From an uncultured Bacteroidia bacterium (GTDB lineage Bacteria; Bacteroidota; Bacteroidia; Bacteroidales; Prolixibacteraceae), in assembly GCA_903897145.1 (NCBI GenBank), contig CAIUAN010000029.1, forward strand, positions 1 to 36,712: DNA of 36,712 nt, given 5' to 3'. Positions within the stretch are counted from its first letter, which is position 1. Each line of letters opens with the position of its first letter. The translations under genes and the position numbers were made by a program. Below are positions 1 to 36,712 of the stretch, piece after piece. The notes beneath the pieces were generated by a model. The model worked only from the letters and a program-made list of their open reading frames with translations. It was not told the origin of the DNA and did no database searches.

Positions 1-199
1 GGTCAGCGTGTGCATGGAGGGAATGATGGCGAATTACTTTCAGTGATCCGGTTTTTGGGGGTCCTATCAACTAATCCCAGCGGTGCTCGCACCCTCATTG
101 AGAAGCGGTCAGCGTGTGCATGGAGGGAATGATGGCGAATTACTTTCAGTGATCCGGTTTTTGGGGGTCCTATCAACTAATCCCAGCGGTGCTCGCACC
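1..199. repeat. Two copies of a 106-bp tandem repeat
   Basis: Bases 1-93 recur without a mismatch at 107-199, a period of 106 bp. The spacer at 94-106 appears only once because the second copy runs into unrelated sequence at 200. The first copy starts at the window edge, so the array probably extends further upstream. Reading frames across it are not protein-like and would overlap the tRNA. The array lies just beyond the 3' end of tRNA-Cys. I do not recognise the family; it could be an intergenic minisatellite or the edge of a larger repeated element. Confidence 0.9.
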
Positions 200-205
200 G
201 CAGTC

Positions 206-264
206 GGATTTTTCGTTTTACCCCTCCGCTCAGCGAGCTGGCGTCGGCTTAAAACGAAAAATCC
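206..264. repeat. 15-bp inverted repeat overlapping the tRNA-Cys terminator
   Basis: The arms at 206-220 and 250-264 are exact reverse complements (ggatttttcgtttta), separated by about 29 bp rich in G and C. The right arm contains the U tract and part of the stem of the tRNA-Cys terminator at 251-288, so in the minus-strand transcript the two hairpins compete for the same bases. It may be a back-up terminator or a relic of the neighbouring repeat. Confidence 0.75.
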
Positions 265-288
265 CAACGAGCAAGCTCGTCGGGATTT
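251..288 (-). terminator. Intrinsic terminator of tRNA-Cys
   Basis: On the minus strand, a stem of about 13 bp (259-271 with 276-288, one G-U pair) closes on a four-base loop and is followed by a T-rich run (tttttcgtttt). It starts a few bases after the tRNA 3' end and is well placed to end that transcript. Confidence 0.8.
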
Positions 289-292
289 GTTG

Positions 293-363
293 AGGTCGAT
301 GGCGGATTCGAACCGCCGTACGCGGTTTTGCAGACCGCTACCTAACCACTCGGCCAATCGACC
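293..363 (-). tRNA. tRNA-Cys (anticodon GCA)
   Basis: The minus strand folds into a full 71-nt cloverleaf. It has a 7-bp acceptor stem (GGTCGAT with ATCGACC), a short D stem, a 5-bp anticodon stem (GCGGT with ACCGC) around loop CTGCAAA, and a 5-bp T stem around TTCGAAT. The anticodon is GCA and the discriminator base is U73, the main identity element of tRNA-Cys. The following two bases are CA. A strong promoter match lies just upstream and an intrinsic terminator just downstream, so it appears to be a single-gene transcript. Confidence 0.96.
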
Positions 364-376
364 CTTTAAGGTGGCG

Positions 377-409
377 CAAAGGTAACGAAAATTCTCCTTT
401 CTGCACAAA
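377..409 (-). promoter_or_regulatory. Bacteroidota-type promoter of tRNA-Cys
   Basis: Read on the minus strand, TTTG (409-406) is followed after 21 bases by TACCTTTG (384-377). This matches the Bacteroidota -33 TTTG and -7 TAnnTTTG consensus. The -7 element lies 13 bp upstream of the tRNA 5' end, so transcription would start just before the mature tRNA. Confidence 0.7.
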
Positions 410-543
410 CAGAGTTGAAATTTGGAATCAGGAAGATTCTACACGATCGCTACTCGTTTGGAATCAGGTAACTTTGGGGTTCACCTGGAAGTTTAAATCC
501 CTAAACTTCAATGCAGTCCATCGGAATTACTTCTCAATTTCTA

Positions 544-894
544 TTAACGCTCCATCGTCACCGCGACCTTCTCAATCTGACCCCCCATAGGCGGATTCAA
601 CTTTGAGATTTTTACCTTAATATGCTCAATATTGGTATACTCGCGATGAAAACGACTTAAAATACGATCTGCCACATGCTCAAGTAGATGGGAGACAATG
701 GCCATCTCCTCTTTGACAATCAAATAGGCCTGCTGATAGTCTAAAGTATCACTCAGATCATCACTCTTTGCCGCCTTATCACAATTGGTTTTCAGCGTTA
801 AATCAACCAAAAATCGATTGCCCACGATCTGCTCAGAAGCAAAATGGCCATGAAACGAGTAAAATTCCATCCCTTCAATTTCTATAATTCCCAT
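544..894 (-). CDS. folB: Dihydroneopterin aldolase FolB
   Basis: FolB cleaves 7,8-dihydroneopterin to 6-hydroxymethyl-7,8-dihydropterin and glycolaldehyde in cytosolic folate synthesis. The 116-residue length is normal for the family. It has the N-terminal FYSFHG segment followed by the conserved Glu21, the DY pair near 52-53, and Lys98 in ISKLNPPM, the expected catalytic lysine. The family forms octamers, which is not visible here. It is transcribed divergently from glnS and has no folate gene beside it. The ATG at 894 is the natural start. Confidence 0.92.
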   Translation of the reverse strand: MGIIEIEGMEFYSFHGHFASEQIVGNRFLVDLTLKTNCDKAAKSDDLSDTLDYQQAYLIVKEEMAIVSHLLEHVADRILSRFHREYTNIEHIKVKISKLNPPMGGQIEKVAVTMER

Positions 895-957
895 GCTTAA
901 CGCTTTAATTGTTGCGTGATAAAATTAATCTAAATATAAATCTACATTTAATCTTCC

Positions 958-965
958 CAAATCTA
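958..965 (-). promoter_or_regulatory. Possible folB promoter -7 element
   Basis: The minus strand reads TAGATTTG, a full match to the TAnnTTTG consensus, about 63 bp upstream of the folB ATG. No convincing TTTG lies at the expected -33 distance, so this is only a candidate. Confidence 0.3.
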
Positions 966-1031
966 TCTCATTTACTACAACTCTTATTACTTTTACAGAA
1001 ATATTATTGCAAATAAGAAAATAGGTGCATT

Positions 1032-2726
1032 ATGGCAGAAATAGATAATCAGGTAACCGAGCAGGATCAGAAACTTCCAAAAAATTTTATTCAACAACAG
1101 ATCGTTGAGGATCTAGCTGAAGGAAAAAATGGGGGTCGAGTTCATACCCGATTCCCTCCTGAACCCAATGGTTATCTCCATATTGGTCACGCGAAATCGA
1201 TCTGTCTGAATTTTGGCACCGCCGCTAAATTTGGTGGATTGACAAACCTTCGCTTCGACGATACGAACCCAGCTAAAGAAGATACTGAATATGTTGATTC
1301 TATTATGGAAGATGTCCGATGGCTTGGTTTCGACTGGGGTGAGCGCCTCCATTATGCATCCGATTACTTCGATAAACTATACGATTTTGCTGCTTGCCTA
1401 ATTAAAGAGGGCAAAGCATACGTTGATTTTCAGTCGCAAGACCTGATCAGCGAACAAAAAGGGGTGCCTACTCGCCCTGGAGTTGACAGTCCATATCGCA
1501 ATACTTCACCCGAGGAGAATCTTGAACTTTTCGCAAAAATGAAAAGCGGATTTTACAATGAGGGTGACTGTGTCTTGCGTGCCAAGGTCGATATGGCCTC
1601 TCCGAATATGCATATGCGTGATCCGCTGATGTATCGGATATTAAAACAGCCTCACCATCGTACCGGCGATACCTGGTGTATGTACCCGATGTATGACTAT
1701 GCCCACGGTCAATGTGACTATTGGGAAGGGATTACACATTCGATCTGTACCCTTGAATTTGAAGTTCACAGACCCTTATATGATTGGTTTATTGATCAGC
1801 TAAAGGATAGCGATTATCGTCCGCGACAAATTGAATTCTCACGACTTAACATTACCTATACGGTGATGTCAAAACGAATTTTGCTTCAGTTGGTAAAAGA
1901 AGGTTATGTCAATGGCTGGGACGATCCACGTATGCCAACTATTTGTGGGTTGCGTCGTCGTGGTTATACACCCGAATCGATGCGTGCTTTTTCCGATATG
2001 GTTGGAATTACTAAAGTTGATGGGGTTACCGACGTGGCCGTGCTCGAATATTGTATCCGCGAAGATTTGAATAAAAGAGCGCAACGAGTGATGGGCGTTA
2101 TCGATCCGTTGAAAATCGTGATCACCAATTATCCAGAAGGTGTTGTTGAGGAGCTCGATGCGGTCAATAATCCAGAGGACGAGTCGATGGGTAAACGCAA
2201 GGTGCCATTCTCTCGCGAGCTATATATTGAGAAGGAAGATTTTATGGAAGAGCCTTCAAATAAGTTCTACCGGCTATCGGTCGGTCGTGAAGTGCGACTT
2301 CGTTATTCCTATTTCATTACCTGTACCGGTTTTGTGAAGGATGACAAGGGTGAGATCATCGAAGTGCATTGCACCTATGATCCTGATACTAAGGGTGGAA
2401 ATGCACCAGATGGTCGCAAGGTAAAGGCGACTTTGCATTGGGTAGCTGTTGCACAAGCGGCAAAAGTGGAGGTGCGTATTTACGATCGATTATTTACTGA
2501 TCCGGATCCAACGGGTCACAAGGACAAGGATTTATTCGAATTTTTAAATCCAGATTCCTTAAAAATTCTTTCAGAATGCTATGTTGAGCCGTTTGTCAAG
2601 CATGCGAAGCCTTTAGATAGCTTTCAATTTGAACGATTAGGCTATTTCAATGTCGATTTAGATTCGACAGCTGATCAGCTTGTCTTTAATCGGATTGTCT
2701 CTTTAAAAGACGGGTTTAAGAAGTAA
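1032..2726 (+). CDS. glnS: Glutaminyl-tRNA synthetase
   Basis: GlnRS charges tRNA-Gln with glutamine using ATP in the cytosol. The protein has the class I signature [12 protein letters not shown] at residues 42-53 and the KMSKS-loop variant VMSKR at about 280. The catalytic core is followed by the usual C-terminal anticodon-binding beta-barrels, giving 564 residues against about 554 in E. coli. The PPEPNG form and the VMSKR loop separate it from glutamyl-tRNA synthetases such as the one encoded at 11316. It diverges from folB and converges on the MATE gene with only 9 bp between stop codons and no obvious terminator. Confidence 0.97.
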
Positions 2727-2735
2727 TCGGATTGC

Positions 2736-4094
2736 CTATTCGGCTTTTACCGGTAATATCTTCCGAATTTGTCTTCGGGTATAGAAGAAGGTAAAGATTG
2801 CAGCGCTCCAGTTGACCAGGAAAATGCCCCACCAAATCCCCTTGGTGCCCCAATTGAGATATATCGCGAGGAATAAAAACAAGGGAAGGGGCATAATAAA
2901 TTGACGATATGCTCCCACAAATATAGCATAGATTGGTTTTTTCATCCCTTGTAAAGTTGATATCGAGATGTTTAACAGGATATATGCGCTAAAAAATAAC
3001 ACAGCCACATGCAGATACTCAATCCCGATTTCAATTACTTTTTGATCGGCCGTAAAAGCTCCCATTAAAGGGCGAGCGAAAAGGGCGACGGACAAAATAC
3101 CGACTGAGATAATCCATAAGCCATATTGTATATTTAGTTTCCACGAGACATAGACGCGTTCTGGTTTATTCGCCCCTATGTTTTGTCCGGCGAGCGTTAG
3201 AGCTGCAATATTTAATCCGATTGTTGGAAGGAGTGCGATCTGCTCAATTCGGGTTGCAATACCATAGGCGGCCACTGCTTCCTTTCCAAAATAACTGGCA
3301 AAATAGGTTATTACGAATATGCCAATGGCAATGGTTAGCATATTTAAACTAGCAGGAAAACCTTGGGCAAACAGAGCCGAGAAATATCTTTTCTGCGGAA
3401 TAAAACTCCCTAGGTGGGCATTTTTAAAGATGTGGTACTTACGGGTGACCACGATCATATATATCGTGCCAAAAGCTTGAATCAGCACAGTTGAATATCC
3501 AATGCCTCGAATGCCTAAGGCTGGAAAACCTAATCCTCCATAAATAAACCATGGATCGAGCAATAGATTCAGAAAAAAACCAGCGATTAAATAGTTTCGG
3601 TAGGTGCGGGTGTCGCCTCTAGCAGTTAGCAGAGAGTTGAGGATACTATTAATCAGAAAAAATACCGTCGCATAGAGGATCGTATTCATATATTGGACTG
3701 AAATGGTCAGGTATTCGTTGGTAGCTCCTAAGATTTCAAATAATTTAGGGGCGATGGATAGTCCAACGATCGTTAAGATGATTGAGTTAATGAAGGAGAA
3801 TGTTACGGCCTGAAAACCAATTTTCTCTGCTTCATCTGATTTCCCAGCACCAAGGGATTGCGAAATTAAAGCATTTGTTCCTGTCCCCATGCCCATTCCT
3901 AGGGCGAGGATAATAAAGAATACTGGGAATGTCAGCCCCATGGCAGCTAAGGCTGCGGTTGAGATTCTACCTCCATAGTAGGTATCTACGACGTTGAAAA
4001 ATGTATTAAAGATAAATCCAATGCTAGCTGGTAGAGCGAGTCTGCGAATTAGGTTAGGGATATGAGCGGAGGCAAAATCTGGTGATTTAAGCAT
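2736..4094 (-). CDS. MATE family multidrug efflux transporter
   Basis: This is a 452-residue polytopic membrane protein of the MATE family, which exports drugs or cationic compounds in exchange for Na+ or H+. It has about twelve hydrophobic segments arranged as two similar halves. Family-like features include the N-terminal GGRISTAALAAMGLTFP segment and TNALISQSLGAGKSDEAEKIG, and the second half carries the matching TLAGQNIGANKPERV motif. It is transcribed alone, convergent with glnS. The substrate cannot be told from sequence. The start at 4094 fits the typical short cytoplasmic N-terminus before the first helix. Confidence 0.93.
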   Translation of the reverse strand: MLKSPDFASAHIPNLIRRLALPASIGFIFNTFFNVVDTYYGGRISTAALAAMGLTFPVFFIILALGMGMGTGTNALISQSLGAGKSDEAEKIGFQAVTFSFINSIILTIVGLSIAPKLFEILGATNEYLTISVQYMNTILYATVFFLINSILNSLLTARGDTRTYRNYLIAGFFLNLLLDPWFIYGGLGFPALGIRGIGYSTVLIQAFGTIYMIVVTRKYHIFKNAHLGSFIPQKRYFSALFAQGFPASLNMLTIAIGIFVITYFASYFGKEAVAAYGIATRIEQIALLPTIGLNIAALTLAGQNIGANKPERVYVSWKLNIQYGLWIISVGILSVALFARPLMGAFTADQKVIEIGIEYLHVAVLFFSAYILLNISISTLQGMKKPIYAIFVGAYRQFIMPLPLFLFLAIYLNWGTKGIWWGIFLVNWSAAIFTFFYTRRQIRKILPVKAE

Positions 4095-4387
4095 TTTAAA
4101 AAGATAAATGTCGCTGCAAAAGTAATCTTTTAATTCGGCAGATAGGGGTCTAATATTTTCATGTTAGACGACTTTTGTGATTAGATATTTGCATGTTATA
4201 GGGTAATTCTCATAAGTTGTATCTTAACAGAAAGTTAAGCATTTTATTTTTTTTCTTAAAAGATGCTTATTCATTATAAATAAAGTTATTTTTAACAAAT
4301 TAATTTCCAGTTAAAATTTAAAGTTTTTCTAATATTTCTTTTAATTTTATTCGCTAAATTGCACTTTTAATCATCAAATTTAAAGCG

Positions 4388-5599
4388 ATGAGAATTGCGT
4401 ATATTTTTAACTTCCTCTTTTTGGTCCTAGCAATAGAGTCTAATGCTCAGTCACTAACGACTGGACAAGAAGTTCAGTATAATCCTATTTCAACTGCTGT
4501 TCCGTTTTTAACAATAACTCCAGATTCAAGATCTGGCGCAATGGGAGATGCTGGTGCTGCGACTTCAGTAGATGTGAATGCTCAGCATTCGAATCCATCT
4601 AAATATGCCTTTGCAACGGATCAATGGGGCCTTGGAGTCTCTTATACTCCTTGGTTAAGACAATTAACTGGCGATGTCAACCTTGCCTATCTTTCAGGTT
4701 TTTATCGTTTAGATTCAAAACAATCTATTGGAGCTTCCCTTCGATATTTCAATATGGGCAGAATTGAGATGACTGATCAGGCTGGCGTAAGCACAGGAGC
4801 AGCTTATCCTAGCGAATTTGCACTTGATGGTAGTTACTCTCTAAAATTATCAGATAATTTTTCTGGAGGTGTTGCTTTGCGTTATATCCGCTCTGATCTA
4901 TCAGGAGGTTTTGGAGGTTCGTTGATCGGACAAGAAAACCGAAGCGCCGGGAATGCTGTGGCTACCGACGTTTCATTTTATTACCACAATCGTTTAGGTG
5001 CTGAAGGCTCACCAAACAGTATTGCTGCTGGTGTTAACCTATCAAATATTGGCTCTAAAATCTCGTACAATCAAGGTTCTACAAAAGAGTTCTTGCCTGC
5101 GAATATGCGCATTGGAACTACTTTTACAACTCAATTGAATGACTCTAATTCGTTGGCTTTATCCTTAGACTTAAACAAGCTTCTTGTTCCAACACCTGCT
5201 AATATTATTATGACTGCAGCTGATGGTTCTAAGATTATCATGCCAAATAATAACTCAAGCAAATCTGTTATTAGTTCCATATTCAGTTCGTTTGGCGATG
5301 CTCCTGGCGGACTTAGTGAAGAGCTTAAAGAGTTTACCTTATCACTCGGCGCAGAATACTTGTATCAAAAACAGTTTGCCTTAAGAACTGGATATTTCAA
5401 TGAATCAAAGATGAAAGGTAATCGCAAATATTTTACGTTTGGAGTAGGTTTAAAATTACAGTTGGCTTCTATCGATGTTTCATACGTGGTTCCTGTTGAT
5501 CATAACAACCCTTTGGCCAACACTGTTCGATTCTCGCTACTGTTTAACACCGATTCCTTTGCACGAAAGAAGAAGGACGATGACGCAAGCAAGCTCTAA
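4388..5599 (+). CDS. porV: Type IX secretion outer membrane protein PorV (LptO)
   Basis: PorV is an outer membrane beta-barrel shuttle protein of the type IX secretion system. It takes cargo from the SprA (Sov) translocon to the attachment complex containing the PorU sortase. The 403-residue protein starts with a signal peptide (residues 1-20, cleavage after SNA). It then carries the PorV-type opening with FLTITPDSRSGAMGDAGAA, SNPSKYAF and GVSYTPWLRQL, followed by alternating barrel strands ending in RFSLLFNT and a charged tail. PorQ is the nearest alternative, but the length and the TPDSR opening favour PorV. No porU gene is adjacent, although the two are often neighbours. A perfect terminator follows. 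Confidence 0.9.
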   Translation: MRIAYIFNFLFLVLAIESNAQSLTTGQEVQYNPISTAVPFLTITPDSRSGAMGDAGAATSVDVNAQHSNPSKYAFATDQWGLGVSYTPWLRQLTGDVNLAYLSGFYRLDSKQSIGASLRYFNMGRIEMTDQAGVSTGAAYPSEFALDGSYSLKLSDNFSGGVALRYIRSDLSGGFGGSLIGQENRSAGNAVATDVSFYYHNRLGAEGSPNSIAAGVNLSNIGSKISYNQGSTKEFLPANMRIGTTFTTQLNDSNSLALSLDLNKLLVPTPANIIMTAADGSKIIMPNNNSSKSVISSIFSSFGDAPGGLSEELKEFTLSLGAEYLYQKQFALRTGYFNESKMKGNRKYFTFGVGLKLQLASIDVSYVVPVDHNNPLANTVRFSLLFNTDSFARKKKDDDASKL

Positions 5600-5620
5600 C
5601 ACCTATAAATAATCTATTTT

Positions 5621-5660
5621 TTAACCTCGTACGATCTGATTTGTACGAGGTTAATTTTTT
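5621..5660 (+). terminator. Intrinsic terminator after porV
   Basis: A perfect 12-bp stem (5621-5632 with 5643-5654, ttaacctcgtac) with a 10-base loop is followed by six T residues. It separates porV from the TetR gene. Confidence 0.88.
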
Positions 5661-5722
5661 AGGTTAACTTCTATGGCTTTAATTTCAATTTCTTGATCCA
5701 TTCAAGTAAGCATAAAGGAAGG

Positions 5723-5751
5723 TTGACGTCCGCTTAAATTGCGTATATTTG
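5723..5751 (+). promoter_or_regulatory. Bacteroidota-type promoter of the TetR gene
   Basis: TATATTTG at 5744-5751 matches the -7 consensus TAnnTTTG exactly. A partial -33 element (gTTG, ending at 5725) lies 18 bases upstream. The ATG is 24 bp downstream, giving a short 5' untranslated region. Confidence 0.6.
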
Positions 5752-5775
5752 ACCCACTAGTTTTAACATTGTGAT

Positions 5776-6378
5776 ATGAGCATTGATAATAGTAGCCCTA
5801 AAAGAGACGCGGTCAGAGAGCATATTTTAAATGTCGCGCAAGAGATTTTTAGCAAATACGGATATAAGAAAACCACCCTTGACGATATTGCAAATGCGGT
5901 GAGAAAGGGCAAAAGTTCACTTTACTATTATTTTAGTAGCAAGGAGGATCTATTTCAAGAGGTGATACAAAAAGAGGCCGATATTCTCCGGGAGGAGTTG
6001 TCCAAAGTGCTTCAGAAAGATATTGATCCAGCTGAAAAACTTCGTGATTATGTGATGACCAAAATCACAACGTATCGTCAGTTAGCGAATTTCTACAATG
6101 CCATCGAGAATGACACTGCTGCTGTTGAATTTATCGATAAGATAAAATCACAATACTACCAAGAGGAGATCCGGATGATGAAACGTATCCTGCTTGATGG
6201 GGCTCGTCAACGTAAGTTTATCGTCAAAGATTTTGCCTTAGTGGCCATTGGAATTACGACAGCTATTCGTGGATTAGAGATGCCATTGTCGGCAGGACCT
6301 TATCGTTCGACAGATCTCGAGAAGAGCGTCGATTCAATCGTTAAGATCATCTGCTATGGCATAATGAAACGCGATTAG
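5776..6378 (+). CDS. TetR/AcrR family transcriptional regulator
   Basis: This is a 200-residue one-domain repressor of the TetR type. Residues 12-58 form the N-terminal helix-turn-helix, with the typical ILNVAQEIFSKYGYKKTTLDDIA and the recognition helix region KSSLYYYFSSKEDLF. The remainder is the all-helical ligand-binding and dimerisation domain, which is too variable to name a ligand. It has its own promoter match and sits between porV and the tatA terminator with no efflux gene next to it, so its targets are unknown. Confidence 0.9.
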   Translation: MSIDNSSPKRDAVREHILNVAQEIFSKYGYKKTTLDDIANAVRKGKSSLYYYFSSKEDLFQEVIQKEADILREELSKVLQKDIDPAEKLRDYVMTKITTYRQLANFYNAIENDTAAVEFIDKIKSQYYQEEIRMMKRILLDGARQRKFIVKDFALVAIGITTAIRGLEMPLSAGPYRSTDLEKSVDSIVKIICYGIMKRD

Positions 6379-6413
6379 GTTCTCCCGCTTTCTAATCTAA
6401 ACCTTCCTAAAAC

Positions 6414-6446
6414 AAAAAAGCCCCAGATATTAAAATACCAGGGGCT
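6414..6446 (-). terminator. Intrinsic terminator of the M23-dxr-rseP-tatA operon
   Basis: The minus strand forms a stem of about 12 bp with one mismatch (6435-6446 with 6419-6430, core AGCCCC/GGGGCT) followed by a run of six T. It lies 23 bp after the tatA stop codon and could also limit read-through from the convergent TetR gene. Confidence 0.8.
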
Positions 6447-6468
6447 ACTTGAAAGTTATATCCTTGAA

Positions 6469-6696
6469 CTACTCTTTTAGAGGCTCTTTTTTGCTCGTTG
6501 CTTTTGGCTCCTCTTTCGGTGACTCCTTTGGAGGATCAACATGAGGCTCATCATCATCTTTAATGGCTTTTTTGAAGTCTTTCATCCCTTTCCCAATCCC
6601 ACTCATTAATTCTGGAATTTTTTTACCCCCAAAAAGAAGTAAAAGGGCTACGACGACTATGATCACGTGTGCTGCTGAAAGTGCGAGTACTACCAT
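6469..6696 (-). CDS. tatA: Twin-arginine translocase subunit TatA/E
   Basis: TatA forms the protein-conducting part of the Tat pathway, which exports folded proteins across the inner membrane. The 75-residue protein has one N-terminal transmembrane helix (about residues 5-22) and the FGGKKIPEL hinge. An amphipathic helix follows (about 32-46, with [14 protein letters not shown]), and the tail is acidic, rich in Pro and Lys, and not conserved. It is the last gene of the operon starting at the M23 peptidase, 95 bp after rseP. tatC is not in the window. A probable Tat substrate, the superoxide dismutase, is encoded about 6 kb away. Confidence 0.93.
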
Positions 6697-6791
6697 TGTA
6701 TTAAGTTTTTTATATTCAATTACAAAAATAACATTTCAATTGATAAATTATTCAGCGAGGGTTTAAATTATTTAATCCCTTGACTTTCTAA

Positions 6792-8126
6792 TTAAAACTT
6801 TCCTTGATACCATTTCCAGAAATCATTCCCGTTGGCATAAAGAAGCAAGGAGAACAAGATGACCATTCCAACAATCTGGGCATATTCTAAAAATTTATCA
6901 CTCGGTTTTCTTCCAGTAATCATCTCAAAAAGAAGGAATAATACATGCCCTCCATCTAAAGCTGGAATTGGCAACATATTCATTACCGCCAATATAATTG
7001 ACAAGAAAGCGGTTAGGTTCCAGAATGACTCCCAATCCCAGATGCTCGGAAAAATATTTCCAATCGCAATAAATCCGCCAAGCGATTCATAGGCCTTTGT
7101 CTCGGGAGCAAAGAGCAATTTAAATTGTTTTAAGTAATTGCCTACCGCATGATAGCCTTTCGCAACTCCTGCTGGAATAGCTTCTGCGAAGTTGTAGTTA
7201 ATGGTTTTAAACTCGAAATTGACACTCGCGTTATTCTCTCTTTGAATTCCTAGAACACCTAATTTATTTAGTTTCACAGTAGTCGTCTGAGAAACCCCTT
7301 TTCGAAGCAGTGTAATTTGAACGGTTTGGTTTTTTAATTGAGCTAACGAATCTGAAAATTGATCAAAGTAGGCAAATTTTGCTCCGTTCATCGACTGTAT
7401 CTCGTCCCCAATTTGTAGCCCTGCATCACGAGCCGGTGAGTCTTTTGCAAACCCAACAACCTTACAATCATAAGGGATACGCAATCCAATAAGATATTTG
7501 TCTTTTAAAATTTTTGGAATCATCGATTCATTAAGAGCAATCGTTGTCATTTGCTCATTACGAAGTACCTCAATGGTCTTTGCTCCATTCAAGACGATTG
7601 TCCCAATGATTTTATTGAAGTCTTCAACTTCCTTGCCGTCAATAGTGATGATTTTATCGCCGTTGTGAAGACCCATTTCTTTTCCTGTTTCACTAACTGC
7701 AATACCGAATTTTGCGTTTTTAGTTGGCAAATATTCTTCGCCCCAGGTATATAAAACAGCAGAATAGATGATTACAGCAAGGATGAGGTTAAAAAGTACC
7801 CCGCCAATCATAATCAATAGACGTTGCCACGATGGCTTAGCCCGAAATTCATGAGGCTCAGCAGGTAGTTTCATTTGCTCCTTGTCCATCGATTCGTCGA
7901 TCATTCCGGAGATTTTTACATAACCACCTAGCGGAAGCCATCCAACGCCATACTCTGTTTCTCCTTTTTGAATCTTAAAAAGGGAGAACCATGGATCAAA
8001 GAAGAGGTAAAATTTCTCTACGCGACATTTAAATAATTTAGCAAAAAGGAAATGTCCAAATTCGTGGACAATAACTAATATTGAGAGGCTTAGGATTAAT
8101 TGAGCAGCCTTAATAAGAATAACCAT
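6792..8126 (-). CDS. rseP: RIP metalloprotease RseP (site-2 protease)
   Basis: RseP cuts transmembrane anti-sigma factors or leftover signal peptides inside the inner membrane. The zinc site HEFGH is at residues 21-25 in the first transmembrane helix. The third ligand motif, NMLPIPALDGGH, has Asp at about 391 near the C-terminus. Between them is a PDZ-like region (for example GFAKDSPARDAGLQIGDEI) and probably a second PDZ. The length of 444 is normal for Bacteroidota. It begins 12 bp after dxr, so the two are almost certainly cotranscribed, a common arrangement in this phylum. Confidence 0.95.
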   Translation of the reverse strand: MVILIKAAQLILSLSILVIVHEFGHFLFAKLFKCRVEKFYLFFDPWFSLFKIQKGETEYGVGWLPLGGYVKISGMIDESMDKEQMKLPAEPHEFRAKPSWQRLLIMIGGVLFNLILAVIIYSAVLYTWGEEYLPTKNAKFGIAVSETGKEMGLHNGDKIITIDGKEVEDFNKIIGTIVLNGAKTIEVLRNEQMTTIALNESMIPKILKDKYLIGLRIPYDCKVVGFAKDSPARDAGLQIGDEIQSMNGAKFAYFDQFSDSLAQLKNQTVQITLLRKGVSQTTTVKLNKLGVLGIQRENNASVNFEFKTINYNFAEAIPAGVAKGYHAVGNYLKQFKLLFAPETKAYESLGGFIAIGNIFPSIWDWESFWNLTAFLSIILAVMNMLPIPALDGGHVLFLLFEMITGRKPSDKFLEYAQIVGMVILFSLLLYANGNDFWKWYQGKF

Positions 8127-8138
8127 AAATAAAATCTA

Positions 8139-9305
8139 TCAATGTTTGTGTTGGATTTCATTCACTATCTCAAGTGAATGAGCTCTAACCTCACGATTGG
8201 TATTTAGATAATCTTCTAGAGTTGGTTGTTTGATAAAAGTTGATCTTTCCATCATTAACTCATTGACTTTCCAGATATCAGGGAATGCAATTTTCTTCGT
8301 CAAGAATGCTTCGACAGCTATTTCATTGGCCGCATTCAGCACGCAAGCTAAGTTTCCCCCTTTTTGTAAGGCTTCGTATGCTAGTGCAAGATTACGAAAA
8401 ATTTTTGGTTTAGGCGCCTCAAAGGTTAAAGAGCTAAAATCGGCAAAATTCATCTTTGGATAGCCGGTGTTTAGTCGCTCAGGAAAGCTAAATGCATATT
8501 GAATTGGGAGTCGCATATCGGGTAAACCAAGCAAGGCTTTAATCGCCCCATCTTGAAATTCAACCATCGAATGTACAACGCTCTGACGATGTATTAGAAC
8601 CTCAATCTGTTCGGGCTTAAGTCCAAAAAGCCACCTTGCTTCAATAACTTCAAAACCTTTATTCATAAAGGTTGCTGAATCGATGGTTATTTTAGCGCCC
8701 ATAGCCCAGCTAGGATGCTTCAGCGCTTGTTCTGGAGTTATCGACGAGATTAAATGCTCGTCGATGGCATGAAATGGACCGCCAGAGCATGTTAGAAAAA
8801 TTCGCTCTACCGGATTCATGATTTCACCGGCTAAGCATTGAAAAATAGCGGAGTGTTCCGAGTCTACTGGAATAAGTTCTACCTTATGTTCAAGCGCTAG
8901 TTTCTGAATGAGTTCCCCTGCCACCACCAAGGTCTCTTTATTGGCTAGCGCAATTTTTTTACCAGCTTTGATAGCATGAATGGTAGGGATCAGTCCACTG
9001 AAACCAACCATGGCCGTTAAAACAAGATCAATACTATCCATCTCCACCACTTGATTCAGTGCGGCCTCGCCAGCGTAGACTTTAATATCTTCTTTCGCTA
9101 GAGCTTGGCGTACCTTTTCGTAATGGTCTTCGTTCACAATAACCACAACATTTGGCTGGAATTTTTTGGCTTGTTCAATCAAGAGCTCCCAATTGTTGAA
9201 GGCCGTTAGCACTTCAACGGCATATTTGTCCCTGTGGTTTTCAATAACCTCAAGAGCCTGCTTACCAATTGATCCAGTAGAACCCAGGATGGCAATATTT
9301 TTCAT
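8139..9305 (-). CDS. dxr: 1-deoxy-D-xylulose 5-phosphate reductoisomerase
   Basis: Dxr converts 1-deoxy-D-xylulose 5-phosphate to 2-C-methyl-D-erythritol 4-phosphate with NADPH, the committed step of the MEP isoprenoid pathway. The protein opens with the NADPH-binding GSTGSIG motif, followed by DSEHSAIFQCL, TCSGGPF and the KHPSWAMGAKITIDSATFMNKG block carrying metal and substrate residues. I chose the ATG at 9305 (388 residues, MKNIAILGSTGSIG). A longer reading frame to 9422 adds 39 residues that do not resemble the family and would overlap the upstream peptidase by about 110 bp. With this start the spacer is 7 bp. Confidence 0.95.
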   Translation of the reverse strand: MKNIAILGSTGSIGKQALEVIENHRDKYAVEVLTAFNNWELLIEQAKKFQPNVVVIVNEDHYEKVRQALAKEDIKVYAGEAALNQVVEMDSIDLVLTAMVGFSGLIPTIHAIKAGKKIALANKETLVVAGELIQKLALEHKVELIPVDSEHSAIFQCLAGEIMNPVERIFLTCSGGPFHAIDEHLISSITPEQALKHPSWAMGAKITIDSATFMNKGFEVIEARWLFGLKPEQIEVLIHRQSVVHSMVEFQDGAIKALLGLPDMRLPIQYAFSFPERLNTGYPKMNFADFSSLTFEAPKPKIFRNLALAYEALQKGGNLACVLNAANEIAVEAFLTKKIAFPDIWKVNELMMERSTFIKQPTLEDYLNTNREVRAHSLEIVNEIQHKH

Positions 9306-9312
9306 AATTGAA

Positions 9313-10176
9313 TTATTGAAACTTGATAAACTCTTCCGGATTGATCGATAGGCCATTGAGCCAGATCTCAAAATGAAGATGTGGTCCAGTCGTCTCTTTC
9401 CCCGTATTACCCATGGTGGCAATAGCCTCTCCAGCCCTTACTTTATCACCCTGAACTTTAAGAAGTTCAGCATTGTGACGATAAACGCTTACTAAATTTT
9501 GTTCATGTTGGATGTAAATCACATATCCTGTATCGGTCGTCCATCCAGCATAAATAATCGTTCCATCAAGAGTTGCAGAGATGCGCGCATGAAGCTTGCT
9601 TACGATGTCGACGCCAAAATGGCGACTATTTAGATCGTGTTTGTTGGTAACCAAACCATGGATAGGGCAAGTAAATAGGAGATTCGTAATCCCTTGCATG
9701 GTATTATTCCCCAGATTAGGATTCGCTTTCTCGGCTGCAAGCTCCTCTTTAAATAGACTATCTTGGTTGGTGGCAGTCAAGAGGAGTTTCTCCTTGTCGA
9801 TTTTCGCAAGTGGATGAATGACCGTATCCGCTGCTTGTGTCTCACCGGCTAACATGGAGCGAAAATTTTTAAAGTAGAAGTCTCTTCGTTGTGCCTCTTG
9901 CTCCAGTGAATCAACGACAAGCACATTGCGGATAAGCATATGTCTCATCTTGCTAGAGGGGTAACCTGGAATATACTCGCGCAAGGGGGTAAAAGCAATG
10001 ATTATGGTAACAGCCGCAATAATAAAAACAATTGCCAAGAGAATTGCGCCTAGAAAGTTCTTCGCATTAAATCGAACCTGTTTTATAATATGCAGATTTT
10101 GATCATTGAAGATAACGACACGATATGGATTACGAAATATCTTCTTGATTTTATCCCACCGCTTTTCCTGCTTCAT
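9313..10176 (-). CDS. M23 family metallopeptidase (LytM domain)
   Basis: This is a membrane-anchored protein with a C-terminal LytM/M23 zinc endopeptidase domain, the type that cuts peptidoglycan cross-links or activates amidases. With the ATG at 10176 it has 287 residues: a basic cytoplasmic N-terminus, one transmembrane helix (about 40-62), a helical linker, then the peptidase. The zinc and catalytic motifs are intact: HFGVD (His186, Asp190), YRHN (His234) and HLHFE (His266, His268), so it should be active. An in-frame TTG at 10200 would add eight residues and cannot be excluded. It is the first gene of the dxr-rseP-tatA operon. Confidence 0.88.
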   Translation of the reverse strand: MKQEKRWDKIKKIFRNPYRVVIFNDQNLHIIKQVRFNAKNFLGAILLAIVFIIAAVTIIIAFTPLREYIPGYPSSKMRHMLIRNVLVVDSLEQEAQRRDFYFKNFRSMLAGETQAADTVIHPLAKIDKEKLLLTATNQDSLFKEELAAEKANPNLGNNTMQGITNLLFTCPIHGLVTNKHDLNSRHFGVDIVSKLHARISATLDGTIIYAGWTTDTGYVIYIQHEQNLVSVYRHNAELLKVQGDKVRAGEAIATMGNTGKETTGPHLHFEIWLNGLSINPEEFIKFQ

Positions 10177-10262
10177 TAAATATTTTTTTGAATCGCTCAA
10201 ACTTACATGAAATTAAATAGATCCCCAATATGATAAGCTAATTTAGGTTCGTTCAATTTTAG

Positions 10263-10270
10263 TATCTTTG
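10263..10270 (+). promoter_or_regulatory. Promoter -7 element upstream of dapF
   Basis: TATCTTTG is a full match to the Bacteroidota TAnnTTTG element, about 104 bp before the dapF ATG. The -33 region has only a partial match (ttta at 10242-10245). It implies an untranslated leader of roughly 100 nt, in which I see no clear structure. Confidence 0.5.
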
Positions 10271-10373
10271 CTTTCATGCTAGCATAAATTCTTGGTTGCA
10301 ACAGTACATTAATTTTATTGGGATCGCAAATCGGCAGATGAGATGTCCCGACTTAAAATTTAAATTCAATCGC

Positions 10374-11201
10374 ATGAAATTTCAGAAAATGCATGGCCTC
10401 GGAAATGATTTTATTCTTTTCGACCAATTAGATCCTTCGAAGTATAATTTATCAACCCTAGCAGTTAAATTGTGCGATCGTCATCAAGGCATTGGTGCAG
10501 ATGGGATCATTTTAATCCTCCCTTCTGAAATTGCAGACGTCAAGATGAGAATCATCAATTCAGATGGGAGCGAAGCGAATATGTGCGGGAATGGCATACG
10601 CTGTTTTGCTAAATATGTCTACGATAATGGCATCAATAAATCATTGAAATTTACCATCGAGACGGGAGCAGGTATTATGATTCCTGAATTGATCGTAGAG
10701 GGTGACGAGGTGAAATTTGTAAAGGTTAACATGGGTGCTCCATCGTTTGAACGTGACCAGATACCGATGGCTGGGGAAGCAGGATCTGTGATCAATGAAA
10801 CCTTTCAGGTTGCTAGTGGCACCTACCAAATTACTAGCTTGTTAATGGGCGTTCCTCATACCATGGTTTTTGTTGAGGATCTTCCTGGTACGGATATTGT
10901 TTCTATTGGTCGACAAATTGAAAAACATCCAACATTTCCTCAAGGGACGAATGTCAATTTTGTATCGGTTGATAACGATCATGAAATTAGCGTCCGGACA
11001 TGGGAGCGAGGAGCTGGCAGTACCTTAGCTTGTGGAACTGGCAGTTGTGCCGCCGCTGTAGCAGCCGCCTTAACTTCAAAGACAGGTAAGGAAGTTACAG
11101 TCCATCTGGCCTTAGGAGATCTTTTAATTGAATGGATCGATGGGGTTGTTTATATGACTGGAACAGCGGATCATGTTTTTGAAGGAGAGTTAGATCTCTA
11201 A
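10374..11201 (+). CDS. dapF: Diaminopimelate epimerase
   Basis: DapF interconverts LL- and meso-diaminopimelate, supplying lysine and peptidoglycan synthesis. The two catalytic cysteines are present: Cys71 in MCGNGIRC and Cys220 in ACGTGSC. The N-terminal MHGLGNDFILFD and RHQGIGADG blocks are typical. The chosen ATG at 10374 gives 275 residues starting MKFQKMHGLGND, as in the family. A longer frame from 10296 adds 26 residues with no family resemblance. It is transcribed divergently from the M23 operon. gltX follows after 114 bp and may be read from the same transcript. Confidence 0.95.
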   Translation: MKFQKMHGLGNDFILFDQLDPSKYNLSTLAVKLCDRHQGIGADGIILILPSEIADVKMRIINSDGSEANMCGNGIRCFAKYVYDNGINKSLKFTIETGAGIMIPELIVEGDEVKFVKVNMGAPSFERDQIPMAGEAGSVINETFQVASGTYQITSLLMGVPHTMVFVEDLPGTDIVSIGRQIEKHPTFPQGTNVNFVSVDNDHEISVRTWERGAGSTLACGTGSCAAAVAAALTSKTGKEVTVHLALGDLLIEWIDGVVYMTGTADHVFEGELDL

Positions 11202-11315
11202 GACTCATTCTCTAAGTCTGTTTTCTCATTTCAGAGCTAAGTTCAATCATTGAGTGCCGAATAGCGGCTAATTCCCTATCTTTACCAACGAATAAAATTT
11301 CCCAAATAGGTTATT

Positions 11316-12842
11316 ATGAGTGAAAGAAAAGTCAGGGTTCGTTTTGCCCCAAGTCCTACAGGCCCTTTGCATATCGGAGGTGTTCGGACTGCCTTGTTTA
11401 ATTATTTATTTGCAAAAAAACATGGAGGCGATTTTATCCTTCGTATTGAAGATACCGACCAAGCACGTTATGTCCCAGGTGCTGAAAATTACATCCAAGA
11501 GAGCTTAGAGTGGTGTGGAATAAAAATTGATGAAGGACCAAAAAATGGAGGACCTTTTGCACCCTATCGACAGAGTGAACGGAAAGACCTTTATCGTCAA
11601 TATGCCGAGCAGCTAATTGCAAGTGGGCACGCCTATTATGCTTTTGATACATCAGAAGAACTTGATTTGGCGCGCACTCAAGCGGAGGCAAAAGGGGAAA
11701 CTTTTACCTACAATGCGCTCTCTCGTCAAGCCATGAAGAACTCGTTATCGCTTCCTGAACAAGAGAGTACGGCCTTACTTATCGCCTCAACTCATTATGT
11801 TATTCGATTTAAAATGCCGGATCATGAAGATGTCACAGAGGTTGATTTAATCCGAGGCAGCGTAACCTTTAATACGTCTACCTTAGATGACAAAGTGTTA
11901 TTTAAAAGCGATGGAATGCCAACGTATCATTTGGCGAACGTCGTTGATGATCATTTGATGCAGATCACTCACGTTATTCGGGGTGAAGAGTGGCTCCCTT
12001 CGATGCCGCTGCATGTGCTTCTTTACCGAGCTTTTGGCTGGGAGGCTACGATGCCTCGATTTACACACCTTCCATTAATCTTAAAACCGGAAGGGAAAGG
12101 GAAGCTCAGCAAACGTGATGGCGACAAGCTTGGTTTCCCTGTTTTCCCTTTGCTGTGGAACGATCCTGCTACCGGTGAATCTTCGCGAGGTTACCGGGAA
12201 GACGGCTATTTTAAAGAGGCCTTTATTAATATGCTGGCTTTGTTGGGTTGGAATCCTGGAACCGAGCAAGAGCTATTTTCAATGGAGGAGCTAGGTCAGA
12301 TTTTCTCACTCGAGCGAGTTGGTAAGTCAGGAGCACGATTTGATCCAGAAAAAACGAAATGGTTTAATCATCAATATTTTATCCAGAAATCGGATGAGGA
12401 ATTAGCTCAATTATTTCTTGTTGAACTCCAAAATAAAGGGGTTGAAGCACCGCTAGCCTTGGCGATCAAAGTGTGTGGAATTGTTAAGGAGCGTTGTAAT
12501 TTTGTTTCTGAGATCTGGGATCAGAGTTACTTCTTCTTTCAAGCACCCACTGCTTATGACGAAAAAATCGTTGCTAAACGATGGAAAGATGATGTACCTG
12601 TTTTAATGGAAAATATAGCCGTGTTCTTTGAGACGCTAACGGCTTGGAATGCTGCTGAGATTAAAGAGCCATTCTCGAATTTCGTTACTGAAAAAGAGTG
12701 GAACTTCGGCACGATCATGAATGCATTGCGTCTTTGCTTAGTGGGAGGTGGTTTTGGTCCAGATATCTTTGAGATCTGCGAAACCATAGGAAAGCAAGAG
12801 ACGATTTCGCGAATCAGGATGGCTATTCGTCAAATACAGTAG
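11316..12842 (+). CDS. gltX: Glutamyl-tRNA synthetase
   Basis: GltX loads glutamate onto tRNA-Glu. It has the class I HIGH-type motif in FAPSPTGPLHIGG (residues 10-22) and the KMSKS-type motif KGKLSKRDGDKLGFPVFPL. The helical anticodon-binding domain fills the C-terminal third. The 508-residue length matches Bacteroidota enzymes. Because glnS is also present, this enzyme probably need not mischarge tRNA-Gln, but sequence alone does not settle that. It ends at a strong two-way terminator shared with the convergent superoxide dismutase. Confidence 0.96.
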   Translation: MSERKVRVRFAPSPTGPLHIGGVRTALFNYLFAKKHGGDFILRIEDTDQARYVPGAENYIQESLEWCGIKIDEGPKNGGPFAPYRQSERKDLYRQYAEQLIASGHAYYAFDTSEELDLARTQAEAKGETFTYNALSRQAMKNSLSLPEQESTALLIASTHYVIRFKMPDHEDVTEVDLIRGSVTFNTSTLDDKVLFKSDGMPTYHLANVVDDHLMQITHVIRGEEWLPSMPLHVLLYRAFGWEATMPRFTHLPLILKPEGKGKLSKRDGDKLGFPVFPLLWNDPATGESSRGYREDGYFKEAFINMLALLGWNPGTEQELFSMEELGQIFSLERVGKSGARFDPEKTKWFNHQYFIQKSDEELAQLFLVELQNKGVEAPLALAIKVCGIVKERCNFVSEIWDQSYFFFQAPTAYDEKIVAKRWKDDVPVLMENIAVFFETLTAWNAAEIKEPFSNFVTEKEWNFGTIMNALRLCLVGGGFGPDIFEICETIGKQETISRIRMAIRQIQ

Positions 12843-12852
12843 TCTAACCTAA

Positions 12853-12902
12853 ATATTAAACCCCAAAAACCATTCAGATGTTTGGTTTTTGGGGTTTAAT
12901 AT
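12853..12902. terminator. Bidirectional terminator between gltX and sod
   Basis: A perfect 20-bp stem (12853-12872 with 12883-12902) closes over a 10-base loop. The stem contains A/T runs flanking CCCC/GGGG, so it offers a U-rich 3' side in either direction. It lies 11 bp after the gltX stop and 18 bp after the sod stop. Confidence 0.88.
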
Positions 12903-12919
12903 GTAAAAAGCGGTTTGAT

Positions 12920-13702
12920 TTATTTCGCCGCTAAAGCTTCTTCGTAACGACGGCTTACCTCTTTCCAGTTGACTACTTTCCAGAATGAATCGACGTAGTC
13001 GGGGCGACGATTTTGATATTGTAGGTAATAGGCATGCTCCCAAACATCAAGTGCTAAAATTGGAACTCCCTTGATCTCAGTTGTGCTCATCAGTGGGTTA
13101 TCTTGGTTACCCGTTGAGCTTACAACCAGTTTTCCTTTTGCGTCAACAGAGAGCCAAGCCCAACCGCTTCCAAATTGTTTTTTCCCTGCAGTACCAAATA
13201 ACTCTTTGAATTTTTCAATACCTCCAAAGGTTTCGTTAATGGCAGTTGCTAAACTTCCCTCTGGAGCTTGTCCTGTTCCATGCGATAGAATGGTCCAGAA
13301 AAGCAAATGGTTGTAAAACCCACCTGCATTATTTTTAAGAAAAGCAGGATACTTCTCCATTTCCGCAAAAACCTCAAAAAGTGGTTTTGCTGCATAATCG
13401 GTGCTTGAAGAGAACTCATTCATGTTCTTAGTGTAAGCTGCATGATGTTTCGAGTAGTGAATCTCCATGGTTCTTGCATCGATATATGGCTCTAAATCCC
13501 CATACGCATAAGGGAGTGGATTTTGCTTCGACTGTGGCGTAAGTTTAAAATCACCAAGTTTTGCTATTCCTAAATTTTCAGCTGGAATGGCTGAGGGTTT
13601 TGATTTTGATCCAACTGTGAAAGCAGAAGATATAACGACTGCTAGTCCTGAAAGCGATGCTTTTTTGAAAAAATCGCGACGTGAATTTTGTTTGATTGAC
13701 AT
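12920..13702 (-). CDS. Superoxide dismutase (Mn/Fe family), Tat-exported
   Basis: This enzyme converts superoxide to oxygen and hydrogen peroxide. With the ATG at 13702 it has 260 residues. It starts with a twin-arginine signal peptide: SRRDFF at 7-12, followed by the hydrophobic stretch ASLSGLAVVISSAFTVG. The metal ligands are present: His82, His132 (YNHLLFW), Asp219 and His223 (DVWEHAYY). NNAGG before His132 and Gln200 in GNQDNP are the Mn-type combination, whereas Fe enzymes usually place the glutamine in the first position, so I infer Mn or cambialistic use. A frame reaching 13741 adds 13 residues before the signal and is unlikely. Confidence 0.94.
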   Translation of the reverse strand: MSIKQNSRRDFFKKASLSGLAVVISSAFTVGSKSKPSAIPAENLGIAKLGDFKLTPQSKQNPLPYAYGDLEPYIDARTMEIHYSKHHAAYTKNMNEFSSSTDYAAKPLFEVFAEMEKYPAFLKNNAGGFYNHLLFWTILSHGTGQAPEGSLATAINETFGGIEKFKELFGTAGKKQFGSGWAWLSVDAKGKLVVSSTGNQDNPLMSTTEIKGVPILALDVWEHAYYLQYQNRRPDYVDSFWKVVNWKEVSRRYEEALAAK

Positions 13703-14052
13703 GGTACGTATTTTTAAATTAGCTATTAAGTTGTTTCGCAATATTTTAGATCTCTAGATTTTGAGTTGAGGCCTAATTAGAGTTTTAAATATACATCTTC
13801 TACTGATACTGACAACTGACATTCGGAAGTTAAACACGCAGTTTTGAAAAATGTTTCGCTGAGATTATCTGATTTTGAGTATTAGGGGCTTTCTCCTTGT
13901 TTTTGATTTTCTGTTAGTCTATTTAAAAACAGGAGGTTAAATAAATTTAGAACTCTTTATTTGGCATTAGGAGATAAATAGCTGAAAATTTGGATAAATT
14001 ATTGTTCGAATGGTATTTTTTGTTTTTCTTTGTACTATTAACATTTGAAAAG
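13703..14052. other. Intergenic region between sod and the trp leader
   Basis: About 350 bp of AT-rich sequence between two divergent transcription units. I see no protein-like frame, tRNA or strong hairpin in it. It must hold the promoters for sod (minus) and the trp leader (plus); only the latter has a recognisable candidate. Confidence 0.6.
13989..14022 (+). promoter_or_regulatory. Candidate trp operon promoter
   Basis: TTTG at 13989-13992 is followed after 21 bases by TATTTTTTG (14014-14022). This is one base longer than the TAnnTTTG consensus. The 21-base spacing equals that of the tRNA-Cys promoter in this window. Transcription would start near 14028, about 25 nt before the first leader ATG. 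Confidence 0.45.
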
Positions 14053-14106
14053 ATGACAAAAAATAAATCAATATGGCTTTGGTGGGGCAACACTTTCCTC
14101 TGTTAG
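14053..14106 (+). CDS. trpL: trp operon leader peptide 1 (Trp-rich)
   Basis: A 17-codon frame encodes MTKNKSIWLWWGNTFLC and stops at TAG. Three of its codons are TGG (14074, 14080, 14083), clustered where a stalled ribosome would cover segment 1 of the downstream RNA structure. Tryptophan is among the rarest residues, so this density next to a terminator and the trp genes strongly indicates an attenuator leader peptide. Its role would be to sense charged tRNA-Trp, with no function for the peptide itself. There is no Shine-Dalgarno sequence, as usual in Bacteroidota. Confidence 0.85.
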   Translation: MTKNKSIWLWWGNTFLC

Positions 14107-14180
14107 AGGTGAAGCCATATTGTATTTTTTAAAATATAGTTCCGGCTTACCTGCTACAGGTAAGCCGGATTTTTATTTTT
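14069..14180 (+). promoter_or_regulatory. trp attenuator 1 with competing 1:2, 2:3 and 3:4 pairings
   Basis: Segment 1 (14069-14079, caatatggctt) pairs perfectly over 11 bp with segment 2 (14112-14122). Segment 2 can instead use 14107-14116 (aggtgaagcc) to pair with segment 3 at 14144-14152 (ggcttacct), with one bulged G. Segments 3 and 4 (14141-14153 with 14157-14169) form a 13-bp terminator. A ribosome stalled on the Trp codons at 14074-14085 covers segment 1, which frees 2:3 and prevents termination. A ribosome reaching the stop at 14104-14106 covers segment 2 and allows 3:4. This geometry matches classical ribosome-mediated attenuation. Confidence 0.82.
14141..14180 (+). terminator. Terminator of trp attenuator 1
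   Basis: A perfect 13-bp GC-rich stem (tccggcttacctg with its complement) on a three-base cta loop is followed by tttttattttt. It lies 163 bp upstream of trpE and has no gene to terminate other than the leader, as expected of a regulated terminator. Confidence 0.93.
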
Positions 14181-14202
14181 GATCAATTTTAAACGGTTCG
14201 TG

Positions 14203-14265
14203 ATGGAAGCAAAATTTTGGAATCAACTATATTGGCGTTGGCAAGCGAGTAAATTAATCAGATAG
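14203..14265 (+). CDS. Possible trp leader peptide 2 (Trp-rich)
   Basis: A 20-codon frame encodes MEAKFWNQLYWRWQASKLIR and ends with TAG. It has three TGG codons (14218, 14233, 14239), plus Phe and Tyr. It lies between the first terminator and a second hairpin with a U tract. The density of Trp codons and the placement suggest a second ribosome-sensing leader in series with the first. Evidence is weaker than for leader 1, because no neat segment 1:2 partner is obvious and translation is not proven. It could also be chance. Confidence 0.6.
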   Translation: MEAKFWNQLYWRWQASKLIR

Positions 14266-14327
14266 ACATTTTTGCATTATGCAGATTAGTGCGGTTTATC
14301 GGATCACGATAGGCCGTTTTTATTTTA
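14247..14327 (+). promoter_or_regulatory. Possible trp attenuator 2 with terminator
   Basis: The terminator stem is cggtttatcg (14292-14301) with cgataggccg (14307-14316), 10 bp including two G-U pairs and a five-base loop, followed by tttttatttta. A competing fold pairs 14247-14259 with 14284-14288 and 14294-14300. It would use the left arm of the terminator but contains a bulge and an internal loop. A ribosome reaching the leader 2 stop at 14263-14265 would cover 14247-14259 and favour termination. The hairpin ends about 16 bp before the trpE ATG. Confidence 0.6.
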
Positions 14328-14342
14328 TATCAACAAACATCT

Positions 14343-15752
14343 ATGAAAAATTATAAGTTCACAACAAGCGTTAGAGAGATCTTAGCAGATACGGTTACTC
14401 CAGTAAGCGTCTATCTTAAAATGCGTGATATCTTTCCTAATGCGCTTTTGCTAGAGAGCTCCGACCACCATAGTTTGGAGAATAGCTACTCTTTTATTTG
14501 CTTAAAACCTGAAGCATCTATTGAAGTTGCCAAGTTTAACTCTACTCAGAAGTTCCCAGACGGGACCATTGAGCTAAGTTCGATCACCAAGCCGGGTCAG
14601 CTTGCAGATGAAATGGAAACCTTCTTTGACCGATTTAAAGCAGAGAACACAATTCCGAGTCTTCCTGCCAATGGGTTTTTTGGCTATGTAAGCTATGATG
14701 GAGTTCAATATTTTGAGACCATAAAATTTAATAATCCGGTAAGTCCTGCGTATGAGATCCCTGAGGTCCATTACTCTTTTTACCATTATATTATTGCGAT
14801 AAACCATTATCAAAATAAAATACAGCTTATCGAGAACCTCTTTGAAGGAGAGAGCTCTTCGCTGAACGTTATTGAGGACTTATTGACTAGTCGGAATTTT
14901 GCCACCTTCTCCTTTGAGCCAGTAGCAGACGAAGTGTCTAATATTACCGACGATCAGTTTAGAGCGATGGTTACCAAAGGGAAAGAGCATTGTTTCCGTG
15001 GTGATGTTTTCCAGATTGTTTTGTCAAGGCAGTTTTCGCAACAATTTTTAGGTGACGATTTTAATGTCTATCGAGCTCTTCGTTCAATAAACCCATCACC
15101 ATATCTGTTTTATTTCGATTATGGAAATTATAAGATCTTCGGATCATCACCAGAAGCTCAATTGCAGATCCATGCGCGAAAAGTTTCTATTAATCCTATC
15201 GCTGGCACTTTCCGTCGAACAGGAAATGATGAGCAAGATCGACTCTTGGCCGAGAAGCTCTCCAAAGATCCAAAGGAGAATGCTGAACATGTGATGCTCG
15301 TTGACCTTGCACGTAATGACCTTAGCAGGAATGCCACCGAGGTTGAGGTAGAGCTTTTCCGGGAGGTGCAATTCTATTCCCATGTTATCCATTTAGTCTC
15401 TAAGGTGTCTGGAAAACTTCCTGAAGGATCAAATCCTCTGCGTGTGATGGGAGATTCGTTCCCTGCTGGCACTCTTTCTGGAGCTCCGAAATTTAAAGCA
15501 ATGGAGCTGATCGATAAATATGAGAATCAAAATCGTGGATATTACGGTGGATGTATCGGCTTTATTGGCTTTGATAATGTCTTTAATCATGCGATCATGA
15601 TTCGGTCATTCTTGAGCAAGAATAATACCTTGTTTTATCAGGCAGGTGCTGGCGTAGTAGCGGCTTCCAATGAGGAGAGTGAGCTACAGGAGGTGGTTAA
15701 TAAGTTAGCCGCTCTTAAAAAAGCCATCGTTATGGCAGCCGACATTAAATAA
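14343..15752 (+). CDS. trpE: Anthranilate synthase component I
   Basis: TrpE makes anthranilate from chorismate with ammonia delivered by TrpG, the first committed step of tryptophan synthesis. The 469-residue protein has the Trp-binding LLESS motif at 36-40, indicating feedback inhibition. The catalytic blocks GSSPEAQ, NPIAGTFRRTG, DLARNDLSRNA, PAGTLSGAPKFKAMELI and AGAGVVAASNEESE are intact. It belongs to the anthranilate synthase group and not to the PabB group because the trp operon follows directly. First structural gene of trpEGDCFBA; trpG starts 39 bp downstream. Confidence 0.97.
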   Translation: MKNYKFTTSVREILADTVTPVSVYLKMRDIFPNALLLESSDHHSLENSYSFICLKPEASIEVAKFNSTQKFPDGTIELSSITKPGQLADEMETFFDRFKAENTIPSLPANGFFGYVSYDGVQYFETIKFNNPVSPAYEIPEVHYSFYHYIIAINHYQNKIQLIENLFEGESSSLNVIEDLLTSRNFATFSFEPVADEVSNITDDQFRAMVTKGKEHCFRGDVFQIVLSRQFSQQFLGDDFNVYRALRSINPSPYLFYFDYGNYKIFGSSPEAQLQIHARKVSINPIAGTFRRTGNDEQDRLLAEKLSKDPKENAEHVMLVDLARNDLSRNATEVEVELFREVQFYSHVIHLVSKVSGKLPEGSNPLRVMGDSFPAGTLSGAPKFKAMELIDKYENQNRGYYGGCIGFIGFDNVFNHAIMIRSFLSKNNTLFYQAGAGVVAASNEESELQEVVNKLAALKKAIVMAADIK

Positions 15753-15791
15753 TGGATCTTCATTACGAAGAAGAAACTAAAAAAATTAAAG

Positions 15792-16358
15792 ATGAAAATA
15801 GTAGTACTAGATAATTACGATTCGTTTACTTATAACTTAGTGCATGCCTTGCGGAAATTCGAGGGTGTTACGGTTGATGTAAGACGAAACGATGAAATTG
15901 GCGAAAATGAAGCCGATGGATATGATAAAATTGTTTTCTCTCCTGGCCCCGGACTTCCTGAAGAAGCTGGATTGATGCCTTTGATTATTCGCAAATATGC
16001 TGGCAAAAAGCCTATGCTTGGTGTTTGTTTAGGCCATCAGGCTATTGGCGAATCTTTTGGCGGTACTTTAGAAAATATGAATGATGTTCTGCATGGCATT
16101 GCGACTCCAATTACGATCGTGGCGAAGAGCTATATTTTTGAAAATATGCCTGAAGTATTTGAGGCAGGTCGTTATCATTCGTGGATCGTAGAACGAAATT
16201 CACTTCCTGAAGTGCTAGAAATTACTAGCTTGGATAACGAAGGTCGCATCATGTCGTTTCAGCATAAAGAATTTGACATCCAAGGGGTTCAGTTTCACCC
16301 CGAATCTATCCTAACACCAATTGGAGAACAAATTCTCGAAAACTGGGTTAGACATTAA
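15792..16358 (+). CDS. trpG: Anthranilate synthase component II (glutamine amidotransferase)
   Basis: TrpG hydrolyses glutamine and passes ammonia to TrpE. It is a stand-alone class I amidotransferase of 188 residues with the catalytic triad Cys79 (GVCLGHQAIGE), His169 and Glu171 (QFHPES). The oxyanion motif SPGPG lies at about 50-54. It is not fused to trpD, unlike in some enterobacteria. In other contexts this family also serves PabB, so it may supply folate synthesis too. Confidence 0.96.
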   Translation: MKIVVLDNYDSFTYNLVHALRKFEGVTVDVRRNDEIGENEADGYDKIVFSPGPGLPEEAGLMPLIIRKYAGKKPMLGVCLGHQAIGESFGGTLENMNDVLHGIATPITIVAKSYIFENMPEVFEAGRYHSWIVERNSLPEVLEITSLDNEGRIMSFQHKEFDIQGVQFHPESILTPIGEQILENWVRH

Positions 16359-16388
16359 GTATTTTGCTTCACATTCAAAAAGTTAGAG

Positions 16389-17375
16389 ATGAGAGAGATA
16401 TTAAGCCACTTATTCGAATATAAGCGATTAACCCTTCAAGAGGCGGAAGAGATTCTGATTGAGATCGCAGGAGGCAAACATTCTGATTCTGAAATAGCGG
16501 CATTTATTACCGTATTTAATATGCGAACCATCAGCATCGATGAGTTGGCAGGGTTTCGCAATGCCTTGCTGAAAACTTGTATTCCTATTGATTTGACAAA
16601 CTTCAATACCATCGATTTGTGTGGTACTGGCGGAGATGGGAAAGACACGTTTAACATCTCAACGTTATCTGCATTTGTTGTTGCAGGTGCAGGTGCAACG
16701 GTATCTAAACATGGCAACTATGGCGCATCATCAGGATGCGGATCGTCTAATGTTATGGAATATTTAGGATATAAATTTAGTAGTGACCACGATCAGTTAC
16801 GGCGCGAACTTGATACCTGTGGGATCACCTTTTTGCATGCGCCGTTATTTAATCCGGCCATGAAAAATGTGGCGCCAGTGCGTAAGGCATTGCGTTTAAA
16901 GACATTCTTTAATATGCTGGGACCAATGGTAAATCCAGGAAGACCGAAGAACCAGATTGTGGGTGTATTTAACCTTGAGCTTGCTCGAATGTATAATTAT
17001 CTATATCAGAAAAGCAATGTTAACTATGCCATTATCCATAGCTTAGATGGGTATGACGAGATCTCTTTAACGGGCGATTTCAAAGTCTTATCCAATAAGT
17101 CAGATCGTATTTATTCGCCGGAGCAGTTAGGTATGAACTTGGTTAAGCCCGAAGAGTTAGCTGGTACTGGCGATGTGCCAGGTACTGCCGCGATCTTTAC
17201 AAAGGTTCTCGAAGGGAAAGGAACGGTTCCTCAAAACTCAGCTGTCATTGCTAATTCGGCGATGGCTTTAGCAACGTATTTCCCGGATAAGAGTCTTGAG
17301 CAGTGTATCGAAATGGCCACCTCTTCATTGCTTGGAGGGAAAGCTAAGAACGTATTTTCAAAATTAATCTCTTAG
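16389..17375 (+). CDS. trpD: Anthranilate phosphoribosyltransferase
   Basis: TrpD joins anthranilate to phosphoribosyl pyrophosphate. Residues 1-65 form the helical N-terminal domain. The PRPP-binding GTGGDGKDTFNIST starts at 79, followed by AGATVSKHGNYGASSGCGS and the anthranilate-site PVRKALRLKTFFNMLGPMVNP. The length of 328 is normal. It starts 30 bp after trpG, and trpC begins 2 bp after its stop codon, so translation is probably coupled. Confidence 0.97.
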   Translation: MREILSHLFEYKRLTLQEAEEILIEIAGGKHSDSEIAAFITVFNMRTISIDELAGFRNALLKTCIPIDLTNFNTIDLCGTGGDGKDTFNISTLSAFVVAGAGATVSKHGNYGASSGCGSSNVMEYLGYKFSSDHDQLRRELDTCGITFLHAPLFNPAMKNVAPVRKALRLKTFFNMLGPMVNPGRPKNQIVGVFNLELARMYNYLYQKSNVNYAIIHSLDGYDEISLTGDFKVLSNKSDRIYSPEQLGMNLVKPEELAGTGDVPGTAAIFTKVLEGKGTVPQNSAVIANSAMALATYFPDKSLEQCIEMATSSLLGGKAKNVFSKLIS

Positions 17376-17377
17376 GG

Positions 17378-18169
17378 ATGCGAACTATTCTAGACGATAT
17401 AGTTGAAAATAGAAGGGAGGAAGTTATTCGTCAACGAAAGCTTGTCTCGTTGGCTGATCTTAAGGCTAAGACAGATTTTAGCACTCCGCGGTTTTCGATG
17501 GCTCAAAGACTAATTGCAACTGGAAGTAGTGGAATTATTGCTGAGTTTAAGCGTATGTCACCCTCAAAAGGAATTATCAACGATCGTGTCGAGCCTCAAG
17601 TTGTGACTAAAGGTTATGCAGAAGCTGGTGCTGCGGGCGTCTCTGTTTTAACCGACAGTCGTTATTTTGGCGGAAGTACAGCCGATTTTAATGCGGCTCG
17701 AAGTGCTATCCCAGGCACACCCATGATTCGCAAAGATTTTATGGTTGATGAGTATCAAATTCACGAAGCTCGATTTATGCAGGCTGACGTTATTTTATTG
17801 ATTGCCGCCGTTCTTGATAAATCTGAAATTTCTCAGTATACTTCAGTTGCTCATGAGTTAGGACTAGAAGTTTTATTGGAACTTCACGATGAGTCTGAAC
17901 TTGAGAAGATCGATCCCCGCGTGGATATGATCGGAATAAATAACCGAAATCTAAAAGATTTTAAAGTTGATATGGAGCAATCTTTAAGACTCTTTGATCA
18001 GCTTCCAGCTGCCGCGATTAAAATTTCAGAAAGCGGACTCAGTGATCCTAAGACGGTGGATTTTTTGCGGAACCATGGCTTCCAAGGATTTTTGATGGGT
18101 GAGAATTTTATGAAGATGGAAAATCCGGCAGCTGCCTGCGCTGAATTTATTTCTTCACTGAAAATTTAA
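17378..18169 (+). CDS. trpC: Indole-3-glycerol phosphate synthase
   Basis: TrpC closes the indole ring from carboxyphenylaminodeoxyribulose phosphate. It is a single-domain TIM barrel of 263 residues, separate from trpF. Family landmarks include IIAEFKRMSPSKG (Glu56, Lys58), the MIRKDFMVDEYQIHEAR segment, LLELHDE, GINNRNLKDF and the phosphate-binding SESGL near the C-terminus. All expected catalytic positions are present. Confidence 0.97.
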   Translation: MRTILDDIVENRREEVIRQRKLVSLADLKAKTDFSTPRFSMAQRLIATGSSGIIAEFKRMSPSKGIINDRVEPQVVTKGYAEAGAAGVSVLTDSRYFGGSTADFNAARSAIPGTPMIRKDFMVDEYQIHEARFMQADVILLIAAVLDKSEISQYTSVAHELGLEVLLELHDESELEKIDPRVDMIGINNRNLKDFKVDMEQSLRLFDQLPAAAIKISESGLSDPKTVDFLRNHGFQGFLMGENFMKMENPAAACAEFISSLKI

Positions 18170-18181
18170 AGGGATAAGATT

Positions 18182-18811
18182 ATGACACTTAAAATTAAGG
18201 TCTGTGGGATGTGCCAAGCTTCAAATATTGAGGCTTTGGTAAAGCTCGGCCCCGATTTTATTGGCTTGATCTTTTATCCAAAATCAAAAAGATTTATAGG
18301 CAATCACATCTCTTCAGAGTTTGACTTGCTGATCCCAAGGAACTTGCCAAGAGTTGGGGTATTTGTAAATGAATCTTTTGACGATTTAATTGAAAAAGTT
18401 AAACTTTACAACCTTGATTTTGTTCAATTACATGGAGATGAGAGTGTCGCTTATTGCACCAGAGTAAAATCTTTAGGTGTCTCAAGTATTAAAGCTTTTG
18501 GTATTTCAGCAGATTTTGATTTTGCATCCATTGCTTCTTATGAAAGCGCGTGTGATTATTTTTTATTCGATACATCAAGTGCTCTTAGAGGTGGGACAGG
18601 AACAAAATTTGATTGGAATATATTAAATGAATATCAAGGCTCTAAATCTTTCTTCCTAAGCGGTGGAATTAATCCTGGCGATGTTGATGCTATAAGAGTG
18701 CTTAATCATACAAAATTATTTGCTATCGATGTCAACAGTGGATTTGAAGTAGAGCCTGGAGTTAAAGACATTAAAAAACTAGAATCTTTTATCCTTCAAT
18801 TGAGAGGATAG
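18182..18811 (+). CDS. trpF: Phosphoribosylanthranilate isomerase
   Basis: TrpF performs the Amadori rearrangement of phosphoribosylanthranilate. This 209-residue TIM barrel has the catalytic KVCGM motif (Cys8) at the N-terminus, then RVGVFVNE, FVQLHGDES, and the Asp-bearing FDTSSALRGGTGTKFDW, with SGGINPGDV binding phosphate. It starts 12 bp after trpC. Its sequence is more AT-rich than that of trpC, but nothing points to transfer. Confidence 0.96.
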   Translation: MTLKIKVCGMCQASNIEALVKLGPDFIGLIFYPKSKRFIGNHISSEFDLLIPRNLPRVGVFVNESFDDLIEKVKLYNLDFVQLHGDESVAYCTRVKSLGVSSIKAFGISADFDFASIASYESACDYFLFDTSSALRGGTGTKFDWNILNEYQGSKSFFLSGGINPGDVDAIRVLNHTKLFAIDVNSGFEVEPGVKDIKKLESFILQLRG

Positions 18812-18833
18812 ATAAACTTAAAATTTGACAATC

Positions 18834-20021
18834 ATGAACTATCAATCGGATGAAAATGGTTATTACGGCAGTTTTGGGGGAGCTTTTATCCCCGAGATGA
18901 TGCACCAGAATATTGATCAACTGCAGAATTCTTATATTGATATTATCGAAAGCAAGTCATTTAAGGATGAGTTTAAATTATTGCTTCAGGATTATGCTGG
19001 AAGACCATCGCCATTGTATTATTCCGATCGTCTTTCTGACCAATATAAAACACATATTTATCTGAAACGAGAAGATCTGAATCATACGGGTTCTCATAAG
19101 ATTAATAATACTATTGGACAGATTTTATTAGCAAAGAGGCTTGGGAAAACGCGGATCATTGCCGAGACTGGTGCTGGTCAGCATGGCGTGGCAACGGCTA
19201 CGGTCTGTGCAAGGGCGGGATTAGAATGCATTGTTTATATGGGTGCCGTGGATGTAGCTCGTCAATCACCAAATGTTGAGAAGATGAAAATGCTGGGTGC
19301 TGAAGTCCGAGCCGTGCAGAGTGGTAGCAAGACTTTAAAAGATGCCACCAACGAAGCAATTCGTGACTGGATTAACAACCCAGTAGATACTCATTATATT
19401 ATTGGATCTGCAGTTGGTCCGCACCCTTATCCAGATATGGTCGCACGTTTTCAATCGGTTATTAGCGAAGAGATTAGAGAACAGCTTAAGGCAAAAGTTG
19501 GTCGTGAAACACCTGATTATGTCATCGCGTGTGTTGGAGGAGGTAGTAATGCCGCAGGTTCTTTTTACCATTTTCTTAATGAGCCATCGGTGAAGTTGGT
19601 TGCTGTTGAGGCTGCAGGAAAAGGTGTTAATACAGGGGAATCAGCTGCCACAACTCAGTTAGGAAAACCTGGTATATTACATGGAAGTCGCAGTTTATTA
19701 ATGCAGACATCCGACGGACAAGTCGTTGAGCCTTACTCTATTTCCGCTGGATTAGACTATCCCGGTATCGGTCCTATGCATGCTAACTTATATACAACTC
19801 AGCGAGGACAATTTCTAAGTGCTACAGATACTGAAGCATTGGAAGCAGCCTTATACTTATCACAAAAGGAGGGAATTATTCCAGCACTGGAATCTGCTCA
19901 TGCCCTTGCCGCATTGAATAAAATCGAGTTTAAGCCAGATGATATCGTGGTTGTTAATGTCTCGGGGCGGGGAGATAAGGACATGGAGACATTTCTTAAA
20001 TATTTTCAAACAGTAAAATAA
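18834..20021 (+). CDS. trpB: Tryptophan synthase beta chain
   Basis: TrpB joins indole to serine using pyridoxal phosphate. It has Lys89 in HTGSHKINN as the cofactor lysine, then ETGAGQHGVATA, the phosphate-binding GGGSNA, and the C-terminal SGRGDKDM. I take the ATG at 18834 (395 residues, MNYQSDENGYYGSFGG). An in-frame TTG at 18825 would add only three residues and is less likely. It is the trpB1 type that works with TrpA, which follows after 5 bp. Confidence 0.96.
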   Translation: MNYQSDENGYYGSFGGAFIPEMMHQNIDQLQNSYIDIIESKSFKDEFKLLLQDYAGRPSPLYYSDRLSDQYKTHIYLKREDLNHTGSHKINNTIGQILLAKRLGKTRIIAETGAGQHGVATATVCARAGLECIVYMGAVDVARQSPNVEKMKMLGAEVRAVQSGSKTLKDATNEAIRDWINNPVDTHYIIGSAVGPHPYPDMVARFQSVISEEIREQLKAKVGRETPDYVIACVGGGSNAAGSFYHFLNEPSVKLVAVEAAGKGVNTGESAATTQLGKPGILHGSRSLLMQTSDGQVVEPYSISAGLDYPGIGPMHANLYTTQRGQFLSATDTEALEAALYLSQKEGIIPALESAHALAALNKIEFKPDDIVVVNVSGRGDKDMETFLKYFQTVK

Positions 20022-20026
20022 CAAAA

Positions 20027-20803
20027 ATGGAAAATCGAATTACCGAGCTCTTTATAAAAAAAGATAAGCAGATCTTGTCTATTTATTTTACTGCTGGCTA
20101 TCCTGAATTGAATGATACTAAAACGATAATTTCCACTTTAGAAAAGCATGGAGCTGACCTCATAGAAGTTGGTATGCCATTTTCTGATCCTGTGGCCGAT
20201 GGGATCGTTATTCAAAAGAGTTCTGAAGCTGCTCTTGAAAATGGCATGACCATTCATCTCTTATTTGAGCAGCTAAAAGAGATTCGCAAACACGTTTCTG
20301 TTCCACTGATTTTGATGGGTTATCTGAATCCCGTGATGCAGTTTGGGATTGAGAATTTTTGCAAAAAATGCAGTGAGATAGGGATTGATGGGACTATTAT
20401 TCCGGATCTCCCATTGGAAGTTTATGAGTCTGAGTATAAGGCAATTTTCGAAACTTATTCGTTAAGCAATATTTTCTTAATTACGCCGCAGACTTCAGAT
20501 GAACGAATTCGTAAGATTGACCGCCTTTCATCGGGTTTTATTTATATGGTCTCATCAAGTTCTACCACAGGAGCTAAAGAGGCTGTTGACCAGGAACAAA
20601 TAGCCTATTTTGAGCGAATTGACAAGATGTGCCTTCGTTCAAAGCGACTAATTGGATTTGGAATTTCAGACAATCGCACCTTTCAACGAGCTTGTAGCTA
20701 TTCGAATGGTGCAATCATTGGCAGTGCATTTATTACTGCAATTACAGGCGATGGAGAAGTAGAGAATAAGGTTAGCCAGTTTATGAAAAAGTTTGATTCC
20801 TAA
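20027..20803 (+). CDS. trpA: Tryptophan synthase alpha chain
   Basis: TrpA splits indole-3-glycerol phosphate and channels indole to TrpB. The catalytic pair is present: Glu47 (LIEVGMPFSDP) and Asp58 (VADGIVIQ). Other landmarks are LMGYLNPVMQFG, GTIIPDLPLE, the MVSSSSTTGAK loop and GFGISD. The length of 258 is standard. It is the last trp gene; no strong terminator follows, but a promoter match for the next gene does. Confidence 0.96.
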   Translation: MENRITELFIKKDKQILSIYFTAGYPELNDTKTIISTLEKHGADLIEVGMPFSDPVADGIVIQKSSEAALENGMTIHLLFEQLKEIRKHVSVPLILMGYLNPVMQFGIENFCKKCSEIGIDGTIIPDLPLEVYESEYKAIFETYSLSNIFLITPQTSDERIRKIDRLSSGFIYMVSSSSTTGAKEAVDQEQIAYFERIDKMCLRSKRLIGFGISDNRTFQRACSYSNGAIIGSAFITAITGDGEVENKVSQFMKKFDS

Positions 20804-20849
20804 CCTAGTAATAATTTCACTTCTTTTTAATGGATTTTATAAATAAGGT

Positions 20850-20857
20850 TACCTTTG
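20850..20857 (+). promoter_or_regulatory. Promoter -7 element of the S46 peptidase gene
   Basis: TACCTTTG matches TAnnTTTG exactly and lies 19 bp before the ATG. A partial -33 element (tttt, about 20824-20828) is at the right distance. It suggests that the peptidase is expressed independently of the trp operon. Confidence 0.6.
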
Positions 20858-20876
20858 TAGCTTAATAACTAATAAG

Positions 20877-23021
20877 ATGAAAAATATTTTACTAGCACTA
20901 CTTGTTTTTGCATTCTTCTTAACCTCTAAAGCAGACGAGGGGATGTGGCTTCCTTCGCTAGTTGGAAAGTTGAATATTCAAAAGATGAATGCGATCGGGT
21001 GTAAGCTTACTGCAGATCAAATATACAACATCAATACTTCCAGTTTAAAAGATGCTGTTGTGGCCCTAGACCATGGGTCTTGTTCTGCGGAGATGGTTTC
21101 TGCTGATGGATTATTGTTAACCAATCATCATTGTGGCTTTGGCGAGATACAGGCTCATAGTTCTGTCGAGCATGACTACTTACGCGATGGATTTTGGGCC
21201 AAAAATCACGGAGAAGAACTTTCAAATCCTGGGAAAACGGTAACTTTTTTGGTTAGCATGGAGGATGTTACTAGTCAGGTGCTTAAAGAAGTTACAGATG
21301 CGATGAGCGAGAAAGAACGGTCATCAAAAATTCAATCTGCTATTGCTAAGTTAGAGAAACAAGTGAAAGGCGATTCTCCCTTAGAAGTTCGAGTTAGGAG
21401 TATGTTTGAGACCAATCAATATTTTGTATTTGTTACTCAGACATTTAAAGATATAAGGCTAGTAGGAACTCCTCCACAATCAATAGGGAACTTTGGTGGC
21501 GAGACCGATAACTGGATGTGGCCTCGACATACAGGTGATTTTTCAATGTTTCGCGTATACTGTGCTCCTGACGGAACGCCTGCTGAATATTCGAAACAAA
21601 ATGTGCCGTATCATCCAAAACATTTCTTGCCTATTTCAATAAAAGGGTTGGACAGGAATGACTATACAATGGTTATGGGTTATCCGGGTAGAACAAATCG
21701 CTATCGGACCTCAACTGAAGTTAAATATACCATGGAAGTTGTGAATGAAGCTCGGGTGACAGCACGCGAAGCAAAACTGGCAATTATTCGTTCGTTTATG
21801 GCAACTAGCCAGAAAGCAAGGATCCAATATGCTTCAAAATTTGCACGTAGCTCGAACTATTATAAGTATTCAATTGGGGAAAATAAAGGACTTACAGCGC
21901 TTAATACCATTGAACAAAAGAAAATAATTGAGCTTGATTTCCTGCGATGGGCCAATGCAAAACCTGATCGTAAAGCGAAATATGGAGCGGTTTTAGATTC
22001 TATCAATGAAGCTTTTGGGTCCCGTGATGAGAAGATCGCGATGGAGTATGTTCGTGAAGCTTTATTGAGTGGCGCCGATATTTTTGCTTTTGCTGGCAAG
22101 GCCAATTCATTAAAAGATATTTTGAAAGGAAATGATCAACAGAAGATCATGAATTCAGCAAACAGTTTAAAATCGTCATTGGATGACTATTTTAAAGACT
22201 ATGACGCGGATACTGATCAGAAAATTGTAGCGGCTTTATTGAAGATTTATGCACAAAAAGTCAATCCAAAGTATATCCCAACCTTCTTTAAAGAGATTCA
22301 GTCGAAATACAAAGGTGACTATGAGGCTTATTCAAAGAAAATGTTTGCTAAAACAATCTTTGCAAATAAAGCCAAATTGGAGGCATTCTTGGCTAAGCCC
22401 AATGCTAAAGTATTGGATAAGGATATGGCGTATGTTGCGATGCAATCGATCTTTGAGGCGATGAACCTTATTTCTCGCGATTTAAGCACCACCATATCGA
22501 GACTTGATCGTGCCCGTCGACTATTTGTTGGAGGGATCAATGAGATGAATAAAGATCAATCGGCTTATCCCGATGCGAACTCTACCATGCGCTTAACCTA
22601 TGGCGTTGTTGATGGTTATGCTCCACATGATGCGACCTATTTCGATTATTTTACAACCTTAAAAGGGTATGTTGAAAAGGGAATCCCTGGGGATGTTGAT
22701 TTTGATTATCCAAAAAGACTTTTAGAACTCTACAATGCCAATGACTTTGGTCCTTATGCAGACAAGGATGGCACCTTGCACACTTGTTTTACCTCCAATA
22801 ACGACATTACTGGAGGTAACTCTGGTAGTCCGGTTATGAATGGCAATGGTGAATTAGTCGGCATAGCATTCGATGGGAACTGGGAAGCGATGAGCGGTAA
22901 TATTGCCTATGAGCCAAAATTGCAAAAGTGTATTAATGTCGATATACGTTTTGTTTTATGGACGATTGATAAATACGCTGGCGCAACAAATCTCATAAAA
23001 GAGATGAAGATTATTCGTTAA
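20877..23021 (+). CDS. S46 family dipeptidyl peptidase (DPP7-like)
   Basis: S46 peptidases release N-terminal dipeptides in the periplasm and support amino acid scavenging in Bacteroidota. The 714-residue precursor has a signal peptide (1-19, cleavage after SKA) followed by the conserved EGMWLPS. The chymotrypsin-like triad is visible: His in LLTNHHCGFG, Asp in DNWMWPRHTGDFSMFR, and Ser649 in GGNSGSP. The residue 18 positions after the serine is Gly667. In Porphyromonas gingivalis a Gly here marks DPP7 (hydrophobic P1) and an Arg marks DPP11 (acidic P1), so I infer DPP7-like specificity. Confidence 0.93.
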   Translation: MKNILLALLVFAFFLTSKADEGMWLPSLVGKLNIQKMNAIGCKLTADQIYNINTSSLKDAVVALDHGSCSAEMVSADGLLLTNHHCGFGEIQAHSSVEHDYLRDGFWAKNHGEELSNPGKTVTFLVSMEDVTSQVLKEVTDAMSEKERSSKIQSAIAKLEKQVKGDSPLEVRVRSMFETNQYFVFVTQTFKDIRLVGTPPQSIGNFGGETDNWMWPRHTGDFSMFRVYCAPDGTPAEYSKQNVPYHPKHFLPISIKGLDRNDYTMVMGYPGRTNRYRTSTEVKYTMEVVNEARVTAREAKLAIIRSFMATSQKARIQYASKFARSSNYYKYSIGENKGLTALNTIEQKKIIELDFLRWANAKPDRKAKYGAVLDSINEAFGSRDEKIAMEYVREALLSGADIFAFAGKANSLKDILKGNDQQKIMNSANSLKSSLDDYFKDYDADTDQKIVAALLKIYAQKVNPKYIPTFFKEIQSKYKGDYEAYSKKMFAKTIFANKAKLEAFLAKPNAKVLDKDMAYVAMQSIFEAMNLISRDLSTTISRLDRARRLFVGGINEMNKDQSAYPDANSTMRLTYGVVDGYAPHDATYFDYFTTLKGYVEKGIPGDVDFDYPKRLLELYNANDFGPYADKDGTLHTCFTSNNDITGGNSGSPVMNGNGELVGIAFDGNWEAMSGNIAYEPKLQKCINVDIRFVLWTIDKYAGATNLIKEMKIIR

Positions 23022-23067
23022 CAACGCTAAAAAAATATTAAATCAACATTGATGTTGGTGATATAAA

Positions 23068-23100
23068 GAATGACTGGTTGAATGGCCGGTCATTCATTTT
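23068..23100 (+). terminator. Intrinsic terminator after the S46 peptidase
   Basis: A 10-bp stem (23068-23077 with 23086-23095, one G-U pair) carries an eight-base loop and is followed by attttt. It ends only about 7 bp before the rnhA ATG. Confidence 0.75.
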
Positions 23101-23106
23101 TACTCT

Positions 23107-23586
23107 ATGGTTATGACTCTGCTGAATTTACCAGAGATTATTGTTTATACCGATGGTGCGGCTCGGGGCAATCCCGGCCCTGGTGGCTATGGCGTTGTCT
23201 TAATCTCTGGTGGCTATCGCAAAGAGATCTCCCAAGGGTACCTTTTGACAACCAATAATCGCATGGAGCTATTAGCTGCCATTGTTGGACTTGAGGCTCT
23301 CAAGGTTCAACCTTCAAAAGTTACCATCTATACCGACTCTAAATATGTATCCGATTCTGTTGAGAAAGGTTGGGTTTTTAATTGGGTTAAAATTCGATTT
23401 AAAGGGAAGAAAAATAGCGATCTCTGGATGAGGTTTATTGAAATCTATTCAAAACACCAAGTTAAATTTGTATGGGTAAAGGGGCATGCAAGCATACCCG
23501 AGAATGAAAGATGTGACGAACTTGCGGTTGAGGCATCTTGGAATCCTACTCTGTTGAAAGATGTCGGTTACCAACCCGGGGTTTAA
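23107..23586 (+). CDS. rnhA: Ribonuclease HI
   Basis: RNase HI cuts the RNA strand of RNA-DNA hybrids, removing primers and R-loops. The 159-residue protein has the complete metal-binding set: Asp16 (IVYTDGAARGNPGPGGYG), Glu54, Asp77 (IYTDSKYV) and Asp137, with His127 in the flexible loop KGHASIPEN. No hybrid-binding extension is present. A second ATG two codons downstream (23113) is an alternative start. The hairpin directly before it leaves almost no room for a promoter, so it may depend on read-through. Confidence 0.95.
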   Translation: MVMTLLNLPEIIVYTDGAARGNPGPGGYGVVLISGGYRKEISQGYLLTTNNRMELLAAIVGLEALKVQPSKVTIYTDSKYVSDSVEKGWVFNWVKIRFKGKKNSDLWMRFIEIYSKHQVKFVWVKGHASIPENERCDELAVEASWNPTLLKDVGYQPGV

Positions 23587-23611
23587 AAGTTAATTATATT
23601 CTGAAATAGAA

Positions 23612-23619
23612 TACATTTG
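23612..23619 (+). promoter_or_regulatory. Promoter -7 element of waaA
   Basis: TACATTTG matches TAnnTTTG exactly and lies 20 bp before the waaA ATG. No clear TTTG is found at the -33 distance. Confidence 0.5.
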
Positions 23620-23639
23620 TATTTCAAAATTGATACTGA

Positions 23640-24872
23640 ATGAAGCTGCTTTATAATTTAGGGATTTGGGGATATTACTTGCTTTTAAGAATCGCTTCTA
23701 TTCGGAATAAAAAGGCTCAAAGTTGGATCGATGGACGAAAAGATATCTTTATTCGACTCAAAGAGACGATCACCCCTGGCGAATTAATCCTTTGGTTTCA
23801 TGCCTCATCATTAGGTGAGTTTGAGCAGGGTCGTCCCGTTATTGAGGCTATTAGAGCGCTCTCTCCCGAGTATAAAATCTTACTGACATTTTTCTCTCCA
23901 TCTGGGTATGAATTGCGAAAAGATTACCAATATGCTGATTATGTATTTTACCTCCCTTTGGATACCCCAAGAAATGCTGCTCGATTTATTGAAATTGTGC
24001 AGCCCCAAAAGGTATTTTTTATCAAGTATGAGTTTTGGTATAACTTCTTAACTCAACTTAAAAAGGCAGATGTGCCTACGTATATTTTCTCTGCCCTGTT
24101 CCGTCCTTCTCAGATTTTCTTTAAGCCTTGGGGAAAGTGGTACCTTCGAGCTATTCAAACTTTTGAGCAGATCTTTGTTCAGAATCAAGAATCGTATGAC
24201 CTTCTTATCAAATTTAATTTCAATAACGTCTCACTCTCAGGCGACACGCGTCTCGATCGCGTTGGTCAAATTGCAGATGCTTCTCCAAGACTTGAGAAGT
24301 TAGGTATTTTCTGTCAGGGCAAGAAAATTATTATTGCTGGAAGTACCTGGTTGGAAGATGAAGCTTTTTTAATACCTTATATTAATCAACAATCGGAAGG
24401 TGTAAAATTTGTTATCGCACCTCATGAAGTCACTCCAGAGTCACTAGATCGAATTGCAAAAGCCTTAGAGAAGTCTTTTGTCTATTATTCAACGGCAACT
24501 GACTCAGAACTTGCCAAAGCAACTGTGTTAATTGTAGACGGTTATGGATATCTAAATTCAATTTATCGTTACGGCCATATAGCCTATGTTGGTGGTGGGT
24601 TTACTTCGGGAATTCATAGCATCTTAGAGCCTGCAGTATTTGGATTGCCGGTTCTCTTTGGTCCTGACTATCATAAGTTTCAAGAAGCGCATGATATGCT
24701 CTTTATTGGCGCTGCTAGCTGTATCAGCAATTCGGACGAATTTAAAATTCAAATGGATAGCTATTTATTCGATCCGGATAAATTAAAAGTAGCCTCGGCA
24801 AAGGCCAGCGGATATGTATATAAAAATAGAGGTGCCTCTTCGGCTATCGTAAATTTCTTGTTCCCAGCTTAA
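23640..24872 (+). CDS. waaA: 3-deoxy-D-manno-octulosonic acid (Kdo) transferase
   Basis: WaaA adds Kdo to the lipid A precursor at the cytoplasmic face of the inner membrane. It is a GT30 enzyme of 410 residues with an N-terminal membrane-contact helix. The catalytic Glu60 lies in WFHASSLGEFEQGRPVI, and the NVSLSGDTRLDRV segment leads into the second Rossmann domain. The C-terminal half carries GGGFTSGIHSILEPAVFGLPVLFGP, which binds CMP-Kdo. No other lipopolysaccharide genes are adjacent. Whether it adds one or more Kdo residues cannot be read from sequence. Confidence 0.95.
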   Translation: MKLLYNLGIWGYYLLLRIASIRNKKAQSWIDGRKDIFIRLKETITPGELILWFHASSLGEFEQGRPVIEAIRALSPEYKILLTFFSPSGYELRKDYQYADYVFYLPLDTPRNAARFIEIVQPQKVFFIKYEFWYNFLTQLKKADVPTYIFSALFRPSQIFFKPWGKWYLRAIQTFEQIFVQNQESYDLLIKFNFNNVSLSGDTRLDRVGQIADASPRLEKLGIFCQGKKIIIAGSTWLEDEAFLIPYINQQSEGVKFVIAPHEVTPESLDRIAKALEKSFVYYSTATDSELAKATVLIVDGYGYLNSIYRYGHIAYVGGGFTSGIHSILEPAVFGLPVLFGPDYHKFQEAHDMLFIGAASCISNSDEFKIQMDSYLFDPDKLKVASAKASGYVYKNRGASSAIVNFLFPA

Positions 24873-25282
24873 GAAGCATACGAAATACGGCCATTGCTTA
24901 TCTAGACCTTGCTTCGGCCTTAATCTCCCTCTAGCCTCACTTCCATCTCAAAGCTCATCCCCTTGGAGTTATTAACAATTTTAGCTTAGTCAACTCTGAG
25001 TAGGTCTATTTTTTTAATTTTTAGCTCTTCCTATCTATTTTAAAATCTGCATATTCTGAGCAAAATTATTTTTATGAATTTTATTTTTGTAAACTTTCGG
25101 AGGTTTTTAAATATTTAAATAACTTATAATCAATTAACTAACACTTGAAAGTTGATAACTTTTTTAAAACTTACAAAAAAATATGCTCAATTAGTGATCC
25201 GCTCTCTCTATCTTGCCTTCTTAGAAAGAAGATTCTTTAAGTCGTAAGAATCGGAAGTAAATCACTATTAAAAATTAAAATA
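24873..25282. other. Intergenic region and presumed nrdJ leader
   Basis: About 410 bp without a protein-like frame. TATTTTTG at 25082-25089 is a candidate -7 promoter element. Close to the gene, 25217-25231 forms a 6-bp hairpin (cttctt with aagaag), and 25231-25252 forms a 7-bp hairpin (gattctt with aagaatc). I found no cobalamin riboswitch box and no clear NrdR box. Confidence 0.5.
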
Positions 25283-27835
25283 ATGGAATTAAAAGAGATC
25301 ACCCCGCAGAAAAAAGATGATATGCCTACGACATATACTCCCGATCAGGCCTTTGTAGCTTCGGTAGATTATTTCAAGGGGGATGATCTTGCAGCTCGAG
25401 TTTGGGTTAATAAGTATGCCTTAAAGGATTCTTACGGGAATATTTTTGAGTTAACGCCGGATGATCTTCATCGTCGGTTAGCTAAGGAAATTGCTCGAAT
25501 AGAGAAAAACTATCCAAATCCGCTTTCGGAAGATGAGCTATTTGATCTTTTTAAAGATTTTAAATATATCGTTCCTCAAGGAGGACCTATGACAGGCATT
25601 GGTAATGATTTCCAAGTTGGATCATTGTCTAACTGTTTTGTGGTTGGAAATGGTGCTGACTCGTATGGCGGTATCATCATGATTGATCAAGAGCAGGTTC
25701 AATTGATGAAAAGAAGGGGTGGCGTGGGCCACGATCTTTCACATATTCGTCCTAAAGGATCACCAGTAAAAAATTCAGCACTCACCTCTACAGGTATTGT
25801 TCCATTTATGGAGCGATTCTCGAATTCAACGCGTGAGGTAGCTCAAGATGGTCGTCGTGGAGCTCTGATGCTCTCTGTGTCTATTAAACACCCCGATTCT
25901 GAAGATTTTATTGATGCTAAAATGGAAGAGGGAAAAGTGACGGGCGCGAACGTCTCTGTTAAGATTGATGATGAGTTTATGCAGGCAGTTCGAGATAAGA
26001 CAATGTATCGTCAGAAATATCCTATCGAAAGCGAAACACCCACTTACACTAAAGAGATAGATGCAGCAGGATTATGGGACAAGATTGTATTTAATGCTTG
26101 GAAATCAGCTGAGCCAGGCATACTTTTCTGGGATACAATTATCAACGAATCTGTGCCTGATTGTTATGCCGATCTAGGCTATAAAACTGTTTCAACAAAT
26201 CCATGTGGGGAGATTCCCCTTTGCCCTTATGACAGTTGTCGACTTATTGCATTGAATTTATATTCATATGTTGATGCGCCATTTACGAAAAATGCCAAGT
26301 TTGATTTCGACCTCTTTAAAAAACATGTACGTCATACACAGCAGATCATGGATGACATCATCGATCTGGAATTGGAGAAAATTGATGCGATCTACAATAA
26401 AATTGTAATCGATCCAGAAAATGTGGAGATCAAAAGAGTTGAACTTAACCTTTGGGAAAAGATTAGGGAGATGGCAATCAATGGTCGTAGAACCGGTATT
26501 GGCATTACTGCAGAAGGCGATATGCTTGCAGCACTTGGATTAACTTATGGCTCTGAAGATGCCGTTGAGTTTTCTGTCGAGGTTCATAAGATTGTTGCTT
26601 TAGAATCTTATCGCGGTTCGGTAAATCTTGCTAAAGAGCGCGGTGCATTCCCTATTTACGATGCAAAACGCGAAAAAAATAATCCATTCGTGCAACGTTT
26701 AGCACAGGCAGATCCTGAGCTTTATAAAGATATGACCAAATTTGGTCGTCGGAATATTGCGTTGTTGACAATCGCTCCAACAGGAACCACCTCGTTAATG
26801 ACTCAGACAACATCTGGTATTGAGCCTGTGTTTATGCCAGTCTATAAAAGACGACGAAAAGTGAATCCAAATGATAAAGATGCTCGAGTTGATTTTGTTG
26901 ATGAATTAGGTGATAGCTGGGAAGAATATATGGTTTTCCACCATAAGTTTAAAACTTGGATGGACATCAATGGTTTTGAATTGAAAAGAAACTATTCAAA
27001 TGAAGAACTGGATGAACTAATTGCAAAATCGCCTTATCACAAAGCATCTTCTAACGATATCGACTGGTTGTCGAAAGTTAGAATGCAAGGCCAAATTCAG
27101 AAATGGGTCGATCACTCTATTTCTGTCACGATCAATCTTCCTGAAGAAGCCAATGAAGAGCTTGTTAATAAGCTATATTTCGCGGCTTGGGAGAGCGGAT
27201 GTAAAGGGGTTACCGTTTATCGTGAAGGTTCAAGATCTGGTGTTTTAATCTCGAATAAGGATAAACCAAAGGATTCGAATGGCGTATTCCCAACGCGCAG
27301 ACCTGAAGTTCTAGAAGCTGATATCGTGCGACTACAGAACAACAAAGAAAAATGGATCGCCTTTATTGGACTTATTGATGGCAAGCCTTACGAGATCTTT
27401 ACCGGGTTGGCAGACGATGAGGATGGCATTTTATTACCACGATCAGTAACCGATGGATGGATCATTAAAAGTCGCGATGAGAATGGCGCTTCACGGTATG
27501 ATTTCCAATATCGGAATGCAAGAGGATACAAGACTACCATTGAAGGTTTATCCTTTAAGTTTAATCCGATCTTCTGGAACTATGCGAAGCTTATTTCAAG
27601 CGTTTTAAGACATAGTATGACTATTCAGAAAGTCGTTGATCTTGTAACTAGTTTGCAGTTTGATGATGAATCAATCAATACCTGGAAGAATGGTGTGGCT
27701 CGTGCTCTTAAGAAATATATTCCAAATGGTACTGCAGCAGAAGATGCGAAGTGCGAAGGTTGTGATTCTCATAATGTAATCTACCAAGAAGGATGCTTGA
27801 TTTGCCAAGATTGCGGCTCTTCCAAGTGTGGTTGA
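25283..27835 (+). CDS. nrdJ: Adenosylcobalamin-dependent (class II) ribonucleotide reductase
   Basis: NrdJ reduces ribonucleotides to deoxyribonucleotides with adenosylcobalamin, so it works with or without oxygen. The 850-residue protein has no N-terminal ATP-cone. Active-site elements are SLSNC (Cys118) and NPCGE at 306-310 (radical Cys308, Glu310), with the ITVYR-like GCKGVTVYREGSR loop farther on. The last 27 residues hold a cysteine-rich tail with CEGC, CLICQDC and SSKC that resembles the redox or zinc tails of other class II enzymes. It is transcribed alone with its own terminator. Confidence 0.93.
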   Translation: MELKEITPQKKDDMPTTYTPDQAFVASVDYFKGDDLAARVWVNKYALKDSYGNIFELTPDDLHRRLAKEIARIEKNYPNPLSEDELFDLFKDFKYIVPQGGPMTGIGNDFQVGSLSNCFVVGNGADSYGGIIMIDQEQVQLMKRRGGVGHDLSHIRPKGSPVKNSALTSTGIVPFMERFSNSTREVAQDGRRGALMLSVSIKHPDSEDFIDAKMEEGKVTGANVSVKIDDEFMQAVRDKTMYRQKYPIESETPTYTKEIDAAGLWDKIVFNAWKSAEPGILFWDTIINESVPDCYADLGYKTVSTNPCGEIPLCPYDSCRLIALNLYSYVDAPFTKNAKFDFDLFKKHVRHTQQIMDDIIDLELEKIDAIYNKIVIDPENVEIKRVELNLWEKIREMAINGRRTGIGITAEGDMLAALGLTYGSEDAVEFSVEVHKIVALESYRGSVNLAKERGAFPIYDAKREKNNPFVQRLAQADPELYKDMTKFGRRNIALLTIAPTGTTSLMTQTTSGIEPVFMPVYKRRRKVNPNDKDARVDFVDELGDSWEEYMVFHHKFKTWMDINGFELKRNYSNEELDELIAKSPYHKASSNDIDWLSKVRMQGQIQKWVDHSISVTINLPEEANEELVNKLYFAAWESGCKGVTVYREGSRSGVLISNKDKPKDSNGVFPTRRPEVLEADIVRLQNNKEKWIAFIGLIDGKPYEIFTGLADDEDGILLPRSVTDGWIIKSRDENGASRYDFQYRNARGYKTTIEGLSFKFNPIFWNYAKLISSVLRHSMTIQKVVDLVTSLQFDDESINTWKNGVARALKKYIPNGTAAEDAKCEGCDSHNVIYQEGCLICQDCGSSKCG

Positions 27836-27863
27836 TTTTTTCCTGACACAATTATATAGTGCC

Positions 27864-27897
27864 AAGGAGGTCTGTTTTACAGGCCTCCTTTTATTTT
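27864..27897 (+). terminator. Intrinsic terminator of nrdJ
   Basis: A 12-bp stem (27864-27875 with 27879-27890, one G-U pair) closes on a three-base loop and is followed by ttattttaat. It lies 29 bp after the nrdJ stop codon. Confidence 0.87.
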
Positions 27898-27955
27898 AAT
27901 GGCTGAATCTAATCCACGAATTTTAGATTAAATCACTTCTAATACTGATTGGTAA

Positions 27956-28759
27956 TTATTTTATTCCGTAGTGATCGGACAAGATGGCACTAAACCATGA
28001 TCCTGGGAGGATGCGTTTTAGCACGACGGCCATCTTCTGTTCTAATGTGGCAATGATATAGCTATGGCAAGGATTTTTCTTATTAAGTATCTTGGCCAGT
28101 TTTTTTGCTAGGTAGGCGGGCTTTAGACCCCCTTTCTCATCTTTTTCGATTAGGGACAAGGTTTTATCAAATTGCTCTTGATAGGCCCCCGTAGAAGATC
28201 TTTCAGGCTGTCGGTTACTTGTAAAGCTTGTTAGGAAGTCGCCTGGTTGAATAACAACAACTTTAATTTTGAATGGGCTAAGTTCCATGCGAAGCGATTC
28301 GCTTAATCCTTCTATTGCGAATTTACTCGCGGCGTAAAACCCCTGATAAGGTAACCCCATTAATCCGCCTATTGAACTTATATTTACGATGGTCCCACCC
28401 TTTTGACTGCGCATCGTAGGCAAAACGGCTTGAATCATATTGACATAGCCCATGAAATTAGTCTCCATCTGCAATCGAATTGCTTCGGTTGATGAATCTT
28501 CAATGGACCCCGAGATACCCATCCCGGCATTATTAATTAAAATATCGATCTTACCTTCCTGATTAAACAATGTTTCAACCCCTTTTTTAACAGAGGATAC
28601 GTCCGTAACATCAGCTTGTAGAACTTTGATCTTACTTGTTAAGTCCTCTTTCTGTTTTCGGCTAAAACCGTAGACATTATAACCGCTGCTTGCAAGTTCT
28701 TCTGCGATGGCTTTACCAAATCCAGATGAAATTCCAGTTATTAATACTGTTTTAGCCAT
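27956..28759 (-). CDS. Short-chain dehydrogenase/reductase, possible 3-ketosphinganine reductase
   Basis: This is a 267-residue classical SDR. It has the nucleotide motif TGISSGFG (residues 9-16), NNAG at 76-79, the catalytic Ser128 or Ser129 in NISS, and Tyr142 and Lys146 in YAASK. A hydrophobic C-terminal region (about 233-257) could contact the membrane. It starts 18 bp after the serine palmitoyltransferase gene on the same strand, so they are probably cotranscribed. On that context I infer it may reduce 3-ketosphinganine to sphinganine, but SDRs are hard to assign from sequence alone. Confidence 0.88.
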   Translation of the reverse strand: MAKTVLITGISSGFGKAIAEELASSGYNVYGFSRKQKEDLTSKIKVLQADVTDVSSVKKGVETLFNQEGKIDILINNAGMGISGSIEDSSTEAIRLQMETNFMGYVNMIQAVLPTMRSQKGGTIVNISSIGGLMGLPYQGFYAASKFAIEGLSESLRMELSPFKIKVVVIQPGDFLTSFTSNRQPERSSTGAYQEQFDKTLSLIEKDEKGGLKPAYLAKKLAKILNKKNPCHSYIIATLEQKMAVVLKRILPGSWFSAILSDHYGIK

Positions 28760-28777
28760 TTAACGTCTCTTTAGTTT

Positions 28778-29995
28778 TTATTTGTAATACTCCAATGAGT
28801 TGTTTTCAGTCACATGAATCTCAAGCTCCTTCGCGATCGAGGTTATCTTTTCAATGGCACGGTCTACTTGCTCGTAGGTGTGTGTAGCCATTAATGAGAA
28901 TCGTATGATACAGTCTTCTTTTGGCACTGCAGGCGTTACAACTGGATTTACGAATACTCCTTCTTCGAGCAATCTTTGGGCCATTTGCAGTGTTTTTATA
29001 TCATCGCGAATATAGAGTGGAATGATTGGAGATTCTGATCTGCCTGTATCAAATCCATTTTCAATAAAGCGGTTGCGTGCATAAGTGGTCAAATCAGTCA
29101 GTTTTTGAATTCTCTCCGGCTCGCTCTCCATGATCTCTATAGCTGCTAGAACACTTGCTGCAGATGAAGGGGTCATGCTCGCACTGAACATGAGTGATCT
29201 TGAGTGATGTTTTATGAAATTAATCGTTACTTGGTCGGCTGCAATAAATCCTCCAATTGAAGCAAGTGATTTAGAGAAGGTGCCACCAATAAGATCTACT
29301 TTATTGGTAAGTCCAAAATGGGCAGCCGTACCAGCGCCATTTTTACCTATAACCCCTAGTGCATGGGCATCATCGACCATGATTGATCCATTATATTTCT
29401 CCGAGAGTTTCACAATCTCAGGTAGTTTTGTGATGTCTCCTTCCATCGAGAAGATCCCATCGACTACAATAAGTTTTATTTTATCAGGTTCGCAAAGTTT
29501 AAGTTTACGTTCTAGATCCTTCATGTCATTATGCTTAAACTTAAGCACTTTGGCAAAGGTTAAACGACTTCCATCGATGATTGAAGCATGATCAAATTCA
29601 TCCAACAGAACATAATCATTTCGTCCTGCCACGCATGAAATTACACCTTGATTAACTTGAAAACCGGTACTATAAACTAATGCTGCTTCTTTATTAACTA
29701 ATTTAGCTAGCCGTTGCTCTAGTTGAATATGAATATCTAGATTTCCATTCAGAAACCTTGAACCTGCACATCCTGTGCCATATTTGTCAACCGCATTTTT
29801 TGCTGCCTCCTTTACTTTGGGATGACAAGTCAGTCCAAGATAGCTATTGGAACCAAACATCAGTACAGTTTTACCATTAATCACAACCTCTGTATCTTGG
29901 TCTGATTCAATAACCCTAAAATAAGGGTATAGACCAGCATTCATTAGTTTTTGTGGCAAATGGTAATGTGATAGTTTAGTATGAAGTATTCCCAT
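28778..29995 (-). CDS. spt: Serine palmitoyltransferase (alpha-oxoamine synthase family)
   Basis: This enzyme condenses serine with a fatty acyl-CoA to 3-ketosphinganine, the first step of sphingolipid synthesis, using pyridoxal phosphate. The 405-residue sequence resembles the soluble Sphingobacterium enzyme throughout. It shows GSNSYLGL, YGTGCAGSRFLNG, the stacking His136 in LDEFDHASIIDG, VDDAHALGV with His211, and the cofactor Lys242 in GTFSKSLAS. The close relatives 2-amino-3-ketobutyrate ligase and BioF are less likely given the MFGSN and FSASMTP segments and the absence of threonine or biotin genes nearby. Confidence 0.88.
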   Translation of the reverse strand: MGILHTKLSHYHLPQKLMNAGLYPYFRVIESDQDTEVVINGKTVLMFGSNSYLGLTCHPKVKEAAKNAVDKYGTGCAGSRFLNGNLDIHIQLEQRLAKLVNKEAALVYSTGFQVNQGVISCVAGRNDYVLLDEFDHASIIDGSRLTFAKVLKFKHNDMKDLERKLKLCEPDKIKLIVVDGIFSMEGDITKLPEIVKLSEKYNGSIMVDDAHALGVIGKNGAGTAAHFGLTNKVDLIGGTFSKSLASIGGFIAADQVTINFIKHHSRSLMFSASMTPSSAASVLAAIEIMESEPERIQKLTDLTTYARNRFIENGFDTGRSESPIIPLYIRDDIKTLQMAQRLLEEGVFVNPVVTPAVPKEDCIIRFSLMATHTYEQVDRAIEKITSIAKELEIHVTENNSLEYYK

Positions 29996-30206
29996 TGTTT
30001 TGGTATAGTAGTTAAAATTAAAGCGATAAAAGTAATAAAAAATTTCTCGAACAAACCTTTAATTTAGTCTAAAAGGGTTCTTTTTGCTGCTAATTCTTTA
30101 AATAATAAACGATTGCATTTTTTTAGGGTTTAAGTTATTGCATAATGACTGTTATTTTGGAAGTGAGATGCCTTGCGTTTCCTATTTTCCCCTGTTGAAT
30201 TGTGTA

Positions 30207-30244
30207 TAAAAAAAGAGGGCATCCATCAAATGGACACCCTCTTT
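30207..30244 (-). terminator. Intrinsic terminator of susCD
   Basis: The minus strand forms a 14-bp stem (30231-30244 with 30212-30225, two G-U pairs) with a five-base loop, followed by a run of seven or more T. It lies 20 bp after the susD stop codon. Confidence 0.9.
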
Positions 30245-30263
30245 AACAACTATTTGCTTAAAC

Positions 30264-31847
30264 TTAATTTACGTCCCAGAAAATCTTGGTTGTAGACTTA
30301 TCGTTAGCTGAAACTTTCGCATAGTTTGCAGCGTTGTAAGTTGACTCTTCTGTTGGGTATACCCATCTTGAAGGTGGCAAGCTTAGTGTATTTGAATTAT
30401 CAGGCAAGAATGTTAATGCTGGCAATTTTAATCTTCTAAGTTCTGCCCAGTTCTCATAAGGCTCAACTACATTTAAATGAAGCCATTTTTGAGTTCCAAT
30501 TAGATTTAGGGCAGCCGCTTTAGCTAACCCAGTAGTCATTACAACTGCTGGGTTAGAGGCATAAACACCTATTTCTAAATCTGACGTTGGTATTAGCACA
30601 GGGGCTGTGTTGTCATTACTTAATTCGCGAACTGCATAGTAGAATTTAACAGATTGTGAGATACCGTTATTGTAAGCAGTTACAGCTGATGCCATATTGC
30701 CTGCATTAACGTAGTATTCAGCGATGTAAAATTGCACCTCTGCAGCTGTCATTAGCACTCCTGGGAAGAATTGATTCCGGCTAATGGTAGAGCGATTATA
30801 AAACGCAATTACACCATTGTTGATCAATGTTCCTTGCGTTCCAGCATCAGCCATTGGATCAAGTCCTGTGTATACGCCACCTGCGGCACTCGTTCCTGGC
30901 TCAAAAACAGCTCTTAGACGAGGATCTGCATTGGTATTCATATGATCAATCATCGTTTTACCAGCTAGGTTACCGTTCCAATCTTCAAGACCAGATCTAA
31001 ATCCTTGCGAGTTTAGCGTATTTTGATTGTACACATTAATCTGGATGTTGTCAGCATTCGTAGCCACAATTGGATAAGACGATGAATTTGCTAGAATGGA
31101 AGCAATTTCGCTAGATGCTCTTCCGCTAAGTGTAGATACACCAGAAACTCTGGTCAACATTCTTAAGCGTAAAGAGTTGCAATATTTCTGCCACAATGCA
31201 ATTGAACCATGGTTTACAATATCCTGATTACCAAATCCAACTTGAACGCCTGAGCCTACAGAGATAGATCTAAGTTCATCTGCAAATGCTTTCAGATCAT
31301 CAAGCATCTTTGTATAAACATCAGCTGCACCATCATAGGCAGCATAAGAGGCTCCATAGTTACCATTGTTAGTGCTAAGCATACCAGCTTTGCTAAAAGG
31401 GATATCTCCATGAAGGTCGACATTCTTTTCGGTATGATCATACAAGTAGATCGTAGCAGCAATCATAAAGATCCGTTTAGACGTTTGATCTGCAGCAGGC
31501 TGAGCGGCATAAACGCTTTGGAATGCTCTGTATTGTGCTAGGAAGTTATAGTAACTACCCCAGATTGCTCCAATTGAAGCCGCTCCAGGAACATATTGAG
31601 CACCACCATTTTGCCAGCCAGTCGCTTGCGTGTAATGTTCGATAGTAGTTCGTAGGACTACGAAATAGTTCCAATAATTTGGAAGGACATAATCCTGATT
31701 TGCAACCATGAATCCAGCAAATTGCTTTTCAACAGTTGTTGTCGAAATTTTTGTTGGATCTGGGTAAGAAGCTGCAAATTCGGATTTCTTACAAGAAGAG
31801 ACCAATCCGAGTGCTGCAACAGCAAGTATTATAAATATTTTTTTCAT
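30264..31847 (-). CDS. SusD/RagB family nutrient-binding outer membrane lipoprotein
   Basis: SusD-like proteins form the lid of a SusC channel at the cell surface and capture glycans or peptides. The 527-residue precursor has a lipoprotein signal peptide with the acylated Cys19 (LVSSC). The body is helical and tetratricopeptide-like, with family landmarks such as TEKNVDLHGDIPFSKA near 135 and EVQFYIAEYYVNAGN. It appears closest to the SusD-like group that lacks a known sugar ligand. It starts 32 bp after susC. The substrate cannot be assigned because no degradative enzyme lies in the window. Confidence 0.92.
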   Translation of the reverse strand: MKKIFIILAVAALGLVSSCKKSEFAASYPDPTKISTTTVEKQFAGFMVANQDYVLPNYWNYFVVLRTTIEHYTQATGWQNGGAQYVPGAASIGAIWGSYYNFLAQYRAFQSVYAAQPAADQTSKRIFMIAATIYLYDHTEKNVDLHGDIPFSKAGMLSTNNGNYGASYAAYDGAADVYTKMLDDLKAFADELRSISVGSGVQVGFGNQDIVNHGSIALWQKYCNSLRLRMLTRVSGVSTLSGRASSEIASILANSSSYPIVATNADNIQINVYNQNTLNSQGFRSGLEDWNGNLAGKTMIDHMNTNADPRLRAVFEPGTSAAGGVYTGLDPMADAGTQGTLINNGVIAFYNRSTISRNQFFPGVLMTAAEVQFYIAEYYVNAGNMASAVTAYNNGISQSVKFYYAVRELSNDNTAPVLIPTSDLEIGVYASNPAVVMTTGLAKAAALNLIGTQKWLHLNVVEPYENWAELRRLKLPALTFLPDNSNTLSLPPSRWVYPTEESTYNAANYAKVSANDKSTTKIFWDVN

Positions 31848-31879
31848 ATCTTAAATGTTATTAAAATTTATAAATGGAC

Positions 31880-34800
31880 TTAGAAACTTGCCCTTAGCAT
31901 GATACCATAACTTTGGGTCGATGGGTTCTGACCTGCGTTGTTAACATTCTGGTACCATCTTGATCCGGCAGTTGTAGCCTCTGGATCTACGTCTTTAAGC
32001 GTTCTGTAGATGTAGAATAAGTTACGACCATAAACTGAAACTCTAAGTTTAGTAGCTCCAATTTTATGGATAAGGTTCTTAGGTAGATCATAACCAATAG
32101 CAATCTCTCTCATCTTGAAGAAGCTATTCTTTTTGATGTATAGCTCATAACGAGATTCACTGTATTGAGGACCTCCCCAGTTGTAAACGTTCCAGTAGTA
32201 ATAAGCTTGAGATACGATGTTTTTATTTTGCGTGCCATCAGGATTAACCCCGTCAAGCAACATACCATCATTGTATACTCTCTCTCCATTTGGTCCTGCA
32301 CTGTTTGATGTTGCAATACCTGGTTTCGATCCATCATTTCCTGGGTTATAATAGCTTAAACCACCATGTTCCTTATCCATTGCAGTTAAACTTATTGGGG
32401 TCAAACCACGGCTTGTCATCCAGTTGATACCTGTTGGCATCGTATAACCACCTAGGCGGAAGTCAACCATCGCATCTAAAGAGAAGCTCTTGTAAGTAAA
32501 GGTATTGAAAATACCACCAGTCGCTTTTGGCAATACGTTACCAATTTTCTTTAAATGATCAGCATCTAATTGATAAAGACCATCAGATCCAATTAGTTTT
32601 TGACCCGCTGTGTTAGTCAATACAGCATGTGCATAAAGATCTCCCATTGCTTGACCAACAGTTGATTTTAATACGGCTGCATTTCCATCATAATCCGCAT
32701 GGATTAGTTCAGGTGCGTTATTTGCTAATTGTTCGATTTTATTGGTATTGATAGCCCAGTTAATTCCAGGTTCCCATTTGAAATCACCTGCTTGAATCGC
32801 AGTCCCATTGATGGCAACTTCAAGACCTGTATTTCTCATGGTTCCAATGTTTGTTAGAACTGATCCTGCTCCTGAAGAAACAGGCAAGGTCAAAGGAAGA
32901 ATTTGGTCTCTTAATTGTGCATTGTAGTAAGCTATGTCTAAACTCAAGCGATTTTTAAACATCTTCGTTTGTAGTCCGAATTCAATCTCGTGCTTTTTCT
33001 CTGGACGAATTCCATCGTTACCCATACTTCCTGGCAGTTGTGTGTAGATTACTGGAGATCCTCCAGCAGCTAATACACCTAACGTATTTTGGTTGTAGGC
33101 CACATTGGCAGCATATTGAGAAGGGTAGTTACCTACAATACCCCAAGAAGCGCGAAGTTTCGCGAAGCTGATGAATTCAGGTAATTGGTATGCTTCTGAA
33201 AGAATAAAGCTTGAGTTCAATGATGGATATACAAATGTATTGTTCTGTGGAGCCATTGTAGAATAGCGGTCACGACGAACATTTCCTTCAAGGAATAAAT
33301 AATCTTTATAGTTTAAGTTTGCTGTACCGATTAATGCATCTGATACAGATGAACCTAATGAGCCACTAGCATAAGGGGTGTTAATTGACGATGAAAGGTC
33401 AAAGCGGTTTTCAACGCTTAATCCACCATTCGTTGATACTGAAGTGGTGATGTAGTTTTGTTTTTTAGCTGTATAACCACCCATAACACTTAATTCAAGA
33501 TCTGGATTAAGTTTTTTGGTGTAGGTTAATAACGCGTCACCGTAGAAAATATTGTCTTTGTAGTTTGACAATCCGAAGCTACCTGAGTTGTAAAATAAAA
33601 TTGGTTGTTCGCTTCTGTTGCGATCTTCAGTTTTGCGGGAAGTAACATCAGTTGCAAAACGAGTCCGTAATTTTAAGTTTTTTACAATTTCGTAGTTAAG
33701 AGTAACATTACCAATCAAACGATCGTTATACTCATCTTCGTTATTTGTTTTTACTCTCCATACAAAGTCCATCAAGTCGCCTTTGAAACCATTGTACTTG
33801 ATATTTTCATCTGGAGTCATACTCTGACCGCCACCAGTTTGGTAACGCCATCCTTGACTAGTTTGATATTTATTTAAATACCAGTTACCATTGTCGAATG
33901 TTCCCATCATACCAGAGAAGTTATTCACTAAACGGTCTGTAGAATATGGACGGTTAGTGATATGACCATTCATATAACTAAGGTTGATATCAACAGAGAA
34001 TTTTTTGTTGAAACGGTAGGTGCTATTCAAGTTGAAGTTGTTCTTCGCATCTTTTGCTCCAATACTCACACCTTCGTTATCTGTGCGAGTAAATGAGAAA
34101 CGAGTATTTGAGTTCTCAGTTGAATTTGAAAATGCAAAGTTGGTATTTGTACTTACAGCCGTTTGAAACAAGTTTGCAACTCCATTCGGTTGTGCTACAT
34201 AAGGTCTCATCACACCATCCCATGCCATAACTGGTAGTCCATCGAATTTAGGACCAAAATTGATAGAGCGATCAAGGATCTGACGAGTGTCTGCGCCATT
34301 AATAATTGAGTGGTAGAAACCATCCGCAGATTGTGTGTTAGAGATTACGTTAGGTTGTGCACCCGCGCCTCTTACATTCTGATATTTTGGCAAATAGGCA
34401 ACATTGTCAACAGTGGTTGAAAGATTTGCATCAACTGTAAATCCTTTTCTCCCTTTACCGTTTTTAGAAGTTACAAGGATTACTCCATTTACCGCTTCTG
34501 AACCATAAAGAGCTGCTGCAGATGCACCTTTTAAGACTGAAATAGACTCAACATCTTCAGGGTTGATATCTAATAATCCTGTACCTCTTAGACGTTGGTC
34601 GCCCCAGTAGTTACCATTGTTGTATTCTCCATCACGAATTGGAACCCCATCCATTACAATAAGTGGTTGAGTCTTTCCAGTGATTGAGCTAATACCACGA
34701 ATAACCATGTTAACACCAGAAGTTGAACCTCCTGGGCTAGCTGAAATTTGAAGTCCAGGAGCCTTACCATAAAGTGCCGTTGCAAAGTTGGTTGGACTTG

Positions 34801-35206
34801 CTTTGATAATTTCATTTGAAGTTACCGTTGTTGTCGCATAACCTAGAGCTTTGTCTTTCTTGGAAATTCCCAATGCCGTAACTACAACCTCACCCAATTT
34901 CGCTTCTGCACTTGAGATTTTTACGTTAATTGTGGTTTGGTTTCCAATGGCTACTTCCTTTGAGTTGAACCCCACAAAAGAAAATACCAAGGTAGCTGAA
35001 TTAGCAGGTGCTGCTAATGTAAACGCACCTGAGTTGTCAGTAGTGGTGCCAATAGTTGTTCCTTTAATAACAACTGTTACCCCCGGAATTGTTGTACCGT
35101 CTTTTTCATCCGTTACTTTACCGGTGAGTGTTTTTTGAGCGAAGGCAGTCTGCCAAGAGCAGAAAAATCCTATCGTCAAGACAGTCAATAATAAAATTTT
35201 ACGCAT
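31880..35206 (-). CDS. SusC/RagA family TonB-dependent outer membrane transporter
   Basis: This is the TonB-dependent channel of the SusCD pair, 1108 residues long. It has a signal peptide (1-23). A carboxypeptidase-regulatory-like domain (about 25-105) follows, opening with LTGKVTDEKDGTTIPGVTV. Next is a TonB-box-like GEVVVTALGI, the plug domain with PLIVMDGVPI and SISVLKGASAAALYGSEAVNGVILV, and a long 22-strand-type barrel ending in aromatic Phe. There is no N-terminal signalling domain and no adjacent sigma or anti-sigma gene, so regulation by the upstream ROK protein is more likely. Confidence 0.94.
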   Translation of the reverse strand: MRKILLLTVLTIGFFCSWQTAFAQKTLTGKVTDEKDGTTIPGVTVVIKGTTIGTTTDNSGAFTLAAPANSATLVFSFVGFNSKEVAIGNQTTINVKISSAEAKLGEVVVTALGISKKDKALGYATTTVTSNEIIKASPTNFATALYGKAPGLQISASPGGSTSGVNMVIRGISSITGKTQPLIVMDGVPIRDGEYNNGNYWGDQRLRGTGLLDINPEDVESISVLKGASAAALYGSEAVNGVILVTSKNGKGRKGFTVDANLSTTVDNVAYLPKYQNVRGAGAQPNVISNTQSADGFYHSIINGADTRQILDRSINFGPKFDGLPVMAWDGVMRPYVAQPNGVANLFQTAVSTNTNFAFSNSTENSNTRFSFTRTDNEGVSIGAKDAKNNFNLNSTYRFNKKFSVDINLSYMNGHITNRPYSTDRLVNNFSGMMGTFDNGNWYLNKYQTSQGWRYQTGGGQSMTPDENIKYNGFKGDLMDFVWRVKTNNEDEYNDRLIGNVTLNYEIVKNLKLRTRFATDVTSRKTEDRNRSEQPILFYNSGSFGLSNYKDNIFYGDALLTYTKKLNPDLELSVMGGYTAKKQNYITTSVSTNGGLSVENRFDLSSSINTPYASGSLGSSVSDALIGTANLNYKDYLFLEGNVRRDRYSTMAPQNNTFVYPSLNSSFILSEAYQLPEFISFAKLRASWGIVGNYPSQYAANVAYNQNTLGVLAAGGSPVIYTQLPGSMGNDGIRPEKKHEIEFGLQTKMFKNRLSLDIAYYNAQLRDQILPLTLPVSSGAGSVLTNIGTMRNTGLEVAINGTAIQAGDFKWEPGINWAINTNKIEQLANNAPELIHADYDGNAAVLKSTVGQAMGDLYAHAVLTNTAGQKLIGSDGLYQLDADHLKKIGNVLPKATGGIFNTFTYKSFSLDAMVDFRLGGYTMPTGINWMTSRGLTPISLTAMDKEHGGLSYYNPGNDGSKPGIATSNSAGPNGERVYNDGMLLDGVNPDGTQNKNIVSQAYYYWNVYNWGGPQYSESRYELYIKKNSFFKMREIAIGYDLPKNLIHKIGATKLRVSVYGRNLFYIYRTLKDVDPEATTAGSRWYQNVNNAGQNPSTQSYGIMLRASF

Positions 35207-35260
35207 ACGTTTTTAATTTTAGTTTAATTCTGATAATAAATATAGATTTCACTTTTATAT

Positions 35261-35278
35261 CGCCGTAAGATTACGACG
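35261..35278. promoter_or_regulatory. Inverted repeat upstream of susC, possible ROK operator
   Basis: The arms cgccgtaa and ttacgacg around a central ga form an imperfect 8-2-8 inverted repeat, seven of eight positions matched. It lies 55-72 bp upstream of the susC ATG, between susC and the ROK gene, where a repressor site would be expected. No binding site for this ROK protein is known, so the link is inference. Confidence 0.4.
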
Positions 35279-35387
35279 TTAATCCTCGATTTTGCTTCAA
35301 AACAGAAGATTATGGGATAGAATTCTTTTTTTTATGGTTAAATCATTTTGTAATATTTAGATAACTGGTTAGTATTTATTTAATTGT

Positions 35388-36617
35388 TTAATCAAAGTTT
35401 ACTTCGTTAAAGACTTTTTTGAAGATCATTTCTGAAGTCCCCAATAAAGCTGATTGGTCACCCATCTCAGAAATGAGAATTAAGGTGCTTTCGGATATTT
35501 TTTCTAAGCAAAATCGATTTAACGATTGCTGAATAGGAGACAACACATATTGCTTCGCTTTTGAAAGAGGACCACTTAACACAATAGCTTCCGGATTGAG
35601 AAGCTGAATAATATATGCTAGACCTTTGCCCATGGCACTTCCGATATCGTTTAAAACACTGATGCAAAATTCATCCCCTTCTCTGGCAGCATTAATAACA
35701 TCTTCAGGAGTTAAGGACTCAGGCTGATTCTTAAATTTGGTGATTACCGATGATAGTTCATTGTTGGCAATCCCCTCTTTAACTCTTCGGATAATGGTGT
35801 TCGACGAAGCAATGGTCTCTAAGCACCCTCTCTTGCCGCATATGCAAAGTTCGCCATTCTCTACAATTGGAATATGAGAAAACTCACCTGCAAAGCCATT
35901 TTTCCCATTGCAAAGCTCTCCGTTAATAAATATCCCTAGTCCTAGTCCCCAGCTCCAGTGAATGATGATGGCATCTTTAAAATCTTTTGCTGCCCCAAAA
36001 TGGAATTCTCCATGGGCGTGCATACGTGCATCATTATCCATATATACGAGCTTATTGAACTTCTGTCGAAGTTCTCTGCCCACATTCGCTTTTCTCTTAT
36101 CCTTTATTGTGTAGTTTATCCCTTTTTTCGAATCAATCAATCCAGGCATGTCAGCACCGATTCCATATATTCTTTGATCCGGGATGTTATTATCTTTAAT
36201 TAGCTGTTGTGCCGCATTATATAATTTGTCAACGAGAAGAGGATCATCGATATGGGTATCAATCTCTACTATCGGAGTCGCAAATGTGTGGTACGAATCT
36301 AGTATAGCCATGCTCGCAGAGTAACGCATGAAATCGCATGAAATAACATAGTATCTCTCTTCCGGTAAACCATACAAACTTGGTCTGCGTCCTCCATTAG
36401 ATTCTCCAATACCGAAATTTTTCACGTAACCTGCCGTAATTAGGTCATTCAGCAAAACAATACACGTCGGTAGACTTATTTTAAGCTTTTGACTAAGTAC
36501 CGGAGCAGAGGTGAATCCATTCTCTCGCATTAGACAAAGAATTTTTTTCTTCTGCCTAGCTTTATTAGTCTCTGGAATCGACTCTTTAATAATTAGTTGG
36601 CTGCTATCTTGGTGCAT
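35388..36617 (-). CDS. ROK family transcriptional regulator (NagC/Mlc-like)
   Basis: This is a 409-residue sugar-responsive regulator. Residues 24-66 form a winged helix-turn-helix, followed by NGGRRPSLY and a sugar-kinase-like ROK domain. The zinc motif CICGKRGC (258-265) with His248 is present. The phosphate-binding loop, normally GTGxG, reads SWGLGLG (222-228), and the usual ExGH active-site motif reads EFSH (245-248), so sugar binding is plausible but kinase activity is not. It is upstream of susC on the same strand with 181 bp between. It probably controls susCD in response to a sugar or sugar phosphate. Confidence 0.92.
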   Translation of the reverse strand: MHQDSSQLIIKESIPETNKARQKKKILCLMRENGFTSAPVLSQKLKISLPTCIVLLNDLITAGYVKNFGIGESNGGRRPSLYGLPEERYYVISCDFMRYSASMAILDSYHTFATPIVEIDTHIDDPLLVDKLYNAAQQLIKDNNIPDQRIYGIGADMPGLIDSKKGINYTIKDKRKANVGRELRQKFNKLVYMDNDARMHAHGEFHFGAAKDFKDAIIIHWSWGLGLGIFINGELCNGKNGFAGEFSHIPIVENGELCICGKRGCLETIASSNTIIRRVKEGIANNELSSVITKFKNQPESLTPEDVINAAREGDEFCISVLNDIGSAMGKGLAYIIQLLNPEAIVLSGPLSKAKQYVLSPIQQSLNRFCLEKISESTLILISEMGDQSALLGTSEMIFKKVFNEVNFD

Positions 36618-36712
36618 TTTTAGTAATTTTCAGAAACGTGAGTTCAGTCAGAATTTTCGTTTGATGGGCGAAGATAATTTAATTTTTAATAATCTATTTA
36701 TATTTTATTAAC

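Follow-up and report, generated by a model that had tools for sequence, protein, structure and literature searches.

Two predicted tryptophan attenuators in series before the trp operon of Prolixibacteraceae

The trp operon of an uncultured bacterium of the family Prolixibacteraceae (Bacteroidota) is predicted, with a probability that we put at about 0.8, to be controlled by two ribosome-mediated tryptophan (Trp) transcription attenuators in series. The window, i.e. the whole 36,712-nt stretch of DNA that was analysed, contains a 601-nt interval before trpE that is bounded at its other end by a divergent Fe/Mn superoxide dismutase gene (sod), and in which leader 1, terminator 1, leader 2 and terminator 2 follow one another on the + strand. 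A sequence-only reading of the window had described two short frames of 17 and 20 codons, each with three TGG codons and each followed by a terminator; both pairs are seen at 14053-14327 and this observation is confirmed. Three features by which an attenuator is recognized from sequence, namely a leader ORF with Trp codons, a predicted intrinsic terminator and a covarying antiterminator exclusive with it, are present.

From the ORFs, Trp codons, terminators, exclusive pairings, covariation and distribution set out below we infer the following course of translation, stalling and termination. A ribosome would trail RNA polymerase through leader 1. With ample Trp it would reach the stop codon and cover region 2, the 3:4 terminator would form and the transcript would end near 14179, whilst with scarce Trp it would stall on the Trp codons, the 2:3 antiterminator would form and the polymerase would continue. 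Leader 2 would then repeat the test for charged tRNA-Trp before trpE is reached, and expression would be the product of two read-through probabilities, so that the response would be steeper and cover a broader range than with a single gate.

Architecture of the trpE leader region

The coordinates of the predicted features are collected in Table 1.

Table 1. Predicted features of the trp leader region and associated genes. Positions are those of the window unless a locus is named.
Feature	Position	Strand	Details
Leader-transcript promoter (putative)	14002..14032	+	TTG 14002-14004, 20 nt, TTTCTTTG 14025-14032
Leader peptide 1, MTKNKSIWLWWGNTFLC	14053..14106	+	17 codons; ATG 14053, stop 14104-14106
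Unit 1 core hairpin (regions 1:2)	14069..14122	+	Fold -22.2 kcal/mol
Antiterminator 1 (regions 2:3)	14105..14155	+	14105-14116 pairs with 14144-14155
Predicted intrinsic terminator 1 (regions 3:4)	14141..14179	+	U tract 14170-14179
Leader peptide 2, MEAKFWNQLYWRWQASKLIR	14203..14265	+	20 codons; ATG 14203, stop 14263-14265
Antiterminator 2 (regions 2:3)	14261..14300	+	14261-14267 (over stop codon) pairs with 14294-14300
Predicted intrinsic terminator 2	14291..14327	+	U tract 14318-14327
trpE, trpG, trpD, trpC, trpF, trpB, trpA	14343..20803	+	Pfam matches and ORFs
mntA-hepT-type genes	L304 344-968; L305 739-1065; L306 40-366 with L307	-	Pfam matches on the L304 pair only

In leader 1 the TGG codons lie at 14074, 14080 and 14083. 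The core hairpin of this unit is made up of stems P1 (14069-14079 with 14112-14122) and P2 (14097-14101 with 14105-14109), antiterminator 1 surrounds an A+U hairpin at 14119-14140 (fold of 14105-14157, -16.0 kcal/mol), and the stem of terminator 1 (14141-14169, 13 bp, -22.9 kcal/mol) is followed by TTTTTATTTT. The TGG codons of leader 2 lie at 14218, 14233 and 14239; antiterminator 2 stacks on a hairpin at 14273-14293 (fold of 14258-14303, -11.2 kcal/mol), and the stem of terminator 2 (14291-14317, 11 bp, -15.3 kcal/mol) is followed by TTTTATTTTA. Directly 3' of unit 2 comes trpE (14343-15752). Frames that are counterparts of leader 2 are present in the same genus and family, and leaders of the NNWWW type occur in other Bacteroidia.

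The TTG and TTTCTTTG pair upstream of leader 1, which we take to be of the Bacteroidota -33/-7 type, is the probable promoter of the leader transcript; a -7-like element was found at most 60 nt from the leader-1 ATG in 70 of 72 relatives, using a loose pattern that carries no chance control. Neither leader unit matched an Rfam family at gathering thresholds, and a T-box or other known RNA family was rejected on this ground. A tRNA gene at 293-363 on the - strand is the only Rfam match of the window at these thresholds.

Chance is a poor source of such an arrangement. When the sod-trpE interval was shuffled with its dinucleotides preserved, and the ORFs counted were those that start with ATG, span 8-40 codons and hold at least three Trp codons, two Trp-rich ORFs appeared in 3 of 20,000 shuffles and one in 349 of 20,000. 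Amongst 1,090 shuffled upstream regions of the family none contained two leader-plus-terminator units, and a single unit was seen three times with at least two Trp codons required and not once (0/1,090) with at least three.

Alternative folds and covariation of the antiterminators

In both units region 2 overlaps or immediately follows the stop codon, as in the classic mechanism, and antiterminator and terminator are mutually exclusive. When the leader was masked as far as the Trp codons and the transcript was cut off in the loop of the terminator, the RNA folded into the antiterminator (-17.3 kcal/mol in unit 1 and -13.0 kcal/mol in unit 2); when the mask extended through the stop codon, the terminator formed. 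With the full RNA and a stalled ribosome the equilibrium still favours the terminator in both units, and the attenuation model therefore depends on the antiterminator forming first, in the order of synthesis. The 1:2 pairing of unit 2 is weak in the window, at -9.6 kcal/mol.

Conservation of the pairings between genera was assessed by a swap test, in which the pairing energy of region 2 with its own terminator arm is compared with that obtained with arms from other genera. For antiterminator 1 the own arm gave -15.1 kcal/mol against -11.1 kcal/mol for foreign arms and was the better in 67/72 cases (59/72 with the first region-2 window, the higher count coming from a later one), and none of 20,000 permutations across nine genera was as good. 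For antiterminator 2 the values were -13.2 and -11.4 kcal/mol, the own arm being better in 75/101, with 0/20,000 permutations as good across 20 genera and 2/20,000 after removal of genus g22, in which the one-unit member is similar to unit 1. This unit 2 signal arose after the window used for region 2 had been shifted to take in the end of the leader, and with the first, badly placed window there was no signal at the genus level (1,730/20,000). In the window species itself antiterminator 2 comprises 7 bp (GAUAGAC/GUUUAUC), for which the own arm scored -10.0 as against -4.4 with those of other genera. The antiterminators of both units thus covary between genera, which is the pattern of compensatory change that the sequence-only reading had proposed to look for in the hairpins of related genomes.

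The 1:2 pairings gave no swap signal in unit 1 (14,411/20,000 permutations), because the helix hardly varies, or in unit 2 (4,653/20,000). The consensus of P1 in the unit 1 core has 14 pairs, three of them with changes on both sides.

Distribution in Prolixibacteraceae and other Bacteroidia

TrpE was matched in 113 of the 118 Prolixibacteraceae genomes of at least 85% completeness. A few of these matches were not fetched, some less complete genomes of the window's genus were added, and the family sample comprised 112 trpE upstream regions, 109 of which were long enough to score. With at least two Trp codons required per leader, two leader-plus-terminator units were found in 74 of the 109, one in 27 and none in eight; with at least three, the counts were 69, 30 and 10. 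In this comparison, which the sequence-only reading had suggested, both Trp-codon frames and both hairpins are thus retained in most of the relatives sampled. Within the window's own genus unit 1 is present in all 14 readable trpE upstreams and a recognizable leader 2 in 13 of them, the second unit of L017 being degenerate. The Trp_repressor family (TrpR) was above its cut-off in none of the 118 Prolixibacteraceae genomes, with one weak sub-threshold match, whilst in a 14-genome control it was matched in E. coli and B. subtilis.

Outside the family, trpE upstreams were taken at E <=1e-80 from 158 genomes of the order and 119 of the class, and 91 were usable. Here one unit was found in 62, none in 25 and two in four upstreams when at least two Trp codons were required, and 50, 38 and three, respectively, when at least three were. 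Since a single unit is commonest outside the family, we read unit 2 as the common predicted Trp attenuator of the Bacteroidia and unit 1 as an upstream unit that this family has added. From the sequence alone unit 1 had been graded as strong and unit 2 as suggestive; it is unit 2 that is the widespread one.

Doubling has occurred in Prolixibacteraceae and apparently elsewhere too. Three genomes from three other Bacteroidia families (L169, L185 and L226) have a clean leader-terminator-leader-terminator series before trpE, with leaders of the WWW, WWHW or WWR type, which suggests duplication of the common unit; they hint that doubling may have arisen more than once. L180, also scored as having two units, was set aside, its frame apparently being a chance one within a coding region.

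In genus g22 (L071, L072, L290 and L291) the upstream leaders are more generic (NWSWW, VWFWW, IWSWW and NNWWWP), the terminator of the upstream leader resembles that of unit 1 (GCCTGCTTCTT), and L072 retains one unit only. With this terminator, such leaders may represent an intermediate form linking the common unit with unit 1.

The variation among relatives also bears on whether both gates operate in the window species. It is unlikely, in our judgement, that one of them alone is functional there and the other a relic, although unit 1 could suffice. In 71 of 101 family upstreams the unit 2 antiterminator includes a CGTG/CACG part. This part is absent from the small-genome subgroup of the window (L001, L004 and L005), in which unit 2 has diverged and, unlike that of its relatives, has neither the CGTGA partner nor a WxWRWQDYFLQT-like ending, its 1:2 pairing is weak and unit 1 is intact; other lineages have lost a gate, as in L072 and in the 15 upstreams described below that keep the unit 1 core only. 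In the window, nevertheless, unit 2 has kept its three Trp codons, its terminator is strong and its 7-bp antiterminator fits its own arm well, which argues for two working gates.

Genes of the mntA-hepT type lie between the two units in some relatives (Table 1). G116 has a pair (nucleotidyltransferase plus HepT-like) between terminator 1 and leader 2, G055 has at the same place an mntA-like gene and a hepT-like frame for which no intact ORF was listed, and in G066 gate 1 and an mntA-like gene are on one contig and the hepT end and unit 2 on another, the order of the two being inferred. The hepT end overlaps the start of leader 2 (ATGA) in L304 and L305, and L045 (genus g15) has a possible short remnant at the same place between the gates. 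From this position after gate 1, we propose, such genes would be expressed only when transcription passes gate 1.

The hairpin core of unit 1

The core of unit 1 changes little across the family. It is a hairpin whose G-rich internal loop is nearly invariant and whose apical loop varies; its commonest form reads AAATACAATATGGCTTCCGTGGTGGGGTCTTC, a variable loop, GAAG and AGCCATATTGGTATTT. A pattern search found it in 87 family upstreams. Terminator 1 accompanies it in 72 of these, and in each of the 72 an in-frame ATG precedes the first Trp codon by 21-30 nt (a nearer one is present as well in L017); all 72 have three or four Trp codons and a stop 27-39 nt past the first of them. In the other 15 terminator 1 is missing and no in-frame ATG lies within 45 nt, and no upstream is mixed. 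This joint presence or loss of start codon and terminator supports attenuation, being what is expected if leader translation and terminator cooperate.

In the 15 core-only upstreams (L054, L062, L063, L065, L067, L070, L073-L078, L083, L293 and L294) the core stands directly before leader 2. In L070 an in-frame ATG lies 90 nt upstream, and L077 has a TTG 30 nt away. Starting at the AUG of the core itself, a frame enters leader 2 in five of the 15 (L054, L070, L077, L083 and L293), and in L083 and L078 the frame from this AUG reads the core's Trp codons. The 25 family upstreams in which the pattern found no core comprise short contigs, G116, G055, G066, four from genus g22 and those of single-unit genera; in G116, G055 and G066 the core lies further upstream or on another contig, and in the four g22 upstreams the units have diverged or are missing. 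A quick TrpE tree with 116 rows requires three changes to account for the core-only state if the coreless rows are omitted and seven if they are included, one core-only branch sitting in an unresolved fork.

Conservation of the core was measured on upstreams from the family survey, admitted by a much looser core pattern; because the exact pattern presets 14 letters of the 26-nt stretch compared, the nine core-only loci that it had returned were not used. In 11 of the 15 core-only upstreams the core begins with an identical stretch of 26 nt; these are L065 and the complete set of 10 that were fetched from g8, g14 and g20, every one of which carries the core. Among these 11, mean identity is 0.53 over the preceding 40 nt, and the fourfold sites of trpE average 0.40. 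In a gapless comparison of all 15 the corresponding values are 0.83 for the 26 nt, 0.44 for the upstream 40 nt and 0.34 for the fourfold sites, and in the four remaining upstreams (genera g9 and g12) the 26-nt stretch does vary.

A covariance model of the core (R1) found it in 90 of the 118 family genomes, at one locus each, with eight extra matches that are the antisense of the same hairpin. Amongst 294 genomes of the order no core was found outside the family, both matches being family members; stricter filters, by which weak matches are lost, applied to the family search and to that of the order alike. A scan of the genome collection with the exact pattern, which demands exact letters and misses diverged cores, returned 74 stretches. 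In 63 of them trpE lies 228-564 nt downstream on the same strand, so that the core precedes trpE in 63/63 stretches with trpE in view; four look like chance (L109, L124, L138 and L139) and seven are motif-like with trpE beyond the stretch. The genera represented are Draconibacterium, Maribellus, Mariniphaga, Sunxiuqinia, Mangrovibacterium, Prolixibacter, Gaoshiqia and other Prolixibacteraceae.

A DNA operator was considered as an explanation of the core and rejected, an RNA hairpin giving the better fit to its compensatory apical stem and variable arm spacing. In the core-only upstream L065 (= L142) this stem has changed from UUCUU/AAGAA to UCCCG/CGGGA, which is compensatory.

The retention of the core in 15 upstreams that have neither a nearby start codon nor terminator 1 is outside what attenuation explains, and it suggests a further role of the core beyond the reading of the leader. 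A core that persists after its leader and terminator are lost may point to a second layer of Trp control that is as yet undescribed. One form that this could take, on which we are doubtful, is a new structured RNA that would sense Trp status untranslated (as free Trp, tRNA-Trp or a protein), combined in most sampled Prolixibacteraceae with a leader ORF and terminator into an aptamer/attenuator hybrid, and still working alone on leader 2 or on the fate of the transcript in Sunxiuqinia, Mangrovibacterium, Gaoshiqia and relatives.

It is quite improbable that ligand or tRNA sensing is the primary function of the core, as in a riboswitch or T box, with the Trp codons incidental and the terminator serving as expression platform. 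The near-invariant internal loop, the core-only upstreams and the identity of the 26 nt in 11 of them, at 40% identity of the trpE fourfold sites, all speak for it. The same 26 nt vary in genera g9 and g12, however, the core occurs at one locus per genome and always before trpE where this gene can be viewed, and the residues between the Trp codons vary (WLP, WLS, WCP, WHL and WLW) whilst Trp itself is constant. Moreover, terminator 1 never occurs without an in-frame ATG and a nearby in-frame stop (72/72), and such ATG/stop coupling is, in a passage of PMC10272879, the pattern by which ilvB-II was classed as a uORF and not as a riboswitch.

Leader products can also act at a distance. The leader sRNA rnTrpL and the peptide peTrpL of Sinorhizobium act in trans. 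A trans role for a trp leader peptide is reported in PMC7298713. Termination in unit 1 would release a small RNA that extends some 140 nt from its putative start and includes the hyperconserved segment. It is nevertheless very improbable that this RNA, or the peptide of unit 1, has a role in trans by which the core is conserved, as the core is conserved even where terminator 1 is gone.

Comparison with known systems

The classic attenuator is E. coli trpL, and his, leu, ilv, thr and phe leaders are also known from Proteobacteria. The units described here resemble trpL in the short leader with clustered regulatory codons, the exclusive predicted 1:2, 2:3 and 3:4 pairings, the predicted intrinsic terminator before trpE and the position of region 2 beneath a ribosome at the stop codon. 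They differ from it in that trpL is one unit whereas two stand in series here, in a family in which TrpR was not found, and in the sequence of leader and RNA (no Rfam match at gathering thresholds). Firmicutes trp operons with tandem T boxes also place two tRNA-Trp-responsive terminators in series. T boxes, however, read uncharged tRNA directly and without translation, whilst the leaders here would be translation-based. A 2008 survey lists no T box among seven Bacteroidetes/Chlorobi genomes (PMC2494555).

Trp attenuation had been ascribed in the sequence-only reading to Proteobacteria, where it does occur; PMC4833913 mentions it for Actinobacteria as well (Corynebacterium and Streptomyces). 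We recognized no trp attenuator from Bacteroidota and no serial Trp attenuators among the matches listed in the open-access literature, outside which most subscription papers lie. A comparative survey of attenuation by Lopatovskaya et al. in 2010 may list single Bacteroidetes attenuators, and predictions of single attenuators in Bacteroidota may well exist elsewhere already.

The attenuator of Corynebacterium ilvB-II, going by the parts of PMC10272879 that describe it, is likewise a conserved RNA motif with an in-frame uORF and an attenuator, present once per genome. It is a single unit with branched-chain codons, whereas here part of the motif outlives the start codon.

Two attenuators under different signals are described for Salmonella mgtCBR, whose tandem attenuators sense ATP and proline according to PMC3641672, do not resemble intrinsic terminators and form what the authors there call a singular example. 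As in mgtCBR, one leader mRNA has two short ORFs and two attenuators; unlike it, the trp leaders both have Trp codons and both have predicted intrinsic terminators. If the serial attenuation proposed here is right, a family without detected TrpR controls trp by ribosome-mediated attenuation with the device doubled, and doubling would naturally multiply both the range and the steepness with which an attenuator responds to a single amino acid. The arrangement before trpE offers a direct test case for serial attenuation with one signal.
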